DNA of 64,000 nucleotides from positions 1 to 64,000 of the forward strand of contig CAIVEW010000004.1 in assembly GCA_903905065.1 (NCBI GenBank), written 5' to 3'. Made by a program: the position numbers and the translations under genes. Under the pieces are notes generated by a model. The model did no database searches and was not told where the DNA came from. It worked only from the letters and a program-made list of their open reading frames with translations. Source of the stretch: an uncultured Bacteroidota bacterium. Its GTDB lineage: Bacteria; Bacteroidota; Bacteroidia; Chitinophagales; Chitinophagaceae. Below are positions 1-64,000 of the stretch, one piece after another. Positions within the stretch are counted from its first letter, which is position 1. Each line of letters starts with the position of its first letter.

Positions 1-32
1 AAATAAAAAAGCCAGCCTGAGAACAGGCCAGC
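1..32 (-). terminator. Rho-independent terminator in repeat copy 1
   Basis: On the minus strand, arms at 24-32 and 11-19 form a 9-bp stem (two G-U wobbles) around a 4-nt loop at 20-23, followed by TTTTTTATTT (10-1). On the plus strand the wobbles become mismatches and no T-run follows, so the minus strand is the functional reading. Confidence 0.65.
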
Positions 33-59
33 CCCTATAAACCCTATCACTATGAAAAC
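1..59 (-). repeat. 59-bp repeat unit, copy 1 (candidate small RNA)
   Basis: This block recurs at 158-216 with one mismatch (T at 51, C at 208). Read on the minus strand it starts 5 nt after an exact TAnnTTTG box (65-72) and ends in a hairpin plus T-run (1-32). The conserved block is therefore about the size and place of a 55-60 nt transcript. It could be a small RNA, or a leader/attenuator for a gene beyond the left edge. The canonical rpmI-rplT genes expected after infC are not in the first 377 bases, so the second option cannot be excluded. Confidence 0.4.
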
Positions 60-64
60 TGTTG

Positions 65-72
65 CAAAGTTA
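65..72 (-). promoter_or_regulatory. TAnnTTTG -7 box (TAACTTTG) before repeat copy 1
   Basis: Exact match on the minus strand to the Bacteroidota -7 element. It lies 5 nt upstream of the conserved 59-bp block, which places a start site at the block edge. The equivalent position before copy 2 (222-229) does not match the box. Confidence 0.4.
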
Positions 73-157
73 AAAACTCTGCGAATATTTGCAAATAATT
101 TCTTGTCTTAAAATTAACTTTCGCCGCACAAATATACAACAAACTGACAAAATAAAT

Positions 158-189
158 AAATAAAAAAGCCAGCCTGAGAACAGGCCAGC
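158..189 (-). terminator. Rho-independent terminator in repeat copy 2 (after infC)
   Basis: Same 9-bp stem as copy 1 (arms 181-189 and 168-176, loop 177-180) followed on the minus strand by six Ts. It is the first good terminator downstream of infC and could end the thrS-infC transcript. 217-377 between infC and this unit contains no gene that I can support. Confidence 0.65.
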
Positions 190-216
190 CCCTATAAACC
201 CTATCACCATGAAAAC
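158..216 (-). repeat. 59-bp repeat unit, copy 2
   Basis: Second copy of the 1-59 unit, offset by 157 bp, with one mismatch. Flanking sequence is unrelated to that of copy 1, so conservation is limited to the block itself. It lies about 160 bp downstream of infC on the same strand. Confidence 0.45.
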
Positions 217-377
217 ATCTTTATGCTGAAAAAGCGAATTTCGTTTCTGATAATGATGTAAAGGTACAACACCTTTTAACTCCAAACAAAATTTTTACGT
301 TTTTTTTTACACTTAAATAACAAATGGCGGTTAATTTCTAATTACCAATACGTTATTTCATAGTTTGGTATAGCTTG

Positions 378-935
378 TTATTTTTTCTTTTTGGGAGAGA
401 ACATTGCCAGCATTCTCCTGCCTTCCATTTTAGGCATCGACTCTAGCGCTCCATACTCAGCCATGCGTTCAGCGAATTTCAGCAGCAGCAGTTCCCCGCG
501 CTCCTGGAACATGATAGCCCGCCCTTTGAATTGCACGTAGCACTTTACTTTATTGCCATCCTGCAGGAATTTTTCAGCATGTTTGGCTTTGAAGTCAAAG
601 TCATGGTCATCAGTGTTTGGTGTAAAGCGTATCTCTTTTACTTCCGACTGTTTGGCCTTTGCTTTCTGCTCCTTTTCCTTCTTTTTCTTCTCGTAAAGGA
701 ATTTTTTGTAGTCGATGAGGCGGCATACCGGTGGCACTGCATTGGGCGATATCTCCACCAGGTCCACTTCTTTTTCTATGGCCATTTTCAGCGCTGCGGC
801 AAGCGGGTATATACCGGGTTCTACATCCTCTCCTATCACGCGCACTTCCGGCGCAGTGATCTCATTATTGAGGCGGTGTTCATTCTGCGGCACTCTCGGC
901 CTGAAAAAAGGTTTTCCTTTTGGTCTTTTCTGCAT
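378..935 (-). CDS. infC: Translation initiation factor IF-3
   Basis: 185 aa, normal length for bacterial IF-3, which binds the 30S subunit and controls start-codon and initiator-tRNA selection. The N-terminal domain (about 15-85) carries the NNEI and VRVIG segments and the family-typical DLVEI and PPVCR(L)IDY stretch; a Lys/Glu-rich linker follows (about 82-100); the C-terminal alpha/beta domain begins near KEIRF. It ends in a Lys run. It lies 73 bp downstream of thrS on the same strand, the usual thrS-infC order, but rpmI and rplT do not follow within the window. The start is a plain ATG, not the AUU/AUC used by autoregulated infC of enterobacteria. Confidence 0.96.
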
Positions 936-1008
936 TAATTGTTTTTAAGATTATTGGCAAAAATAAAATATTTGGTTATCAATTGCATAACCAGCAAGTT
1001 AATAATTT

Positions 1009-2967
1009 TTAAGCAACACTTTCCCGCTTTTTACCTTTTATCTGCGTTGCCACTATATCCTGCACTTCAGATATGAAGGTATCTATCGACACAGCTCCTT
1101 TATCGCCCTCGCCATGTATGCGCACGGATACCGTATTATCGGCCATTTCTTTTTCCCCTACTATCAGCATGTACGGAGTCTTCATCAGTTCAGTGTCGCG
1201 TATTTTCCGGCCTATTTTCTCGCTGCGGTCATCCACTTCGCCCCTTACATCGGCGTTTTTCAGCCTTGCTGCTATATGGTGCGCATACTCGCTGTACTTG
1301 TCGCTTATGGGCAATATTTTCACCTGCAAAGGTGCAAGCCACAGCGGGAAATTACCCGCACAGTTTTCAATAAGCACCGCTATAAAACGTTCCATAGAAC
1401 CGAATGGCGCACGGTGTATCATCACCGGGCGTTTGCGGCTATTGTCGCTGTCCACGTACTCCAGCTCGAAACGTTCCGGAAGATTATAGTCCACCTGTAT
1501 GGTGCCAAGTTGCCATCTGCGGCCTATGGCGTCACGCACCATGAAGTCCAGTTTTGGCCCGTAGAATGCAGCTTCGCCATATTCTATCACCGTTTTCAGT
1601 CCTTTATCTGCAGCGGCATCTATTATCGCCTGCTCTGCTATTTGCCAGTTCTCTTCAGAGCCTATATACTTGCTACGGTCTTCCTTATCACGCAGCGACA
1701 CCTGCGCCGTATATTCGGTAAAGCCTAGCGATTCAAATACGTAAAGCACCAGGTCTATTACCTTCTTAAATTCCTCAGATACTTGCTCCGGCATGCAGAA
1801 AAGATGCGCATCATCCTGAGTAAAGCCGCGCACGCGGGTAAGCCCATGCAGTTCGCCGCTTTGCTCGTAACGGTAAACAGTGCCAAACTCGGCAAGGCGC
1901 AGCGGCAGGTCTTTATATGAGCGCGGCGATGACTTATATATTTCGCAGTGGTGCGGGCAGTTCATGGGTTTCAGCATGAACTCTTCACCTTCCTGTGGCG
2001 TAGTAATAGGGCGGAAACTGTCCTTGCCATATTTTTCCCAGTGGCCGGACGTCACATACAATTGTTTGCTGCCTATGTGCGGAGTAATAACAGGAAGGTA
2101 GCCGGTCTCTATCTGCGCCCGCTGAAGGAATTGCTGCAGACGCTCGCGTAGCATGGCGCCCTTAGGCAACCATAACGGCAGGCCACTACCCACTTTTTCT
2201 GAAAAAGTGAATAACTCCAGCTCCTTGCCCAGCTTGCGATGGTCGCGTTTCTTGGCCTCTTCCAGCAAAGCCAGGTACTCGTCCAGTTCTTTCTGTTGCG
2301 GGAAGCTGACACCGTAAATACGGGTGAGCATTTTATTTTTTTCGTTGCCACGCCAGTACGCGCCGGCAATGTTGGTAAGCTTTACCGCTTTTATTGGGCT
2401 GGTATTAGGTATATGCGGGCCACGGCACAGGTCGGTGAAATTACCTTGTGTGTAAAAAGTGATGCTGCCGTCATCCAGGCCTTCCAGGAGCTCCAGCTTA
2501 TAATGGTCGCCCTTCTCCGTAAAGTAGGCTACCGCATCCTTCTTGGAAACATCTTTTCTCAAATAGGTGCTGTTGGCTTTTGCCAGCTCCTTCATTTTAT
2601 CCTCTATTTTCTTCAGGTCTTCTTCCGTTATTGAGCGGTCACCAAGGTCCACATCATAGTAAAACCCGGTCTCAATAGCCGGGCCTATACCCAGTTTCAC
2701 TCCGGGGTACAGCGCCTCAAGCGCTTCCGCCATCAGGTGCGCCGAAGAGTGCCAGAAGGTCGACTTCGCGTTTTTGTCGTCCCACGTCAGCAGCTTCAGG
2801 CTGGCATCGCTGTTTATAGGGCGGGAAGAGTCCCATACTTCGCCATTAACCTCTGCTGCCAGCACCTTGCGCGCCAGCCCTTCGCTAATTGACTTTGCGA
2901 CATCAGCCGCGCTTGTTCCTTCCGGGTATTCGCGCACCGCGCCGTCTGGTAATGTAATATGTATCAT
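1009..2967 (-). CDS. thrS: Threonine-tRNA ligase
   Basis: 652 aa from the ATG at 2967, which begins MIHITLPDG as TGS domains do. An in-frame start 60 nt upstream (3027) lies beyond the promoter box at 2989-2996, so I reject it. Domains in order: TGS (1-62), editing/second additional domain with the HxxxH zinc-like motif (H73, H77), class II catalytic core with MNCPHH (zinc-binding Cys), then the anticodon-binding domain with the PVM(I)IHRAPFGS motif before it. It charges tRNA-Thr in the cytoplasm. First gene of a probable thrS-infC operon. Confidence 0.96.
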
Positions 2968-2988
2968 GTTCTTTACTAAAATAGGTTG

Positions 2989-2996
2989 CAAATGTA
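2989..2996 (-). promoter_or_regulatory. Promoter -7 box (TACATTTG) for thrS
   Basis: Exact TAnnTTTG on the minus strand, 21 nt before the thrS ATG at 2967. It supports the shorter start, because the longer ORF would begin upstream of this promoter. Confidence 0.6.
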
Positions 2997-3017
2997 CGAA
3001 TGAAACAGCTATGTATG

Positions 3018-3044
3018 TAAAAACCACCGGCGAGTACCGGTGGT
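3018..3044 (-). terminator. Rho-independent terminator after the lipoprotein gene
   Basis: Perfect 8-bp inverted repeat (3023-3030 / 3037-3044, loop of 6) followed on the minus strand by TTTTTAC. It sits 22 nt after the stop of the gene at 3067-3768 and separates it from thrS. Confidence 0.7.
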
Positions 3045-3066
3045 CCTGCGTACTTACTATGTTTTT

Positions 3067-3768
3067 TTAGAAATTGCTGTACGTGACGGAATAATGAAAC
3101 GTATCAGGACGGATGATCGGGTCCGCATCTATACCGCCACCGGTGTGGTGGTTTGTAGAATCCGGGTACGTGGAAATAGCAGCAAAATTGATGGTAAATG
3201 CTGTCGAACTGAAATTAGTCACTGTTGCAGTATAAATGTCCAGTCGCTGTATCGCTGAAGAATCAAAATGCAATTTCCAGAATGAGTCCACTAATCCCGG
3301 GCTTGGAGGGCTCATCTGTGCACCCGCCACTGCGCTCAGGAAGGTATCCACCACTACAGGCGAATAAGAAAGTGTATCAAAAAAGTATGGCTGTAGGATC
3401 GATTCCACTACCCCGAACGTATTGCTAAACCCATCATAGAGACTAAGTGTCTGTTCTCCATTTTCAAATTTCCAGCTAAAACCTATAGAATCCGCATCTC
3501 CGGCGTTACAAATGTTGCTGCCTGGGAACAAGTAGGCTTTGTTAAGGGAGTCGAATTTGATATAATCGTCACGGTGGCACACCGGGATCCAGTTCAGGTA
3601 GTTGAGCGTTGTATCCACACCGTTGGGTTTCCTTAGGGTAAGCGTACCGGCCGTAACGTGCCACTTGCCAACACGCAGCATACTTTCCCTGCTGTAGTTC
3701 GTTTTAGGGGGCTTGTTGCAGGAGGCGATAACAACGATAATAGAGAGAACCAGTAAAAAGTATTTCAT
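3067..3768 (-). CDS. Hypothetical lipoprotein
   Basis: 233 aa with a signal peptide (about 1-17) ending in an IASC lipobox, so the mature protein is probably lipid-anchored at Cys17. The rest is beta-rich and Thr/Ser/Asp-rich, with no motif I recognise; several Asp-Ser and Trp-containing strands resemble other Bacteroidota surface lipoproteins of unknown function. Monocistronic by position: own terminator downstream, about 100 bp to the next gene upstream. Confidence 0.75.
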   Translation of the reverse strand: MKYFLLVLSIIVVIASCNKPPKTNYSRESMLRVGKWHVTAGTLTLRKPNGVDTTLNYLNWIPVCHRDDYIKFDSLNKAYLFPGSNICNAGDADSIGFSWKFENGEQTLSLYDGFSNTFGVVESILQPYFFDTLSYSPVVVDTFLSAVAGAQMSPPSPGLVDSFWKLHFDSSAIQRLDIYTATVTNFSSTAFTINFAAISTYPDSTNHHTGGGIDADPIIRPDTFHYSVTYSNF

Positions 3769-3869
3769 TGCTTGAAAAATATTTTAAAGCCTAAAGCTAA
3801 TAAATATATTTGAAGCAGGGAAATCTTGCAAGGTTTATTGATATTTTGGTACCCGGTTACTGCTTTAGA

Positions 3870-4556
3870 CTAAGGCTTTAAATGAAATAGTGCAAGCGAT
3901 CGCCCTTCCATCTTCACCTCCGAAACCTTCGGGTGAACGGACAGGTGTGTGGCAATATTGCCATTAGGCTTCAGGATAATTGTCTGGTTAGCATGCATGA
4001 GGCTAACGAGCAGATCAACAAATTTCCCTGCTGCATCATTATCATAAATTGGTTCCCACATATATAATATGTCATATGTTTCTACCTGGTGTCGCTCCAG
4101 GTTCATCAGGTCCGCTTGGGTTATGGAATAGGTGTCAGGGAACATCTTATGCGCCAGATTTATCAACGGGGCTTCTATCTCTATACCGCCAAATCTCACC
4201 TTTTCTCTCCCGGAAGCATCCATATTCCGGCGAACGATCTCCAGCGCAATACACGCGCCGCATCCCAGGTCCAGCAACGAGCCCGCCTTAAGTCGCACAA
4301 TTAATTCATACAATTCATGTAACAAGGGATTAATAAAATACCCGTAACTTTTATGGTCCCGCGTGTTCCGGTAGCATAACCGGTTCAGCACCGGATCGTT
4401 GAATGCAAATGTTTTGAATACTTTGTTGACTATATCATGGGTAAGAGCCATTGACTTTTCCAATGCCAATAGCTCGTCCGCGGGCAGTTCAGGGCCGAGG
4501 CCGATCTTCCGGGCATCTGGGACAAATGTGATAGAAGCTTTTGCATTGCTGCTCAT
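3870..4556 (-). CDS. Class I SAM-dependent methyltransferase-like protein
   Basis: 228 aa, cytoplasmic. A glycine-rich motif I, LLDLGCGAC, lies near residue 94-102, followed by an acidic motif (GGIEIEAP) at the right distance and a D-I-L-Y motif IV-like segment (YDILYMWEP). These indicate a Rossmann-fold methyltransferase domain. The N-terminal 80 residues are helical and unassigned. Substrate unknown. The gene stands alone between terminator-like hairpins. Confidence 0.75.
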   Translation of the reverse strand: MSSNAKASITFVPDARKIGLGPELPADELLALEKSMALTHDIVNKVFKTFAFNDPVLNRLCYRNTRDHKSYGYFINPLLHELYELIVRLKAGSLLDLGCGACIALEIVRRNMDASGREKVRFGGIEIEAPLINLAHKMFPDTYSITQADLMNLERHQVETYDILYMWEPIYDNDAAGKFVDLLVSLMHANQTIILKPNGNIATHLSVHPKVSEVKMEGRSLALFHLKP

Positions 4557-4630
4557 TACAAGGAGTCTCGTTTGTCAAAGTAAATATACATTGAAGATCG
4601 TATATTGTAATGTTTGTCAATACTTCTTGA

Positions 4631-4668
4631 AATGAAATGGGTTCCAGCTACCCGGAACCCATTTCATT
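4631..4668 (-). terminator. Strong hairpin between the methyltransferase and PPIase genes
   Basis: Perfect 15-bp inverted repeat (4631-4645 / 4654-4668) with an 8-nt loop, 18 nt after the stop of the PPIase gene. The minus-strand 3' side is only moderately T-rich (ends CATTTCATT), so termination is probable rather than certain; the plus strand is followed by ATTTTT. Confidence 0.6.
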
Positions 4669-4685
4669 ATTTTTCGGAATTTCCT

Positions 4686-6647
4686 CTATTTCTTTTCCAC
4701 CATGCTCTTGAAAACGGTTTCATTGACCTTAACCGGGTATTCGCGGCGCATTTTTTCGTTCCATTGCTTCTCCAGGTAATCCTGGTATTCAGCTACTACA
4801 TATCCACGGGCTTCGTCAAGGGTCTTCTTGGTAGTTGTCGTGTATATTTTCTTGGCAACGATCACTGTGTTTTGGCCATTGGCGCCTGGTATCACCTTTA
4901 TGTTGTCTTTCTGCAGCTCTGCCTGTGTAGCGTCCTTAAACCGCGAGAATTCATAGCGTCCGCGTTGTATGTTTACCCCATCTGAATTCGATGGTGTGTT
5001 GATTGCTTTAACCATTTGCTCGTCTGTAGCTGTGCCGCCTTTCAGCATCATCATGCCGGTATCAAATGAAGCCTTGTTTTTAAATTTATAAACAGCGCCA
5101 TCAAAGCCGGGTTCCCAGTTGTACTTGGCATTGTGCGTTTCGTAGAACGCTTTTAATCCTACTGAATCCTTTGCAGCCTTGCTCCACACATTGCGGTCCA
5201 TCAGTTCAAACAACATAATGCCATCACGGTATTCTTCCATCAGGTTCTTGAATTCAGGGTTCTCCTCCACGAGTTTGTGCTCTTCAAAATCATTCACCAC
5301 GCTGTTTACATACATATTGTAAGCATCGCGAACCACTGCATTCTTTGGCCCGTTAAGTTTGCCATGTGTCAGGTTCTCGGCAAATTTCACGAAATCGTTC
5401 TGCAGATAATTCTTACCGGCAAGCGTAAAAACCGGCTTGTTCATATTTTTAAAGTCTTCTGCTTTGAAGGTTTTAGCGCCCTTCCCGGTATCGGGTAACG
5501 ACATCAGTTTGTTGCTCACCTCGGCTACGTTCTCGGTATACTCTTTAAATCCGTTCTTGTCTTTTATCTTGGCGAAAAAGCGGTCCCTCGCCACCTGCGC
5601 GCGGGAGTCATTCTCTACCTTATGCTTCAGCGTAGGATACAAGGTATCGTATGGCTGCAATGGGTATTTAGCGAGTAGCTTAATAATGTGGAACCCATAA
5701 TCTGTTTTTATCGGCTCGGAGATATCTCCTGGTTTCTTAAGTGCGAAGGCCGCATTTTCAAATGCCATTACCATATGGCCGGTACCAAAGGGCTTCATCA
5801 CGCCGCCATCGTTAACGGTATACTTATCGTCAGAGTATTTCTTCACCAGTGTATCAAAAGACACCCCGCTTTTCAGCATAGCCTCAACACTGTCCGCACG
5901 CTTACGCCCGGCCTCAATACCTTCCTCGCCTTTAGACTTCGAAACGCCTATCATGATCTGGGCCACTTTCACCTGTCCACGGTCAGCGCGCTTGTCGAGT
6001 ACCTTCATGATGTGGTAGCCAAACTGTGTTTTGAATGGGGCAGATACTTTTCCCACAGGTGTACTGTAAGCCATATTCTCAAACGGATAAACGGTCTGCA
6101 ATGCAGAGAAGTAGCCTATATCGCCGCCATTTTCCTTCGATCCCTTGTCGTCAGAGAACTGCTTTGCCAGTGTTTCAAAGTCGGCCTTCTTGCTTTCTAC
6201 CAGGTGATAGATGCTGTCTATCTTCCGGTAAGCGGCAACCGTATCGCTGCCCGGCGTACAGCTTATCAGGATGTGCGCTACGTGCACATCTTCCTTCATG
6301 CGGTCGTAGGCCTCATGTATTATTTTATTGGTAACCTGCTCATCGGTCAGGTAGTTTTTGGCAAGCTGCTTGCGGTAGCTGTCCAGCTCATGGTCTATGG
6401 TAGGCACGGTATCCAGTTTCTGCTTGTCAGCTTCAGAAACCTTCATCCGGAACAATGCGTAAAGGTCAAGGTAGCTTCTGAGCGCAGTATCCGCCATATC
6501 CGGCTTCTTATTGATGCTGTTCTTTTTATAAACCCGTAAAAATTCTTCTTTAGACACCGGGTGAGTGCCATAGGTAAATAAGGTTTGTGCATACCCGGAC
6601 ATCATACAGATGCCTGAAGTAATGGTTGTTAAAATCAGCTTGCGCAT
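4686..6647 (-). CDS. Periplasmic parvulin-type peptidylprolyl isomerase, two rotamase domains
   Basis: 653 aa with a signal peptide ending near residue 20 (GYAQ). Two PpiC/rotamase domains at about 117-215 and 226-320 share the VAHIL / VAQIM start, the FSDD / YSDD segment and the GYHIMK / GFHIIK end. The C-terminal 330 residues are helical and may act as a chaperone region. The organisation resembles SurA/PpiD, which assist outer-membrane protein folding, but with tandem rotamase domains placed N-terminally. The next gene upstream, a thioredoxin-like exported protein, ends 27 nt away, so both probably form one operon for envelope protein folding. Confidence 0.9.
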   Translation of the reverse strand: MRKLILTTITSGICMMSGYAQTLFTYGTHPVSKEEFLRVYKKNSINKKPDMADTALRSYLDLYALFRMKVSEADKQKLDTVPTIDHELDSYRKQLAKNYLTDEQVTNKIIHEAYDRMKEDVHVAHILISCTPGSDTVAAYRKIDSIYHLVESKKADFETLAKQFSDDKGSKENGGDIGYFSALQTVYPFENMAYSTPVGKVSAPFKTQFGYHIMKVLDKRADRGQVKVAQIMIGVSKSKGEEGIEAGRKRADSVEAMLKSGVSFDTLVKKYSDDKYTVNDGGVMKPFGTGHMVMAFENAAFALKKPGDISEPIKTDYGFHIIKLLAKYPLQPYDTLYPTLKHKVENDSRAQVARDRFFAKIKDKNGFKEYTENVAEVSNKLMSLPDTGKGAKTFKAEDFKNMNKPVFTLAGKNYLQNDFVKFAENLTHGKLNGPKNAVVRDAYNMYVNSVVNDFEEHKLVEENPEFKNLMEEYRDGIMLFELMDRNVWSKAAKDSVGLKAFYETHNAKYNWEPGFDGAVYKFKNKASFDTGMMMLKGGTATDEQMVKAINTPSNSDGVNIQRGRYEFSRFKDATQAELQKDNIKVIPGANGQNTVIVAKKIYTTTTKKTLDEARGYVVAEYQDYLEKQWNEKMRREYPVKVNETVFKSMVEKK

Positions 6648-6674
6648 TTTTGTGTGTTTTTATTATTATGATTT

Positions 6675-8123
6675 TTATTTTTTACCAGATTTTTGTTTAG
6701 CTATTTTTTCCAGCATATCCACCAGGCCCACTATCGTAGTGTGGTCTATCCTTTTCCCCTTTATTATTTTCTTTTCGTCCAGCAAATATATAGTAGGCGT
6801 ACTATAAACATCATATTTTCCTCTCCAGTCTCCCGCATGGTCTGGGTCCCAGGTGTTGGTCCATTCTCCCAGCTTGTTCTTGGTAATGAAATCGTTGATG
6901 GCTTGTTCATTGCCTTCGGTCGCTACCGTAAATAGCTTTACACCCTTTTTCTTCAGTTCCGCCTTGTATACCGAGTCAAGTGCGGGCAACTCATGCTGGC
7001 AGTGCCCGCAGGTCGGTGAGTAAAACACCAGTAAGGTATACTTGCCATCCTGTCCCAGCAGGCTTTCTTCTTTTTTGGTTGCCAGGTTCGGCACTTTTAT
7101 TTCCGGGGCAAGGTTGCCGATCACATTGGGCGCTATCTTCATCGCGCGGTCTATGTATTTCTGCAGGTCATCATTGCTCAGCCAGAAAGCATCGCCCTTC
7201 ATGTAGTAGTTCTCCACCAGGTACACAAAGACCTCGTCCATGCCCATCACCTTGCTGTTCTCCACATTGCGGGTCAGCCACCAGAGTGTGTACTTGAATA
7301 TTTCCTTCGTCCCACGGGCCTTTTTCAGCAGGTAGTCCGCTTCCCGTTCCATGCTGTCGGGCCAGGGGAAAACAAGTTTGTTGAAATACTCGTCAAGCTT
7401 GGCGTCAAAGATCGGGGTATGTATAAGCCGGTCATCCTGGAAATTAAAGTCGTCCCAGTAGTGCGATTTATAAAAATTGTAAGCAAAATTGGAATCCTTC
7501 GTAACGCCATCGGCCAGGAAATGAGCGCCCTCGGGCACCTGTGGCACCTGCAGTGCATTGAATATAGTTGCAAGCAGTGTATGCGGGTATTTCGCAGCAT
7601 AATCGCGACGGTAATTGCTCAGTTCTTTTGAGCTTGCTGCTGCCTTGTTACGCACGGTAACGCTGTCATCCTTCGTTTTCGCAGCCTTATATTCCTTCTG
7701 TAGTTCTTGTTGATTGGCGCCGTACCCCTTCAGGAAAGACACATATTGCTGGAAGCGGTCATTTTCAGGTGAATTCTTAAAAGTTATGCCCTCCGGGAGT
7801 TTCTTGGTGTCAGCGGTAATAGAAAGGTCGTCCCCATTATTCAGCAGGAACTCGAAATACGTATTCCTGTCAGACAACAGCATCATATAAATACCACCCA
7901 CAAATGTGCTGTCCTTGGAATCAAATGTAGCTATTCCGTTCTTATCTATTTGAGCAGAATCGCGTTTGTATATGGTGGGCAGCGGTTTTCCGTAATAGTG
8001 TACCAGGTACACCATTGATTCCTTTACAGCAGGTATTTTTAAGTGGATATGGTACCCCTCGCGGGCAGAAGATAGGTTAGCCATGCCAAATAGCAACATG
8101 GCGATTATAATGATTCGGTTCAT
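6675..8123 (-). CDS. Exported thioredoxin-like protein with DUF4369/DUF5106-like regions (paralogue 1)
   Basis: 482 aa from the ATG at 8123; that Met begins a clean signal peptide (to about residue 21), while the longer in-frame start adds a hydrophilic leader. An N-terminal beta domain resembling DUF4369 (about 22-110) and a helical DUF5106-like middle (about 110-330) precede a C-terminal thioredoxin fold with CGHC at 372-375 and the cis-Pro segment STPTIYLL. Probably a periplasmic thiol-disulfide oxidoreductase. It is about two-thirds identical by eye to the gene at 19311-20771, and the two copies share promoter sequence. Operonic with the PPIase downstream. Confidence 0.85.
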   Translation of the reverse strand: MNRIIIIAMLLFGMANLSSAREGYHIHLKIPAVKESMVYLVHYYGKPLPTIYKRDSAQIDKNGIATFDSKDSTFVGGIYMMLLSDRNTYFEFLLNNGDDLSITADTKKLPEGITFKNSPENDRFQQYVSFLKGYGANQQELQKEYKAAKTKDDSVTVRNKAAASSKELSNYRRDYAAKYPHTLLATIFNALQVPQVPEGAHFLADGVTKDSNFAYNFYKSHYWDDFNFQDDRLIHTPIFDAKLDEYFNKLVFPWPDSMEREADYLLKKARGTKEIFKYTLWWLTRNVENSKVMGMDEVFVYLVENYYMKGDAFWLSNDDLQKYIDRAMKIAPNVIGNLAPEIKVPNLATKKEESLLGQDGKYTLLVFYSPTCGHCQHELPALDSVYKAELKKKGVKLFTVATEGNEQAINDFITKNKLGEWTNTWDPDHAGDWRGKYDVYSTPTIYLLDEKKIIKGKRIDHTTIVGLVDMLEKIAKQKSGKK

Positions 8124-8193
8124 TGTCGTTTCAGATAAGTCCCGGTTATCGGGATAAAGCTCCGCCACCGGTAGCAGCCGGAAGGGAGTGCGT

Positions 8194-8201
8194 CAAAAAT
8201 A
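8194..8201 (-). promoter_or_regulatory. Promoter -7 box (TATTTTTG) for paralogue 1
   Basis: Exact TAnnTTTG on the minus strand with a TTG 21 nt upstream (8223-8225). The surrounding 23 nt (8191-8213) recur with one mismatch before paralogue 2 (20841-20863), so the promoter was duplicated along with the gene. The rest of 8202-8471 holds no gene that I can support. Confidence 0.6.
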
Positions 8202-8471
8202 AAGCATAAATTCGATGAATCCCAATCCACGCCACCGGTTAATTTAGGTTATAACATTTTTTTTGCAAGTTTAACAGGCTTTATGGCGAAGTTCGGTCCA
8301 GGCAGCCATGCTGCTATTTTGCTTCAGTGGCTATAGCACAGTTCATCGCAGGATTTCTATCGGGCTTGCCTATGTAATGCACACATTCTTTCTCCATACA
8401 AAAAAAGGGTGTTTTTCCCGCATGAAATATCAAAAAATATTTCCCAATTTTATCTTCCTAAATCACTCAGT

Positions 8472-8672
8472 ATGAAATCTATAACCCGGAAACTAACCGA
8501 CCTTACGCACAGGGAGTACGAAATATACATGTGCCTTCGCAAGGGCATGAAATCGAAAGAGATCGCCTGCAAACTATTTATCTCAAAGAACACCGTAGAC
8601 ACACACCGCCGCAGGATACTGGCAAAACTGAGGAACAGTCAAGATCATACACTTTACCGAGCATTAATATAA
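8472..8672 (+). CDS. Stand-alone LuxR/GerE-type helix-turn-helix protein
   Basis: 66 aa from the ATG at 8472; an in-frame ATG at 8409 would add 21 residues without family resemblance. The whole protein is one GerE-type HTH: LTHREYEI (start of the domain), SKEIACKL, then SKNTVDTHRRRILAKL (recognition helix). There is no receiver, PAS or autoinducer domain, so it is either a truncated NarL/FixJ-type regulator or a small DNA-binding protein on its own. A 42-bp palindrome begins 19 nt after its stop, and the 662-aa gene follows; regulation of that gene is a plausible inference. Confidence 0.75.
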   Translation: MKSITRKLTDLTHREYEIYMCLRKGMKSKEIACKLFISKNTVDTHRRRILAKLRNSQDHTLYRALI

Positions 8673-8691
8673 ACGCTTTTCCGAATTAGGC

Positions 8692-8733
8692 AATACTCAC
8701 TTAATACTCATAAATGAGTATTAAGTGAGTATT
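8692..8733. repeat. Perfect 20-bp inverted repeat, four half-sites (operator or terminator)
   Basis: Arms 8692-8711 and 8714-8733 pair perfectly around two As. Inside, the octamer AATACTCA occurs twice directly and twice inverted, which looks like a tandem operator. The weak promoter box at 8754-8761 puts the right edge of the palindrome near the -33 region of the 662-aa gene. The plus strand has no T-run after it, so a terminator role for the LuxR-like gene is possible but less clear. Confidence 0.7.
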
Positions 8734-8753
8734 TAATGCGTGTCCCTGCCCGC

Positions 8754-8761
8754 TACTTTTA
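8754..8761 (+). promoter_or_regulatory. Possible promoter box (TACTTTTA) for the 662-aa gene
   Basis: One mismatch to TAnnTTTG, 35 nt before the ATG at 8797. No clear -33 TTG is present; the expected site overlaps the end of the palindrome at 8692-8733. Confidence 0.3.
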
Positions 8762-8796
8762 CGAAAGCAAAATGCTTAACCACAAAACATAAAACT

Positions 8797-10785
8797 ATGG
8801 CAGTTCCACCCTCACAGATCAATCAGCAGCTCGTTGACATTGCCGCTATGGAAGACGCATTCGAGCAGGCGTCATGCCAGCCCCAGGACCCTTTCGTCAA
8901 ATACCCCACCCCAGACACTGGTACTCCGCCGATGATTAATTTCAACATTCCGCAAACCACGGCATTTACCACCTATGGCAAGCTGGTGAAGTACATAGAC
9001 CCAACGTGGTTCAAGGACTTCACAAAGAAAGTACCTACTTACAATTTCTTCGATTATGTGAAAACCCTCACGCCCAATGCGGTGCAGCAATTGTTTAACC
9101 CCAATGTCGCCGCTGCACCTGCGGTGCTCGGGCAGTTTGTACCCTATGCTAGTGCACCTCATGCCGGTACAACTCTTGCAACTGCAGGTCACAACTATGC
9201 GGCAAATGCTGGGCCCAAAGTCAGTGCGTCCGCTATGCAGCCGCAAATGGTACAAGCCTTGCCGCAGCAGCTCACTTTTTCCCCCATCGCCAGCTTTGCA
9301 CAGCAGGGCATCAGGGGGCTCTACTCCCATCGTATTATGAATGGCGGCGCCATTGTACGGTATGTGGCGCAGCCGCCCGTGCCGGTGCCGCGCATCATGG
9401 TTATTGAGGAATACACCACGGCATCTTACCTGGGCGACTATGGCGCAGGCCGCGTAGTGAAAACATTCACATTGTTGCCGGGCGAAAAAACAACAATCTC
9501 CATACGCACCTACAAAGACCAGTCGGGTACCAGCAGCGCATCAGATAATATGCTGGACAGCTTCAGCGACAGCAGCGCTACCCAGCTGGACAACATGATG
9601 CAGCAGGAGACCGGCCTTTCCGACTCCAGTTCTGCCACCAAGGGCGGTAACGACACCAGCTACAATACCTATTCCGATTCTAAAAACTCCAGCAGTGCAT
9701 GGAATATAAGCGCTAAAATAAACATTGCCGATGTTGTGGACATTGGCGGCGGCTACGGCCAGTCTAAATCTGACACATCTACAACAGCGGGTGGTTTTGC
9801 CAATACCACCAACTACTCCAACTCCGCTACCCGCGCATCGAATATAAATACGCTCACCAGCGCCTTGGATAAAAGTGTGCAGGAGAGCAATGCCAACCGG
9901 CAGATAGATGTGAACCATACTACTACTAGCACGGCCGACAGCGGCGAGGAAGACGCTACCGTGCGCGAGATACAAAATGTGAACCTGAGCCGTGTGCTCA
10001 ACTTCACCTTCCGTCAGTTGCTGCAGCAGTACACCACTATCACCTATCTTTCCGGCCTCAAATTTGGCTACACAAATGGCTACCCCGAAACCGGGGCAAT
10101 TGTGGACCTAAGCGCCCTGCCAAACATGCTCACAGACATCATCATGCCCGGCAACGACCCTGTGAGCGGCAACCCCTATATAGACGAAGTCATGTGCCTG
10201 CTCCTGAAGCCCTATTGCAGTGTGCTCAATTTCAACGATGAGCCCAAGCAACTCATAGAGGCCATAACCAATACTATAGGCGGCTGCCTCACGCCATACC
10301 TGCCCAGTTGCACCACCGAAACAGAAACCATATGGCGCATAAAGAAAGGCCTCAAGGACTATTACCCCACTGAAGATGCAGCGAAATACACCGTGCCCGG
10401 CATTATACTCGATGTGCGCAACCAGACCCTGTACACCGATTCTCTCATAGGCGATGCACTCATGGGCGCAGGCGAAGCCCTCGACTGCTTCAACCAGAAA
10501 GCACAGGATGCCAGCACCATGGCCGATTACATACGCAACCTGCAGTCTATGCAGCGCCTCGAAGACAGCATACGTGTAGCCGCGAACGATGCATTGGTGA
10601 ATACACAGCAACTGGCTATGGGCGAGCAGCAGATGGATGTAACGACACAGAAGGAAGCAGTGATACAGGCCCTGATAGATGCCGGCGATGCTGTAACAAC
10701 TGCTACCCTCTACAAGAAAGTGTTCAGCGATTGCTGCGATGTGCCGCAAAACACCGACTGCGGCGGCGGCTGTGGCTGCTCTTAA
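8797..10785 (+). CDS. Unrecognised 662-aa Ser/Thr-rich protein with Cys-rich C-terminus
   Basis: The ATG at 8797 is preferred over an in-frame GTG at 8740. No signal peptide or membrane segment. The first 200 residues are Pro/Ala/Gln-rich; a conserved-looking beta segment follows with LLPGEKTTISIRTYK (about residue 230), then a long Ser/Thr/Asn/Asp-rich low-complexity stretch (about 245-400), an Ile/Glu-rich boundary (VREIQNVNLSRVLNF), a globular region with YTTITYL, and a helical C-terminal part. The protein ends in CCDV then CGGGCGCS, five cysteines in the last 18 residues. The long polar stretch suggests a stalk or coiled assembly; the Cys tail suggests metal binding, cross-linking or modification. 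Function unknown. It is GC-rich like the core genome and is followed by a repeat-rich 187-nt gap and the 634-aa gene on the same strand. Confidence 0.8.
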   Translation: MAVPPSQINQQLVDIAAMEDAFEQASCQPQDPFVKYPTPDTGTPPMINFNIPQTTAFTTYGKLVKYIDPTWFKDFTKKVPTYNFFDYVKTLTPNAVQQLFNPNVAAAPAVLGQFVPYASAPHAGTTLATAGHNYAANAGPKVSASAMQPQMVQALPQQLTFSPIASFAQQGIRGLYSHRIMNGGAIVRYVAQPPVPVPRIMVIEEYTTASYLGDYGAGRVVKTFTLLPGEKTTISIRTYKDQSGTSSASDNMLDSFSDSSATQLDNMMQQETGLSDSSSATKGGNDTSYNTYSDSKNSSSAWNISAKINIADVVDIGGGYGQSKSDTSTTAGGFANTTNYSNSATRASNINTLTSALDKSVQESNANRQIDVNHTTTSTADSGEEDATVREIQNVNLSRVLNFTFRQLLQQYTTITYLSGLKFGYTNGYPETGAIVDLSALPNMLTDIIMPGNDPVSGNPYIDEVMCLLLKPYCSVLNFNDEPKQLIEAITNTIGGCLTPYLPSCTTETETIWRIKKGLKDYYPTEDAAKYTVPGIILDVRNQTLYTDSLIGDALMGAGEALDCFNQKAQDASTMADYIRNLQSMQRLEDSIRVAANDALVNTQQLAMGEQQMDVTTQKEAVIQALIDAGDAVTTATLYKKVFSDCCDVPQNTDCGGGCGCS

Positions 10786-10808
10786 ATGAAAATGATTTCT
10801 CCACCTCA

Positions 10809-10827
10809 CCCTCCCCTTTGGGGAGGG
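10809..10827. repeat. Intergenic REP-like hairpin (CCCTCCCC/GGGGAGGG)
   Basis: Perfect 8-bp stem with a 3-nt loop, inside a C-rich then G-rich block (10801-10840). Related CCTCACC...GGTGAGG-type blocks occur at 17100-17122, 27061-27101 and 28652-28706. Its position after a stop codon could also allow termination, but no T-run follows. Confidence 0.55.
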
Positions 10828-10972
10828 CTGGGGGAGAGGTCAGCTATGTAACTCATTCTACTTCACCCTCACCTCACGTTTTGTCATCGTGAGCTGTCAC
10901 AGTGAGCGAAGCCGAACTGCGAACGAGGGCCGGGATGAGGCTATTTTTTACTAACTTTAACTGCTGCTTTTT

Positions 10973-12877
10973 ATGGCCGACGATACATACTACGACGACT
11001 CCGGCGACTCTGGCGGCCCTTCTTCAGGTGGGCCCTCCGGCGGCGGCGGCAATGCTGCCAATTACTACGGCATTCGCAGCGGCTCGGGCTATGGCGGCGA
11101 CGACAGGCCTGGCACGGATACCAGCACCGATGGTGGCAGCGCCGGCGGCTACGCGGACGTTTCTGGAACGGAGAATAATGCCGACGGCAGTGGCTCCGGA
11201 GACGGAGCGTTCTGGGGTGGAGATAATGGAGCCCCTGACCTGGGCAGCGGCAGCAATGCCAGCAACAACCCCTACAACTATGGCAACGAAAACTTCAATC
11301 CCTTCAATAATCCTTTTGGGCCGCAAAACACCGGTGGCCCGGCTAATGTAGCGCCGCCCTCTGCGCCTGCGCCGCAAGGCTTTTACAATCCCGTTACCGG
11401 TAAGGGGCTGGTAGCCCCGCCCAGCGCGCCACCACAGATAGCGGCATACAACCCGGTCACCAACAAGCGGCCCGTGCTGGGTGGCGGCCCTGCCGCCATG
11501 TCTTCTTTCTCCGCGCCAAAGTCGCAGCAGGCGAACACACAGCCCACTAACCAAAACCAGGATAGCAACAGCGGTGGTGATGATACCTGCTACGACCTCG
11601 TGTTTCAGTGCGATGGCCCGGGGCCGCACTACGAAGGCTGGCTTATATTTTACGACAACAAAAGCAGTGAAAAAGAGGTAGCCCGCTTCCAGGCATATGC
11701 CGGCAGCGATGACCCCGAATACTGGGGCCCGCCGGTGGGTACCAACTTCACCCTTACCAGTTACATATCCCCGGCGCTGGGTTACAGTTCCGGCGGTGTG
11801 AGCTTTAAAGTGAACCTGGACCCATCGAAGCTCAAAGACCCTAATGGTAATACCTCTGGCCCGTTCTTTATCTTCCCGCTCAGCAATGGCACTACCACCA
11901 GGGGCGCTATCGGAATAAAGGGCGGCACCAGCGAGCTAAGGAAGGCGCAAACCCTGCTGAAAGCCGCAGCCAAATGCCATGCAACACTGCACATAGGTGG
12001 GTATAACCAGAATACGGGCGGGTATCCGCCGCCGCCACCGGAAAAAAATGACGAGCCAGTTGATGTAACGCGTAAGCGTGATGTAGTAGAAAGTGTGCCG
12101 TATATACCAGTTCAGCTGTTTCCCACTAACCCCGGTGAACCGCCGCCTGCACGACCGATACCAGTACCGCAGATTCCTAAAAATCCTGTTGTTGATAAAA
12201 AGGCGGTAACTGATAAAAGTAAAGTGGTACCTAAAAAGAAGGAACCAAGCCTCCCTAAAATTGATTATACCGGTCCAGTTCGAGCGGGCATAACGACTAA
12301 CCCTACGCCAACAGGATCGACATTCGATCCTCAAAAAGCGGCGGAATGGGTAGCCAAAATGATAGATATATTAAGGACCCTTCTGGGCAAAAAGAGTGAA
12401 GCTGCGGAGAAGGTCAATAAAATTTTGGACGCTACAAAATTATTGTTAGAATTGTTGGCTTTACAGGATTTGCTTAAAAAAATGCAGGAAGCAAAAACCA
12501 AGGAAGAAAAACAAAAAAGTGCCAGGGAGTATAGTGAAAAGAAATTAGAGCTTGACGCCGATCTAATAAAAACGGCGGCTGAAATTGCGGCTGCCGATGA
12601 AATGCTTGCTCTGGAAATGTTAGATGCTATTGATGACTTTATGCTAGATACAGATATTGAGTGGCTCAATAGTCGGATACAAGCGTTAACAGAAGCTATG
12701 AACAATGCAAATAATGATAGGACAAGAAGAGAGTTATATGAAAAATTAGGGGAAATGTATGCGAAAAGAAACGAAATTTTACGAAAAATGGGATTACTTA
12801 GTCCTAGCCCATCAAGTTCGCCGACAATGAATGACTTGGACAAAAAGAGAAAATTGTACCCCTATTATCAACGCTAG
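10973..12877 (+). CDS. Unrecognised 634-aa modular protein, polymorphic-toxin-like architecture
   Basis: No signal peptide. Residues 1-130 are Gly/Ser/Asp/Asn low complexity. Two Pro-rich repeats carrying YNPVTxK lie near 137 and 158. A globular domain (about 203-345) begins CYDLVFQC. A Pro/Lys linker (about 350-440) leads into an almost wholly helical, Lys/Glu/Leu-rich C-terminal region (about 455-634). By eye the first 1,070 nt are GC-rich like the neighbours while 12040-12877 is clearly AT-rich, as if the 3' end came from elsewhere. The next gene, an exported 157-aa protein, starts 5 nt after the stop. A variable C-terminus plus adjacent small exported protein resembles a toxin-immunity pair; there is no recognised secretion module or toxin domain, so this is inference. 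Confidence 0.75.
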   Translation: MADDTYYDDSGDSGGPSSGGPSGGGGNAANYYGIRSGSGYGGDDRPGTDTSTDGGSAGGYADVSGTENNADGSGSGDGAFWGGDNGAPDLGSGSNASNNPYNYGNENFNPFNNPFGPQNTGGPANVAPPSAPAPQGFYNPVTGKGLVAPPSAPPQIAAYNPVTNKRPVLGGGPAAMSSFSAPKSQQANTQPTNQNQDSNSGGDDTCYDLVFQCDGPGPHYEGWLIFYDNKSSEKEVARFQAYAGSDDPEYWGPPVGTNFTLTSYISPALGYSSGGVSFKVNLDPSKLKDPNGNTSGPFFIFPLSNGTTTRGAIGIKGGTSELRKAQTLLKAAAKCHATLHIGGYNQNTGGYPPPPPEKNDEPVDVTRKRDVVESVPYIPVQLFPTNPGEPPPARPIPVPQIPKNPVVDKKAVTDKSKVVPKKKEPSLPKIDYTGPVRAGITTNPTPTGSTFDPQKAAEWVAKMIDILRTLLGKKSEAAEKVNKILDATKLLLELLALQDLLKKMQEAKTKEEKQKSAREYSEKKLELDADLIKTAAEIAAADEMLALEMLDAIDDFMLDTDIEWLNSRIQALTEAMNNANNDRTRRELYEKLGEMYAKRNEILRKMGLLSPSPSSSPTMNDLDKKRKLYPYYQR

Positions 12878-12882
12878 CTTAA

Positions 12883-13356
12883 ATGAAAAAAAATAGGTTA
12901 AAAATAGTATTTGTGTTTACGGCGTCTGTTTTCTTCATTCCATTTGTGATGTGCGGAAATAATAAACAGAACCCACACAATAAGCATGCATTGTCAGATA
13001 CGATATTATACGCGGGTACTTGTCGAAGTTTGGCTATTCCCTTTGGAGTGGACACAACTTTTCTTGATACTATAAAATGCGCAAAAGTTGGCAATGATTC
13101 TATATTGTTTTTGATTAATGATTTGTTTTATCGTTTTACAGATAGTACCAAACACTTTTATGTACATGATTGCAAATTTGCTGTAAATGACTCAGGGATA
13201 TATAAGTTGGACTTTTCGAAGAAAAATGACATAGGTATTTATCGTTTCCACATTCTGAAAAATGACAGTGCGTTTTTTTACAGAGAACAAGCATTCTCCG
13301 GAATGGATTTCATAAGTGGAGCAGCAGGTAAAAAAATACCTTTTGTTAAGCAGTAA
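12883..13356 (+). CDS. Exported small protein, possible immunity protein (copy 1)
   Basis: 157 aa with an N-terminal signal peptide (about 1-24, ending near VMCG; possible lipobox-like Cys). The mature part shares with the next gene the segments FGVDTTF, DSILF, DSTKHFY, VNDSG and the FRFH / YRFH strand. No known family. It starts 5 nt after the 634-aa gene, so translation is probably coupled. AT-rich, unlike the upstream 5' end. Export would place it in the periplasm, as expected for an immunity protein against a periplasm- or membrane-acting toxin. Confidence 0.75.
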   Translation: MKKNRLKIVFVFTASVFFIPFVMCGNNKQNPHNKHALSDTILYAGTCRSLAIPFGVDTTFLDTIKCAKVGNDSILFLINDLFYRFTDSTKHFYVHDCKFAVNDSGIYKLDFSKKNDIGIYRFHILKNDSAFFYREQAFSGMDFISGAAGKKIPFVKQ

Positions 13357-13412
13357 CTATCGTTTCTGTAATCGGGAGAATTGCAAAGTGCTTACGTTAC
13401 AAATAGTTAAAA

Positions 13413-13913
13413 ATGAGAAAACATAGATTGAAAATAGCGATTGGGATTTTGTTTTTGCTTGTAAAATCATTTGTTATGTGTGAAAGCGGATACGTTCCGC
13501 ATACTACTAATAACAAAACCGCACAAACGAATAAGGTAGTTTATTCTGGGGTATTGGATACAGTATCATACACAGGAAAATGTAAAAGTATGGCATATCC
13601 TTTTGGCATAGATACTACGTTCCCTGATACCGTACGATATGTAAGAGTAACTAAAGACTCAATATTATTTATGGTTAATGATTTGTATTTTGACTTTACG
13701 GATAGCACAAAGCATTTTTATATGCATAAGTACAAATTTTCTTTAAACGATTCTGGCGTATACCAGTGGGATTTTTCGAATAAAGATGATATTGCTGTTT
13801 TTCGGTTTCATGTTTTTAATTATGACAGCATTTATTATTATAGAGAAGAGACATTCTCAAAAAGAATGCAATTTAATAGTGACATTTTAGCCAAAAACAT
13901 AGCTGGAAAATGA
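13413..13913 (+). CDS. Exported small protein, paralogue of the preceding gene (copy 2)
   Basis: 166 aa with a signal peptide (about 1-23). About half identical by eye to the 157-aa protein over the mature region: FGIDTTF, DSILFMVNDLY, TDSTKHFYMH and the VFRFHV strand align. It carries about 15 extra residues after the signal peptide. Tandem duplication of a putative immunity gene, with 56 nt between copies. The 3' end is followed by a REP-like block. Confidence 0.75.
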   Translation: MRKHRLKIAIGILFLLVKSFVMCESGYVPHTTNNKTAQTNKVVYSGVLDTVSYTGKCKSMAYPFGIDTTFPDTVRYVRVTKDSILFMVNDLYFDFTDSTKHFYMHKYKFSLNDSGVYQWDFSNKDDIAVFRFHVFNYDSIYYYREETFSKRMQFNSDILAKNIAGK

Positions 13914-13919
13914 CCGCCC

Positions 13920-14012
13920 CGTTGTTCCTGATGTCCCGCAGGGCATCAGGAACGCAGAAATAAAAACCTCCCGATAGCTATCGGGATACAATCGGCATTC
14001 AAGGAACTGAAG
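13920..14012. repeat. REP-like block A
   Basis: Starts with a 10-bp hairpin (arms 13924-13933 / 13944-13953, GTTCCTGATG and its complement, 10-nt loop), continues through a conserved GCAGAAATAAAAA segment, then an 18-bp perfect palindrome TCCCGATAGCTATCGGGA (13969-13986), and ends near GAAGCTAAATGAATAGG. Related blocks follow at 14893, 15000, 16413 and 16641. 14012-14119 holds no gene that I can support. Confidence 0.75.
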
Positions 14013-14119
14013 CTAAATGAATAGGTATAGGCAACCGAAGTGTGGGAGCATTATACAGGGCCAAGTTGGGGAATAAAAGTAGAATGACAATGTATTTATA
14101 ATTTAACCAATGTTGTATC

Positions 14120-14890
14120 ATGAATGTGCTATATTCATTTATTACTTTCAGTTTAGTATTTGTAGGGGTTAAGTGTACTGCAAAGCAAATTCATACCGTG
14201 AAAAAAAGCTTTTACTCAAATGGACATTTAAAAAGTGAAATAAGTTTCCTTAATGGGAAGGTTAAAGACGGAGAAGCAATTTATTATGATATTCAGGGAA
14301 GTATCATTAAACGAGAATATTACAAAAATGACAAAAATGATAGTGCAATTATAATATATTACCCGAATGGAACTGTGGAAAAGAATATATCTTTTTTTCA
14401 GTCTTATCCTATTTCATATTACGAATATTATACCAATAAAAATATAAAAAGATATTCAGCTTCTGATTTTGTACATCAGTTATTTTACCAAATAAATTAT
14501 GATTCATTATCAGGAGAAAAAAAATCAGAAAAAGGCTTAGCGATTAGTAAAAATTATGGGGTAAAGCATGGTTTTAAAAAAAAATATCGCACAGGAGATA
14601 GTCTAATTTTGATTTTTCTGATTCCACAGCCTCCTAACTATGATTCGCGTGCCTTAGTCGGAATTTATAAAATTAACGAATTATCAGATACCGCTGTCTT
14701 TTGTAAAACTGTAAACAAAGAAACTATTGAACCGTTTAAAGAATATAACGTACAGCATTCAGCAGTTCCCTATTACAGAATTTTTAGTGAAAAAGGAGTT
14801 TATCAAGTCATTTGTATTGGCGAAATAATTGATAGGGCAACCTCGTATAAGAAAAGTGATACTATTGCCAATATATGGAAAATTGAATAA
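14120..14890 (+). CDS. MORN-variant repeat protein, YwqK-like (possible immunity/antitoxin)
   Basis: 256 aa with an N-terminal signal peptide or anchor (to about residue 20). Residues 25-115 hold repeats of the MORN_2 type: SNGHLKSE, NGKVKDGEAIYYD, YPNGTVEKN, the pattern seen in YwqK-family proteins that often sit beside polymorphic toxins. The C-terminal half is beta-rich and unassigned. AT-rich gene bounded on both sides by REP-like blocks, which suggests it arrived or survived as an isolated cassette. Confidence 0.7.
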   Translation: MNVLYSFITFSLVFVGVKCTAKQIHTVKKSFYSNGHLKSEISFLNGKVKDGEAIYYDIQGSIIKREYYKNDKNDSAIIIYYPNGTVEKNISFFQSYPISYYEYYTNKNIKRYSASDFVHQLFYQINYDSLSGEKKSEKGLAISKNYGVKHGFKKKYRTGDSLILIFLIPQPPNYDSRALVGIYKINELSDTAVFCKTVNKETIEPFKEYNVQHSAVPYYRIFSEKGVYQVICIGEIIDRATSYKKSDTIANIWKIE

Positions 14891-14892
14891 CC

Positions 14893-14996
14893 GTTGTTCC
14901 TGATGTTCCGCAGGGCATCAGGAACGCAGAAATAAAAAGCTTCCCGATAGCTATCGAGATCGAACAGAATTCAGTGCACTGAAGCTAAATGAATAC
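14893..14996. repeat. REP-like block B
   Basis: Hairpin arms 14896-14905 / 14916-14925, the GCAGAAATAAAAA segment, a degenerate copy of the TCCCGATAGCTATCGGGA palindrome (14942-14957), and a 14-bp perfect palindrome TTCAGTGCACTGAA (14970-14983), ending GAAGCTAAATGAAT. Immediately follows the YwqK-like gene and is abutted by block C. Confidence 0.75.
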
Positions 14997-14999
14997 CCC

Positions 15000-15112
15000 G
15001 TTGTTCCCGATGTTCCGCAGGGCATCAGGAACGCAGAAATAAAAACCCGATTTGCAGCCTGCCCTGAGCTTGCCGAAAGGGCACTCAATGAACCGAAGCT
15101 AAATGAATAGGC
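15000..15112. repeat. REP-like block C
   Basis: Hairpin arms 15003-15012 / 15023-15032 (one mismatch). Here the central palindrome is replaced by a different one, CCCTGAGCTTGCCGAAAGGG-like (15061-15082). The block ends with the same GAAGCTAAATGAATAGG signature and runs into a transposase-like relic. Confidence 0.7.
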
Positions 15113-15119
15113 ATAAGCA

Positions 15120-15206
15120 GTGGGATTTGCGAACAAAATAAAAGATCAGCAGGCAGTGCATACAGATACAGCAGCACAGGAGATTTTTGCGGCGTGGAAG
15201 GATTAA
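15120..15206 (+). pseudogene. Relic of a REP-associated (Y1) transposase N-terminus
   Basis: GTG-initiated 28-codon reading frame beginning VGFANKIKDQQAVH, aligned with the relic at 16527 (MGFAYKITDPQAVHFIT). That pattern resembles the N-terminus of RAYT/IS200-type Y1 transposases in Bacteroidota. After Ala-Val-His the sequence departs and stops. The assignment rests on recall of the family and is tentative. Confidence 0.35.
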
Positions 15207-15254
15207 TTGAACTAACATACTTCGAATGAACCAAAGTACTAAGAATTCCGTTGA

Positions 15255-15316
15255 TCCCGATAGCTATCGGGAGGCCTTTATCAATGGTTCCTGATGCCCT
15301 GCGGAACATCAGGAAC
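15255..15316. repeat. REP-like palindromes in inverted orientation
   Basis: A perfect 18-bp TCCCGATAGCTATCGGGA palindrome (15255-15272) and the 10-bp hairpin (arms 15287-15296 / 15307-15316) whose loop is the reverse complement of that in blocks A-E, so the unit is inverted. It interrupts the reading frame of the toxin-tail-like fragment that follows: an in-frame TGA lies at 15292-15294. Confidence 0.75.
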
Positions 15317-15504
15317 AACGGGGGGCCGCACAGTTCTATATTAGGACGGCTCTAGATTATCTTAATAAATTAAGTAAAGAATTAAGGGAAGAATTTAAAA
15401 AATCAAGCCTATACCCAAAAATGCAGGATATCATCCAATACTATTTTGAAAAATATAAACTTACCGATGACGGCATAAAATATAAATTTTATTGGCAAAG
15501 ATGA
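15295..15504 (+). pseudogene. Severed C-terminal tail of a larger protein (toxin-like fragment)
   Basis: An open frame without its own start ends in TGA at 15502-15504. From about 15331 it encodes a coherent helical peptide: FYIRTALDYLNKLSKEL, then SSLYPKMQDIIQYYF and a final KYKFYWQR. The last codons overlap the next gene's start as ATGA (15501-15504), a typical translational coupling for toxin-immunity pairs. Upstream the frame is broken by an inverted REP unit. It looks like the last ~58 residues of a lost larger protein; the family is unknown. Confidence 0.5.
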
Positions 15505-16406
15505 AATACAAAATGAAAAATACTGCAAGGAACATGCATATGAAAGCATTCGTTCTAATTTCAATTTTCACTATGGCTAACAAAGCGATTTTTGCACAGA
15601 GTTTTTCGTGTAAGATTTATCAATACAGCCATTATGATAGTGTAAATGCGAAAATAATTGCCGAAAGCAAATTTCTGAATGAAAGAATTATTTATGAGCG
15701 TGATTTCGGATATAATGGTGACAGTTGCGATTTTATTGATTCAAAACGGTATAGTAAAAAAAAATATTACTCATATAAGGATACTTTTTTGACAAAAGAA
15801 ATAATTGTTTACGATCCAGATACTGACGTGCTTTTTTACAATTATAATAACAGTAAACTTTTGTATAAAGTCAAGCATACTTCCAATGATGATAAACGCT
15901 TGAAAAAATTTTACCAGGAGGATTACGAATATACTGGTAAGATGTTGTCTAAGCGGTCTGAGCATTATATTTCTGAAGATAATACTCACAATCCTCTCCA
16001 AACAAACTTTTATACCTATACTTCTTCGGGTAAAATGCAGCAAGATAGTGCGATCGGTTATACGCCCGCATCAGACTTTTCAGGATTGGAAAATCTCAGG
16101 ATAACGATAATCGGGGGAGTTAAATACGTCATGGTTGATTCATCTTTAACTAAATATAATTATTTTGAAGGTGGATATACTAGCGATTCACGTACTGCAT
16201 ATGCAAGGTCAATAGATTCTTTTTACTACTCCGAGAATAACTTATTGACAAAATATGTTAGTTATAATAACGGTTTAAAAAGAAGTGAAGAAAGTTATTA
16301 TTACAATGATAAAAATAAAATTAAAAAGAGTGAAGCTATTTCTTATAGCGACTATAGCGATGGTGTATTTAGCCGGCTCACGCGAATATATAAATACGGC
16401 AAATAA
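15501..16406 (+). CDS. Exported protein, possible immunity partner of the severed tail
   Basis: 301 aa from the ATG at 15501, which overlaps the TGA of the preceding fragment; a TTG three codons upstream is less likely. The N-terminus is a long signal peptide (hydrophobic about 17-30, cleavage near FAQ). The mature part is Tyr/Ser/Lys-rich with repeated SKR(Y/S)xxKKYYSY, YNNSKLLYK and YYNDKNKIKKSE segments, resembling RHS/wall-associated beta-repeat or MORN-like strands. No family assigned. AT-rich; followed by REP block D. Confidence 0.7.
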   Translation: MKYKMKNTARNMHMKAFVLISIFTMANKAIFAQSFSCKIYQYSHYDSVNAKIIAESKFLNERIIYERDFGYNGDSCDFIDSKRYSKKKYYSYKDTFLTKEIIVYDPDTDVLFYNYNNSKLLYKVKHTSNDDKRLKKFYQEDYEYTGKMLSKRSEHYISEDNTHNPLQTNFYTYTSSGKMQQDSAIGYTPASDFSGLENLRITIIGGVKYVMVDSSLTKYNYFEGGYTSDSRTAYARSIDSFYYSENNLLTKYVSYNNGLKRSEESYYYNDKNKIKKSEAISYSDYSDGVFSRLTRIYKYGK

Positions 16407-16412
16407 TGCCCC

Positions 16413-16520
16413 CGTTGTTCCTGATGTTCCGCAGGGCATCAGGAACGCGGAAATAAAAAGCTTCCCGATAGCTATCGGTATCGAACAGAATTCAGTGCAC
16501 TGAAGCTAAATGAATAGGTA
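16413..16520. repeat. REP-like block D
   Basis: Hairpin arms 16417-16426 / 16437-16446, palindrome CCGATAGCTATCGG (16465-16478), the TTCAGTGCACTGAA palindrome (16489-16502) and GAAGCTAAATGAATAGG, running directly into a transposase-like N-terminus at 16527. This is the copy that best shows the REP-transposase linkage. Confidence 0.75.
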
Positions 16521-16526
16521 TAAGCA

Positions 16527-16652
16527 ATGGGATTTGCGTACAAAATAACAGATCCGCAGGCAGTGCATTTTATCACTAGCACAGTGGCACAAATTGGCGA
16601 AACAAATAACAACGAAAAGCAAATAAACTCATGGACACCCAGTTGTTCCTGA
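16527..16652 (+). pseudogene. Relic of a REP-associated (Y1) transposase N-terminus
   Basis: 41-codon frame starting MGFAYKITDPQAVHFITSTV, a pattern like the first beta strand of Y1/RAYT transposases (xxPHFITFTV). The His-u-His catalytic motif and tyrosine are absent because the frame is truncated after about 25 matching residues. It ends inside block E. Family call from recall, not from a search. Confidence 0.4.
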
Positions 16653-16733
16653 TGTTCCGCAGGGCATCAGGAACGCAGAAATAAAAAGCTGTTCTCTGAA
16701 CAGAATTCAGTGCACTGAAGCTAAATGAATTTG
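16641..16733. repeat. REP-like block E
   Basis: Hairpin arms 16645-16654 / 16665-16674, GCAGAAATAAAAAGC, then a short CTGTTCTCTGAACAG hairpin in place of the CCGATAGCTATCGG palindrome, the TTCAGTGCACTGAA palindrome and GAAGCTAAATGAAT. It ends 20 nt before the truncated tail-fibre-like gene. Confidence 0.75.
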
Positions 16734-16752
16734 ATAGCTAAAACATCGAAAA

Positions 16753-16998
16753 ATGGACACGATAAACTATGACACACACAACATACTGCTAAACGGGCAG
16801 CCATACCCGGTAAACGCTATACGGCCCATATACCCTACACTTACCGGAGATAATGCCGTATCGCTGCTCTACCCGTGGTGGGGCAATTGCTACCTCTGGC
16901 GCGGAGATGTCACCCGCCTCATCAATGGCGTCACCGGCCTGCCCTTCACCAGCCTCGCCGATTTCAAAACCTTCGTCAATGATCATTTTTATAGCTAG
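16753..16998 (+). CDS. Truncated tail-fibre-like N-terminal domain
   Basis: 81 aa, about 60% identical by eye to the first 82 residues of the 443-aa protein at 17252: HNILLNGQPYP, the IRPxYP segment, GDVTRL(I/V)NG and FKTFVNDHFY align without gaps. It stops at a TAG exactly where the longer protein passes from this domain to the next. Either a truncated duplicate or a deliberately free domain. No signal peptide. Confidence 0.6.
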   Translation: MDTINYDTHNILLNGQPYPVNAIRPIYPTLTGDNAVSLLYPWWGNCYLWRGDVTRLINGVTGLPFTSLADFKTFVNDHFYS

Positions 16999-17099
16999 CG
17001 TAGAAAGTCCAAAATCCAAACACCAAAATCCAAATTCCAAAGTAAAGAATAGATAATTCGGATTTTCCTGTTGCTCGCAGAGAAGCTGCGTGACACACT

Positions 17100-17122
17100 C
17101 CCCTCCTTTTTTCAAGGAGGGG
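17100..17122. repeat. REP-like hairpin (CCCCTCCTT/AAGGAGGGG)
   Basis: Perfect 9-bp stem with a 5-nt loop between the truncated and full tail-fibre-like genes. The gap (16999-17251) also has two stretches of CCAAAT/TTCCAA-type short repeats (17006-17042 and 17190-17248) and no gene. Confidence 0.55.
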
Positions 17123-17251
17123 ATGCCAGAAAGCATAGCGAAGCAGTGCTTCTGGCTGGGGTGGTCGGCCCGCGAACTGCACACAATACAACACAACAAC
17201 AATCCAAATTCCAACAAATTCCAAAACAACAAATTCCTAATTCCCAACCCC

Positions 17252-18583
17252 ATGGATACATTATTCTTCGACGACCACAACATCCTACTCAACGGGCAGC
17301 CATATCCGTTCAACTCTATTCGCCCCCGCTATCCCGCAGTCGCGGGCGACAATACCGGCATCCTCTGGTTTCCCTGGTGGACCACCAACGCCCTGTGGAG
17401 CGGCGATGTCACGCGGCTGGTGAATGGCCTCACTGGTGTGCCCTTCACCGGTATATCCGACTTCAAAGCGTTTGTCGATGCTCATTTTTATACCAGCGAT
17501 TTTTCCGGCGGCCTTGACTTTGTCGGCCTTTGGAATGCAAGCACCAACACGCCTTTTCTTACCAATGGTGTGGGCACATCAGGCCAGTTCTATGTCACCA
17601 CAGTTGGCGGCACGGTCGATTTTGGCGCCGGGAGCATCACCTTTACGCTGGGCGACTGGGTTATATACGATGGTGTCTATTGGGACAAGATCCCGTTTGC
17701 GTCTATACACACCCTGCAGCAGGTCACCGATGCGGGCAGCACCTCTACCCACAACCTGCAGATAGCCGGGCTGCTCGATCAGTCCACCGCTGCGGCAATA
17801 GTATTCAATACCAACGGCTTTACCGCCATGAAAGCCGGGACTGCCATCTTCGATTCCAACCTCAACCAGTCGAGCGATAACTCCGGCAATAAAAGCATAT
17901 CACCCAATTCCCGCGCACTATACGATAGCTCCGGTGCTGCAAAATATGCATGGGATACCAACCAGGCCAAAGACAGCTCCGGCACAATTTCCGCCGATCT
18001 GGATAACCGCCAGCTCTATTCCAGCGATGGGTCGTTGCGGGCCGACTATTCCACGCCCGGCCTGCTCATGGGCTACACCAAGATGATGGTAATGAATGCC
18101 GCAGGCCGCGGCAATGTGGAGCTCAACACAGAAGACAGCACCTATCCCAATATGAACGTTTATAACTATACTACTAATGTAGGCGTGGCGCTGCAATGTT
18201 CATCTGTGCCAACTATTGTTATTTATGATAATAGCGGCACGGACTATATTCTGCTGGAGTGTACCGGTCTGCCCGGTTCCGGTACGAATAATATTGATTT
18301 CCAGGCAGCCAGCGGCACGGTCGCGTTCCTGTCCGATATACCCGCTGTAGGCGGTGGTAGCTACTCTGCCACCGGCACTGCCGGGCAAACGGTGTACAAT
18401 ATACCCCATGGGCTGGCATTTACGCCCGCTTTTGCTGCCATCACCCCGCGCAATGCCGCTGCAGCAACCCTCATAGTAGGCAGCTACTATTTAAGTTATG
18501 ATGCCACAAACATAGTGCTCACCCTGCTTGTAGCCACCGCGGGCACCCCATCCATTCACTTCGACTGGGTAGCCCTTCCATAA
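17252..18583 (+). CDS. Phage tail-fibre-like (receptor-binding) protein
   Basis: 443 aa from the ATG at 17252, aligned with the start of the truncated copy; the longer in-frame start at 17090 runs through repeat DNA. Domain order: the conserved N-terminal domain (1-85); a GLWNAST...GxxGQFYVTTVGG...GDWVIYDG...W module (about 93-145) typical of phage tail fibres and collar proteins; Ser/Asp-rich repeats with SSGxxK(Y/A) (about 190-265); a GTVAFLSDIP segment (about 350) seen at the end of tail-fibre modules; and a C-terminal beta domain. No other phage gene is nearby, so it may be a domesticated adhesin or part of a tail-like device. No signal peptide. Confidence 0.65.
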   Translation: MDTLFFDDHNILLNGQPYPFNSIRPRYPAVAGDNTGILWFPWWTTNALWSGDVTRLVNGLTGVPFTGISDFKAFVDAHFYTSDFSGGLDFVGLWNASTNTPFLTNGVGTSGQFYVTTVGGTVDFGAGSITFTLGDWVIYDGVYWDKIPFASIHTLQQVTDAGSTSTHNLQIAGLLDQSTAAAIVFNTNGFTAMKAGTAIFDSNLNQSSDNSGNKSISPNSRALYDSSGAAKYAWDTNQAKDSSGTISADLDNRQLYSSDGSLRADYSTPGLLMGYTKMMVMNAAGRGNVELNTEDSTYPNMNVYNYTTNVGVALQCSSVPTIVIYDNSGTDYILLECTGLPGSGTNNIDFQAASGTVAFLSDIPAVGGGSYSATGTAGQTVYNIPHGLAFTPAFAAITPRNAAAATLIVGSYYLSYDATNIVLTLLVATAGTPSIHFDWVALP

Positions 18584-18588
18584 CTCTG

Positions 18589-18630
18589 GTGTGGCACACT
18601 TATCTTCATCACGCAGATTGTGTGCCACAC
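18589..18630. terminator. Hairpin after the tail-fibre-like gene
   Basis: Perfect 11-bp inverted repeat GTGTGGCACAC / GTGTGCCACAC (18589-18599 / 18620-18630), loop of 20, beginning 6 nt after the stop. No T-run, so it may be an RNA-stabilising or repeat structure rather than a terminator. Confidence 0.4.
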
Positions 18631-19310
18631 TTCCCGGCCCCTCTCTTCAGACAAGTGTGCTACACCTCGTGGCTTTATAGCCAGAATAAAAAGCCCCATA
18701 AGCAAAACGTCTTGGGTCGTATTATTTTGCTTACTACCTTTGTTCCCGCCGTAGCAGCTTTTCCTTTGGCAGCCATAGCTTTAGCACCGGCTGAACTGCG
18801 TAGGAGGGTGTGCCGCAAAAGCTATATTCCGCTCTAGGCTTTGCGCCCTTTGCCCGCCCCCGTCCGAGCGTCATCCGGGCGGACGTACCAACAGGCACGT
18901 TCGGGCAGGCGTTTTTTCTTTGCAACCTCTGCGTAAAATTTTCCAAATTCGGCGACTGCAATCTGTCAACAGCACATGGGGCATATTTGGGAAATTTGGG
19001 GTCTGCCTGGGGTATGAGTTGGGGCATAATATATATTAATTAATTGCTAGCCGAAAATTACCCACTTCCCGCTGAAATGCCCCAACATTGGGTAATGTGG
19101 GAAATGTGGAAAATATATAATTAGTTCCGTGAAACCAGCCACAGCAAAGCAATACAAAGGAATCAAGCTCCAAAACAAATGCCCCATATTTGCAATGGAT
19201 AAATATGATCGGCATGGGACATTTGTCTGGGGCCAATTCCTGATGACATGGCGCCACAAAAAAATAGCCCCAATTGCTTGAGGCCATTTGTAATGATTTT
19301 GGACAAGATG
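18631..19310. other. Gene-free right border of the accessory island
   Basis: No supportable gene; the 97-aa minus-strand frame here reads through repeat DNA. 18840-18912 is a GC-rich REP-like stretch. 18974-19260 has repeated GGGGCAT/ATGCCCC motifs, including a 10-bp inverted repeat GTTGGGGCAT (19018-19027) / ATGCCCCAAC (19077-19086) around an AT-rich core ATATATATTAATTAATT (19029-19045). It could be an old integration boundary or a folded RNA. Confidence 0.5.
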
Positions 19311-20771
19311 CTATTTCGATCCCGCGCCTTTTTCTTTGTCGGCTTTTTCTTTCTTTTCTATCATGTCTATCAGTCCGCCTATATTGCTGTGGTCAAGCCG
19401 CTTCCCCTTTATGATCTTCTTTTCATCCAGCAGGTAGATGGTTGGTGTGCTGTACACGTCAAATTTATTATGGTAGTCGCTGGTATGCTCGGGGTCCCAG
19501 GTATTTGTCCAGTCCTGCATATTGTACTTTTTAATGAAATCATTGATCGTCGTATCTGTGCCCTCAGTAGCAACAGTATATATTTTCAGGCCCTTAGCTT
19601 TCAGCGAAGCCTTATATGCAGAGTCCAGTTTGGGTATTTCGTGTTGGCAATGGCCGCAGGTTGGAGAGTAGAATACTACCAGCGTGTACTTTGCTTTGAG
19701 CGCGTGCATGCTCTCCTCTTTCTTAGTGGTCACATTCGGTAATTTCACTTCAGGCGAAAGGTTGCCTATTACGTTAGGTGCTATCTTCTGCGCGCGGTCT
19801 ATGAACTTGGAAAGTTCATCTGAGCTCAGCCAGAACGCATCGCCCTTCATGTAGTAGTTTTCCACCAGGTACACAAAGGTCTCGTCTATGCCCATTACTT
19901 TGCTGTCCTCTATGTACTTGGTTATCCACCACAGGGTGTAATGGAATACATCCTTTGTTCCCTTAGCCTTTTTCAGCAGCACATCGGCTTCTTTTTCCAG
20001 GCTGTCCGTCCAGGGAAGCACCAGCTTGCTGAAGTATTCTTCAAGCTTAGCGTCATAAAGTGGTGTGTATATCAGGCGGTCATCCTGGAAGTCAAAACCA
20101 TCCCAGAAATGCTTCTTATAATACCGGTAAGCAAACGTCGAATCCTTGGTCTTTCCGTCTTCCAGGAAGTGGTCCCCTTCGGGTACCTCAGGCGTTTCAA
20201 TGGCCTTGAATATCTTGGCAAGCAAAGTGCCCGGATATTTTGCTTCGTAATCACTTCTGTACTTATTGAGTTCTTTCGAAGAGGCTACAGCTCTTTTACG
20301 AATCGCGGCAGTATCATCTTTTGATTTGGCCTCGGCCAGTTCTTTTTTAAATTTCTCTTCCTTTGCACCATAGTCTTTCAGGTACTTTACATAGTCCTCA
20401 AAACGCGTATTCTCAGGCGAGTTAGAAAACTTCAGCCCATCTGGCAGGTCGTTGATCGGGGCAGTAATGGTCATATCGTCGCCCTTGTTCATCAGCACCT
20501 CGAAGTTCGTTTTATAATCTGATAAGAATAATATGTATATGCCGCCTACGAAATCAGGGTCGCTGCTTTTCAGGTCAGCTTCGCCGTTCTTGAAACGGGC
20601 AGAGTCGGTCTTGAATATTTTAGGCCTGTTTACACCATAATAGTGCGCCAGAAAAACCAAAGAATCTTTTACACCGGGCATTTTTAAATGGATATGATAC
20701 CCGTCCTTGCCAAAAGATTGATGGCCCATGATCATAAGCAATAATAATGCGATTAATTTCAGATGCTTCAT
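19311..20771 (-). CDS. Exported thioredoxin-like protein with DUF4369/DUF5106-like regions (paralogue 2)
   Basis: 486 aa, colinear with the gene at 6675-8123: signal peptide (to about 21), KDGYHIHLKMPGVKDS at the start of the DUF4369-like region, DUF5106-like helical middle, and CGHC at exactly the same residue position (372-375) with STPTIYLL after it. The Lys-rich C-terminal tail differs. Likely a periplasmic thiol-disulfide oxidoreductase. The two paralogues flank the 11-kb accessory island as direct repeats. Confidence 0.85.
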   Translation of the reverse strand: MKHLKLIALLLLMIMGHQSFGKDGYHIHLKMPGVKDSLVFLAHYYGVNRPKIFKTDSARFKNGEADLKSSDPDFVGGIYILFLSDYKTNFEVLMNKGDDMTITAPINDLPDGLKFSNSPENTRFEDYVKYLKDYGAKEEKFKKELAEAKSKDDTAAIRKRAVASSKELNKYRSDYEAKYPGTLLAKIFKAIETPEVPEGDHFLEDGKTKDSTFAYRYYKKHFWDGFDFQDDRLIYTPLYDAKLEEYFSKLVLPWTDSLEKEADVLLKKAKGTKDVFHYTLWWITKYIEDSKVMGIDETFVYLVENYYMKGDAFWLSSDELSKFIDRAQKIAPNVIGNLSPEVKLPNVTTKKEESMHALKAKYTLVVFYSPTCGHCQHEIPKLDSAYKASLKAKGLKIYTVATEGTDTTINDFIKKYNMQDWTNTWDPEHTSDYHNKFDVYSTPTIYLLDEKKIIKGKRLDHSNIGGLIDMIEKKEKADKEKGAGSK

Positions 20772-20843
20772 ACTATAAGTAATTAGTTTTTAGTTCTTTC
20801 CCGCTATTAGACGGGTTATTAAAGATATCAGTTGGTTGAACGT

Positions 20844-20851
20844 CAAAAATA
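20844..20851 (-). promoter_or_regulatory. Promoter -7 box (TATTTTTG) for paralogue 2
   Basis: Exact TAnnTTTG on the minus strand inside a 23-nt block shared with the promoter of paralogue 1. No clear -33 TTG. 20852-21042 holds no gene that I can support. Confidence 0.55.
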
Positions 20852-21042
20852 AACCATAAATTCATTTTTAGATTCACATCCCCCCGCCTTAAAGTTAAAA
20901 TTCACAATTTTTTAAAAGTTTTTAGGTCGGCAAACAGGCTGCATAATAGGCATAAATATAGACTTTCCCAATTATAGCAATTAGTTTATTTACTGTCTGT
21001 TATACTTCGTTCCATTAGTTCGGCTCCTCATGTCTTTTTATG

Positions 21043-21852
21043 TCACTCTATGATCAGGTCCCCATGCCGGTTATTCAATCTCAGCCCATGCTTTTTATCC
21101 TGGTGATCGCAATCTGAATTAAACATACCAGCCAATACATCCCCTTTCTTTTTTCCGGTAATATAATTGAATACCTCCTGGGCCGTAGATGGACTTGAAT
21201 TTGTGTTTAGCAATATTGTTTCCCCCGTTGCAATACTGGTTATTTCTATTTCATTTACGGTGAGTGAGCAGTTTTTAGCGATCTTATCATGCGCCTTATA
21301 GCGCAGCCGTCCCGATTGGTCGGGTTCTAATGTGCTGCTGGAGGAAATGGTCGACGGCTGAGTGTGCGGGCAGGTAACGGTTTGGTTGATGCATATCTGG
21401 ATGGGGCAGGGTGTACCGTTGCAGATAAAATCCTTTGCTGTGTACTTGGTAACCATGTCGTGATCTTTATGCACGCGCGTGCGCTTTTTCATTACTGCCA
21501 GGCCTTTATTTTGATCCGGTTTGATTTCATTTACCTGGGTATCAACCTCTGCTATTACTGGTTTAGTATTTAAAGCAGTATCAGCCGGTAAAGCCGCATG
21601 CAGGGGCGCGTTTTGTTGCGCAACAGCTGGTTGATTATTGGCAGTTGGCGGCAGCATAAACCACGTACCCACGCCGAGCAACAGCAGAATAGCTGCCGCA
21701 TAAGCCCATCTGGTCAAAGGGATCCTTTTTTTCGCAGGATGCAGCTTACCCGCAAGTTGCAGCCACTCGGCCTCCTTGTCGAAGCCCGGCATCAGTTCTT
21801 TAAGCGATGCCCGCTCCATTCGTTCGTTTATGTTTTCAAAATCCTGTGCCAT
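21043..21852 (-). CDS. Single-pass membrane protein, probable anti-sigma factor
   Basis: 269 aa with one transmembrane segment (about 47-66) after a 45-residue cytoplasmic N-terminus carrying FDKEAEWLQL, then a Pro/Ala/Asn-rich periplasmic part with five or six cysteines (CNGTPCPIQIC and later). Lies 3 nt after the ECF sigma gene, so the pair is almost certainly co-translated. Position and topology suggest an anti-sigma factor, but the classical zinc-binding HxxxCxxC motif is absent, so the role is inferred. Confidence 0.65.
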   Translation of the reverse strand: MAQDFENINERMERASLKELMPGFDKEAEWLQLAGKLHPAKKRIPLTRWAYAAAILLLLGVGTWFMLPPTANNQPAVAQQNAPLHAALPADTALNTKPVIAEVDTQVNEIKPDQNKGLAVMKKRTRVHKDHDMVTKYTAKDFICNGTPCPIQICINQTVTCPHTQPSTISSSSTLEPDQSGRLRYKAHDKIAKNCSLTVNEIEITSIATGETILLNTNSSPSTAQEVFNYITGKKKGDVLAGMFNSDCDHQDKKHGLRLNNRHGDLIIE

Positions 21853-21855
21853 AAC

Positions 21856-22389
21856 TTAGTTTGTTTGCAAGATCTTTTCTCTTAATAAAGCCCTTCCGCG
21901 GTGCAGTTGAGATTTAGAAGTGCCCTCCGATATCCCCAGCAGCCCACTGATCTCTTTGTGATTCATGCCTTCAAAAAAATAGAGGTTAAATATAGTCCTG
22001 TAGCCGTCTGGCAGGGTCTGTATCATATTCATTATTTCTTTTGCATTCAGGTAATCAAGTGCGTTTTCGCTTCCATCTGAATTGTCATATTGTTCCAGTT
22101 CTTTGCCTGTCGTATAGATCACCTTGCGTTTTCTCAGGTGCATCAGGCATTGGTTCACCACTATTTTCTTCAGCCAGGCCTTTACACTTCCTTCTCCCAG
22201 GTAAGTAAATCCCCCGATATGCTTAAAAAAGTTAAGAAAAGCGTCCATCAGCACTTCCCGCGCATCTTCACGGTCAGCAACATACCGCAGGCACACGATC
22301 ATCATCAACTCTACGTACTTGTCGTAAAGCGCCTTTTGGGCTGCAGGGTTATTGTCTTTACAACATTTCACCAGCGAGGCCTCATCCAT
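21856..22389 (-). CDS. ECF-type RNA polymerase sigma factor
   Basis: 177 aa from the ATG at 22389; the longer frame begins with TTG seven codons upstream. Region 2 spans about 20-85 (AAQKALYDKY, REVLMDAFLNFF, VKAWLKKIVVN), region 4 about 115-172 (LPDGYRTIFNLYFFEGMNHKEI, SEGTSKSQLHRGR). It should direct RNA polymerase to an envelope-related regulon. Operon with the membrane protein downstream; divergent from rlmD. Target promoters cannot be deduced. Confidence 0.93.
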   Translation of the reverse strand: MDEASLVKCCKDNNPAAQKALYDKYVELMMIVCLRYVADREDAREVLMDAFLNFFKHIGGFTYLGEGSVKAWLKKIVVNQCLMHLRKRKVIYTTGKELEQYDNSDGSENALDYLNAKEIMNMIQTLPDGYRTIFNLYFFEGMNHKEISGLLGISEGTSKSQLHRGRALLREKILQTN

Positions 22390-22565
22390 ATTATTTATGC
22401 CGATCGTCAAAACTGGTTATGGGCTGAGTGAATTTATCTTATATAAAATAACCCCTTTTATTTCGATTAGTTCCTGTTGAAATTGTTAAACCTTCATTTA
22501 GTAAATGGCTGGAGCAACAAAATGGTTGCGTACCGCAAAAAAATATCGCAGAAAAACGGAAGTGC

Positions 22566-22573
22566 TATCTTTG
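22566..22573 (+). promoter_or_regulatory. Promoter -7 box (TATCTTTG) for rlmD
   Basis: Exact TAnnTTTG, 20 nt before the TTG start of rlmD. No well-spaced -33 TTG. Confidence 0.5.
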
Positions 22574-22593
22574 GCCACAATCTCTAAAATAAT

Positions 22594-24015
22594 TTGGCAC
22601 GGAAAAAGAAGAAACAAGGCCCGCTAAAGGACGTACTGATAGAATCATATGCCGCTGAAGGTAAGAGCATAGCCCGTCTTGAGGGCGGTAAAGTGCTGTT
22701 TGTAGACAACGCCATACCCGGAGACATCGTAGATGTAGGTATAACCAAAGACAAAACAAGCTGGATGCAGGGTAGGGTATTGCGCGTCGTGCAACCATCA
22801 CCGCAGCGCGTCGAGCCGTTCTGTCAACACTTCGGTGTGTGCGGCGGCTGTAAATGGCAGATGCTGCCTTACTCCCAACAGCTCATCTATAAACAACAGC
22901 AAGTAGCCGACCAGTTGCAGCGCATAGGCCATGTCGCTTTACCTGACTTGCAAACCATTATCGGCAGCCCACATGAGCGCTATTACCGTAACAAGCTGGA
23001 ATTTACTTTTTCAACTAACCGCTACCTCACATTTGAAGAGATAGAGCAGCGCGAAGAAAAAATAACCCAGCAGCCCGCACTTGGTTTCCATGCCCCTGGC
23101 TTGTTCGACAAGGTAGTGGAGATACACACCTGCTACCTGCAGCATGAGCCTACCAACAAATTGCTAGCCGTGCTGCGCGAATACACAGAGCAGCACAATT
23201 TGCCTTATTACGATTTCAAAGCACAGTATGGCTGGCTACGCAATGTCATCATACGTGTCGCCACCACAGGTGAGGTACTGATAAACCTGGTGATGCACCA
23301 CGAAGATGAACCAAACAGGATAGGGCTACTCGAGCATATCAAAACTAACATTCCCGGCATCACCTCGCTCAACTACACCCTGAACGGCAAAATGAACGAT
23401 ACCATTTACGACCAGGACGTGATCTGCTATGATGGCAAGCCCTGGATAGAAGAAAAACTGGAAAATTTTCGTTTCAAGATATCGCCAAAGTCCTTCTTTC
23501 AGACAAATACCTACCAGGCCGAAGCGCTCTATCGCGTGACTCGCGAATTTGCAGGATTGACAGGTGAAGAAACCTTGTATGACCTCTATTGCGGCACAGG
23601 CAGCATAGGTATCTTTTGTTCCGCGGGCGCGAAAAAAGTGATTGGCATAGAAGTGGTGGAAGAAGCGATTAAAGATGCGTACGAAAATGCCGCGCTGAAT
23701 GGCCTTGATCATTGCAAGTTTTACGCTGGAGATGTAGAAAAGATATGCACGGATGCTTTCTTCGCGGAGCACGGCCGCCCAGATGTGATCATAACCGATC
23801 CGCCCCGTGCAGGCATGACACCAAAGCTGATCGCTCAACTATTGAAAATGCGTGCACCCAAAGTGGTCTACGTAAGCTGCAACCCCGCCACACAGGCCCG
23901 CGACCTGCAACAGCTCGACGAAGCCTATGTGATCACAAGGCTACAGCCAGTAGATATGTTCCCGCACACCCACCATATAGAGAATGTGGCGCTGCTGGAG
24001 TTGAGGTTGGAATAA
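22594..24015 (+). CDS. rlmD: 23S rRNA (uracil-C5)-methyltransferase, RlmD/RumA type
   Basis: 473 aa starting at a TTG; an in-frame TAA at 22585-22587 rules out an upstream start, and MARKKKK is a usual N-terminus. TRAM domain (about 10-66), [4Fe-4S] cysteines C77, C83, C86 in CxxxxxCGGC, a fourth Cys near residue 163 (HTCYL), SAM-binding LYCGTGSIGIF, and the catalytic SCNP motif after DPPRAGM. It methylates a uridine of 23S rRNA or tRNA using SAM; RlmD, RlmC and TrmA cannot be fully separated by eye. Divergent from the sigma factor gene. Confidence 0.88.
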   Translation: MARKKKKQGPLKDVLIESYAAEGKSIARLEGGKVLFVDNAIPGDIVDVGITKDKTSWMQGRVLRVVQPSPQRVEPFCQHFGVCGGCKWQMLPYSQQLIYKQQQVADQLQRIGHVALPDLQTIIGSPHERYYRNKLEFTFSTNRYLTFEEIEQREEKITQQPALGFHAPGLFDKVVEIHTCYLQHEPTNKLLAVLREYTEQHNLPYYDFKAQYGWLRNVIIRVATTGEVLINLVMHHEDEPNRIGLLEHIKTNIPGITSLNYTLNGKMNDTIYDQDVICYDGKPWIEEKLENFRFKISPKSFFQTNTYQAEALYRVTREFAGLTGEETLYDLYCGTGSIGIFCSAGAKKVIGIEVVEEAIKDAYENAALNGLDHCKFYAGDVEKICTDAFFAEHGRPDVIITDPPRAGMTPKLIAQLLKMRAPKVVYVSCNPATQARDLQQLDEAYVITRLQPVDMFPHTHHIENVALLELRLE

Positions 24016-24039
24016 CGCTAGCTTATCTGAAGCCTATTT

Positions 24040-24438
24040 ATGAAAGATACTATTGAAGAAATTGAAAATGAATACTGGGGAATTGCACCTGAGGATTCTT
24101 CGGGATTAGTAATGACTGTCCATAAACTTAGGAAGAAGAAAATAAGCGAATTCGATGTTGAAGACTTGAGGCTAATGATAGGTCAAGACGTAGCATTAGA
24201 AACTTTTGTGCCCATCGCAATAGAAAGATTAAAAGAAAACATTTTTTCTGAAGGCAACTACTATCCCGGAGATTTGCTGAACAATGTATTAACTGCAAAG
24301 AAAGATTTTTGGGCAGCAAATCCGCAGCTAAAGCAGCAAGTGATCGCCTTGTTCGAAGAAAATATTAATAACGAAAACGATGATGTAACGGACCGTGACC
24401 GTTTACGATTCAGGGAAACTTTTGAGAATTTCCGATAA
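24040..24438 (+). CDS. Contact-dependent inhibition immunity protein-like (CdiI family)
   Basis: 132 aa, cytoplasmic, acidic. The pattern DVEDLRLMIGQ, then A-L-E-T-F-V-P-I-A-I-E-R-L, EGNYYPGDLL and WAANPQLKQQ matches CDI-type immunity proteins recalled from the family (IEDLRLLIGQ...PLALEKL...GDFYPGDLL). It would bind and block a cognate toxin domain. No CdiA or toxin gene lies nearby: rlmD ends 24 nt upstream and wecB converges 10 nt downstream. An orphan immunity gene. Confidence 0.7.
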   Translation: MKDTIEEIENEYWGIAPEDSSGLVMTVHKLRKKKISEFDVEDLRLMIGQDVALETFVPIAIERLKENIFSEGNYYPGDLLNNVLTAKKDFWAANPQLKQQVIALFEENINNENDDVTDRDRLRFRETFENFR

Positions 24439-24448
24439 AGTGCTGTCC

Positions 24449-25555
24449 TCACATTTTTTCCATCGACACCACAATCCTATCCGCCGCCTGCCCATCCCCA
24501 TACGGATTCAGCTTCATGGCCATGGCATCATAGGCTTCCTGGTTGGTAAGGAGGTTCATTGCTTCTTTGTATATCAGCTCAGGGTCGCTGGCTACTTTTA
24601 TTACGGTTCCGGCTTCCATAGCTTCTGGGCGCTCCGTAGTATCACGCAGCAGCAACACAGGCTTGCCAAGTGAGGGCGCCTCTTCCTGTACGCCACCACT
24701 GTCGGTCATGATCAGGCGGGAATTATGCAGCAGCCACAAAAACTCGGGATAAGCAAACGGCGGGGTAAGGTGCACCAACGGATGCCCACCTAGTATCTCA
24801 TGCACATCATCCTTCACATTTGGGTTCAGGTGCACCGGTAGGATCACCGGCGTGTTAGCATCTTCTGCAACACGTTTCAGTGCATTGCAAATGTTCTTTA
24901 TCCCTGCGCCATGGTTTTCACGGCGGTGCATCGTGACGAGGATAAAGTCTTTCACCTTATCCAGCCCCAGCGCGGCGATGCCAGCGGGCGTACTGTGCTC
25001 TATTTTCTTTAAACCCAGGAACAATGCATCTATCACAGTATTCCCGGTCACCAGTATTTTATCCTCTTGTATCCCCTCATCCAGGAGGTTCTTCCGTGAC
25101 TGCTCCGTCGGCGGATAGTGGAAGTCGGCAAGGCGTGTCGTCATCACCCGGTTTATTTCTTCGGGGAAGGGCGAGAATTTATTGAATGTTCTCAATCCTG
25201 CTTCTACATGCAACACCTTTATTTTATTGTAAAAAGCCGCCAGTGATGCTGCAAATGTCGTCGTAGTGTCCCCCTGCACCATAATGAAATCGGGCCGCTC
25301 CGCAATCAGTAGCTCATTTATCCGGGTGAGTAGTTTCGCGGTGAGCCCCGCAAGCTGCTGGTTAGGTTCCATCACATCCAGGGTGAAGTGTACGGGTATC
25401 TTGAAAAAGTCCACCACTTGCTGCAACATTTCTTTATGCTGCCCGGTGGAACACACCAGGACTTCGAAATTCCTGTTGTTCCTGAGAGCTTCTGCTACCG
25501 GCGCCAGTTTTATCGCTTCGGGCCGCGTGCCCATAAAAATCATTACCTTTTTCAT
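24449..25555 (-). CDS. wecB: UDP-N-acetylglucosamine 2-epimerase (non-hydrolysing)
   Basis: 368 aa, full length for the family. Motifs: MGTRPEAIKLAP at the N-terminus, QGDTTT, HVEAGLRTF, MHRREN and the C-terminal SGGVQEEAPSLGKPVL...TERPEA substrate-binding segment. It interconverts UDP-GlcNAc and UDP-ManNAc for surface polysaccharide. Last gene of a run with two membrane glycosyltransferases and a GT2 on the same strand; 9 nt separates it from the next gene upstream. It converges with the CdiI-like gene. Confidence 0.93.
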   Translation of the reverse strand: MKKVMIFMGTRPEAIKLAPVAEALRNNRNFEVLVCSTGQHKEMLQQVVDFFKIPVHFTLDVMEPNQQLAGLTAKLLTRINELLIAERPDFIMVQGDTTTTFAASLAAFYNKIKVLHVEAGLRTFNKFSPFPEEINRVMTTRLADFHYPPTEQSRKNLLDEGIQEDKILVTGNTVIDALFLGLKKIEHSTPAGIAALGLDKVKDFILVTMHRRENHGAGIKNICNALKRVAEDANTPVILPVHLNPNVKDDVHEILGGHPLVHLTPPFAYPEFLWLLHNSRLIMTDSGGVQEEAPSLGKPVLLLRDTTERPEAMEAGTVIKVASDPELIYKEAMNLLTNQEAYDAMAMKLNPYGDGQAADRIVVSMEKM

Positions 25556-25564
25556 CTTAATTCC

Positions 25565-27007
25565 TCAGGAGTTTTTTCTTATCAGCGGTACTTTTTCCGT
25601 TGTGCCTGCTTTATAAAGTGTAAAATAAGGCGATGCAGCGTTAAGCACATAATCTATTTTATAACCCCTTGGCAGTACCGATTGCAACAGGAACGCATCA
25701 TCCCATGTAGGTATCTCTATTTTAGATACATTGTCACGCACTATTTCCTGTGCAACAGCTACATGGTTGTACTCCACATTTGTATTGATCTTCCTTGCCG
25801 CAATGGCAAACAACACGCAAGCCGGGAGAATGATCACCGCCATTGAAGCCACCTTTAAGGCTTTATGAACCTTCTCCGACTTGCTGATCAAATACAGTGT
25901 ATAAGCAGTGAACAGGCAAGCAAACGGAATGCAAAAGGAATGGTACCGGTTATACAATGCTGTATAGTGGCCCGACTTAAAACATAGCAGCGCGAGGAAT
26001 ACGGTGCCACTGGCTCCCAGCAGCAGCAGCAGGTTAAGGTTGCGTTTCTCCTCTTTATTTTCCGCTGATCTTATCGCGCCCAAATACAAGTTACCCAGCA
26101 GCAGGATAGAGAAAACTACAGCCACAGCCTTCTCTCTGAAAGCTGGGAACACAGCCTTAAAGTCAACCGCACCCATTGCAAAGCTGCGGAACAAAACATG
26201 CACCGCACTGAATGGCAGACTTGCAGCCTTTTCCTGGAACCGCTCATTCTGGTGGCTCATATACTTCAGTCCTACAAACGCAAACCCCAGGTAAACAGCG
26301 ATTAAAGCCACAGGTGCCGCCATCGCCATTATGTTCTTGCCCCTGAACAACCCAGCCTTTTTGTTCACTACGAGGTAGCCCAGGAAAACAAGTATCACGT
26401 ACAGGCTCAGGAAGTGCGATAACACCGCTCCCACAGAGAATAGCGCCAGCAGGAAAAGATATCCAGGTTTCTCTTCCTCATACATGAATTTGTAAAAGAA
26501 GATGGCCGCTAACGTAACAAAGCACGTGCCCAACTCATAGGCCCGTATCTCATGGCTCATACCTATAAAGTTAAGGTCGGCTGCCAGCAGCAGTATAGCC
26601 ACCGCAGTAAAAATACTGTCTTTAAAGATCAACCCGCACAACGCAAAAGACGCAAGTAGTGTAACAATCGCGCACAGCTTGGAGAACAGCACATACATAC
26701 CAATACCGTTTCCAAACAGCAGCGTGAAATAGTGCAGCTTCATATTATATACAAAGCTGTTTGCATTGTCGATCACGGTAGCTTTGTATACGTTGCTCAA
26801 GGTATTCATTTGCTCCAGTGTCGCAGAGCTCACTGTTGTTGCGCCGCCCATCTGGCTGGGTGAGTCATGGCTGATGCCCTTGCTGCAAAGCATGGAAATC
26901 GTCTCGTCATACCATATTTCTTTTCGCAGCGGCAATATCAGCACTGCGGCAATTGCCGCAAGCAGGCAGAGTATATTTATTTTTTTTGCGAGTTCTAAGC
27001 TGATCAT
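25565..27007 (-). CDS. GT39-like membrane glycosyltransferase (copy 1)
   Basis: 480 aa, about 10-12 predicted transmembrane segments. After the first helix lies WYDETISML, the acidic first periplasmic loop typical of GT39/ArnT/PMT-like GT-C enzymes that use polyprenyl-phosphate sugars. The C-terminal soluble domain is short. It shares layout with the next gene upstream (FDEPFQIMCSHG versus YDETISMLCSKG). With the DPM-like GT2 it could add sugars to a lipid or protein at the outer face of the membrane. Confidence 0.75.
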   Translation of the reverse strand: MISLELAKKINILCLLAAIAAVLILPLRKEIWYDETISMLCSKGISHDSPSQMGGATTVSSATLEQMNTLSNVYKATVIDNANSFVYNMKLHYFTLLFGNGIGMYVLFSKLCAIVTLLASFALCGLIFKDSIFTAVAILLLAADLNFIGMSHEIRAYELGTCFVTLAAIFFYKFMYEEEKPGYLFLLALFSVGAVLSHFLSLYVILVFLGYLVVNKKAGLFRGKNIMAMAAPVALIAVYLGFAFVGLKYMSHQNERFQEKAASLPFSAVHVLFRSFAMGAVDFKAVFPAFREKAVAVVFSILLLGNLYLGAIRSAENKEEKRNLNLLLLLGASGTVFLALLCFKSGHYTALYNRYHSFCIPFACLFTAYTLYLISKSEKVHKALKVASMAVIILPACVLFAIAARKINTNVEYNHVAVAQEIVRDNVSKIEIPTWDDAFLLQSVLPRGYKIDYVLNAASPYFTLYKAGTTEKVPLIRKNS

Positions 27008-27060
27008 TTTCTCTGCTCCTTATAATAATTCTTTATTAATTGTGATAACTCTCGCCAGTA

Positions 27061-27101
27061 CTCGACCTCACCCGCTCTCTTGGAAAGGGTGGGGTGAGGC
27101 C
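27061..27101. repeat. REP-like intergenic block (CCTCACC...GGTGAGG)
   Basis: C-rich then G-rich arms, CCTCACCC (27066-27073) and GGGTGAGG (27091-27098 region), around a CTCTCTTGGAAAG loop. Same class as the blocks at 10801, 17100 and 28652. Confidence 0.5.
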
Positions 27102-27102
27102 A

Positions 27103-28557
27103 CTAAAACATTACCACCAGCCCATTGTCGGGGAAACGGAATTTTTCTGTTACGTGCTCCTCCTGATCATATAAAGCCGCGCTGTCTGATGCGGTGTTCA
27201 GTATATAGGTCATGTTATAATTTACCGGCAATAGCGAATTTATGAATACCGCATCTACGGCACGTGGCACCTGCATTTTATGGATGTCTTTATTTTTTAT
27301 CTCACGTACTGCGCTAAGCTGGTTGCACTCCAGCCCATTATCACGTTGCCGCCTGTGTGTTGCCATAAATTTATAAAATCCCGGTGCCACCAGCAGGGTC
27401 ACGACCGCTATTCTTACTGCCAGGTTTATCCTTTCATGTGTGCATAGCTGCCTTATGAACAGCGCGATGAACAGAACGCAAAATGGCATACTGAACAAAA
27501 AGTAACGGTAGCTGAACAGCATATTGTTTCTCGTGGCTACCGCCATCGCAGTAATGAAAAAACAACTGAATATCCCCAGCACAAACAACAGGCTGAATCT
27601 TTTCCTATTCTCTTTGTCGGCTACTAATTTCCATATGCCGGCCAGGTACACCAGCAGCACTATAAGTGCAGAACCTGCAAGCACCGCCCCTTTATTTTTG
27701 AACAAGGGATAATACACCTGGAAATTCACCGCAACGCTCCGCAGAAACTGCGATGCGGCGGGCCGGAAGCCAATGTTATTGTTGATCTTTATATGCTGGC
27801 TTTCGACATAATGTTGGTAACGGTCGGTTGTCTGCAGCGGGTTCTGGTGAAAGAGGAAATACACCAGCAGGAGCACTATCGGTATGGCGAGCGCCGTGAT
27901 ATTTCTCCAGGTAAAGAACTTCATCTTCTCTTTTGCCAGTATGGCCACGGGATATACCAGGATAACGTAGATCGTAAAGTAGTGCGAAATAATACCTAAT
28001 GCACACCATATACTCAGCCACTGGAGGTTCTTAAGGCTCTTTTCTTCAAACAGGTACCTGAAAAAATATATGCCGGACATGATTGTCATGAACAGGCCCA
28101 TAATGTAATGCCTGATCGAGTATGCCTGGCTGAGGAACATGATGTCAGTGAAGAACAGTATGAGCGCCACTGAAGTATAGATGTTGTCGCCAATCACCTT
28201 GCGGCACAAAACATAAAAAGCCAGCAGGCAAAGCAGGGCCCAAAACACCGAGAAGTACACATCAACATTAAGGTCATTGCCAAATGCCTGGTTTAGGTAG
28301 TGCAGCAATACATAATGGATACTATCGCCGCCCAGCTTAAAAACCGTACGAAATGTATTTACCTTATTGAGGTCTGCAGAGGTGAATGTGCCCATGTCGG
28401 TAAATTGCTGCACATTTCTCAGGGTAACGCCGTGGCTGCACATGATCTGGAATGGCTCATCAAAATAAAGCTGCTTCTTCGGGCATAGCGCCACTGTCAG
28501 CACCATACATGCCAACAGCACAAAAAGATTCACCTTCTTTACCTTCCCCGTATTCAT
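27103..28557 (-). CDS. GT39-like membrane glycosyltransferase (copy 2)
   Basis: 484 aa, multi-spanning (about 10-12 segments), with YFDEPFQIMCSHG after the first helix, then long TM-rich region and a short C-terminal tail ending near GLVVMF. Paralogue of the gene at 25565-27007, from which it is separated by 95 nt containing a REP-like block. Likely GT-C fold and polyprenyl-phosphate-sugar donor use; acceptor unknown. Confidence 0.72.
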   Translation of the reverse strand: MNTGKVKKVNLFVLLACMVLTVALCPKKQLYFDEPFQIMCSHGVTLRNVQQFTDMGTFTSADLNKVNTFRTVFKLGGDSIHYVLLHYLNQAFGNDLNVDVYFSVFWALLCLLAFYVLCRKVIGDNIYTSVALILFFTDIMFLSQAYSIRHYIMGLFMTIMSGIYFFRYLFEEKSLKNLQWLSIWCALGIISHYFTIYVILVYPVAILAKEKMKFFTWRNITALAIPIVLLLVYFLFHQNPLQTTDRYQHYVESQHIKINNNIGFRPAASQFLRSVAVNFQVYYPLFKNKGAVLAGSALIVLLVYLAGIWKLVADKENRKRFSLLFVLGIFSCFFITAMAVATRNNMLFSYRYFLFSMPFCVLFIALFIRQLCTHERINLAVRIAVVTLLVAPGFYKFMATHRRQRDNGLECNQLSAVREIKNKDIHKMQVPRAVDAVFINSLLPVNYNMTYILNTASDSAALYDQEEHVTEKFRFPDNGLVVMF

Positions 28558-28651
28558 CGTTTATTTATCTCCGAAAATTAATAAGAATTAAGTGATAAGA
28601 AGTAAAGAAGTGTTAGCAACGGTTGGGTTGGTCGACTCGCGCCTACGCTAC

Positions 28652-28706
28652 TTCACCCTCTCCCCCGTCTGCCGACAGGCAGGTTCGGAGAGGGCCGGGG
28701 AGAGGT
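28652..28706. repeat. REP-like composite block
   Basis: CCCTCTCCC / GGAGAGGGC arms flank a nested CTGCC-gaca-GGCAG hairpin (28669-28682), so one REP type appears inserted into another. It lies directly after the stop of the GT2 gene (minus strand), between it and the GT39-like gene. Confidence 0.55.
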
Positions 28707-28708
28707 TT

Positions 28709-29455
28709 CTACGGGTTCAGCCGCCCCATCTTAAAATCCAGCAGCAGCTTCAGCGTTTGCTTCATGGTCTTCTGCACATTCATCTTGCTCACCCCCTGCT
28801 TCAGATCATAACGCAGTATCATGGGCACCTCGTTCATGGTAGCGCTCTGGCTGGCCACCTTCAGCAGCACCTCCACCATACATCCAAAACCCTTCTGGGT
28901 AATAAACTTATCACCGTAGAAGTTTATCGTCTTCCGCAGCATATCCACCCGGTAAGCCCGGAAGCCGCAGGTGTAATCCTTTATCCCCTCAAAACCCACC
29001 AGCACCCGGAACAAAAAACCCGCCGCCCAGCTAAAGAACTTTCGCGACTTTTTCAGGCCCTTTATCCTCGCCCCCGGTTGGTACCGGCTAGCGATCACCA
29101 AGTCGCTCCCCTCCGCTATCTGCAGCGCCATCCGCTGTATCAGGAAGGGCGTCTGGCTGTCGTCGGCGTCCATCGTCACTATTATATCCGTATCCTTCAG
29201 TCCCTCCTGTGCTTTGCGCAGGCCCTTGTTTATGGCACCCGCAAGGCCGCCATTTGGCTGTATGTCCAGCACATCTACCTTTATATCTCCCTTAAAATTT
29301 TTGGCTATTTCCAGTGTCCGGTCCTTGCTGCCATCATTCACCACCAGCACGCTCGCATCCCATTTAAAAAGATTGTAGGCATCATTTATCCTGTTCAGCA
29401 GGGGCGGTAAAGACTCCTCCTCATTGTATGCCGGCAACACAATCCTTATATGCAT
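28709..29455 (-). CDS. Glycosyltransferase family 2, dolichyl-phosphate-mannose-synthase-like
   Basis: 248 aa, cytoplasmic GT-A fold. LPAYNEEES at the N-terminus, VVNDGSKD, the DXD-like MDADDSQ, and IASRYQPGA; the C-terminal half has CGFRAYR and GFGCMVEVLLK. No C-terminal membrane anchor. DPM1-type enzymes make polyprenyl-phosphate sugars, the donors for GT39-like enzymes encoded next to it, so a three-gene pathway is likely. Confidence 0.88.
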   Translation of the reverse strand: MHIRIVLPAYNEEESLPPLLNRINDAYNLFKWDASVLVVNDGSKDRTLEIAKNFKGDIKVDVLDIQPNGGLAGAINKGLRKAQEGLKDTDIIVTMDADDSQTPFLIQRMALQIAEGSDLVIASRYQPGARIKGLKKSRKFFSWAAGFLFRVLVGFEGIKDYTCGFRAYRVDMLRKTINFYGDKFITQKGFGCMVEVLLKVASQSATMNEVPMILRYDLKQGVSKMNVQKTMKQTLKLLLDFKMGRLNP

Positions 29456-29462
29456 ATTTCTC

Positions 29463-29496
29463 TAGTCGTAAGTAGTTAGTCGTAAGTCGTAAGTTA
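29463..29496. repeat. Short tandem AGTCGTAAG-type repeat, locus 1
   Basis: Imperfect tandem copies of AGTCGTAAG within the 275-nt gap after the GT2 start. Related runs occur at 35710-35736 (opposite orientation) and 61403-61436. Confidence 0.6.
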
Positions 29497-29586
29497 CTGC
29501 AGCGGGTATCAATTTTGTAAAAAAAGCAAAATTGAAATACGTGTCATGGTGAGCCCCGCCGAACCATGACAAGCCGAATAAAACAC

Positions 29587-29691
29587 TTAGCTAAATAGCG
29601 TCTGATAGCCGTTAGCTTTTGGTGCCTTTTCTGATGCGCTAAAGTAATCTATTTTCTTTCCGCTGCCAAAGTAAGGCTTGTCCAATATCAT
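29587..29691 (-). CDS. Possible 34-aa small ORF
   Basis: Minus-strand ATG frame beginning MILDKPYFGSGKK, Lys/Tyr-rich, ending in a TAA. Codon use is coding-like but nothing else supports it: no promoter box and no family known to me. It could be a relic C-terminus; the open frame reaches a few codons before the ATG. Kept with low confidence because the gap between GT2 and the MORN/TPR gene is otherwise empty. Confidence 0.2.
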   Translation of the reverse strand: MILDKPYFGSGKKIDYFSASEKAPKANGYQTLFS

Positions 29692-29730
29692 CGGACGAAA
29701 TACGTGGACATTCAGAGTGACAATTCGTAA

Positions 29731-30897
29731 CTATTTACAATACTGCTGCACCAGCCTTTCCATAATTGCAGACTGGTTCACTCCCAGTAGGAAGAATCTA
29801 AGCGTTATACTATGATCCTGCTGCTGCAGCATAGCTATAGTGCTTAGGTCGTCGCAGAGTTTATCTTTTTCTTCCTTAGGCATTTCAGTATCGTAGTCTT
29901 CATCTTCGCTATCATGTTTCTTTTTTTTACTGCTGTTCAGAACCGCATATGTCTTGATCCTTGCAAAAATTCTTTCGTTGACAGCATCTGTATAAAGGGG
30001 TTCCAGCAGTATCGCTATATCCAGGTCTTTGATGGCTGCATCAAAATGCTTCAACCTCACTTCCAGCAATGCTTTTGCGTTGTAAATGTCAGAAATATCC
30101 GGCCGCATCGTGACGGCATTTTCATAGCACTGCATCGCCTGGCCCGCATCTCCGTCTTTTAGATAAGTTTGCGCTTTGTCAAGCAACCGCGTCCACTGTA
30201 TGTCTTCTTTGGGCACTACCTTTTCCCCTTTTTCATAAAACATTCTGCCTTTGATTTTTCCGGTCGAGTACCAGTCCGTCCAAACACCCGTTTTCAGGCT
30301 GTCACTGTGCTTTCCGGTTATGCGTATATTCCCATTGGGGAAGTACTCGCTGGCGGCCCCGTCCAGTTTGCCCTTTTTCATAAATGCAGACAGTTTTTTC
30401 GTTACGCCATCTTCATAGTACATCGTAAGGCTATCGTCAAGAAATCCGTTCAGAATAGTTCCCTTCGCAAGCATTCGCCCGGAAAAATAGTAATTGATAA
30501 ATTTCCCCGTGTACGGCGTCTTACTGTCTTTCAGATATATCTTTCCATCTTCCCGGAAGGTCAGGTTGTACAAAAAAGTAGGTATTCGCTTTATGTCATC
30601 AGGTCTTTTGTGGTATTCATTTGTGGTGATAACCACCAAAGTGTCAACGCCCTCATAACCTACGTACTCGATCTTTTTCTTGTCAAATATTTTCTCCTTG
30701 CTATAGATATCCTTGTTGTCTATATAGAACACCCGCGAAAACATATATCGCTCATCGTGGGGTATCATTGGCACATAATCTACTACGTATAGCACGTTTT
30801 CAAGAACCTTGTTTTTAGTCTTGTAGCGTTGTGCCTGCGCAGGAGTCAATGTCACAGCAAAACAGAAAAAGAGAAGCAAGTACGGTTTTATGGTCAT
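29731..30897 (-). CDS. Exported MORN-variant and TPR-repeat protein
   Basis: 388 aa from the ATG at 30897, which begins a signal peptide (to about residue 22, AQAQ); the longer frame adds a 36-residue hydrophilic leader. The middle (about 130-240) has MORN_2 repeats: YTGKFINYYFSGRM, KGKLDGAASEYFPNGN, LKTGVWTDWYSTGK. A short TPR region follows (about 250-330), then an Asp/Glu/Lys-rich stretch. Likely periplasmic or outer-membrane associated scaffold; role unknown. Confidence 0.75.
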   Translation of the reverse strand: MTIKPYLLLFFCFAVTLTPAQAQRYKTKNKVLENVLYVVDYVPMIPHDERYMFSRVFYIDNKDIYSKEKIFDKKKIEYVGYEGVDTLVVITTNEYHKRPDDIKRIPTFLYNLTFREDGKIYLKDSKTPYTGKFINYYFSGRMLAKGTILNGFLDDSLTMYYEDGVTKKLSAFMKKGKLDGAASEYFPNGNIRITGKHSDSLKTGVWTDWYSTGKIKGRMFYEKGEKVVPKEDIQWTRLLDKAQTYLKDGDAGQAMQCYENAVTMRPDISDIYNAKALLEVRLKHFDAAIKDLDIAILLEPLYTDAVNERIFARIKTYAVLNSSKKKKHDSEDEDYDTEMPKEEKDKLCDDLSTIAMLQQQDHSITLRFFLLGVNQSAIMERLVQQYCK

Positions 30898-31376
30898 CTC
30901 ACAATAAAGAAAAAACATTTTTTCAATATTGGCTTTTTTTATTTTTTGTAAAGCGTTTACAGATAGTGCAAAAGCTGCCAATAAATTTGTGGACATCTTT
31001 TCCATTTGCCACGCACATGCGGCACACTTTTTGACGCTAATAAACTCCCAAAGCCAGGTGCATTTCGGCAGTAAACAAAAAAAAGGATTACCGATCAGCG
31101 AAATCGAAAAATCAGGCTAATCCGCGATTCGCAGGTGAGCAAAAGTGAGCAACTTTTGAGCAAGAAGTGGGCGATGAAAATGTGGGCAAGTTTGTTTAGA
31201 TTGTTGACTATCAATACCAATGTGAGCAACAAGCATTTTTTTTAGAAAAAAGCCTGCCTGCCGGTAGGCAGGTGAGCAATTTTAAGGCTGCATGGGGCAA
31301 TCAGGAAAATCAAATAACCAATAAACCTGCCTGCATGCCGGCAGCTCAGTTCAGACCTTATTCGTACTTTAGTTGC
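30898..31376. other. Gene-free interval with GTGAGCAA repeats and REP-like palindromes
   Basis: No supportable gene between divergent genes. It holds five scattered copies of GTGAGCAA or close variants (31134-31280), a hairpin CCTGCC-ggta-GGCAGG (31257-31272) and a palindrome TGCCGGCA (31336-31343). A TACTTTAG sequence (31365-31372), one mismatch from a -7 box, precedes the MBL gene. Confidence 0.55.
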
Positions 31377-32783
31377 ATGAAGATCACCTTTCATGGCGCT
31401 GCCAGAACAGTAACCGGCTCTAAACATTTACTACACATTAACCCCAACAAGAACATCCTGCTCGACTGCGGCATGTTCCAGGGCCTGGGCAAGGAAACGC
31501 TGGAGCTCAACAGCAACTGGGGTTTTGAGCCCAAAGACGTAACCTATGTGATCATATCGCACGCGCATATAGACCACATCGGCCTGCTGCCAAAACTGGT
31601 AAAGGACGGTTACAAAGGCAAGATATTCTGCACTCCGCAAACAGTAGAACTGGCAAAGATCATGCTACTCGATTCTGCCCACATCCAGGAAAGTGATGTG
31701 GAGCACATCAACAGGATACACGAGCGGCAGGGTCGCGAAGAAGTAGCGGCTTTGTATACAGAGGAAGATGCCAATAACGTGTTTCCTTTGTTCGTGCCAA
31801 TACCGTTTGATGTTCCCACAAGGATAGATGAGGATGTAGAATTGCTGTACAAAGATTGTGGCCATATACTCGGTGCCGCATCTGTTAACCTGAGGGTGAA
31901 GGAGAACGGCCGGGAGACGCGTATCACCTTTAGCGGGGATGTAGGTCGCTATAACGACCTTATTCTCCGCAACCCCGAGCCATTCCCACAGGCTGATTAT
32001 ATCCTGATCGAATCCACCTATGGGGACAAGCTCCACGATAAGGTCACACCGGCAACGGAACAATTGCTGAAATTCATTGTGGAAACTTGCCTCAGGAAAA
32101 AGGGTAACCTGGTGATACCATCATTCAGCGTTGGGCGCACACAGGAGTTGTTGTATTTGCTTAATCGTCTTGATACCGAGCGCCGGCTTCCGCCGGTCAA
32201 TTATTACGTAGATAGCCCGCTGTCTATAGAAACAACAGAGATCGTAAAGCACCATCCGGAATGTTTTAACGAGAAAGTACAGGACCTATTGAAGAAGGAT
32301 AATGATGTGTTTGCATTCCCGGGGCTCGTATATACGCGTACGGCTGAGGAATCAATAAAACTAAACTCGCTGAAGGAGCCCTGTGTGATCATTTCAGCAT
32401 CCGGCATGGCGGAGGCGGGTAGGGTAAAGCACCACATTGCCAACAATATCGCCGACCGCAGGAATACAATTCTGATAGTGGGTTATTGTGAGCCGCATTC
32501 CCTGGGCGGCCTGCTGCGCAACGGCGCCCAGCATGTGACCATCTATGGCGAACATCATGATGTAGTAGCGGAAGTTGGCGTCATCCAAAGCCTGAGCGCC
32601 CACGGCGACTATAACGACCTTAGCCAGTGGCTCTCTTGCCAGGATCCACGGCAGGTGCGCAAGCTGTTCATTGTTCATGGTGAATATGAAGTGCAACAGG
32701 CTTTCAGGGAGCGGCTACTCAAAAAAGGTTTTACCGATGTAGAGGTACCCTACCTGCACGAGACCATAGGCCTCGGGGATTAA
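31377..32783 (+). CDS. MBL-fold beta-CASP nuclease-like protein (CPSF/YSH1 type)
   Basis: 468 aa from the ATG at 31377, giving MKITFHGAARTVTGSKHLL, the usual start; the longer frame runs through repeat DNA. Metallo-beta-lactamase motifs: HAHIDHIG, the FSGDVGRY Asp, and later the beta-CASP SASGMAEAGRVKHH and the RMMBL-like HGDYNDL...VHGE segment, ending with LHETIGL. Such proteins are usually Zn-dependent RNA endo/exonucleases; some bacterial members remain uncharacterised. Converges with the SUMF1-type gene. Confidence 0.85.
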   Translation: MKITFHGAARTVTGSKHLLHINPNKNILLDCGMFQGLGKETLELNSNWGFEPKDVTYVIISHAHIDHIGLLPKLVKDGYKGKIFCTPQTVELAKIMLLDSAHIQESDVEHINRIHERQGREEVAALYTEEDANNVFPLFVPIPFDVPTRIDEDVELLYKDCGHILGAASVNLRVKENGRETRITFSGDVGRYNDLILRNPEPFPQADYILIESTYGDKLHDKVTPATEQLLKFIVETCLRKKGNLVIPSFSVGRTQELLYLLNRLDTERRLPPVNYYVDSPLSIETTEIVKHHPECFNEKVQDLLKKDNDVFAFPGLVYTRTAEESIKLNSLKEPCVIISASGMAEAGRVKHHIANNIADRRNTILIVGYCEPHSLGGLLRNGAQHVTIYGEHHDVVAEVGVIQSLSAHGDYNDLSQWLSCQDPRQVRKLFIVHGEYEVQQAFRERLLKKGFTDVEVPYLHETIGLGD

Positions 32784-32866
32784 CCGGAAATTTGATCGCG
32801 ATAGTAATTGGGTGATTTGGGAGTTTGAATCAAGGTAATCCCTTAATCAAATGAATCAAGGTTCCA

Positions 32867-33724
32867 CTATTTGGCGTCTTCAACAACCCTAAACCCAAGT
32901 GAGCTCGACTTTGTATTAGGAAGGTAAGCAGCACGGCGGGTAACGCCAACTTCCTCTGCATTGCTGGCCCATGAACCGCCACGCACTACATGAGAACGGC
33001 CGCCATCCGGGCCTTTAGGATCAGCAGTTGTGCTCTTGCTGCCATAGCCGGTAGCGTAGAAGTCGTTGCACCACTCTTCTACATTGCCGCTCATGTCGTA
33101 GATGCCAATGGCATTGGGTTTCTTCCGGCCTATGGGGTGCACATGGTCTTCCGAGTTGCGGGAAAACCAGGCTACGGTACCCGGGTTGTTTTTGCCAGCA
33201 TAATACTTGCCTTGTTTCTCCTTGGCGGGAATCTTTCTGTTGTCATCAGATACGAGGAGTTCGTTAACGCCCCCGCGGGCTACAATGTTATTATCGTGAT
33301 TTTTGTCCCAGGTCATTTTTTCAGTCGCTCCGCCGCGGGCTGCATATTCCCACTCGGCTTCTGTTGGCAAGCGGTAGTGTTTGCCGGTCTGGCTGTTCAG
33401 CTTCTTGAGAAACTCCTGCACATCGTCCCAGCTTACATTGGTTACGGCGCACTGTCCGCAATCGTATATCGATGGGTTCTTGCCCATTACATCATACCAT
33501 TGGTCCTGTGTTATTTCATAAGCGCCCATGCTAAAGTTACTGAGTACAACTGTATGCAGCGGCTTCCTGTCCTGGGTCTGGTCGTCAGCGCCCAGGTCGA
33601 AACTGCCTCCCTGAACCTTTACAGTAATGATCTGCAAGGGGTCTTTTGCTTTGTTATAGTTTCTCTGAGCAGTGGCAGGCTGTAAGAAAATCAGCATCAG
33701 CAGGGCGGCAAACATTTGTTTCAT
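32867..33724 (-). CDS. Exported SUMF1/formylglycine-generating-enzyme-like domain protein
   Basis: 285 aa with a signal peptide (to about residue 19, ATAQ). Domain motifs: VQGGSFDLG, YEITQDQWYDVMG, VSWDDVQEFLKKLN, YRLPTEAEWEYAARGG, GNVEEWCNDFY, VVRGGSW and LGFRVV. It has the fold of formylglycine-generating enzymes, but in Bacteroidota this fold is often non-enzymatic (for example GldJ and GldK in gliding/secretion). The CxxxC-type catalytic pair is not evident. Gliding-related role is possible, not shown. Confidence 0.85.
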   Translation of the reverse strand: MKQMFAALLMLIFLQPATAQRNYNKAKDPLQIITVKVQGGSFDLGADDQTQDRKPLHTVVLSNFSMGAYEITQDQWYDVMGKNPSIYDCGQCAVTNVSWDDVQEFLKKLNSQTGKHYRLPTEAEWEYAARGGATEKMTWDKNHDNNIVARGGVNELLVSDDNRKIPAKEKQGKYYAGKNNPGTVAWFSRNSEDHVHPIGRKKPNAIGIYDMSGNVEEWCNDFYATGYGSKSTTADPKGPDGGRSHVVRGGSWASNAEEVGVTRRAAYLPNTKSSSLGFRVVEDAK

Positions 33725-33776
33725 ATTCTTTGTATTTAGTCTGAAGTAGAAAGTCTAAAGTTGTTTTATGGTCATT

Positions 33777-34877
33777 CTATTGTTCTTGCATTTGCACCAC
33801 TTTCGTAGGCTCCAGGCTCGCATTGCGGATCGCGATATTCTGCGCAATTCGCTTCGCCAGGTTGATGAAGGCCTCTTTTGCTACCGGCTCATCGTCTATC
33901 ACGGCCGGTATTCCTTTATCCCCTCCCTCACGTATTCCTTGCACCAGTGGTATTTCCCCCAGGAATGGCAGATCAAATTGCTCTGCCATCTTCCGTGCTC
34001 CGCCCTGCCCAAATATATAATATTTATTATCAGGCAGTTCCTGCGGCGTAAAATAAGCCATATTTTCAACAATTCCGAGTATCGGCACGTTGATCTGTTG
34101 TTGTTTGAACATCATAATGGCTTTCCGTGCATCGGCAGCGGCAACAGCCTGTGGGGTGGAAACGATCACAACCCCGGTTACCGGCACAGTCTGCACCATG
34201 GTCAGGTGCACATCGCCCGTACCGGGGGGAAGGTCAATGACCAGGTAATCCAAGTCCTGCCAGTACACATCAGAGATGAACTGTTTCAATGCCGAACTGG
34301 CCATCGGCCCGCGCCAGATCACGGCTTGTTTTTCATCAACCAGCAAACCTATGGACATGGCCTTGATCCCATACCGCTCCAGCGGCACGATCATGCCCTT
34401 ACCATTTACTTCGGTCATTTTGGGGCGTTCGTCTCTGATGCCTAGCATTATTGGGATGGATGGGCCATAAATATCGGCATCCAAAAGCCCCACTGCGGCG
34501 CCTTCTTGTGCCAGGCCAATGGCGAGGTTCACAGCAACCGTGGATTTGCCAACCCCTCCCTTACCTGAAGCCACCATAATAATGTTACGTACTCCCGGCA
34601 ATACAGTTTTATTGTCCTTGCGGTTATTGGTCACATTTGAGGTCATGTATACTTTTACCACTGCTTCTTTATCTACAAGCAGTCTTATGGCATTTACACA
34701 TGCCTTTTCTATCATCTCCTTAAGCGGACAAGCAGGGGTAGTAAGTATCACGGTAAAGGATACATTTTTACCCTCTATCTCTATGTCCTTTACCATGTTC
34801 AGGGTAACAAGGTCTTTACCAAGATCGGGCTCCTGCACCTGGCTCAACGCTTCTATTACCGCTTCTTTTGTTATCAT
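33777..34877 (-). CDS. Mrp/NBP35-family Fe-S cluster carrier ATPase
   Basis: 366 aa from the ATG at 34877; the longer frame crosses the promoter box at 34911-34918 and is rejected. An N-terminal MIP18/DUF59 domain (about 1-90) precedes the P-loop domain: VASGKGGVGKST (deviant Walker A), DADIYGPS, and IDLPPGTGD; later ENMAYF. It holds and delivers Fe-S clusters (ApbC/Mrp type). In many relatives a CxxC follows in the C-terminal part; here only single Cys residues are seen, which is unusual. Divergent from the gene at 34996. Confidence 0.92.
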   Translation of the reverse strand: MITKEAVIEALSQVQEPDLGKDLVTLNMVKDIEIEGKNVSFTVILTTPACPLKEMIEKACVNAIRLLVDKEAVVKVYMTSNVTNNRKDNKTVLPGVRNIIMVASGKGGVGKSTVAVNLAIGLAQEGAAVGLLDADIYGPSIPIMLGIRDERPKMTEVNGKGMIVPLERYGIKAMSIGLLVDEKQAVIWRGPMASSALKQFISDVYWQDLDYLVIDLPPGTGDVHLTMVQTVPVTGVVIVSTPQAVAAADARKAIMMFKQQQINVPILGIVENMAYFTPQELPDNKYYIFGQGGARKMAEQFDLPFLGEIPLVQGIREGGDKGIPAVIDDEPVAKEAFINLAKRIAQNIAIRNASLEPTKVVQMQEQ

Positions 34878-34910
34878 ATAAACCTTTGTTAAAGTGCGTT
34901 TCTCTCGCCG

Positions 34911-34918
34911 CAAAAGTA
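34911..34918 (-). promoter_or_regulatory. Promoter -7 box (TACTTTTG) for the mrp-like gene
   Basis: Exact TAnnTTTG on the minus strand, 33 nt before the ATG at 34877, with a TTG 23 nt further upstream. Confidence 0.6.
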
Positions 34919-34981
34919 CGCTAAACCCGCTTACTTTGTAACAAGTGATTGGGGGATGTGAGTTGATATTTATATAAACTG

Positions 34982-34989
34982 TAGCTTTG
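34982..34989 (+). promoter_or_regulatory. Promoter -7 box (TAGCTTTG), very close to a start codon
   Basis: Exact TAnnTTTG with TTG at 34963-34965 (16-nt spacer). It ends 6 nt before the ATG at 34996, implying a leaderless or almost leaderless mRNA. Confidence 0.6.
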
Positions 34990-34995
34990 CAATAC

Positions 34996-35685
34996 ATGAA
35001 ATTGAGGCTTGCGCCATATTCTTTTATCTTGTTTTTCTGCCTCCTTTCAGGAATGCGGGCTGCTGCCCAGGCCATACCGGATAACATCATTCAGATAGAT
35101 GGTGTTACCATGACTGCCGATAGCCTGCGTGCCGTGCCGGATGTAACTATATTAGTAAAAGGCAAAAACAGAGGTGTGGAATCGGAATATACCGGCGTGT
35201 TTTCATTGGTTTGTTATAAAGGCGATACGCTGCAATTTACGTGTATAGGTTTCCGGCCAAAAGAGTTCGTAGTGTCGAAGAATCTGAAAGGCGAGTATTA
35301 TTCAATGATACAACTAATGGTGCAGGATACATTTTACCTGCCGGAGACCATCATCCGACCATTGCCTTCAAGGGAACAGTTCGACTATGCATTTAAGCAC
35401 TGGCGCATACCCAATGATAATTACGAGATAGCCCGCCGTAATACAGATGCATATGTGCTGCGCGCCATAGCCTATACCTTGCCCCGTGATGGACGGGAAC
35501 AGCAGGCAAGATTGATGCAGCAGCAGGCACGCGAGGCTGTATATTATGGCCAGCAGCAACCCATGAATATCCTGAACCCTCTTGCCTGGGGCGAGTTTTT
35601 CGAAGCCTGGAAGCGTGGCGATTTCCGCAGGGATAATAACCCGTATAACGCGTACAATACTTACAACAATAGTCCCAACTACTAA
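34996..35685 (+). CDS. Exported carboxypeptidase-regulatory-like domain protein
   Basis: 229 aa from the ATG at 34996; an in-frame TTG three codons upstream overlaps the promoter box and is rejected. Signal peptide to about residue 25 (AAAQA). The mature N-terminus has the CarbopepD_reg-type beta sandwich: VPDVTILVKGKNRGVESEYTG, FSLVCYKGDTLQFTCIGFRP. The C-terminal 80 residues are Arg/Tyr/Gln-rich and end in an Asn/Tyr-rich tail. Such domains occur in outer-membrane proteins; the partner is unknown. Confidence 0.78.
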   Translation: MKLRLAPYSFILFFCLLSGMRAAAQAIPDNIIQIDGVTMTADSLRAVPDVTILVKGKNRGVESEYTGVFSLVCYKGDTLQFTCIGFRPKEFVVSKNLKGEYYSMIQLMVQDTFYLPETIIRPLPSREQFDYAFKHWRIPNDNYEIARRNTDAYVLRAIAYTLPRDGREQQARLMQQQAREAVYYGQQQPMNILNPLAWGEFFEAWKRGDFRRDNNPYNAYNTYNNSPNY

Positions 35686-35709
35686 TTATTACTTATCTCT
35701 CATTCTCAG

Positions 35710-35736
35710 ACTTACGACTCACGACTTACGACTCAG
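35710..35736. repeat. Short tandem ACTTACGACTC-type repeat, locus 2
   Basis: Reverse-orientation relative of the AGTCGTAAG runs at 29463 and 61403, in the 121-nt gap between two plus-strand genes. Confidence 0.55.
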
Positions 35737-35806
35737 TCGTTGTGAATATGTGCATAACAAATGAAAGGTTGGCATAAGGTTAGGTGTATTTTTAGAAAAA
35801 AAGAAA

Positions 35807-36847
35807 ATGGAGTTTCCTAAATTAAGAACGGGTATTGTATATTTCATTCCGTTATTTTTCCTTTTAGCTGCATGCAACAGTGGTAGCGCCAAAAAGAAGC
35901 AGTCATCGGCAGAAGCTAAAGGTGATACAGTAGTAAAGGCTCCCGAGCCGCCCAAGCCTGTATTAGACACTAACTTATACAAAACAGCAACTATGCGCCT
36001 CGTGCATGATTCGGCGTGCGCGAAGTGGCCTGTGAAAAGTGCTTATCCATTGCCAGGCGCGCTGTTGCCATTCAATAGGATAATAGCGTACTATGGTAAT
36101 TTTTATTCGACGCACATGGGTATTCTCGGAGAGCTGCCTCCGCAGGAGATGCTAAAGAAACTTATGGGTGAAGTGGCAAGATGGAAAGCTGCCGATTCGC
36201 TCACACCTGTGATCCCTGCCATTCACTACATTGTGGTTACTGCGCAAGGCAAACCGGGAAAGGCAGGCAAATACACGCTGCGGATGCCGTTTGGGCAGAT
36301 TGACAAAGCACTGGACCTGGCGAAGCAAATAAACGCCGTGGTGTTCCTGGATGTACAGGTGGGGCAGAGTACATTGCAAGACGAAGTGCCGTTGCTGGAA
36401 AAATACCTGAAAATGCCGAATGTGCACCTGGCTATAGATCCGGAATTCTCCATGAAAACCGGCAGGGTGCCTGGTTCTATTATAGGTACTTTTGACGCTG
36501 CAGATATCAATTATGTGTCTAACTACCTCGTAAAACTGGTAAAGGAAAATAACCTGCCACCAAAAATTTTAGTGGTGCACCGCTTCACTTATAACATGGT
36601 TACGAACTACAAGCAAATAGCGCTGCACCCGGAGGTGCAAATGGTCATGGATATGGATGGCTGGGGATTCCCGGCGAAAAAGGTGACTACGTACAGGCAA
36701 TGCGAATTCAACGAGCCGGTGCAGTTTACGGGATTCAAATTGTTTTATAAAAACGACATTCTTACAGCTCCATGGAATAAGGCACCCATGAAGCCAGAGG
36801 AGGTACTGAAGCTATATCCCAAACCGATCTACATACAGTACCAGTAA
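35807..36847 (+). CDS. Lipoprotein with a TIM-barrel-like region
   Basis: 346 aa with a lipobox (LLAAC, Cys24) after a typical signal; the next residues are Ser/Lys/Glu-rich, as in exported lipoproteins. The mature part shows evenly spaced beta-strand/helix segments: FNRIIAYYGN, IHYIVVT, AVVFLDVQVGQST, VHLAIDPEFSM, KILVVHRFTY, VQMVMDMDGWG, TGFKLFYK. The order resembles a TIM-barrel glycosidase or deacetylase fold, but no catalytic motif is certain. Function unknown. Confidence 0.75.
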   Translation: MEFPKLRTGIVYFIPLFFLLAACNSGSAKKKQSSAEAKGDTVVKAPEPPKPVLDTNLYKTATMRLVHDSACAKWPVKSAYPLPGALLPFNRIIAYYGNFYSTHMGILGELPPQEMLKKLMGEVARWKAADSLTPVIPAIHYIVVTAQGKPGKAGKYTLRMPFGQIDKALDLAKQINAVVFLDVQVGQSTLQDEVPLLEKYLKMPNVHLAIDPEFSMKTGRVPGSIIGTFDAADINYVSNYLVKLVKENNLPPKILVVHRFTYNMVTNYKQIALHPEVQMVMDMDGWGFPAKKVTTYRQCEFNEPVQFTGFKLFYKNDILTAPWNKAPMKPEEVLKLYPKPIYIQYQ

Positions 36848-36848
36848 A

Positions 36849-37007
36849 TTATTGTTTTGGCACATCCGGCGGTAACGGCGGCATTGGATCTTTCTTAGGC
36901 GTGACTTCCGGTGGTGATGCGGGTAGTGGCTGCTGCGGCGGAGTAGGGGTTATCTCTGGCGGCCGCTGTATTGGTGGCACTTCTTTCGGTATTACTGGCT
37001 TTTCCAT
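36849..37007 (-). CDS. Small Pro-rich protein, 52 aa
   Basis: ATG at 37005-37007, TAA at 36849-36851. 52 residues with about 20 prolines and almost no other bulky residues: MEKPVIPKEVPPI, PTPPQQPLP, PPDVPKQ. It lies between two plus-strand genes on the opposite strand. Short Pro/Glu/Lys-rich proteins like this occur in Bacteroidota, but I know no function. Codon pattern looks protein-like; no promoter box seen. Confidence 0.4.
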   Translation of the reverse strand: MEKPVIPKEVPPIQRPPEITPTPPQQPLPASPPEVTPKKDPMPPLPPDVPKQ

Positions 37008-37068
37008 ACTTTATTGACTAAAAATATAGTGCCAGTAAAGCCTCTTATGTTATTCTTATATTTACAAC

Positions 37069-38700
37069 ATGTATCTCAAAACTGTTGCCATACTTGGTAT
37101 TGCCTTCCTGCTTAGTTCCTGTGGCGGCAAGCAGGCCGCAGACCTCATACTGCATCACGGTAAAGTCTATACGGTAGACAGTTCATTCAGCACGGCGGAA
37201 GCTATTGTAGTGAAGGGCGGTAAAATAATAGCAGTTGGTAAGAATGAGGAGATACTCAATTCCTACAAAGCGGATAGTATGGTAGATGCTCACGGCAAGA
37301 GTGTATATCCCGGATTTATTGACGCACATGCGCATTTTGTAGGTTATGGGCGCTCATTATTCGAAGTGAATCTGTATGACTGCAAAAACTGGGATGAGGT
37401 GCTAGCCCGTGTTAAGGCTTTCGTTCAGGATCATCCCGATGAAACATGGATTCGCGGCAGAGGCTGGGACCAGAATAAATTTCCGGGACAAGAGTATCCC
37501 GATAATCGTTCACTGAGTGAAGAGTTTCCAGATAAGCCTGTATTACTGGAGCGGGTGGACGGCCATGCGGCAATAACTAATGCAAAAGCACTGCAACTGG
37601 CAGGAGTGACACCGGGCCAAAAGATAGAAGGTGGAGAGATTGGAATGAAAGGGGGTAAGTTGAGCGGATTACTGATAGATAATGCTGTGGAAATCGTTAG
37701 CAACATTATCCCGAAGCCTTCGAAGCAGGATTATGAAAAATGGCTCGTTGCTGCGCAGAAAAATTGTTTTGCACAAGGGCTGACGACTATTACTGATTGC
37801 GGCCTGATGTACTATGATGTAGCTATGATAGATACACTGCAGCGGGAGGACAAGCTGAAAATGCGATTGTATGTGATGCTAAGTGACGATACGGCGAATT
37901 TCAACAGGTATTTGATAAAGGGCCCCTACAAGACAGACCGATTGTATGTGAAGGGCGTAAAAGCTTATGCTGATGGCGCATTGGGCAGCAGAGGCGCCTG
38001 CCTGCTGGCTCCGTATATTGATAAGCAGGGATGGCAGGGTTTCCTGCTTCATAAACGCGAACATTATGATTCGCTGGCGCACATGCTGATCAATACCGAC
38101 TTCCAGTTGTGTACGCATGCCATTGGGGACAGTGGTAACCGGATGGTGCTACAGGTATATAATAAGTATCTGAAGGGCAAGAATGACAAGCGCTGGCGGA
38201 TAGAACATGCGCAGGTAGTTAACGAAAACGATTTCGACCTGTTTGGTAAAACATCGGTGATCCCGTCTGTCCAACCAACTCACGCTACCTCAGATATGTA
38301 CTGGGCCTCAGAACGTATTGGTGCCGAGCGGCTGAAGGGTGCTTATGCTTACAAACAATTGTTGCAACAAAACGGCTGGATACCACTTGGTACTGACTTC
38401 CCGGTAGAAGATATTTCTCCATTCAAAACATTCTACGCGGCGGTAGCGAGGAAGGATGCTAAAGGGTTTCCTGCGGGAGGTTTCCAAATGGAGAATGCGC
38501 TGACCAGAGAGCAGGCAATAAAAGGCATGACAATATGGGCAGCGAAAGCTGATTTCCTGGAGCAAGAATTGGGTAGTATAGAAGTGGGGAAGAAGGCTGA
38601 TTTTGTGATACTGGATGAGGATTTAATGGTGGCGCCGGACGGGGAGTTACTTGGGGTGAAGGTTTTGGCAACTTATAGCGGAGGGCGGAAGGTTTATTAA
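37069..38700 (+). CDS. Amidohydrolase family 3 lipoprotein (YtcJ-like)
   Basis: 543 aa, signal peptide with lipobox LSSC (Cys17). Family motifs: ILHHGKVYTVD at the start, PGFIDAHAHFVGYG (metal-binding HxH), TWIRGRGWDQNKFP, and later HAIGD, RIEHAQVV and PLGTDFPVED; it closes with KKADFVILDEDL. The enzyme hydrolyses a cyclic amide or related bond with metal help; substrate unknown. The TATATTTA before the start is a poor box. Confidence 0.9.
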   Translation: MYLKTVAILGIAFLLSSCGGKQAADLILHHGKVYTVDSSFSTAEAIVVKGGKIIAVGKNEEILNSYKADSMVDAHGKSVYPGFIDAHAHFVGYGRSLFEVNLYDCKNWDEVLARVKAFVQDHPDETWIRGRGWDQNKFPGQEYPDNRSLSEEFPDKPVLLERVDGHAAITNAKALQLAGVTPGQKIEGGEIGMKGGKLSGLLIDNAVEIVSNIIPKPSKQDYEKWLVAAQKNCFAQGLTTITDCGLMYYDVAMIDTLQREDKLKMRLYVMLSDDTANFNRYLIKGPYKTDRLYVKGVKAYADGALGSRGACLLAPYIDKQGWQGFLLHKREHYDSLAHMLINTDFQLCTHAIGDSGNRMVLQVYNKYLKGKNDKRWRIEHAQVVNENDFDLFGKTSVIPSVQPTHATSDMYWASERIGAERLKGAYAYKQLLQQNGWIPLGTDFPVEDISPFKTFYAAVARKDAKGFPAGGFQMENALTREQAIKGMTIWAAKADFLEQELGSIEVGKKADFVILDEDLMVAPDGELLGVKVLATYSGGRKVY

Positions 38701-38701
38701 A

Positions 38702-38748
38702 ACGAGCGTTGCAAACGCTCGTCCGTTGCATCCTCGAAATATTCGAGG
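38702..38748. repeat. Two short perfect hairpins after the amidohydrolase
   Basis: ACGAGCGTT-gca-AACGCTCGT (38702-38722) and CCTCGAA-ata-TTCGAGG (38732-38748). They follow the stop by 2 nt but have no T-run, and resemble other REP-like hairpins of this window rather than a terminator. Confidence 0.55.
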
Positions 38749-38812
38749 ACGAGTTGAGAGGTGAAGTCGAATGAGCACAGCGGCGGGGGATTTGTTGTAA
38801 ATTACAGATAGC

Positions 38813-39889
38813 ATGAGATACTTGTTCTTTTTCTATTTACTTATGTTGCGTGCAAATTGTTTTGCACAGGGTAGCCCACATGGCGCATCTCCAGTTAAGA
38901 GTTTTACTCCGCTGGAGAACGTAATTTTTGAAGACAATTTTAGCAGCGATTCATTGGGGCATTTCCCGCATAAATGGAAGAGCAGGAAGTGCGTTGTGGA
39001 CAGCTGCAACAAGACCCATGCGGTCGTACGGCGAGAAGGTCCGGATAAGGTGTTAGGCGCAAACTACTTTACTTATATTAAACCCGTGCTCCGGGAAGCG
39101 CTTACTGACAGCTTCACCATTGAATGCGACATAATGTTCAAAGCCCAACCATGGCTGAAGATCGCGTTTTGCTTAAACAGGAAAACCTCCAGTGATGAAA
39201 TTAAGCGGGAGTTTCTATTTTATAACGATGACCAACGGTTTATTGTCGACAATGTCACGAAGACAGGTCGATACGTTGAAACGTTCGGTCATCTTTTTGA
39301 AGATAACATTGATGATCACCTTGACGTGCCATCTATCGTGTTTTTGCATAACAAGTGGTATCATTTAGGTTTTTCATACAGTCATCGTCACATATCGTGC
39401 TATCTCGATAGCAGCCGAATATTTGACATTCCGGATTGCGGTTTTCAGCCGTTTGGTCTTTTCTTTGGGCTAATCGACTCGACAATTTGCAAGGACGTTG
39501 TGATTGCGAATGGTAAACTTCCCGATTTTAATAAGCTGATAACAGAGAAGAAGTTTGTTACCCACTCTGTACTTTTTGAGTCCAATAAAGCCGTAATTGG
39601 CGAAGACAGTGACCCATTCGTGTCTCAGTTTGCAAAATGGCTGCAGAAGAATCCGGGTATCAACATTGAAATTGATGGCCACACGGATAGTGTTGGCAGC
39701 GTGGCTTCAAATCTGAATTTATCGGTTAGGCGTGCTGAGGCAATAAAGACGCAATTGGTGGACAAAGGCGTTCCCTCGATCAGGTTAGCGACACGAGGAC
39801 TGGGTGCAACTATGCCCTTAAAATCAAATAAAACGGAAGACGGTAAAGCCGAAAACAGGCGGGTAGAGTTTGTTTTAGTGCAGAAGTAG
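38813..39889 (+). CDS. OmpA-family C-terminal domain protein with lectin-like N-terminus
   Basis: 358 aa, signal peptide to about residue 20 (CFAQG). The central part (about 38-215) is beta-rich with a FEDNFSSDSLGHFPHKWKS start and a HISCYLDSSRIFDIPD end, like concanavalin-type laminin-G domains. The C-terminal OmpA/MotB domain has FESNKAVIGEDS, IDGHTDSVGS, NLSVRRAEAIKTQLVDKGV and ENRRVEFVL, which bind peptidoglycan. Probably an outer-membrane or periplasmic protein linking the wall to a ligand. Confidence 0.85.
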   Translation: MRYLFFFYLLMLRANCFAQGSPHGASPVKSFTPLENVIFEDNFSSDSLGHFPHKWKSRKCVVDSCNKTHAVVRREGPDKVLGANYFTYIKPVLREALTDSFTIECDIMFKAQPWLKIAFCLNRKTSSDEIKREFLFYNDDQRFIVDNVTKTGRYVETFGHLFEDNIDDHLDVPSIVFLHNKWYHLGFSYSHRHISCYLDSSRIFDIPDCGFQPFGLFFGLIDSTICKDVVIANGKLPDFNKLITEKKFVTHSVLFESNKAVIGEDSDPFVSQFAKWLQKNPGINIEIDGHTDSVGSVASNLNLSVRRAEAIKTQLVDKGVPSIRLATRGLGATMPLKSNKTEDGKAENRRVEFVLVQK

Positions 39890-40057
39890 GACCTCGCCCG
39901 AGAGCTTCTCTCCTTTCCTCGAGGGAACTCCTAAAGGAGATGTGAGCCAGCCCGCCGGTAGGCAGGGCGCTTCCCTAACATCTGGCACGAGGTAAGGCAA
40001 ATCGTCCTTATGAAGAAGATTGTATCAATCGGATGAGCCACTAATTATTAGTCGCCA

Positions 40058-40486
40058 TTAGTTCCATCTCACATAATCTACGAAGGCCGATTGAAGCTTG
40101 TCTTTCGAGAGTGATTTTGTGACGTAGCCAGTTACAAGCGGGTTGCCGCTGGCTCTTTCTATATCCTGCGGATCAATAGAGGATGATAGCATAAAGATCT
40201 TTACCCGGTCTTTCACTTCGTTCGTAAAGCCCTCAAATTTGGCCAGCACATCCCAGCCGGTCATAGACGGCATATTGATGTCCAGGAAAAGGATTGCCTT
40301 AGTACCATCGCTATTTTCATAGTTCGCCCGTATGTGCTCCAGGCCTTCGGCGGGATCGGTGAACGTTTTTACAGCAGAGCCGGCAATCGTGTTTTGTATG
40401 ATCCTATTGCAAATCTTATTGTTGACCGGGTCATCGTCGATAACCAAAAAATCAGGTAGTATTCCTTGTGCCATATTTTCTGCCAT
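40058..40486 (-). CDS. Single-domain response regulator
   Basis: 142 aa, just a receiver domain. Acidic pocket VIDDDP (D17-D19), phosphoacceptor D69 in LFLDINMP, Thr/Ser switch in MLSSSID, and Lys in VTKSLSK. No output domain, so it probably acts through protein contact. No histidine kinase lies next to it. A CheY-like response in an unknown signalling chain. Convergent with the OmpA-type gene. Confidence 0.9.
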   Translation of the reverse strand: MAENMAQGILPDFLVIDDDPVNNKICNRIIQNTIAGSAVKTFTDPAEGLEHIRANYENSDGTKAILFLDINMPSMTGWDVLAKFEGFTNEVKDRVKIFMLSSSIDPQDIERASGNPLVTGYVTKSLSKDKLQSAFVDYVRWN

Positions 40487-40576
40487 TAGGTAAGCTCCGG
40501 CTAAATCCGGCTCAATTCTTTTTCACAAGTATAAAGTTAATGATTTTCCGCTTAACTTATACATTTGCAATTAGTT

Positions 40577-40610
40577 GTATAATAAAAATGCCCCGGAAGA
40601 GCCGGGGCAT
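40577..40610 (-). terminator. Rho-independent terminator for the NHL-repeat gene
   Basis: Perfect 9-bp stem ATGCCCCGG / CCGGGGCAT (40588-40596 / 40602-40610, loop of 5), followed on the minus strand by TTTTTATTATA. It lies 25 nt after the stop at 40635. Confidence 0.75.
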
Positions 40611-40634
40611 GTAATCAATCAGGGGTAACGCGTA

Positions 40635-42590
40635 TTATTCAGTAACAGTGATCTTTATTACCGGGTATTTCGTTGTTTTGTTGCCGAGATGAACGGTGAG
40701 CATAGAAGCATAAGGAACACCGGTTGGGAGTGTAACGTGCACAAAATTTGCCCCGGTCGTTGCAGATACTGGTTGTGTGTAAACGATACGACCGGTAATA
40801 TCAGCCACGGATAATGTAAGTTGCTCCGTCTTATCGCTCATAAATTCGTACTGGAATGTGCCGTTGTTCGGATTGGGGTATAACAACGGTTTTGACACTG
40901 CGAGATTATCATTAATGATCGCAATGCCCGCGGTTGCGGTATTTGATGCGCAACTATTAGTCACCGTGTATCCTATTTTCACCATACCATTTGAAACGCC
41001 GGTTACTTTGCCAGCCTGGTCTATCGTGGCAATGTCCGGGTTGCTGCTGCTCCAAACACCGTTAGGATCGCCGTTAGCTGCTGTTAGCGAAACGCTCTGT
41101 CCGTCGGATGTATTTGCGTTGCCTGTGATAACGCCCGGTACTGGTTGCGCGACAATATTCACATTTACCGTAGTCGATGCTGCTGTAGTGCCATCGTTCA
41201 TAACAACAGTAAACGAATCGGTGCCTGTATAACCTGCCTCAGGGGTGTAAGTAAGGCCCTGTGGGGCGGTGATACCAACGCGTGAAATGGCTGATGCATT
41301 AAACCCGCCGAGGGTTCCATGATGCGGCTGAATGGTCACAGACCATGTTTCCCGGACGCCAGCAACTGCATCGGCAATTGATAGTTGTGTATTTACAGGT
41401 GCAGCAATGGCGTTCTCACAAACGGTCATATCCTGGGTAGTGCCGGCCAGATATTTGCGCTCTGCGGGTAAGGAACCTGAATCGGCGCCTATTGCGCGGA
41501 TCACATTATTGCCGTAATCAGCGATATAAATATTGCCGAGGCCATCAATTGCGAGGCTTGCCGGCAGGTATATCTGCGAAGCGTTCTTGTCATAGCCATC
41601 ACCATCATAGCCCCGTGTGTTGGTGCCGGCATAGGTAGCGATGTTGCCATCTGCGGTAAGGATGCGCACTGCATTATTCTGCCAATCACATATATAGAGG
41701 CTGCCGCAGGCATCGAACGTAATACCGGTCGGTATCCATATAGAGGCGGCAGTTGCAGCGCCGCCATCACCGGAATACGCAGGGGCGCCATTTCCCGCAA
41801 TTGTAGAGATCATACCATCAGAAGTAACCTTGCGTATGCGGTTGTTCCAGGAATCAGCGATAAAGACGTTTCCTGAGCAATCGGCCAGCACACATGCAGG
41901 GGAATTGAGCGCCGCACTTGTGGCCGGAATACCATCACCGTTGTAAGTGCCTTCCCTTGTGCCCGCAAACGCGTGAATAATACCTGACGCATCTATTCTA
42001 CGCACTGTCTGGCTGCCCCAGTCTGCTATGTATATATTGCCGCTGCAATCAAGCGCAACGGAAACCGGGTAGGTGAGATTGGCTGCCGTGGCCGGTACTT
42101 CATTAGCGTATTCAATACCGCTGGCACCACCGTGTAAGCCAGTGCCGGCAATAGTGGTAATGTTGCCAGTCGCATCTACCACGCGGATGCGTTCGTTGAA
42201 TTTATCGGCTATATAGAGATTGCCTCCGTTTAGGGTAACACCTATTGGACCGTTGAGCTGCGCAGCGGTTGCCGGCATATTATCGCCGTTGTATCCGGCT
42301 ACGCCGGTTCCGGCGACCGTAGTAATGATGCCCGCATGAGACACCCTGCGTACTACATTGTTAAAATAATCAGCTATGTATACATTACCTGCGGCGTCGG
42401 CCGCAACAGCATACGGATTGCCCATGGTGGCTGCTGAAGCAGAGCCCCCATCGCCGGAATAACCGTAGGCATGGCTTCCTGCGAACGTAGTGATAATACT
42501 GCCTGTAGCACAACTTGTCTGCCCTTGCGCGAACGCCGGGCTCAGTGCTATCAGTAATGCGGTAAGTGTTTTTTTGTAAAGTGTCTTCAT
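40635..42590 (-). CDS. NHL-repeat protein with type IX secretion sorting domain
   Basis: 651 aa from the ATG at 42590, which begins the signal peptide (to about residue 24, GQT); the longer frame adds 12 polar residues. Six or so NHL-type blade repeats of about 56 residues follow, each with GNVYIAD(Y/W/S)xNN and a GIITTVAGTG-like strand and (A/T)GYNGD. A Big_2-type domain (VKIGYTV) and cadherin-like TGTDSFTVVM strand come next. The last 75 residues carry LLYPNPNNGTFQ and VADITGRIVY, the type A T9SS signal. An exported surface protein; role likely in adhesion or sensing, unknown. Confidence 0.9.
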   Translation of the reverse strand: MKTLYKKTLTALLIALSPAFAQGQTSCATGSIITTFAGSHAYGYSGDGGSASAATMGNPYAVAADAAGNVYIADYFNNVVRRVSHAGIITTVAGTGVAGYNGDNMPATAAQLNGPIGVTLNGGNLYIADKFNERIRVVDATGNITTIAGTGLHGGASGIEYANEVPATAANLTYPVSVALDCSGNIYIADWGSQTVRRIDASGIIHAFAGTREGTYNGDGIPATSAALNSPACVLADCSGNVFIADSWNNRIRKVTSDGMISTIAGNGAPAYSGDGGAATAASIWIPTGITFDACGSLYICDWQNNAVRILTADGNIATYAGTNTRGYDGDGYDKNASQIYLPASLAIDGLGNIYIADYGNNVIRAIGADSGSLPAERKYLAGTTQDMTVCENAIAAPVNTQLSIADAVAGVRETWSVTIQPHHGTLGGFNASAISRVGITAPQGLTYTPEAGYTGTDSFTVVMNDGTTAASTTVNVNIVAQPVPGVITGNANTSDGQSVSLTAANGDPNGVWSSSNPDIATIDQAGKVTGVSNGMVKIGYTVTNSCASNTATAGIAIINDNLAVSKPLLYPNPNNGTFQYEFMSDKTEQLTLSVADITGRIVYTQPVSATTGANFVHVTLPTGVPYASMLTVHLGNKTTKYPVIKITVTE

Positions 42591-42708
42591 GTGCTTTTTT
42601 TGGTTGGGAGAATAAAAGTAGTCCATTCAACAGAAAAAAATAATATTTATAGCCTCATTAACTTGTTGTTAGGAAATAGGTGCTGTGGCAATTGAATATC
42701 AATAATGT

Positions 42709-42716
42709 TACTTTTG
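42709..42716 (+). promoter_or_regulatory. Promoter -7 box (TACTTTTG), next to the permease start
   Basis: Exact TAnnTTTG ending 7 nt before the ATG at 42724; a TTG lies 14 nt upstream (short spacer). Predicts a leaderless transcript. Confidence 0.55.
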
Positions 42717-42723
42717 GCCTGCA

Positions 42724-44427
42724 ATGAATGATCTTTTCCGTAAAAAAACGCTGCAGCATATAAACAAGGAAGTTGCCGATGGGCTGGTAGACGGGCATGG
42801 GCATGCTATGAAAAAGGAACTCACGGTTCGTGACCTGACTTTTATGGGTATAGCCGCTATAGTGGGCGCGGGTATCTTTTCGACAATTGGTAAGGCAAGC
42901 TTCGACGGTGGGCCGGGAATAATATTGCTTTTCCTTTTTGTATCGGTGGCGTGTGGTTTTTCGGCTATCTGCTATGCGGAGTTTGCCAGCATGGTGCCGG
43001 TATCGGGTAGTGCGTATACCTATTCCTATGTGGCTTTTGGCGAGATAATAGCGTGGATCATAGGCTGGGACCTGCTGATGGAATACGCAATTGGTAACAT
43101 AGCTGTAGCCATTTCATGGAGTGATTATTTCACGGCATTGGTCAACAGCATCAAGATAGGCAGCTTCCATATGCATGTGCCCGAATACCTGGCGACGGAT
43201 TACTGGACAGCCAGGGATGGACTTACAGATGCGGCTAAACTGGCCTGGACCAATGCCCCGGCCTTTGGCTCTTTTAAATTTATCTGCAACCTGCCTGCGT
43301 GCCTGATAACAATCGTGATCACCTGGGTTATCTACATCGGCATCAAGGAATCAAGAAAAAGTACTAACGTAATGGTGATACTGAAGATCGCCATCATTAT
43401 GCTGGTGATGATAGCTGGCTGTTTTTACGTGAACACAAGCAACTGGACGCCATTTCTACCAAACGGTATTGGTGGTGTGCTTACGGGAACGTCTGCGGTG
43501 TTCTTCTCGTATATTGGCTTTGATGCAATAAGCACAACAGCGGAAGAATGTAAAAACCCTCAGCGGGATTTGCCGAAGGCAATGTTCTATTCGTTGATCA
43601 TTTGCACCGTTGTGTATATTCTTGTGGCATTGGTGCTGACGGGTATGACCAGCTATAAGAACCTTAACGTAGGAGATCCGCTGGCGTATGTGTTCAGTAC
43701 TATGAACAGCAAATGGGCCAACTGGATAGCTGGTGTTATATCCATTAGCGCGGTTATCGCTACGGCAAGTGTGTTATTAGTGTTTCAATTGGGCCAGCCA
43801 CGCATATGGATGAGCATGAGCCGCGATGGGTTGTTGCCACCCGTATTTGCAAAGATTCACCCGAAATATAAAACGCCTTCCTTCTCCACGATATTAACGG
43901 GCTTTATAGTGGGCGTGCCAGCACTGTTTATGAACCTGAGCGTAGTGGTGGACCTGACCAGCGTGGGCACATTATTTGCCTTTGTGCTGGTGTGTGGTGG
44001 CATCCTGAAATTGCAAAATGATAAGGGCAGGCTGGAGAGCAAATTCAAAACCCCTTACTTAAATGGCAAATGGATAGTACCTGCTATGTTTGTAATTTCT
44101 GTGTTCCTTTTTGAAAAGTACTACCCGGGCGGGTTTAAAGGATATCTGAATTTTGCTGATGCAAATGGCAATGTAACCTGGGATGTGATACGTACAAAAG
44201 TCCCGTTCTTCTTGTTCGGCATCACTTTTCTCGTGACGACCATATTGTCGTTCATTAAAAATTATTCCATAATACCTGTTATGGGCTTCCTGTGCTGCAC
44301 TTACTTGCTTTCCGAATCTGGCACAACTAACTGGGAGCGGTTCCTGATATGGCTGGTGGTGGGGCTTGTGCTCTACTTTGTTTATGGGTATAAGAACAGC
44401 AAGCTTGGTAAGACGTTGGCACGTTGA
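42724..44427 (+). CDS. APC-family amino acid permease, cationic amino acid transporter type
   Basis: 567 aa, about 12-14 transmembrane segments. MKKELTVRDLTFMGIAAIVGAGIFST at the start is the canonical first helix; then CGFSAICYAEFASMVPVSGSAYTYSY, AFFSYIGFDAIST and AEECKNPQRDLPKA. The length and these motifs point to the CAT (SLC7A1-like) subfamily. Imports or exchanges amino acids across the inner membrane. Substrate not determined by sequence. Confidence 0.93.
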   Translation: MNDLFRKKTLQHINKEVADGLVDGHGHAMKKELTVRDLTFMGIAAIVGAGIFSTIGKASFDGGPGIILLFLFVSVACGFSAICYAEFASMVPVSGSAYTYSYVAFGEIIAWIIGWDLLMEYAIGNIAVAISWSDYFTALVNSIKIGSFHMHVPEYLATDYWTARDGLTDAAKLAWTNAPAFGSFKFICNLPACLITIVITWVIYIGIKESRKSTNVMVILKIAIIMLVMIAGCFYVNTSNWTPFLPNGIGGVLTGTSAVFFSYIGFDAISTTAEECKNPQRDLPKAMFYSLIICTVVYILVALVLTGMTSYKNLNVGDPLAYVFSTMNSKWANWIAGVISISAVIATASVLLVFQLGQPRIWMSMSRDGLLPPVFAKIHPKYKTPSFSTILTGFIVGVPALFMNLSVVVDLTSVGTLFAFVLVCGGILKLQNDKGRLESKFKTPYLNGKWIVPAMFVISVFLFEKYYPGGFKGYLNFADANGNVTWDVIRTKVPFFLFGITFLVTTILSFIKNYSIIPVMGFLCCTYLLSESGTTNWERFLIWLVVGLVLYFVYGYKNSKLGKTLAR

Positions 44428-44441
44428 AAACACAAAAATAC

Positions 44442-44478
44442 AAAGGTTAGAATAAAGACTTTCGCCCTTCTAACCTTT
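44442..44478. terminator. Bidirectional terminator between convergent genes
   Basis: 11-bp perfect inverted repeat (44442-44452 / 44468-44478) with a 15-nt loop. Plus strand continues TTAACC; minus strand continues GTATTTTTGTGTTTT. Confidence 0.5.
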
Positions 44479-44502
44479 TAACCAGTTAACTTCTTAACCC
44501 TA

Positions 44503-44976
44503 CTATTCGCCTTTATTTCCTTCCTGATTTTCGTGGAGGTCGCCGCCGAGGCTGTAGTAGTTGTTTTCTTCGTCTTCCTCGCCAATGTTTTCATCGTTAT
44601 CGTCGGCGCTGCTGCCAGGCACGTCAAGGTCTTCGCCGGTCATATCCATACTCAGGCTGCCTTTTTCATTAAGCGGGTCGCCGTCGTCGTCCACATTGTC
44701 CAGGGCTGATTGTTGCAGATTGATACTGTCCATGCTATCCATATTTTGTTCGGCGGCATCGAGCATACGCAGGTCTTCATCGGTCACATCTGCATCGGTG
44801 CCCGATACAAACCGGGTATCCGGGGCCTGGTTATCAAGGTTGTCGATTTTGTTGATTAATTTCTCTTCACCAGGCAGTTGTTGCTCCCCATTATTGTTGT
44901 TCGCCCTAGTAATGTCTTCACTGGCGGGGTAGTGTGGATAACCGGGTAGCGCTTCTTTTTTATTATTCTTTTCCAT
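44503..44976 (-). CDS. Acidic conserved hypothetical protein
   Basis: 157 aa, strongly acidic (many Asp, Glu and Asn), almost no aromatic residues and no signal peptide or membrane segment. TDEDLRMLDAAEQN and a final Asp/Glu/Asn-rich stretch suggest an intrinsically disordered protein. I know similar proteins in Bacteroidota only as hypothetical. Exact promoter box 17 nt upstream supports it as a real gene. Confidence 0.65.
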   Translation of the reverse strand: MEKNNKKEALPGYPHYPASEDITRANNNNGEQQLPGEEKLINKIDNLDNQAPDTRFVSGTDADVTDEDLRMLDAAEQNMDSMDSINLQQSALDNVDDDGDPLNEKGSLSMDMTGEDLDVPGSSADDNDENIGEEDEENNYYSLGGDLHENQEGNKGE

Positions 44977-44992
44977 TGGGGATTATTTACCA

Positions 44993-45000
44993 CAAAACTA
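44993..45000 (-). promoter_or_regulatory. Promoter -7 box (TAGTTTTG) for the acidic protein
   Basis: Exact TAnnTTTG on the minus strand, 16 nt before the ATG at 44976. Confidence 0.5.
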
Positions 45001-45048
45001 TAAAAGCCGTGCCGCGGGGGCGATGACAACGGTCAGTGGAAAAGATGA

Positions 45049-45738
45049 TCATAGTTTTGGCACCTTTCCGCCGGGATATTGTTTCCAGTCGATCCCTTTC
45101 CCCATGGTTCCCCTCAGTCGTTTCCAGAATGATTCGCTTTCAGTGATGGAAATAAAATTATTGGTAAAAGCAGAAGTAGGGTCTATCATTGGTGCCAGGT
45201 AGTTGTAGGCCGCAAGTGAATCTGTGTTCATTGGTAGATGCCATATATGTGTTTCGAAACGCTTTCGGGTAAAACTGCGCAACAAGGACGACTGAAATGG
45301 ATCGGTTGCCAATCCGATTGATTTAAACCGTTGTTCCCTGGCCAGCAGGTAGGAGTAATAAATGTTTTCTGTGCTGTGTCGTGCTTTTGTTTCGCAAAAT
45401 ATATGTGCCCGTGGTATACCCAATTGTTCGGCGTATAACCCCATAATGATACCTTCATAATACGGGCTGTAAACTGCCGAGCCCGAATAGATCACGTTGC
45501 GCGTGTAGCCATTTTTGTATAAAATGTATGACCAGATCACACGCCCTTTCATCACGGAGTCCCAGCTACCGTTATTAAATGGTATGCCGGGCACTATTAT
45601 AGCATCAAGCGGTTTAATGCTTTCTATTTTGGCCAGGTCTCTTACCGATGTTTTTTTAGCAGAGAGGCACCCTATTAGTTGGAGCAGCGTCATACAGATT
45701 AGTATGGTTGATAGTATTTTGGCTGGTTTCTTTTTCAC
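45049..45738 (-). CDS. YdcF/SanA-like DUF218 protein
   Basis: 229 aa starting at GTG (45736-45738), lipobox-like LIGC near residue 24, so possibly a lipoprotein. DUF218 features: DAIIVPGIPFNNGSWD, RNVIYSGSAVYSPYYEG, ARHSTENIYYSYLLA and LATDPFQSSLLRSFTRKR. The family binds SAM or acts in envelope functions (ElyC, SanA); exact role unknown. It lies 30 nt after the cyclase gene on the same strand, hinting at an operon with it. Confidence 0.78.
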   Translation of the reverse strand: MKKKPAKILSTILICMTLLQLIGCLSAKKTSVRDLAKIESIKPLDAIIVPGIPFNNGSWDSVMKGRVIWSYILYKNGYTRNVIYSGSAVYSPYYEGIIMGLYAEQLGIPRAHIFCETKARHSTENIYYSYLLAREQRFKSIGLATDPFQSSLLRSFTRKRFETHIWHLPMNTDSLAAYNYLAPMIDPTSAFTNNFISITESESFWKRLRGTMGKGIDWKQYPGGKVPKL

Positions 45739-45767
45739 CGGGTATGTTTATCTAAAGCAATAAAAAA

Positions 45768-47207
45768 TCATACTGTTTCCGGTAAAATACCGGGGTCTCC
45801 GTTATTTTTCCCGTTCACAAAATACATCTCCATTTCGCCTTTGTTCTTGGCTTCGATCTTGCCGCGATACTCACAATTGAAATAATCCTTCACCAGCTCA
45901 AACGTAGCGCCCGATATGTTGATCCGGCCAGGAATGGAGTTTTGCTCCATTCTGGCGGCAACATTCACAGCGTCGCCCCAGATGTCATACTGGAATTTGT
46001 GTTTGCCTACTACTCCTGCTACTACCGGGCCTGTATGCATACCCACTCTTATTTTGAACAGGTGGTTATCCTGCTGGTCCATATATCGCATTATTTCTAT
46101 GGCAGCGTTCAGCACATCTATAGGGTTAGTCTGATTTACGGTAGGGAGGCCCCCGGCACACATATAGGCATCACCTATTGTCTTTATTTTCTCAACGCCA
46201 TACTTCAAAGTGATCTCGTCAAATGCCCGGAAATACTTATCGACTTTCAACACCAGGTCTTCAGCTTTCAGGGATTCAGCAATCTGTGTGAAACCTACGA
46301 AATCGGTAAACATTACCGTCACGAGGTCGTATTTGCGGCTTCTGGTAAAACCCTCCTTGAGCAACTCCCGCGCAGCCTCTTCAGGCAGAATGTTCAGCAA
46401 GAGTGCCTCAGATCTTTTTTTCTCCTCCTCTATCATTTCATTGCGCCTGGCAATCTCATCAAAACTGTTCTTTAGTTCCACATTCCTGAGCCGGAATATT
46501 TCCATATCGCGTTCCTTTACTTCCAATTGGCGCTGCAACTCAGCTTGTTCCATCGCTTTTTCTGCCAGGTACAATGCTCTGTTGCGCTCCAATATTATGG
46601 CTTCTGTCTTTTGAACGGCAAATGTCAGGAAGAAGCCCCAGGTGGCCATGAACATGAAGCACACAATAATGTTGGAATAGTTGAATCCATTCTGCGCCAG
46701 AGGGCTAAGTGTATAGACCGGCGGCAAGTTTTTAACATTGATCTCAAGAAACAGGTAGCTTGTAACACATATCAGTGAGAGCAGACCTTTTATCAACCAA
46801 CTGGTATCATGTTTCAGGAACGGGAACAGAGAGATTGCTACTATGAAATATTGGAATCCCGAGTTCCAACCCAATAGATATACAGAAAGGATCTGGTATG
46901 CAATTATCTCAGACATCCCAATTATCATCGCGGTGCCATGTTTTCCTTTCCTGTTGAATACTATTGCTGTTGCGTGGCATGCGATACTGATCAACTGCAC
47001 CCACATCAGGGTATATATGCCGAGGCTAAAAAACACCCACAGCCATATAGCGTGTACTCCCCAGGCCAGCGTGTACAGGATATTAGATATAATGTAGAAC
47101 CGATAATGATCGATGGATATGGCTTGCGGAATGGTATCAAAATGCCGGTATATGCGCACCAGGACACGCACCATAATATTATTGGCAAGCCTTTCCCTTA
47201 AAGTCAT
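45768..47207 (-). CDS. Membrane-bound class III adenylate cyclase
   Basis: 479 aa. Six predicted membrane segments in the first 200 residues, a coiled coil (about 205-275, AEKAMEQAELQRQLEVKERDMEIF), then the cyclase catalytic domain: VMFTDFVGFT and KTIGDAYMCAGG supply the two metal-binding Asp; the Lys before TIGD and Asp of YDIWGDAVN are the adenine-selecting residues, so ATP rather than GTP is likely the substrate. Makes cAMP; a Crp/Fnr-type regulator is encoded at 61628 but a link is not shown. A promoter box sits 4 nt before the ATG, so the transcript would be leaderless or start at the Met 11 codons inside. Confidence 0.88.
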   Translation of the reverse strand: MTLRERLANNIMVRVLVRIYRHFDTIPQAISIDHYRFYIISNILYTLAWGVHAIWLWVFFSLGIYTLMWVQLISIACHATAIVFNRKGKHGTAMIIGMSEIIAYQILSVYLLGWNSGFQYFIVAISLFPFLKHDTSWLIKGLLSLICVTSYLFLEINVKNLPPVYTLSPLAQNGFNYSNIIVCFMFMATWGFFLTFAVQKTEAIILERNRALYLAEKAMEQAELQRQLEVKERDMEIFRLRNVELKNSFDEIARRNEMIEEEKKRSEALLLNILPEEAARELLKEGFTRSRKYDLVTVMFTDFVGFTQIAESLKAEDLVLKVDKYFRAFDEITLKYGVEKIKTIGDAYMCAGGLPTVNQTNPIDVLNAAIEIMRYMDQQDNHLFKIRVGMHTGPVVAGVVGKHKFQYDIWGDAVNVAARMEQNSIPGRINISGATFELVKDYFNCEYRGKIEAKNKGEMEMYFVNGKNNGDPGILPETV

Positions 47208-47211
47208 TTGC

Positions 47212-47219
47212 CAAAAATA
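47212..47219 (-). promoter_or_regulatory. Promoter -7 box (TATTTTTG) abutting the cyclase start
   Basis: Exact TAnnTTTG on the minus strand ending 4 nt before the ATG at 47207. Confidence 0.5.
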
Positions 47220-47249
47220 GCGAAAAACCTTTCTATGTGCACAGATGGA

Positions 47250-49868
47250 CTATTTTCTGTACTGCTTGACGATTCCCTTCATTTCATTCAGTTTCATCAG
47301 CGCTTCTACGGGTGTCAGCGTATTGATGTCTGTGTCTTCCAATAGCTGCTGGATGCGGCGGATATCTTCAGTAACTCCGTCGAAAATATTGAGCTGGAAC
47401 TGTGCTGCGGGTTTTATGCTTTTTACTTTTTCTGCTGTGCTGCCAGTATTAGCGTGTTTCTCTTCCAGTTGGGTGAGTATTTCATTCGCCCGGTCAAGGA
47501 GCCTGGGGGGCATACCTGCCATGCGTGCTACCTGGATACCGAAACTATGGCGGCTGCCGCCAGGAGCCAGTTTGCGGAGGAAGATCACTTTATTACCTGT
47601 CTCCTTGTGGGTGATATGATAATTGCGCACGCGAGGCAACTGGTGTTCGAGTTCGTTCAGCTCATGATAGTGTGTGGCAAATAGGGTCTTGGGCCGGGTG
47701 GTAGTATTGTGGAGGTGCTCGACAATAGACCACGCAAGCGAAATGCCGTCATATGTGCTGGTGCCACGTCCTATCTCATCGAGCAGCACCAGGCTACGCT
47801 CACTGAGGTTGTTAATTATGCTTGCAGTCTCATTCATCTCCACCATGAAGGTGCTCTCGCCGCCACTGAGGTTGTCGGACGCACCAACACGGGTAAATAT
47901 CTTATCCGTTAGGCCTATGGTTGCTTCATCGGCCGGCACGAAACTGCCCATGTGCGCCATGAGTGTTATGATCGCCGTTTGTCGTAACAATGCCGACTTG
48001 CCGCTCATGTTGGGACCCGTCAGGATGATGACCTGTTGTTCCGACTTGTCGAGCGTAGTATCATTGGCTATATAAGATTCTCCCGGTGGTAGTTGCTGCT
48101 CTATTACCGGATGCCGGCCTGCTTTTATGTTCAGCACGGGCTCATTGACCAGGGTAGGCCGATGGTAACCATAAGTGCGGGCATTATAGGCAAAACATAT
48201 GAGGCAGTCTAGCTGGGCAATGATATGCGCATTGTTTTGGATAGCTGAAATAAAGGGCTCTATGCTTACCAGTAGTTTCTGGTATAGATCCATTTCTATA
48301 GTCAGTATTTTTTCTTCAGCGCCGAGTATCTGTTCCTCATATTCCTTTAGCTCCGGTGTTATATAGCGCTCGGCATTGGCCAACGTTTGTTTGCGTATCC
48401 AGTCGACAGGCACCTTGTCCTTATGTGTATGGGTTACTTCAAGATAGTAACCGAAAACATTATTGTAAGATATTTTTAGAGATGAAATGCCGGTACGTTG
48501 CGTTTCCTGCTGCTGTATCTGCAGCAAGAATTCTTTCCCGCTCCTTGATATTTTTCGCAAGTGGTCCAGTTCTTCAGAGAGTCCTTCCCGCATCATGCCG
48601 CCTTTGCTCGCCAGGGCCGGTGCTTCATCTACAATTGATTTTATTATCCGCTCGCGCAGTTCATTCAGCGGCTGCACCGGCTCCGCTATTTTTTGCAGCG
48701 CCTCATCTCCGGAGTTTATGCACAATGTCCGCATCTCTGCCATAAAGTGCAGGCTACGTGCCAGTTGCAGCACCTCGCGTGGATTGGCTTTTTTCAGGGG
48801 GATTTTCCCTATCAATCTTTCTACATCGCCTATTTGTTTTACAAGATGAGTTAGGGCGTGATTGAGGTTTTGATCGAGGATAAAATGGCTTACAAGATCC
48901 AGCCGTTGTTCAATACGGTGCTGGTCAAATAAGGGAAATATCAGCCAGCGTTTCATGAGGCGCGCCCCCATGGGGGTATGTGTATGGTCTATTGCCTGCA
49001 GCAGGTTTGTGCCTTGTTCGTAGCTGCTATGGACGAGCTCCAGGTTGCGTATGGTAAAGCGATCCATCCACAGGAAGTCGGTGGCCACGATACGCTGCAG
49101 GGAATTGATATGCTGCAGATTGGCGTGTTCCGTATCCTTCAAATAATGGATAGCCACGCCGCATGCTATAGTGGCGGCTTTCAGGTCTTCTATGCCATAA
49201 CCTTTGAGTGACTGAGTTTGAAAATGCTGTAGCAGCAGGTCGTAACAATATTGTTCACGAAACACCCATTCATCAAGCTGGAATGTATATACTTTGTTGT
49301 CGAACTGCTCCTTGTATCGTTTTAGTTGCGACTTAGATAGGATAATCTCTGATGGTGAAAAGCTTTGCAGCAGCTTATCCATATACTCGATATTTCCCTC
49401 AGCAGCGTAAAACTCTCCGGTGGTAATGTCAAGAAAGGCCACGCCGCAAACAGTGTCACCGAGGTGCAGGGCGGCAAGAAAATTATTGGTCTTGTTCTCG
49501 AGTAGCTTGTCGCTTGTTGCTACGCCGGGTGTCACTAATTCTGTAACTCCGCGTTTCACAATGCCCTTGGTCAGTTTGGGGTCTTCGAGCTGATCACAAA
49601 TTGCTACACGGTAGCCCGCCTTTACCAATTTATGCAGGTAAGTCTCTAATGAGTGGTGCGGAAAACCGGCAAGGTCTACAGACGATGCTGAGCCGTTGGA
49701 GCGCTTGGTAAGTGTGATGCCCAATACGCGTGAAGCGATATGTGCATCTTCATTAAAAGTCTCATAAAAATCGCCTACGCGAAACAATAATACTGCATCG
49801 GGATATTTTGCCTTAATATCCTTATGTTGCTTCATTAAAGGGGTTTCCGTAAGTTTCTCTTTAGCCAC
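47250..49868 (-). CDS. mutS: DNA mismatch repair protein MutS
   Basis: 872 aa, full length. The mismatch-recognition domain has RVGDFYETF (Phe and Glu that wedge into the mismatch). The ATPase has Walker A GPNMSGKS at about 617-624, SGGESTF, DEIGRGTSTYDG (Walker B) and the helix-turn-helix end. The C-terminal tail includes NIFDGVTEDIRR. It finds mismatches and recruits MutL (not in this window). A promoter box lies 4 nt before the ATG. Confidence 0.96.
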   Translation of the reverse strand: MAKEKLTETPLMKQHKDIKAKYPDAVLLFRVGDFYETFNEDAHIASRVLGITLTKRSNGSASSVDLAGFPHHSLETYLHKLVKAGYRVAICDQLEDPKLTKGIVKRGVTELVTPGVATSDKLLENKTNNFLAALHLGDTVCGVAFLDITTGEFYAAEGNIEYMDKLLQSFSPSEIILSKSQLKRYKEQFDNKVYTFQLDEWVFREQYCYDLLLQHFQTQSLKGYGIEDLKAATIACGVAIHYLKDTEHANLQHINSLQRIVATDFLWMDRFTIRNLELVHSSYEQGTNLLQAIDHTHTPMGARLMKRWLIFPLFDQHRIEQRLDLVSHFILDQNLNHALTHLVKQIGDVERLIGKIPLKKANPREVLQLARSLHFMAEMRTLCINSGDEALQKIAEPVQPLNELRERIIKSIVDEAPALASKGGMMREGLSEELDHLRKISRSGKEFLLQIQQQETQRTGISSLKISYNNVFGYYLEVTHTHKDKVPVDWIRKQTLANAERYITPELKEYEEQILGAEEKILTIEMDLYQKLLVSIEPFISAIQNNAHIIAQLDCLICFAYNARTYGYHRPTLVNEPVLNIKAGRHPVIEQQLPPGESYIANDTTLDKSEQQVIILTGPNMSGKSALLRQTAIITLMAHMGSFVPADEATIGLTDKIFTRVGASDNLSGGESTFMVEMNETASIINNLSERSLVLLDEIGRGTSTYDGISLAWSIVEHLHNTTTRPKTLFATHYHELNELEHQLPRVRNYHITHKETGNKVIFLRKLAPGGSRHSFGIQVARMAGMPPRLLDRANEILTQLEEKHANTGSTAEKVKSIKPAAQFQLNIFDGVTEDIRRIQQLLEDTDINTLTPVEALMKLNEMKGIVKQYRK

Positions 49869-49872
49869 CTTA

Positions 49873-49880
49873 CAAATATA
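49873..49880 (-). promoter_or_regulatory. Promoter -7 box (TATATTTG) abutting mutS
   Basis: Exact TAnnTTTG on the minus strand, ending 4 nt before the mutS ATG; predicts a leaderless mRNA. Confidence 0.55.
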
Positions 49881-50001
49881 ATTGCTTTACGTCTGGCTGA
49901 AACGGTTAATTGTATGGGGTGTTGGGGGAGTGTGGATAAGTAATCAAACAAAACGAGCGCACCCATGCGTCAGGTCGAAAAGACGTACCGGCATTTGGTA
50001 T

Positions 50002-51657
50002 CTACTTCTTCACCTTTATCAAAAAATCCTTGGTCACTTTAATATCTCCTTTGGCTGCCCATGGTATATGCTGCCACTCAGCTGTTGGTTTTATGATTGC
50101 TGTGGTTGCATCGTCTGCAGTTACGGTTATGGGCAGTGTAAAATCCGTTACAATGTTGTTGAACTTATAATTCATTTCATCGTTTTTTATGGTATACTCT
50201 AATTGCGGGATCTTAGTAGTGCGCAAATACTGGTTGAAGAATGCGGTAAGGTTGAGTCCCGTGTGCCAGCTGATCTGACCTTCGATAGTTTGTGTTGTTA
50301 CTGTCTGATGGTAATTATCTTTACTTAATCCCCGGAGCATCAGCCTGAATTTTTCGTCGTCGTTGGTCATTACCCTGATCATGTACATAATGGCAGCGCC
50401 CTTATCGTACATGTCATTGGAGCCTTCCTCATTGACGACATAATCGCCAATGATGGGTTTGTCATTGTGTATATTTAACCATTCCCCGCGACAAAATTTT
50501 TGACCCTTTTCCTTGCCCGCCATGCACTCTTCAAACAAGGATTCAGAATAGGTAGTGATGCCTTCATGTATCCAGTTGTCGGCCATGTCTCTTGCAGTTA
50601 CATTGTTGCCAAACCATTCATGGCCGCTTTCATGGACGATAATGTAGTCAAAGTCCATTCCGAGGCCGGTAAACGACCGGTCAAAGCCCATATAGCCCAT
50701 TTTGTAGCCATTGCCATATGCCACCGCCCCTTGGTGTTCCATGCCCAGGTAGGGGGCATCCACCAGTTTGTAGCCATCTTCATAAAAAGGGTAAGGTCCC
50801 ATCCAGTATTCAAAGCAATGAAGCATAGGCTTCACCACTTCAAATTGTTTCTTCGCTCGTGCCTCATTGTAACGCAATACCCAGAAATTCAGGTTTAGCG
50901 GCCCTTTTTCTCCCATCAGCGTATCCTGCCAGTGCACATAGTCGCCGATATAGAACGTAACATCATAATTATTAATTGGGTTTACAATGCCCCACGAGTA
51001 AGTCTGCATATCGTCGTTCTCGCTTACAAGTAGTAGCTTGCCATTGCTTACTGCTTTAAGGCCTTTCGGCACTTTGAAGGCGACATTCATACCATTGTCG
51101 GGCTCATCCCATTGTGCGTCCTTGCAGGGCCACCACACGCTCGCACCCAGGCCCTGGCAGGAAACAGCAATCCAGGGGCTGCCCGCGGTGTCCTTTGTCC
51201 AGGTGAAACCACCGTCCCAGGGAGGGTTTACGGCGGCCCGCGGCTTGCCGTGATAGTAAACAACTAAGTTCTTCGTCTCCCCCTGCTTCCAATCGGAAAA
51301 GCGATCGAGCAGCCACCAGGCATTACCTTCTCTTTTAAAATTAACCAGGTGCCGGAACTCGCTGTCATCCGTGCGGATCGTCAACTCCACGCTGTCCATC
51401 AGCATCGGCTCCTGCAAGTCTATCTGCATAGAGTCCACTGGCTTTTTCGTTACCGACAGTGAAATAGTATTCTGACCGGAGATGCTTTTTGTTGCGGTGT
51501 CAAATTCTACGATCAGGTCGTAGTACTTCACATCCCACCAGTTGCGGCCACGACCGTTACTGCCGCGCAATGTATCGGCATGGGTATAAGCAAACGTGGT
51601 ATTTGCAGAGAGCAAATACCACGTTATTAATAGGATCGTTGTTGTTTTCTTTATCAT
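50002..51657 (-). CDS. Exported M1-family (gluzincin) aminopeptidase
   Basis: 551 aa, signal peptide to about residue 23. M1 N-terminal beta domain, then MEHQGAVAYGNG (GAMEN-like exopeptidase loop, here GMEHQ), zinc site HESGHEWFGN (HExxH) with the downstream Glu in HEGITTYSESLFE. Shorter than classical M1 enzymes and without their C-terminal helical domain. Likely a periplasmic zinc aminopeptidase. Its ATG overlaps the stop of the upstream FKBP gene as TAATG (51655-51659), so translation is coupled. Confidence 0.88.
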   Translation of the reverse strand: MIKKTTTILLITWYLLSANTTFAYTHADTLRGSNGRGRNWWDVKYYDLIVEFDTATKSISGQNTISLSVTKKPVDSMQIDLQEPMLMDSVELTIRTDDSEFRHLVNFKREGNAWWLLDRFSDWKQGETKNLVVYYHGKPRAAVNPPWDGGFTWTKDTAGSPWIAVSCQGLGASVWWPCKDAQWDEPDNGMNVAFKVPKGLKAVSNGKLLLVSENDDMQTYSWGIVNPINNYDVTFYIGDYVHWQDTLMGEKGPLNLNFWVLRYNEARAKKQFEVVKPMLHCFEYWMGPYPFYEDGYKLVDAPYLGMEHQGAVAYGNGYKMGYMGFDRSFTGLGMDFDYIIVHESGHEWFGNNVTARDMADNWIHEGITTYSESLFEECMAGKEKGQKFCRGEWLNIHNDKPIIGDYVVNEEGSNDMYDKGAAIMYMIRVMTNDDEKFRLMLRGLSKDNYHQTVTTQTIEGQISWHTGLNLTAFFNQYLRTTKIPQLEYTIKNDEMNYKFNNIVTDFTLPITVTADDATTAIIKPTAEWQHIPWAAKGDIKVTKDFLIKVKK

Positions 51658-53072
51658 TATTGAATGTCGACTACTTCCACATCAAAGATAAGGATTGAAT
51701 TCGGAGGTATTGATCCGCCGGCCCCTCTTTCTCCATAAGCCAGGAACGAAGGGAGGTAGAATGTGCCCCTGCTGCCTTTCTTCAGCAGCTGAACACCTTC
51801 ATCCCACCCAGCTATGACCTGGTGCTGGCCAAGTGCAAATGTAAAAGGTGCTTTGCCCGGAGTGGCGGTATAGGTTGAGTCCATATTTGAATCGAATACT
51901 TTTCCGTTGAGCAGTTTTCCAAGATAGTGCATGGTTACCTTCTGGCCCGGTTTCGCATTTTCACCGGTTCCTTCCTTGCTGATGGTATAATACATTCCCG
52001 ATTCTGTTTTAGTGGCCTGTATGTTATGCTTGGCAAAATATTCTTTCAAGTCACGGTCTTCGTTCAGCTTTTGCATTGCCATTTTCCCCTCGGACTCTTT
52101 CTTTTGCTGCTCAGCCTTTGCCTGGGCCGCTTTTTTCGCTTCTTCGGCGGTCATCACATCCGTGATCGTAACATCGAAAATGAGAATCGCGTTTGCTGGT
52201 ATCGGGTTGTGTTCCTGCGGTCCGTAAGCGAGGCCTGAGGGAATGAAAAATGTTGCTTTTGAGCCTTTTTTCAACAGTTGCAAGCCTTCATCCCATCCTT
52301 TTATCACGTGGCCTTTTCCCACCTCCAGGGTGAAAGCCTCCACGTGATGGTATGCGGAATCTTCATTCGAATCAAACACTTTGCCGTCGATGAGTTTCCC
52401 GGTATAGTTCACACTCACCGATTGACCTGCTTGAATTTTTTCTCCGGTGCCTTCTTTCGAGATGACATAATATAAGCCCGATGCCGTTTTCATCGGCTTG
52501 AGGTTATTTTTAGCAAAGTACTGCTGCAGTTCTTTGTCATCAATTCCCTTTTGCTCAGCATTCTTTTTTTCCGTTTCTTTCTTTTCTTCTGCATCTGTTC
52601 TCACAGACACAAGAGCGACATCCCACTCTACTATCTGGCCGGCCTTCATGCCCGGAGGCGCCTGGCCACCACTTTTTATCAACGTGTCAACGGGTAGCCT
52701 GAATATGGCACTGTCGCCGGCTACCATCAGCATAAAGCCTTCCACCGGGTCACCTTTGAATTTAGGTGCCACAATAGCATATGGAACAGGCTTTTCACCA
52801 TACATTTTCCGGGAATCAAAAGTCACACTGTCTCCCACAACCACGTGAATATACATTTCAATATGATCGGTTACAGCCGGCTTTTTCTTTCCCGTGCCGT
52901 GCTTTACAATTTTGTACTGCAGGCCACTCTTAAGCTTTGTAAAGCCGGGAGTGTTTTTAGGCGCGGTGGTCGTCTTTTTGACAGGAGCAGCTTTCTTCTG
53001 TGCGAATGCTGCAGGGCCTACGCCCAGCACAAGCATAGATGATGCCAGGGCTATTTTACTGAAATTTTTCAT
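51657..53072 (-). CDS. Exported FKBP-type peptidylprolyl isomerase with three FKBP-like modules
   Basis: 471 aa, signal peptide to about residue 24 (AFAQ). A degenerate FKBP-like module (about 45-155, YKIVKHGTG, but no GWDEG loop), then two typical FKBP domains (about 195-308 and 355-470) each with SVNYTGKLIDGKVFDSN / TMHYLGKLLNGKVFDSN, (I/A)GWDEG(L/V)QLLKKGS and YGxx...PPNS/IPANAILIFDV. Catalyses proline isomerisation in the periplasm. Linker is Lys/Ala/Glu-rich. Coupled to the M1 peptidase downstream; followed on the same strand by a second FKBP lipoprotein gene upstream (44 nt). Confidence 0.92.
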   Translation of the reverse strand: MKNFSKIALASSMLVLGVGPAAFAQKKAAPVKKTTTAPKNTPGFTKLKSGLQYKIVKHGTGKKKPAVTDHIEMYIHVVVGDSVTFDSRKMYGEKPVPYAIVAPKFKGDPVEGFMLMVAGDSAIFRLPVDTLIKSGGQAPPGMKAGQIVEWDVALVSVRTDAEEKKETEKKNAEQKGIDDKELQQYFAKNNLKPMKTASGLYYVISKEGTGEKIQAGQSVSVNYTGKLIDGKVFDSNEDSAYHHVEAFTLEVGKGHVIKGWDEGLQLLKKGSKATFFIPSGLAYGPQEHNPIPANAILIFDVTITDVMTAEEAKKAAQAKAEQQKKESEGKMAMQKLNEDRDLKEYFAKHNIQATKTESGMYYTISKEGTGENAKPGQKVTMHYLGKLLNGKVFDSNMDSTYTATPGKAPFTFALGQHQVIAGWDEGVQLLKKGSRGTFYLPSFLAYGERGAGGSIPPNSILIFDVEVVDIQ

Positions 53073-53116
53073 TGAATCTGTTTTGTTGTTATTGCAGTTT
53101 ATTAATGAAACAAAAA

Positions 53117-54130
53117 CTATTTAGCAGGTTTTGGCGCGGGCATTTGCCTTGGCATCGCACCCTGTGCAGGAGCATCAGCTACATCCATAACCTCGATCTC
53201 AAAAAGCATGATAGCGTTTGGCGCAATATCCGGGCTAGGGCTATGCTCTCCATAGGCCAGCGGAGAAGGCAGGTAAAGTGTCGCTTTGCTTCCTTTTTTC
53301 AACAGGGCAGTTCCTTCATCTACGCCTGGTATCATCTGGCCCTGGCCAACGGTGAATTTAAGCAACGCGCCATCGTGATGATTTTTCTGAGCAACTTCCA
53401 TATCTACGTTCGAGTCGAAAGTTTTGCCGTCTAGCGTTTTACCCGTGTATTTCAGACTTGCAACCTGGCCAGCTTTTATCTGTGCACCGCTGCCTGGCTT
53501 CTGGATAGTATAGTATAAACCTGACGCAGTTTTTTCGGCTTTGATGTTGTTCTTAGCAAAGTAGTCCTGCAGCATCTTATCGTCTATTGGCATTTGCTGC
53601 TCCGCCTTAGCTTTAGCTTCAGCCATCATTTTTTCCTGCTGCTCCTGCTGTTTTTTTTGCGCTTCTTCCTGGCTCATTACAGACACCATGCTTAGGTTGA
53701 CCGTGATTTTGTTACCAGCTTTCAACCAAGATGGTAGACGCATTCTCTGCTCGGGTGGAATCGAGAGCAACAATGTGTCGCAAGATATGTGCACAATAGC
53801 GCTATCTCCGGCAGACAAAAACTGGAACACGGATTGGAATTGACCAGTTTGTTTAACTTCCTGAACACGCGTCATCTGCGGCCTGCCTTGAGTATAGGTG
53901 TTACCTACTTCCAGGGGATTCGTTTTTTTGGTTACAGGGTCCAAAGTGTCCACCTTGGCGATAAGGTTATATTCAATAACGTCGCCTATTTTGGCCATCT
54001 TGCCTTTACCGTGTTTTACGATCTTGTACTCAACGCCATGTGTTTTTTTAAAATCACCACCGCTGTTACACCCTGTGTTGCCAATGATAGCTGCGCCTAT
54101 TAACGCAATCGCAAGAATTCTTTTTATCAT
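53117..54130 (-). CDS. FKBP-type peptidylprolyl isomerase lipoprotein
   Basis: 337 aa, lipobox (GNTGC, Cys21). A degenerate FKBP-like N-terminal module (about 30-155, YKIVKHGKG, no GWDEG) precedes a Lys/Gln-rich linker (QEEAQKKQQEQQEKMMAEAKAKAEQ) and one standard FKBP domain (about 195-320): SLKYTGKTLDGKTFDSN, PGVDEGTALLKKGS, YGEHSPSPDIAPNAIMLFEI. The linker looks like a coiled coil. Paralogous in plan to the neighbouring 471-aa protein. Confidence 0.9.
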   Translation of the reverse strand: MIKRILAIALIGAAIIGNTGCNSGGDFKKTHGVEYKIVKHGKGKMAKIGDVIEYNLIAKVDTLDPVTKKTNPLEVGNTYTQGRPQMTRVQEVKQTGQFQSVFQFLSAGDSAIVHISCDTLLLSIPPEQRMRLPSWLKAGNKITVNLSMVSVMSQEEAQKKQQEQQEKMMAEAKAKAEQQMPIDDKMLQDYFAKNNIKAEKTASGLYYTIQKPGSGAQIKAGQVASLKYTGKTLDGKTFDSNVDMEVAQKNHHDGALLKFTVGQGQMIPGVDEGTALLKKGSKATLYLPSPLAYGEHSPSPDIAPNAIMLFEIEVMDVADAPAQGAMPRQMPAPKPAK

Positions 54131-54191
54131 GTTTTTTGGATTTTTGTTGTTCTTTGTTTCTTTTTGGTTTTTTTATTTAATGTTTATATTT

Positions 54192-55190
54192 TTATTGGGG
54201 GTGAATATCCGACAAAATTTTCTTAAAATATGCTATTGTTTCTATAAAAGATGTTTTTGTGCGCCCTCCGGATGCGTTAAAGTGCCCACCCCCGTCAAAA
54301 TAGTTTTTAGCGAAGGAACTGACATCAAAATCTCCCTTGCTCCTGAAAGAAAGTTTTACCTCGTCTGTACGCTCGGTAATAAGAGTGGCAAATTTAATAC
54401 CTGCGATGCTGAGGGGGTAATTTACTAATCCTTCCGTATCTCCGTTCTGGGCTTTAAACAAGTTGAGATCTTTGCGCGAAAGGGCTATCAGTGCCGAATT
54501 ATACTTCCTGAATACTTCCATCTTTTCAATAAGCACATAACCCAGGAACCGCATACGGCCTTCGCTCCATGAATCATATACCTCCTCGTGTATGCGAGTA
54601 TGGTCCAGCCCGTGACGCATCAGGTCGGCCACCATCACGTGCACCGCAGCGGAAGTTATCGGAAATTTGAAGGAACCTGTATCCGTCATTACGCCAGTAT
54701 AGAGGCACGTGGCAATATCTTTGTTTATCAGGCTGTTGTCGCCGCACAGGTTAATAAAATCATACACCATTTCGCAGGTGCTGCTTTTCTCCGGTATGCT
54801 AACGCCATAATCCCACACTGGTTTCGGGAACAAGTGGTGGTCTATTAAAACTTTAGGCTGTGTGGCCGCTGCCAGGGCATGCTCCAGGTGTTTGGTGCGG
54901 CTGAAATCGTTAAAGTCGAGGCAAAACACGAAATCGGCGTTGTTTAACGCCTCCAGCGACTCTTTAGGTTGCTCCTCATAGTTGAGCATGCTTGCCACAC
55001 CGGGCATCCAGGCCAGGAAGTCGGGTATTTCGCCCGGAGAAACAGGCGTTACCTGATGTCCTTTTTTTGTAAGGTAATGGGCCAAACCCAGCATACTACC
55101 TATCGCATCGCCATCCGGTTTGTGATGCGTTGTGATAAATATTTTCCTCGGCGTGCTAAGTAATGGTAAAACGTCCTGTATTGGCTGCAT
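54192..55190 (-). CDS. nrnA: NrnA-type DHH phosphoesterase (oligoribonuclease/pAp phosphatase)
   Basis: 332 aa from the ATG at 55190; the longer frame starts at GTG. DHH motifs: THHKPDGDAIGSM (motif I), FCLDFNDFSR (II), VLIDHH (III), VMTDTGSFKF (IV), and the DHHA1 C-terminus with FRSKGDFDVSSFAKNYFDGGGHFNASGG. Degrades short RNA and pAp to nucleotides; c-di-nucleotide activity is known for relatives. Promoter box 53 nt upstream; divergent from ndk. Confidence 0.88.
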   Translation of the reverse strand: MQPIQDVLPLLSTPRKIFITTHHKPDGDAIGSMLGLAHYLTKKGHQVTPVSPGEIPDFLAWMPGVASMLNYEEQPKESLEALNNADFVFCLDFNDFSRTKHLEHALAAATQPKVLIDHHLFPKPVWDYGVSIPEKSSTCEMVYDFINLCGDNSLINKDIATCLYTGVMTDTGSFKFPITSAAVHVMVADLMRHGLDHTRIHEEVYDSWSEGRMRFLGYVLIEKMEVFRKYNSALIALSRKDLNLFKAQNGDTEGLVNYPLSIAGIKFATLITERTDEVKLSFRSKGDFDVSSFAKNYFDGGGHFNASGGRTKTSFIETIAYFKKILSDIHPQ

Positions 55191-55242
55191 TATGTGCTCC
55201 CATATCACACTCCAAACCCGGAGTTTTTTTCATTTGGGAGTG

Positions 55243-55250
55243 CAAAAGTA
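55243..55250 (-). promoter_or_regulatory. Promoter -7 box (TACTTTTG) for nrnA
   Basis: Exact TAnnTTTG on the minus strand between the divergent nrnA and ndk genes, 53 nt before the ATG at 55190. Confidence 0.55.
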
Positions 55251-55393
55251 CGTTTTCTGGCGAAATACTTATCTTTTTAGTATTGTATAAGCGTTAAAAA
55301 AAGCAGGCGCAAAGGTTAAAACTGCATCACCCAATTGTTTTATTAACTGCCATTGATACAAAGTGATTTTCTTTTTTTCATACTTTTTTAACT

Positions 55394-55422
55394 TTTGCCT
55401 CTTCACATTTCCAATACCTTTG
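55394..55422 (+). promoter_or_regulatory. Promoter (TTTG-N17-TACCTTTG) for ndk
   Basis: TTTG at 55394-55397 and an exact TAnnTTTG box at 55415-55422 with a 17-nt spacer, the best-formed promoter in the window. It lies 20 nt before the ndk ATG. Confidence 0.65.
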
Positions 55423-55442
55423 CCGCATCTAAAAAATGACCT

Positions 55443-55859
55443 ATGACGAATCGTACATTCACAATGATTAAGCCCGATGCGGTGAAAGCGGAAAATATTG
55501 GGAACATTCTGCAAATGATAAACGCAGCTGGTTTTCGTATTGTTGCGATGAAATATCTGCAAATTAGCCGGCAGCAGGCGGAAAAATTCTATGAGATACA
55601 TGCTTCCCGCCCGTTCTATGGTGAACTGACAGAATTTATGAGTAGCGGGCCGATAGTTGCCGCTATTCTTGAAAAAGACAATGCGGTGGCTGATTTCCGC
55701 AAGCTGATCGGTGCCACTAATCCTGCCCAGGCGGAAGAAGGCACTATCCGTAAGAAATACGCTGCGTCAATAGGCGAGAATGCTGTGCATGGTTCCGATA
55801 GTGATGATAATGCCAAAATAGAAGGCGATTTCTTTTTTAACGGATTGGAGAGATTCTAG
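55443..55859 (+). CDS. ndk: Nucleoside diphosphate kinase
   Basis: 138 aa, standard length. MIKPDAV at the N-terminus, SRPFYGEL, and the active-site His116 in NAVHGSDS. It moves the gamma phosphate between nucleoside di- and triphosphates through phospho-His. Monocistronic: own promoter and a strong terminator at 55883-55910. Confidence 0.96.
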
Positions 55860-55882
55860 GAATACATAACCAATATGTTCAG

Positions 55883-55910
55883 GCCGTCCCGGATAAGGGG
55901 CGGCTTTTTT
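55883..55910 (+). terminator. Rho-independent terminator after ndk
   Basis: 8-bp stem GCCGTCCC / GGGGCGGC (one G-U pair, 55883-55890 / 55897-55904), loop GGATAA, followed by six Ts. Confidence 0.85.
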
Positions 55911-55920
55911 GTACATGGGA

Positions 55921-56517
55921 TCAACCTACCACCGGCATATCAGTTATGCTTTGCTTTACCATCGCGATGTATTCCTCTTTCTTTGCCTTTCGAAGCTGTT
56001 TGGCTGATTCGGTGAAGTAGTGATGGTTCTCGAGAAAGCGCACCTGCATCCGGTTCCAGTCATCTTCGTTGTTGATGATATCATGTGTGCGCAATTCATT
56101 GTACAAGCCGCTTCCAATTTTAAAAAAATCATCCCGGCCAAGGTAATCAAGGTCGCTGTCGCAAATGATTTCTTCGAGCAGGTTATGAGGTGTCTGCGGT
56201 ATTTTAGTTGCCATGATCATCCCACATATGCGGTCTATCTGTTCCGCACTATAACCGAAATCAGGTAAGTGTTTAGAGACGATCTCGCAGGAAACGGTCT
56301 CATGCTCGTAGAGTTGCCAAATGAATCCGGAATCATGAAACAAAACGGCGGTAAGCAATAAGGTAAGCTCATCGCCCTTTACCTTTTCCATTTTGGCCAG
56401 TTTTTGAGCCGAACGGTACACGTCTTTTATATGCTCCGTGCTGTGGTAAGTGAGGCTATGGGGCAACTCATTTCTGAGTTTGTCCATTATGAACTTTTTT
56501 GCCCGCTTAAATTCCAT
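55921..56517 (-). CDS. HD-domain phosphohydrolase-like protein
   Basis: 198 aa, cytoplasmic. HD-domain metal ligands: H25 and H29 in YHSTEHIKD, HD at 61-62 in LFHDSG, and CDSDLDYLGRDD later for the final Asp. Similar small HD proteins act on nucleotides; substrate unknown. Convergent with ndk. Confidence 0.85.
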   Translation of the reverse strand: MEFKRAKKFIMDKLRNELPHSLTYHSTEHIKDVYRSAQKLAKMEKVKGDELTLLLTAVLFHDSGFIWQLYEHETVSCEIVSKHLPDFGYSAEQIDRICGMIMATKIPQTPHNLLEEIICDSDLDYLGRDDFFKIGSGLYNELRTHDIINNEDDWNRMQVRFLENHHYFTESAKQLRKAKKEEYIAMVKQSITDMPVVG

Positions 56518-56654
56518 AGCTCCAGATTTACATTACAAAACATATCTAACCTAAAGAATTGTACCACTTAGGTTTTTTGCCATTTTCATAATCATAAATG
56601 TAATAAATAGTAGTAATAAAATTGCATCGATAACTATTATTGAGAAAAGTAAAA

Positions 56655-56682
56655 TGAAAAATGCCCCGCTTACGCAGGGCAT
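56655..56682 (-). terminator. Terminator for the DksA-like gene
   Basis: ATGCCC / GGGCAT stem (56661-56666 / 56677-56682) extended by GC inner pairs, followed on the minus strand by TTTTTCATTTT. 34 nt after the stop at 56716. Confidence 0.65.
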
Positions 56683-56715
56683 TTTGGGAATTTGGATTTT
56701 TTTCTTTGGAATTTC

Positions 56716-57912
56716 TTAGTTCTGTTTAGATGCCATCATCTTCTTAGCTTCTATGCTAAGGGTAGCATGTGGCACAGCACGCAGGCGGGCTTTATCAATC
56801 AGCTTACCGGTGACGCGGCAGATACCGTAAGTTTTATTCTCTATACGTACCAATGCTTTTTCCAGGTGGCTCATAAATTGTATCTGGCGGCTGGCCAGTT
56901 GTGCAAGTTGCTCACGCTCCATAGCACCGCTGCCGTCTTCCATATTCATATATCGGTTTTCTGTATCTTCTGTGCCGGCTTCATCTTTGCGGGTGATGAG
57001 GCCTTGCAGGTAGTTCAGCTCCTTGCGCGCTGCCTCCAGGCGTTGTGCGATTATCTCCCTGAATTCATTGAGGTCTTCGTCGCTGTAACGGTAAGCCGGG
57101 CCTTGCTGTTCCTTAGGTTCGTCGAGTATAGATCTGTAAGTTTCCGGCTGGTAAGTGACCATCGTATTAGCATTTTCCGGCTGCTTGGATTTATTCTCCA
57201 TGCGGCGATGGGCTATGATCACGTTTGGTTTTTTCTCCGTACTACGCGCGGCCGGAGTCGCCATGGGGCGTGGTGCGCCCGGTACTGCTTTTACAGGTAC
57301 CTGGCTCAAAGTCAACGTTTTCTTTTTAGCAACCGGCGCCTTCCTGACATTCTCTGTCGGCTTTGCCACTACGGCAACTGGTTTTGCAGGCTCTGCCTTC
57401 TTTGCTGCAGGTGCTGGTTTTGCAGGTACTTTTGCTATTGGTTTTGCCGGCGCTTTAGGTGCTGGCTTAGCAGGTACTTTGGCGGCTGGTTTTACGGGCG
57501 CTTTAGGTGCAGGTTTAGCCGGAGTCTTTGTTACCACAGCTTTCTTTACAACGGGCGCTGCTTTCTTGGCAGGCGCTTTTTTAGGTGCTTCCTTTTTCTT
57601 TGCGGGCGCTGCTTTCTTGGCTATTGGTGCTGGTTTTTTCTTATTCACAGTCTGTTTGCTCTGGTTTTTGTCTGTTTTTACAATGGTTTTCGCTTTCGGT
57701 GCAGGTACATTTTTGGCAGCCGGCTTACTTGCTTTCTTTACAGGCGCGGCCTTCTTAGGGGCTGCCGCTCCTTTTTTAGGTGCAGGTTTAGCCGTTTTAG
57801 ACTTTACATCCTTATTCGCCACGGCTTTTGCAGCGGGTGCAGCTTTTTTAACAGCCGCTACAGGCTTTGCGCTTTTAGAGGACTTGGCTGCCTTGTTGTT
57901 CTTTATAGCCAT
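56716..57912 (-). CDS. DksA/TraR-like protein with long Ala/Lys/Pro-rich N-terminal tail
   Basis: 398 aa. Residues 1-205 are nearly all Ala, Lys, Pro and Val, with repeats such as KPAPKAPAKP and KKAAPAK, like histone H1 or bacterial Hc1-type DNA-binding tails. The C-terminal ~130 residues form a DksA/TraR coiled coil and 'zinc-finger' segment: YSDEDLNEFREIIAQRLEAARKEL and YGICRVTGKLIDKARLRAVPHATLS. Only one of the four zinc Cys remains; relatives in Bacteroidota are also Cys-poor. May bind RNA polymerase through the coiled coil and nucleic acid through the tail. It is followed 5 nt downstream of ileS in the same direction, so possibly co-transcribed. Confidence 0.85.
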   Translation of the reverse strand: MAIKNNKAAKSSKSAKPVAAVKKAAPAAKAVANKDVKSKTAKPAPKKGAAAPKKAAPVKKASKPAAKNVPAPKAKTIVKTDKNQSKQTVNKKKPAPIAKKAAPAKKKEAPKKAPAKKAAPVVKKAVVTKTPAKPAPKAPVKPAAKVPAKPAPKAPAKPIAKVPAKPAPAAKKAEPAKPVAVVAKPTENVRKAPVAKKKTLTLSQVPVKAVPGAPRPMATPAARSTEKKPNVIIAHRRMENKSKQPENANTMVTYQPETYRSILDEPKEQQGPAYRYSDEDLNEFREIIAQRLEAARKELNYLQGLITRKDEAGTEDTENRYMNMEDGSGAMEREQLAQLASRQIQFMSHLEKALVRIENKTYGICRVTGKLIDKARLRAVPHATLSIEAKKMMASKQN

Positions 57913-57917
57913 GGCTT

Positions 57918-60900
57918 TTAAGATGTTTTAGATATAAGAATATTGAGTGTTACGTCATTTACTTCTATTTCCGTCCCGTTGTCAATTCCTGTCTCAATTT
58001 CTATCCTATCTGCTAAAATTTCCGCGCAAATATAGTCATTATGTTTAATTATCGCATCCCCCAGTGATTTATAGTCATTTATATGAACTATTATTCTATC
58101 TGTTAGGTCTAAACCGCTGTCTTTTCTTAGTTTTTGTATCTTATTTACCAGTTCGCGGGCGTTCCCTTCTTCTTCCAATTCGGGTGTTATCGTGATGTCG
58201 AGGGCTACAGTGAGGCTGTCTTTGTTGGCTACAGACCAACCTGGGATGTCTTCAGCTATTATCTCTACGTCGGTAATCTGTACTTCAACCGGTTCGCCAT
58301 CAATAGTAAACGTGAAACTTTTTTGTTTTTCCAAAGCACTGATGTCTTGCTGGCCCATTTGGGCTATGGCAGCAGCCACGCTTTTCATTTTAGCGCCCAT
58401 GCGAGCACCAAGCGTCTTAAAGTTCGCCTTGATCTTCTTTTTTATGAATCCTTCCGTATCAGTTAGGTATTCTATGGCTTTAATGTTCACTTCACTCTTT
58501 ATCAGTTCTTCTATCTTGCCGATCTGGTCTTTGGTACGGCCATCCATAACCGGTATCAATATCTTTGACAGCGGCTGGCGAACTTTGATATTTACTTTCT
58601 TTCTTATGGACAGTACCAACGAAGAAATATCCTGCGCCAATCTCATGCGCTCTTCAAGTGCGGCATCTATGCAGTCCTCATCAGCCTCTGGGAAGTCTGC
58701 CAGGTGCACGGACTTGCATTTGTTGCGGCTGGAAACACAATCCAGGTTGGTAAACAGCCAGTCGGCAAAGAAGGGGGCTATTGGCGCCATGAGCAATGCC
58801 ATGGTTTCCAGGCATTCGTAAAGCGTTTGGTACGCGCATATTTTATCGTGCTCGTATTCGCCCTTCCAGAACCGGCGGCGGCATAGGCGCACATACCAGT
58901 TGCTCAGTTGCTCATCGAGGAAGGACTCCATAGCCCTGCCTGCCTGGGTAGGCTCGTAGTCTTCCAGAGCAGCAGTAACATCTTTTATAAGCGTGTTCAG
59001 CGATGAAAGTATCCAACGATCTATTTCCGGCCGGTCATGTACCGGAATATACTTTTCTTTGAACGTGAAATGATCCACGTTTGCGTAAAGTGCAAAGAAC
59101 TGATAGGTGTTGTAAAGTGTGCCGAAATATTTGCGTTGCACTTCTTTAATGCCTTCAAGGTCAAAACGTAAGCTGTCCCATGGAGACGCATTAGTGATCA
59201 GGTACCAGCGGGTGGCATCTGCACTATATTTTTCGATGGTTTCGAATGGGTCGATAACATTGCCCACGCGCTTACTCATTTTATTGCCGTTCTTATCCAG
59301 CACCAGGCCATTGCTTACTACTGTTTTATAGGCCACGCTATCAAATAGCATAACGCCCAGCGCATGCAGCGTATAAAACCAGCCTCTTGTCTGGTCCACC
59401 CCCTCCGCTATGAAGTCGGCTGGGAAATTCTTCTTAATATCTTTGTGCGGATGCTTCTCAAAAGGGTAGTGCAACTGTGCGTAAGGCATAGCCCCACTGT
59501 CGAACCATACATCTATCAGGTCCGGTTCCCGTTTCATCGGCTGGCCGCTGTCCGACACCAATATTATACTGTCTACAAATGGTTTGTGCAGGTCCAGGTC
59601 TTCTTTGCGGGTAGGCTTGAATGTAAGTGTCCCTGTCACATCATGATAGGGATTCTCGCCGCGGGTTTCCTCCAGCAGTTGATTCAGCCCCAGCGCTTTA
59701 TTCGCTTTCTGGGCCTCGTCCACTAATTCCTGGATGCTGCCTATGCATTTTACCGAGCCATCGTCGCTTACCCATACCGGAAGGGGAGTGCCCCAGAACC
59801 GGCTGCGGCTCAGGTTCCAATCCACCATATTCTCCAGCCAGTTGCCGAAGCGGCCTTCGCCGGTAGCCTTGGGCTTCCAGTTGATGGTTTTGTTCAGCTC
59901 TATCATTCTGTCCTTCACTGCCGTGGTGCGTATGAACCAGGCATCCAGCGGATAATAGATAATGGGCTTGTCTGTGCGCCAGCAGTGCGGATAGGTATGT
60001 TCGTATTTCTCTACTTTGAAGGCGTGGCCACTTAGTTTCAGCTTTACAGCTATGTCCACGTCCACGTCTTTATAATCAGGATCGTTCTTGTAATCTTTCA
60101 CATACCTGCCGCTGAACTCCCCGGTATAGTCGTTGAACTTACCTTCCTTGTCCACCATGATCAGTATGCCGATGTTGTTCTTCTTGCCTACGCGGTAGTC
60201 ATCAGCGCCAAAGGCCGGTGCGGTATGTACAATGCCGGTACCGTCTTCGGTAGTTACAAAGTCGCCAAGTATCACACGCCATGGATCACCGCCGGCTATT
60301 TCACGCGTATTGCCATCGCAGTGCAGCAACTGATCGTAACGCAAGCCTTCCATTTCGCGGCCCTTAAATTCATGTATTATCTTCCACGGCAGGATCTTGC
60401 TTTCACTGGTATATATGGTGAAGTCAGATTCCGCACCTTCCGGCTTAAAGTATTTGCCTACCAGAGCCTTGGCGAGGATGACATTACAGGGCTGGTGCGT
60501 GTATGGGTTAAAAGTCTGCACCAGTACGTAATCTATATTTGGCCCCACGGTGAGCCCGCAGTTGCTGGGCAGTGTCCATGGGGTGGTGGTCCACGCCATG
60601 AAAAACACGGCTGCAGCTTTTTCTGCTTCGATGAGCCCGCCGCCTATGGGCATTTTTACAAATGGTTCCCATACACCAAGGGCTATCTTTTGCAATTCAA
60701 ATTGCAGCGGATTGAGAAACTCCATTTCGCCATCACGTTCCGAGCGTGCAGGTATGAGGCTGAACATAGCCACCACCGTAGTGTCCTTCACATCCTTGTA
60801 GGTGCCGGGCTGGTTAAGCTCGTGGCTGCTGAGGCCGGTGCCTGCTGCGGGAGAGTAGGGTTGTATGCTTACACTCTTGTAGAGCAGGTCCTTATTGTAT

Positions 60901-61400
60901 AATTCCTTCAGCGCCCACCATAGTGTTTCTATATATTCATTGTCGAAGGTTACATACGGGTCGGTCATGTCCACCCAGTAGCCCATCTTTTCGGTGATCT
61001 CTTCCCACTTATCCTTGTACCGCATTACCACCTCGCGGCACTTTTTGTTATAGTCTTCTACGCTAATTTTCTTACCTATATCTTCCTTGGTAATGCCCAG
61101 TTCTTTCTCTACGCCTAGCTCTACGGGCAGGCCGTGCGTATCCCATCCCGCTTTGCGGTTTACCTGGTAGCCTTGCATGGTTTTGTAGCGGCAAACCAGG
61201 TCCTTCAGTGTACGGCTAATAACGTGATGTATGCCGGGAAGGCCATTGGCGCTTGGTGGCCCTTCATAAAATACGAACGGCTCCTCACCATCGCGAAGTT
61301 TCACACTCTCATTGAAAGTATGCTCTGCCTTCCACTTAGCCAGGTATTCCTGCTCTATGGACGGCATATTCAATCCTTTATATTCGTTGTATTTGCTCAT
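57918..61400 (-). CDS. ileS: Isoleucine-tRNA ligase (type 2)
   Basis: 1160 aa, longer than typical bacterial type 1 enzymes and with no zinc ribbon seen at the C-terminus, so type 2. The HIGH-equivalent is GIHH (residues 56-59, 61224-61235), a swap of the first and third motif positions; KMSKR(VGN) is normal. The CP1 editing domain, anticodon-binding region with WFIRTTAVKD, and the long C-terminus are present. It charges tRNA-Ile. The GxHH swap is reported for mupirocin hyper-resistant IleRS2. A promoter box lies at 61478-61485, 77 nt upstream; a short tandem repeat lies in the leader. Confidence 0.95.
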   Translation of the reverse strand: MSKYNEYKGLNMPSIEQEYLAKWKAEHTFNESVKLRDGEEPFVFYEGPPSANGLPGIHHVISRTLKDLVCRYKTMQGYQVNRKAGWDTHGLPVELGVEKELGITKEDIGKKISVEDYNKKCREVVMRYKDKWEEITEKMGYWVDMTDPYVTFDNEYIETLWWALKELYNKDLLYKSVSIQPYSPAAGTGLSSHELNQPGTYKDVKDTTVVAMFSLIPARSERDGEMEFLNPLQFELQKIALGVWEPFVKMPIGGGLIEAEKAAAVFFMAWTTTPWTLPSNCGLTVGPNIDYVLVQTFNPYTHQPCNVILAKALVGKYFKPEGAESDFTIYTSESKILPWKIIHEFKGREMEGLRYDQLLHCDGNTREIAGGDPWRVILGDFVTTEDGTGIVHTAPAFGADDYRVGKKNNIGILIMVDKEGKFNDYTGEFSGRYVKDYKNDPDYKDVDVDIAVKLKLSGHAFKVEKYEHTYPHCWRTDKPIIYYPLDAWFIRTTAVKDRMIELNKTINWKPKATGEGRFGNWLENMVDWNLSRSRFWGTPLPVWVSDDGSVKCIGSIQELVDEAQKANKALGLNQLLEETRGENPYHDVTGTLTFKPTRKEDLDLHKPFVDSIILVSDSGQPMKREPDLIDVWFDSGAMPYAQLHYPFEKHPHKDIKKNFPADFIAEGVDQTRGWFYTLHALGVMLFDSVAYKTVVSNGLVLDKNGNKMSKRVGNVIDPFETIEKYSADATRWYLITNASPWDSLRFDLEGIKEVQRKYFGTLYNTYQFFALYANVDHFTFKEKYIPVHDRPEIDRWILSSLNTLIKDVTAALEDYEPTQAGRAMESFLDEQLSNWYVRLCRRRFWKGEYEHDKICAYQTLYECLETMALLMAPIAPFFADWLFTNLDCVSSRNKCKSVHLADFPEADEDCIDAALEERMRLAQDISSLVLSIRKKVNIKVRQPLSKILIPVMDGRTKDQIGKIEELIKSEVNIKAIEYLTDTEGFIKKKIKANFKTLGARMGAKMKSVAAAIAQMGQQDISALEKQKSFTFTIDGEPVEVQITDVEIIAEDIPGWSVANKDSLTVALDITITPELEEEGNARELVNKIQKLRKDSGLDLTDRIIVHINDYKSLGDAIIKHNDYICAEILADRIEIETGIDNGTEIEVNDVTLNILISKTS

Positions 61401-61402
61401 TT

Positions 61403-61436
61403 TAGTCGTAAGTCGTAAGTCGAGAGTCGTAAGTCT
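61403..61436. repeat. Short tandem AGTCGTAAG-type repeat, locus 3 (ileS leader)
   Basis: Tandem TAGTCGTAAG units with one variant (AGTCGAGAG) between the ileS promoter box and its ATG. Related to 29463-29496 and, reversed, to 35710-35736. Confidence 0.6.
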
Positions 61437-61477
61437 GCGAGGTGCAGAAAATGGCTAAGTTGGCTTTAAAATGCGTG

Positions 61478-61485
61478 CAAAGGTA
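61478..61485 (-). promoter_or_regulatory. Promoter -7 box (TACCTTTG) for ileS
   Basis: Exact TAnnTTTG on the minus strand; ileS has a 77-nt leader after it, unlike the leaderless genes of the window. Confidence 0.55.
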
Positions 61486-61627
61486 GGGAGATTATTTTGA
61501 AAATATTGAAGCAGTATTTTTTCGCATATTAGCAGTTTGTCGGTCGAGATAAGACAATAATAGCGGTTATTTTTTTGCTAAAGTCTGGCGACCAAGCAAT
61601 ATTCCATTCATTCCCTAATATTACACC

Positions 61628-62218
61628 ATGAATGCCCCAGCACTAAAACACCTCCGCACTGCCATCCATCGCTTCCTGAAACTGGATGATGCGGAATGGG
61701 ATATGCTGGTGCCGTACACTGAAGAGCGGCAACTGGCGAAGCATGAGCTTTTCGCAGTAGAGGGTAAGGCCGCACATGAGGTTGGCTTTATGCTGGAGGG
61801 CAATATGCGGCATTACTATACACGGGATGGTGAAGAAAAGACAACCTATTTTTATTTCGAGGGGCATTTCGTGAGTTCGTATATCAGTTGCCTCACCGGC
61901 AAGCCTTCGGAACTTACTATAGAGGCGCTTACCGATTGCACCCTCCTTGTTTTTAAATATAAGGACCTGCAAAAATTATACGATCTGTCGCATAAATGGG
62001 AGCGGTTCGGCAGGGTATTGGCCGAGTATCTAGCCATTGGGCTGGAGGAGCGGATGGTTGGTCTGCTGATGCTGAGCCCCGAGGAGCGCTATCTGCAACT
62101 ACTGGATAGCAACAAACAAAAGATCATAGAGCGCATACCGCAACATTATGTGTCCAGCTATCTGGGCATTACGCCGGTGAGCCTCAGCCGAATCCGTGCA
62201 CGGCTACTCAAAAAGTGA
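61628..62218 (+). CDS. Crp/Fnr-family cyclic-nucleotide-binding-like regulator
   Basis: 196 aa. N-terminal cNMP-binding beta barrel (about 20-115) with FAVEGKAAHEVGFMLEGNMRHYY and SYISCLTGKPSELTIEALTDCTLLVF, then a dimer helix and a C-terminal HTH_CRP-like segment (QHYVSSYLGITPVSLSRIRARLLKK). The cAMP-contact Arg-Ser-Ala in the phosphate-binding cassette is not conserved, so it may not bind cAMP. Divergent from ileS. Confidence 0.85.
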   Translation: MNAPALKHLRTAIHRFLKLDDAEWDMLVPYTEERQLAKHELFAVEGKAAHEVGFMLEGNMRHYYTRDGEEKTTYFYFEGHFVSSYISCLTGKPSELTIEALTDCTLLVFKYKDLQKLYDLSHKWERFGRVLAEYLAIGLEERMVGLLMLSPEERYLQLLDSNKQKIIERIPQHYVSSYLGITPVSLSRIRARLLKK

Positions 62219-62294
62219 GTTGGTATTTCTTATCTTAAGTTAACGTCCGCAGGATGGTTCGTGTGCGAGCTTTGCTTCATAAAATCAAACGTTT

Positions 62295-62681
62295 ATGAAA
62301 AACCTCCTAAGATCAGAACAGGCTATGCAGCTAGCACTCGCAATTATTGCGCTTTATTACCAGCCCATTCACTTTGCGTGGTGGTTGTGGCCATTTCTTT
62401 TCCTTTCTCCAGATATTAGCATGGTTGGATATTTGATCAACGCCAAAGTGGGAGCAATGTCATATAACATTGCTCACCATAAAGCCGTCGCCGGAATTTT
62501 GATAGCTATAGGTTTTATGTTTCATTTTCCCATCCCTTTGTTTGTTGGGCTGCTCTTGTGGGCACACTCCTCCTTTGATCGCATAATGGGCTACGGTCTT
62601 AAATATCAGGATTCATTCGATCATACACACCTTGGCTTGAGCGGTAAAAGAGCCAAAATGCAAATCCCGCAAAAAGGGTGA
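62295..62681 (+). CDS. DUF4260-like membrane protein
   Basis: 128 aa, three or four hydrophobic segments. Pattern SPDISMVGYLINAKVGAMSYNIAHH and the His/Asp-containing DHTHLG near the C-terminus fit the DUF4260 family as recalled. Inner-membrane protein of unknown function, 76 nt after the Crp/Fnr-like gene, possibly in its transcript. Confidence 0.7.
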   Translation: MKNLLRSEQAMQLALAIIALYYQPIHFAWWLWPFLFLSPDISMVGYLINAKVGAMSYNIAHHKAVAGILIAIGFMFHFPIPLFVGLLLWAHSSFDRIMGYGLKYQDSFDHTHLGLSGKRAKMQIPQKG

Positions 62682-62715
62682 TGCTCCGGAAGCCCCGGGT
62701 CTGTATGTTTCGGGT

Positions 62716-63180
62716 ATGAACAAATGGTTTCGGGTTGCCATTCTTTTTGCCACCGCCGGGGTAGTGTGGTGTTGCTTTATGCAGCTGCTGTTCATTTATT
62801 CGGGTGCGCAGCAAATACTGGCAGACCCAGCGCGGCAGAGCAGTAAATTTTTGAAGTCCTTTACGGAATATGAGCCGCTACCTCGAATGGCAAGTGATAA
62901 CTCATTTGTCTGGAAAGGGTTCTTTGTGTGTGGAATATTTGCTGCTACGGCCTTTTTGATCATCAATTCTAAGTTCAAGGGTGGCTGGCTAAAACGAGGT
63001 CTACTCTTTGGCCTCTTGCACTGGGCTGTAATGACGCCCTGGTTTGAGTTTTATCTGCCATACAACGTAATGAATGAGCCGCTTGTCCTCGTGTTGTTTG
63101 AGGCCGGCCTGTGGCTGATAACTATCATGTTGACCTCGTGTTATATGTCTTTCGTGGTTAATTTTCGCCGTCCCGCCTAA
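62716..63180 (+). CDS. Hypothetical membrane protein
   Basis: 154 aa with four hydrophobic helices: about 5-27, 68-85, 94-115 and 125-148. No known domain. Short Arg/Lys loops suggest an inner-membrane protein. Probably in one transcript with the DUF4260-like gene (34-nt gap). Confidence 0.6.
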   Translation: MNKWFRVAILFATAGVVWCCFMQLLFIYSGAQQILADPARQSSKFLKSFTEYEPLPRMASDNSFVWKGFFVCGIFAATAFLIINSKFKGGWLKRGLLFGLLHWAVMTPWFEFYLPYNVMNEPLVLVLFEAGLWLITIMLTSCYMSFVVNFRRPA

Positions 63181-63273
63181 TGATCATATCTATGTAATTC
63201 CGCAGAGTCTTCGTCGCTTTGCGCTAAAGGAAATAGTTGCCAAGCCGCACTTCCTTCTTACAGAAATTAAAGG

Positions 63274-63281
63274 TAAGTTTG
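63274..63281 (+). promoter_or_regulatory. Promoter -7 box (TAAGTTTG) for the sensor gene
   Basis: Exact TAnnTTTG, 40 nt before the GTG at 63322, followed by a 16-bp palindrome. Confidence 0.5.
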
Positions 63282-63295
63282 CGTTAACTAATCAA

Positions 63296-63311
63296 TTACA
63301 ATTAATTGTAA
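63296..63311. promoter_or_regulatory. 16-bp perfect palindrome in the leader of the sensor gene
   Basis: TTACAATTAATTGTAA lies about 15 nt after the promoter box and 10 nt before the GTG. Position suits a repressor operator (roadblock) or a leader structure. Confidence 0.45.
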
Positions 63312-63321
63312 ACGAAGTTGC

Positions 63322-64000
63322 GTGATTAAAATCTATACTTACTGTTGTTTTCTGTTTCTTGTTTTATGTACCATTACCGTAAGGGCGCAGGCTGTGTCTG
63401 TTGTTACGGTTGCAGATGCACGTGAAGTCGTTCATATCAATTCCGGTATAGAATTTCTGGAAGACGCCACTCATGTTATTTCAGCTGACAATGTTGTTAA
63501 AAGCACCGGTTTTAAGCCTGTTCCATTTGGGGTTCCTAATGAAAAATTTTCATCTTCTGTATTCTGGTTCCGGTTCAAAATAAGGAATGAAACAAACGCG
63601 CCATTCCTTATTCTGAAGCTGGCAAATCCGGCGCTGGACAGCGTCGATTTTTTTGAGGAAAACAGCCCGGGCTCTTTCCGGAGCTACCGGACAGGACAAT
63701 CCGTGCCTTTTGGTCACCGCGAGTATTTGAGCTCAGATTACCTGTTCACAGTATCGCTTCCACCACACACCGAAAAGTATGTCTACCTGCGCGTTTACTC
63801 CAGTGCCGAGGTGCTGTTGCCTTTAACAGCCGGTACCGAATCAGCTATTTTTGCTATCGATAAATACAAGGATATTTTCTGGGGCATCTACATTGGCATT
63901 ATGCTGGCCATGTTGCTCTATAACTGTTTTGTATACAGCACAACGAGTGACGATAGTTACCTGTACTACATAGTTTATGTGCTTACCGTAGTGGTGACGC
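63322..64000 (+). CDS. 7TMR-DISM sensor protein, N-terminal part (cut by window end)
   Basis: Open frame from a GTG to the right edge, 226 codons, no stop. Signal peptide (about 1-24, VRAQA), then a 7TMR-DISM extracellular domain: VFWFRFKIRNETNAPFLILKLANPALDSVDFF and YVYLRVYSSAEVLLPLT. From about residue 186 the first transmembrane helices of the 7TM module appear (DIFWGIYIGIMLAMLLYNCF). Downstream would normally lie a histidine kinase, GGDEF or LytTR output domain; it is outside the window. Confidence 0.75.
   Translation, partial: MIKIYTYCCFLFLVLCTITVRAQAVSVVTVADAREVVHINSGIEFLEDATHVISADNVVKSTGFKPVPFGVPNEKFSSSVFWFRFKIRNETNAPFLILKLANPALDSVDFFEENSPGSFRSYRTGQSVPFGHREYLSSDYLFTVSLPPHTEKYVYLRVYSSAEVLLPLTAGTESAIFAIDKYKDIFWGIYIGIMLAMLLYNCFVYSTTSDDSYLYYIVYVLTVVVT

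What the first reader, a model, noticed from the sequence alone, without database searches (positions are those of the whole stretch)
8797..10785. Unrecognised 662-aa Ser/Thr-rich protein ending in a five-Cys tail
The low-complexity polar stretch (about 245-400), a conserved-looking LLPGEKTTISIRT segment and the CCDV...CGGGCGCS end do not match a family I can name. The tail suggests metal binding, disulfide cross-links or a modification site. It is placed upstream of the 634-aa protein and behind a regulator-like gene and palindrome.
Basis: seen in the sequence. Interest (0 to 1): 0.55.

Follow-up and report, generated by a model that had tools for sequence, protein, structure and literature searches.

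The report
Pore-former-like lead of toxin cassettes
The mystery protein belongs to an unnamed bacterial family that usually sits beside changing toxin-like and antidote-like genes, and its predicted shape weakly resembles pore-forming toxins, so it may be the part that lets bacteria deliver those toxins into rivals.

Summary
The ORF is real (8797-10785, 662 aa) and has no Pfam, NCBIfam or PDB relative. It belongs to an unnamed family found in 7 phyla. In 60 of 72 non-redundant loci a same-strand gene follows closely; it varies from locus to locus and is often followed at once by a lipoprotein or signal-peptide gene: the anatomy of a polymorphic toxin-immunity system. Identified neighbour domains include Tae4, amidase, M15, VanY, M23, GH25 and CHAP wall hydrolases, EndoU and Ntox44, though over two thirds of the neighbours match no family. 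Mosaics are direct evidence: the window's 634-aa protein shares its N-terminal part with a relative whose C-terminus differs, and a syntenic relative holds two cassettes, one matching the window's toxin and antidote. Fold lists for the better structure model are dominated by beta-pore-forming toxins, those for the window's own model only partly, and no single match is significant; the Ser/Thr-rich tract sits where these toxins have their membrane-inserting loop. T6SS and eCIS markers are absent from this genome and from at least 46 of 50 genomes tested for each. Best reading: a conserved delivery partner, probably a beta-pore-former, for exchangeable effectors. System anatomy: well supported; pore mechanism: inferred.

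The parts
8409..8672 (+). small LuxR-type HTH regulator gene (87 aa from GTG)
   Evidence: PF00196 GerE E 4.5e-14
8692..8733 (.). perfect palindrome, 20-nt arms, 2-nt spacer; candidate operator, or terminator of the HTH gene
   Evidence: sequence read directly; not listed by the terminator scan; no function tested
8797..10785 (+). 662-aa conserved lead protein; proposed beta-pore-forming delivery partner
   Evidence: structure model
9349..10476 (+). conserved core (residues 185-560), mostly beta, including the family signature around LGDYGAGRVVKTFTLLPGE
   Evidence: alignments, AF2 model (relative), fold searches
9514..9912 (+). Ser/Thr-rich insert (residues 240-372); proposed membrane-inserting loop, with two predicted helices (258-277, 342-367)
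   Evidence: composition; amphipathic-beta test (window p 0.033); low-confidence part of the model
10474..10680 (+). long predicted C-terminal helix (residues 560-628)
   Evidence: AF2 model
10732..10782 (+). five-Cys tail (residues 646-662), mostly a Bacteroidota trait
10973..12877 (+). 634-aa variable cargo protein (proposed polymorphic toxin)
   Evidence: no family; mosaic with L076 and L085
10973..12244 (+). N-terminal module of the cargo (residues 1-424), with NP[FWY] motifs at residues 99, 109 and 113 and an NPVVDKK linker at residue 404
   Evidence: 44% identity over query residues 108-424 to the L076 cargo; motif positions
12245..12877 (+). variable C-terminal domain of the cargo (residues 425-634), helical by eye; proposed toxin domain
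   Evidence: not aligned to the L076 cargo; shared with the second L085 cargo; no plasmid match
12883..13356 (+). 157-aa protein with hydrophobic N-terminus, proposed immunity protein 1
   Evidence: 5-nt gap to the cargo gene; 47.9% identical to the 166-aa protein
13413..13913 (+). 166-aa paralogue, proposed immunity protein 2
   Evidence: 88% identical to the protein that follows the matching cargo in L085
14120..14890 (+). 256-aa MORN-variant protein, possible further immunity gene
   Evidence: PF07661 E 8.9e-5, below the curated cut-off
15492..16406 (+). 304-aa secreted-looking protein, possible orphan immunity protein
   Evidence: 28% identity over 154 columns, E 2.6e-7, to the protein that follows the L076 cargo

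Best explanation
The 662-aa protein is the conserved lead component of a two-protein polymorphic toxin system. SUPPORTED BY SEQUENCE: it has no hydrophobic N-terminal signal; in most relatives the next gene is a variable cargo; where cargos can be compared, N-terminal parts are shared and C-terminal domains exchanged; known cargo domains are about half peptidoglycan hydrolases; and the gene after that often looks like a lipoprotein or secreted protein of immunity type. INFERRED: the lead protein has an aerolysin/Toxin_10-like beta-pore-forming core. Its Ser/Thr-rich insert is the pre-stem loop that turns into a membrane beta-hairpin, and the long helix and Cys tail serve oligomerisation, cargo holding or cross-linking. 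The cargo docks through its N-terminal part (NP[FWY] motif, sometimes FWKK or YWRKQ). After release, perhaps by lysis as for crystal toxins and colicins, the lead protein binds the target envelope, forms or triggers a pore and lets the cargo reach the periplasm, where lipoprotein immunity proteins guard kin. In this window the 634-aa protein is the cargo and the 157/166-aa paralogues its immunity proteins. Separate estimates: lead gene of a polymorphic toxin-immunity locus 0.85; beta-pore-former fold 0.5; pore used to carry the cargo across the target envelope 0.35-0.4.
For: Family and spread: 72 loci by profile scan, 54-row tree over 7 phyla, sporadic within the family (6 of 195). Variable neighbours: Pfam hits for Tae4 (L027, L046, L053), Amidase_3 (L079 and one untraced member of A2), M15 (L048, L094), VanY (L087), GH25 (L104), M23 (L092), CHAP (L041), HH_signal (L086 and, by similarity, L091), EndoU (L032), Ntox44 (L010), DUF6973 (L024), DUF6402 (L029); none of these families among the 25 shown of 34 in 24 control genes. 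Immunity anatomy in Bacteroidota-type loci: second gene with a hydrophobic N-terminus 28 of 38 against 124 of 337 background ORFs and 1 of 45 cargos; gap of 20 nt or less 33 of 38 against 79 of 203. Mosaics. NP[FWY] in the first 30 residues: 17 of 60 against 4 of 499. Fold, second model: 44 of 50 shown Foldseek rows and 32 of 35 VIA rows are beta-pore-forming toxins or same-fold proteins; first model 23 of 50 and 14 of 36 (my labelling of titles, partly recalled). Insert amphipathic as beta in 18 of 54 homologues at p<0.05, as alpha in 0 of 54. No T6SS or eCIS marker in the own genome.
Against: No PDB fold match is significant: best Foldseek E 0.10 for the window's model and 3.5e-3 for the second; best pore-toxin VIA hits Z 4.8 (rmsd 5.0, 107 aligned) and Z 4.3 (rmsd 6.8, 128 aligned), all below the tool's guide of Z 8; TM-scores near 0.1. 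For the window's own model the top VIA rows are coiled-coil proteins (Z up to 6.3). PFT rows are redundant. Pfam gives no pore-forming family. The homologues in the amphipathicity test are related and 36 of 54 do not reach p<0.05. Aerolysin-type pores are narrow (recalled), so a folded cargo could not pass. 12 of 72 non-redundant loci have no same-strand gene within reach, 4 of them because the contig ends, and some first genes look like housekeeping genes by eye (L064, L070, L093, L101). At least 48 of 70 neighbour proteins scanned, and the window's 634-aa protein, match no Pfam family at E<=1e-3. EndoU, Ntox44 and ADP-ribosyltransferase-like domains would need to reach the cytoplasm (recalled biology), which a single outer-membrane pore does not explain.
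Confidence: 0.48

Rival explanations
1. The lead protein is a non-pore scaffold, adhesin or surface receptor-binder that displays or holds the polymorphic cargo (as MafA is proposed to anchor MafB), and delivery into the target is done by something else.
For: A conserved non-polymorphic gene before a polymorphic toxin is what Zhang et al. 2012 describe for MafA/MafB (section 37 read). A Bacillota member (L088) has a long insert before the core that looks like Ig-type repeats (by eye). Fold matches to solved structures are individually insignificant.
Against: No strongly hydrophobic N-terminus in any of 43 homologues, so surface anchoring lacks an obvious route. Both fold lists of the second model are dominated by beta-pore-forming toxins, and the insert tends to be amphipathic as beta.
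Confidence: 0.27
2. The wall hydrolases are a release device: they open the producer's own wall (as in type 10, holin-endolysin-like secretion, recalled) so that the large lead protein can leave. The lead protein is then the actual weapon.
For: 11 of 21 neighbour proteins with a Pfam hit carry peptidoglycan hydrolase domains, not counting two Hedgehog-type ones. Hydrophobic N-termini are absent from the lead protein (0 of 43) and nearly so from cargos (1 of 45).
Against: The same N-terminal part joins unlike C-termini: L046 (Tae4) and L051 (no family) share 80% over 45 residues only; L024, L035 and L041 share N-terminal parts only. Other neighbours are an EndoU nuclease, Ntox44 and a possible ADP-ribosyltransferase. 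Tight pairing with secreted-looking genes and duplicated immunity-like genes fit cargo-immunity pairs.
Confidence: 0.15
3. The locus is an accessory effector island of a known machine (T6SS, eCIS or T9SS) and the lead protein is an adaptor or carrier for that machine.
For: Tae4 is a T6SS effector family by its model name; two neighbours carry LysM; TANFOR proteins in Bacteroidetes likewise can have toxins in the next gene (PMC7073777 section 6). The eCIS or T6SS marker is present in some genomes with the family (4 and 2 of 50).
Against: eCIS marker Pvc16_N in 4 of 50 tested genomes with the family and T6SS VipB over the cut-off in 2 of 50 (3 of 50 at E<=0.001), neither in the own genome; no phage-type sheath in the own genome. 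Many of the 50 are draft MAGs, so absence is not certain for each. Members occur in Bacillota and Actinomycetota. T9SS components were not searched.
Confidence: 0.1

Closest known systems
Polymorphic toxin systems (Zhang et al. 2012, PMC3482391; passages and section 37 seen)
   Same: Shared N-terminal part plus exchangeable C-terminal domains, immunity-like gene directly behind, extra immunity-like genes; toxin kinds shared (EndoU, Ntox44 by name, wall hydrolases).
   Different: A separate, non-polymorphic lead protein of an unnamed family stands in front; no known trafficking domain was found on it.
MafA/MafB of Neisseria (described in PMC3482391 section 37)
   Same: Conserved gene immediately before the polymorphic toxin gene.
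   Different: MafA is described as a lipobox protein restricted to Neisseria; this family shows no hydrophobic N-terminus and spans 7 phyla.
TANFOR polymorphic toxins of Bacteroidetes (PMC7073777, section 6)
   Same: Bacteroidota setting, toxins sometimes in the gene directly downstream, immunity behind.
   Different: No TANFOR row among the model matches; about 87% of TANFOR proteins are predicted to have a Sec signal, against 0 of 43 hydrophobic N-termini here by a simple test.
Aerolysin / ETX-MTX2 / Toxin_10 beta-pore-forming toxins, including binary ones (BinAB, Cry23/Cry37)
   Same: Predicted long-stranded beta core with a Ser/Thr-rich, partly amphipathic insert at the pre-stem position; fold lists of the second model dominated by them.
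   Different: No sequence match; individual fold scores insignificant; extra flanking helices, long C-terminal helix and Cys tail; partners that point at bacteria (wall hydrolases plus immunity-like genes).

Membership tests
Polymorphic toxin system (the locus as a whole) | Cargo proteins with shared N-terminus and exchangeable C-terminal domain | tested here: met
   L046/L051, L024/L035/L041, window/L076, L076/L035 and the two cargos of L085
Polymorphic toxin system (the locus as a whole) | C-terminal domains of known toxin kinds | tested here: met
   Met in part of the family (at most 22 of 70 neighbours with any Pfam hit at E<=1e-3, details 75, 77, 79, 80); the window's own C-terminus matches no family
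Polymorphic toxin system (the locus as a whole) | Immunity gene directly behind the toxin gene | tested here: inconclusive
   Anatomy met (28 of 38 secreted-looking, 33 of 38 within 20 nt); protection itself needs the bench
Polymorphic toxin (the 662-aa protein itself) | Variable C-terminal toxin domain on the protein | tested here: not met
   The family is alignable to its C-terminal region; mainly the last residues vary
Aerolysin-type beta-pore-forming toxins | Match to a Pfam or NCBIfam pore-forming-toxin model | tested here: not met
   not filed as a member
Aerolysin-type beta-pore-forming toxins | Five-stranded core sheet with pre-stem loop and two adjacent beta-sheets (as described in PMC9558359 section 12) | tested here: inconclusive
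   Lists of the second model dominated by such toxins, those of the first only partly; no significant score
Aerolysin-type beta-pore-forming toxins | Amphipathic beta-hairpin in the loop | tested here: inconclusive
   18 of 54 at p<0.05 as beta, 0 of 54 as alpha; rows related
Aerolysin-type beta-pore-forming toxins | Oligomeric membrane pore | not testable with these tools
   needs purified protein
TANFOR polymorphic toxins | TANFOR domain | tested here: not met
   not among NCBIfam or Pfam matches at E<=1; that a TANFOR model is in NCBIfam is recalled
MafA-type anchor proteins | Signal peptide with lipobox | tested here: not met
   0 of 43 homologues have a strongly hydrophobic N-terminus by a simple test
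T6SS or eCIS effector island | Machine encoded in the same genome | tested here: not met
   Own genome has no VipB, Pvc16_N or phage-type sheath match; VipB over the cut-off in 2 and Pvc16_N in 4 of 50 tested genomes with the family

The most novel reading that the evidence does not exclude
A machine-free, two-component interbacterial weapon shared by diderm and monoderm bacteria: an aerolysin-fold pore-former, until now known mainly as a toxin against animal cells (recalled), has been turned into a general translocator that carries exchangeable wall hydrolases and other effectors through a rival's envelope, recognising them by a short aromatic N-terminal motif.
Probability: 0.33. Interest if true: 0.87.

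Novelty: new variant of a known kind. Interest (0 to 1): 0.7.

Why it matters
It gives an unannotated protein family found in 7 phyla a concrete role, and a handle for finding toxin-immunity pairs that domain searches miss: look at what stands next to it. If the pore-former reading holds, it would answer how wall-targeting effectors without signal peptides could enter rivals in bacteria in which neither T6SS nor eCIS is found, and would add a general delivery route to bacterial competition.

Tried and rejected
Single-sequence scan of genome contigs found no relative, because exact peptide patterns were too strict; the 12-sequence profile found 72 loci. Viral contigs and phage records gave nothing, so a phage origin has no support; plasmids gave two distant hits (one of them again). 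A phylum-wide sample gave only the own genome (1 of 395). The Cys tail as the defining feature was rejected. T6SS and eCIS dependence was tested and not supported. VIA hits for residues 558-630 (SPFH proteins, XRCC4) only reflect a long helix. Tests of amphipathic flanking helices were unconvincing (13 and 10 of 54 at p<0.05). The proteins behind two Tae4 genes matched no solved structure (best E 0.41 and 0.84). The linker motif is suggestive in Chitinophagaceae cargos but weak overall (6 of 62 against 7 of 499). NP[FWY] anywhere in the first 200 residues is 23 of 62 against 21 of 499; the patterns were chosen after looking at the same sequences, so their p-values are optimistic, and the 60 first genes include some that are not cargos. 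The Por_Secre_tail hit in L048 is below cut-off and sits at the N-terminus, so it was not used. The control set for Pfam was 24 that I picked of 47 drawn genes, at E<=1e-6 against 1e-3 for the neighbour sets A2 and A3; 9 of its 34 families were not shown, and one shown AAA model bears 'putative AbiEii toxin' in its description. Rows dropped: 11 loci as duplicates; L011 and L034 as too distant; L074 and L085 from the neighbourhood counts because no ORF of theirs scored (L074 was not looked into; L085 is treated apart). Papers: PMC9558359 passages and section 12; PMC7073777 outline and section 6; PMC3482391 passages and section 37; all others only as search listings. I found no paper on this family; the searches were (one search was on Hedgehog domains), in open-access papers only and by words, not by sequence.
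Full report
WHAT IS THERE. The Ser/Thr-rich tract, the LLPGEKTTISIRT segment at residue 226 and the five tail cysteines are all present. No Pfam model matches at E<=1, NCBIfam gives only a meaningless row, and PDB sequences give only chance-level rows by single sequence (best E 0.45) and by a 43-row profile (best E 0.09). The gene lies behind a LuxR-type HTH gene and a perfect 20-nt-arm palindrome at 8692-8733, and before a 634-aa gene and a row of small secreted-looking genes.

IT IS A FAMILY. Homologues were found in 6 of 195 genomes of the family, 7 of 348 of the order, two of them weak, and 1 of 395 of a phylum-wide draw, the own genome counted each time: sporadic. A profile of 12 relatives then found 72 loci in the genome collection. 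The tree of 54 rows holds Bacteroidota (31), Pseudomonadota (8), Bacillota (7), Actinomycetota (2), Chloroflexota, Cyanobacteriota and Acidobacteriota (1 each) and 3 rows without a group, the window among them; labels need 10 changes against a minimum of 6, which fits some transfer but, as the tool warns, does not prove it. Two distant relatives lie on plasmids, one in Sinorhizobium directly before an Ntox44 toxin gene. The best viral match by fold is a protein of Yasminevirus (E 2.8e-7).

THE NEIGHBOURS LOOK LIKE POLYMORPHIC TOXINS. Of 72 non-redundant loci, 60 have a same-strand gene within 450 nt downstream; of the 12 without, 4 end with the contig. In four alphaproteobacterial loci (L059, L071, L073, L078) a possible partner gene lies upstream, without a Pfam hit over the cut-off for L071, L073 and L078, and in L031/L095 the cargo is upstream too. 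The downstream genes differ from locus to locus. Pfam hits: Tae4 in L046 and, as third gene, in L027 and L053; Amidase_3 in L079 and in one further member of set A2 that I did not trace; M15 types in L048 and L094; VanY in L087; GH25 in L104; M23 in L092; CHAP in L041 (second gene); a Hedgehog-type domain in L086 and one more member of A3, by similarity L091; EndoU in L032 (fourth gene); Ntox44 in L010; DUF6973 in L024; DUF6402 in L029; LysM in L031 and L033; AbfB in L100. ADP-ribosyltransferase in L031 and YkuD in L050 are below the cut-off. In all, 70 neighbour proteins from other loci were scanned (10, 9, 28, 23), hand-picked: mostly first genes, some second to fourth or upstream ones. At most 22 of the 70 had any hit at E<=1e-3, so at least 48 had none. 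Among 24 control genes from the same loci, scanned at E<=1e-6, none of the 25 shown of 34 families is a wall hydrolase or polymorphic-toxin domain; one AAA model is described as 'putative AbiEii toxin'.

MOSAICS. L046 and L051 share 80% identity over their first 45 residues and nothing else in that search. L024, L035 and L041 share only N-terminal parts. L076 shares its N-terminal region with the window's 634-aa protein (44% over window residues 108-424) and part of its C-terminal region with L035 (31% over 133 columns). L085, a syntenic relative at about 82% nucleotide identity in the flank, has two cassettes in a row: a 492-aa cargo followed by a lipoprotein-like gene, then a 563-aa cargo 75% identical to the window's and followed by a protein 88% identical to the window's 166-aa one. 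The 492-aa cargo carries the same NFNPFNNPFGPQN motif as the window's and, by eye, a JAB-like HTHP motif. Of its lead gene only the last 108 residues are found. Thus the 634-aa protein is best read as a cargo with a shared N-terminal module and a variable C-terminal domain (425-634). The 634-aa gene itself was found in only 1 of 195 family genomes.

IMMUNITY ANATOMY. In Bacteroidota-type loci the gene behind the cargo has a hydrophobic N-terminus in 28 of 38 cases against 124 of 337 background ORFs (Fisher p 1.7e-5); the first gene itself in 1 of 45 (p 2.5e-7, depleted). The gap between first and second gene is 20 nt or less in 33 of 38 against 79 of 203 same-strand pairs (p 2.9e-8). The background ORFs come from a mechanical ORF call and include spurious ones. 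In the window two such genes, 157 and 166 aa, are paralogues at 48%, and a 304-aa gene further on resembles the protein behind the L076 cargo (28%, E 2.6e-7): a possible orphan antidote.

FOLD. No single match to a solved structure is significant. Of the 50 Foldseek rows shown for the second model I label 44 as beta-pore-forming toxins (Cry35, Tpp80, aerolysin, BinAB, cytolysins, monalysin, Cry78, gamma-hemolysin, leukocidins, parasporin and others), best E 3.5e-3. The Ser/Thr-rich insert lies between two core strands, which I take for the place of the pre-stem loop in this class (class description read in PMC9558359 section 12; the topology was not superposed). It is more amphipathic as a beta strand than shuffles in 18 of 54 relatives at p<0.05 (median p 0.09; window 0.033) and as a helix in none (median p 0.75).

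DELIVERY. None of 43 homologues has a strongly hydrophobic N-terminus. The eCIS marker is in 4 of 50 tested genomes with the family, the T6SS sheath protein over the cut-off in 2 of 50, neither in the own genome, which also lacks a phage-type sheath. So neither machine is likely to be the general route. Release by lysis is a guess; T9SS was not tested.

MECHANISM. Most likely the lead protein binds a target envelope, inserts its Ser/Thr-rich hairpin and lets the docked cargo pass or reach the wall. The supported part is the locus anatomy; docking, pore, passage and release are inferred. A short aromatic motif near the cargo N-terminus, NP[FWY], occurs in the first 30 residues of 17 of 60 first genes against 4 of 499 background ORFs, but I chose it after looking at the same set. 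The known precedent for a conserved gene before a polymorphic toxin is MafA/MafB, and TANFOR loci for toxins in a separate downstream gene; neither was found to share this protein.

VERDICT. Lead protein of a polymorphic toxin-immunity system: strong. Pore-forming translocator: plausible, unproven. The Cys tail: mostly a Bacteroidota elaboration (CC in 27 of 43 homologues), possibly for disulfides after release.

Noticed in passing
window 6675-8168 and 19311-20771: The toxin island lies between two similar AhpC/TSA-thioredoxin-like genes on the minus strand (domains of the first; the second cross-matches the L085 copy of the first at 74% nucleotide identity over 553 bases), a possible recombination boundary.
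   Followed up: partly
window 16753-18583: Two proteins with similar starts (HNILLNGQPYP); the larger one matches PHROG tail-protein families (E 1.8e-13). The syntenic L085 carries similar ones.
   Followed up: no
L086:9208-9771 and L091:2174-2815: Paenibacillus cargo proteins consist largely of a Hedgehog N-terminal signalling domain (PF01085, residues 37-185 of 188, E 3.1e-50 for L086): a bacterial Hedgehog-like domain in a toxin-cargo position.
   Followed up: partly
L085:8001-12655: Syntenic relative in which only the last 108 residues of the lead gene are found but two cargo-immunity pairs are kept.
   Followed up: partly
BFVD A0A5K0U6Q4: Fold match (E 2.8e-7, probability 1.00) between the window's model and a protein of Yasminevirus, a giant virus by recall: perhaps a transferred family member.
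   Followed up: no
window 8409-8733; L035, L042, L043: Genes with HTH or response-regulator looks stand just before the lead gene in several relatives too (by eye); the window has a perfect palindrome between the two genes.
   Followed up: no
L010 (Sinorhizobium pAK76): The distant relative and its Ntox44 gene lie between relaxase-type transfer genes and a type IV secretion gene set on a conjugative plasmid.
   Followed up: no
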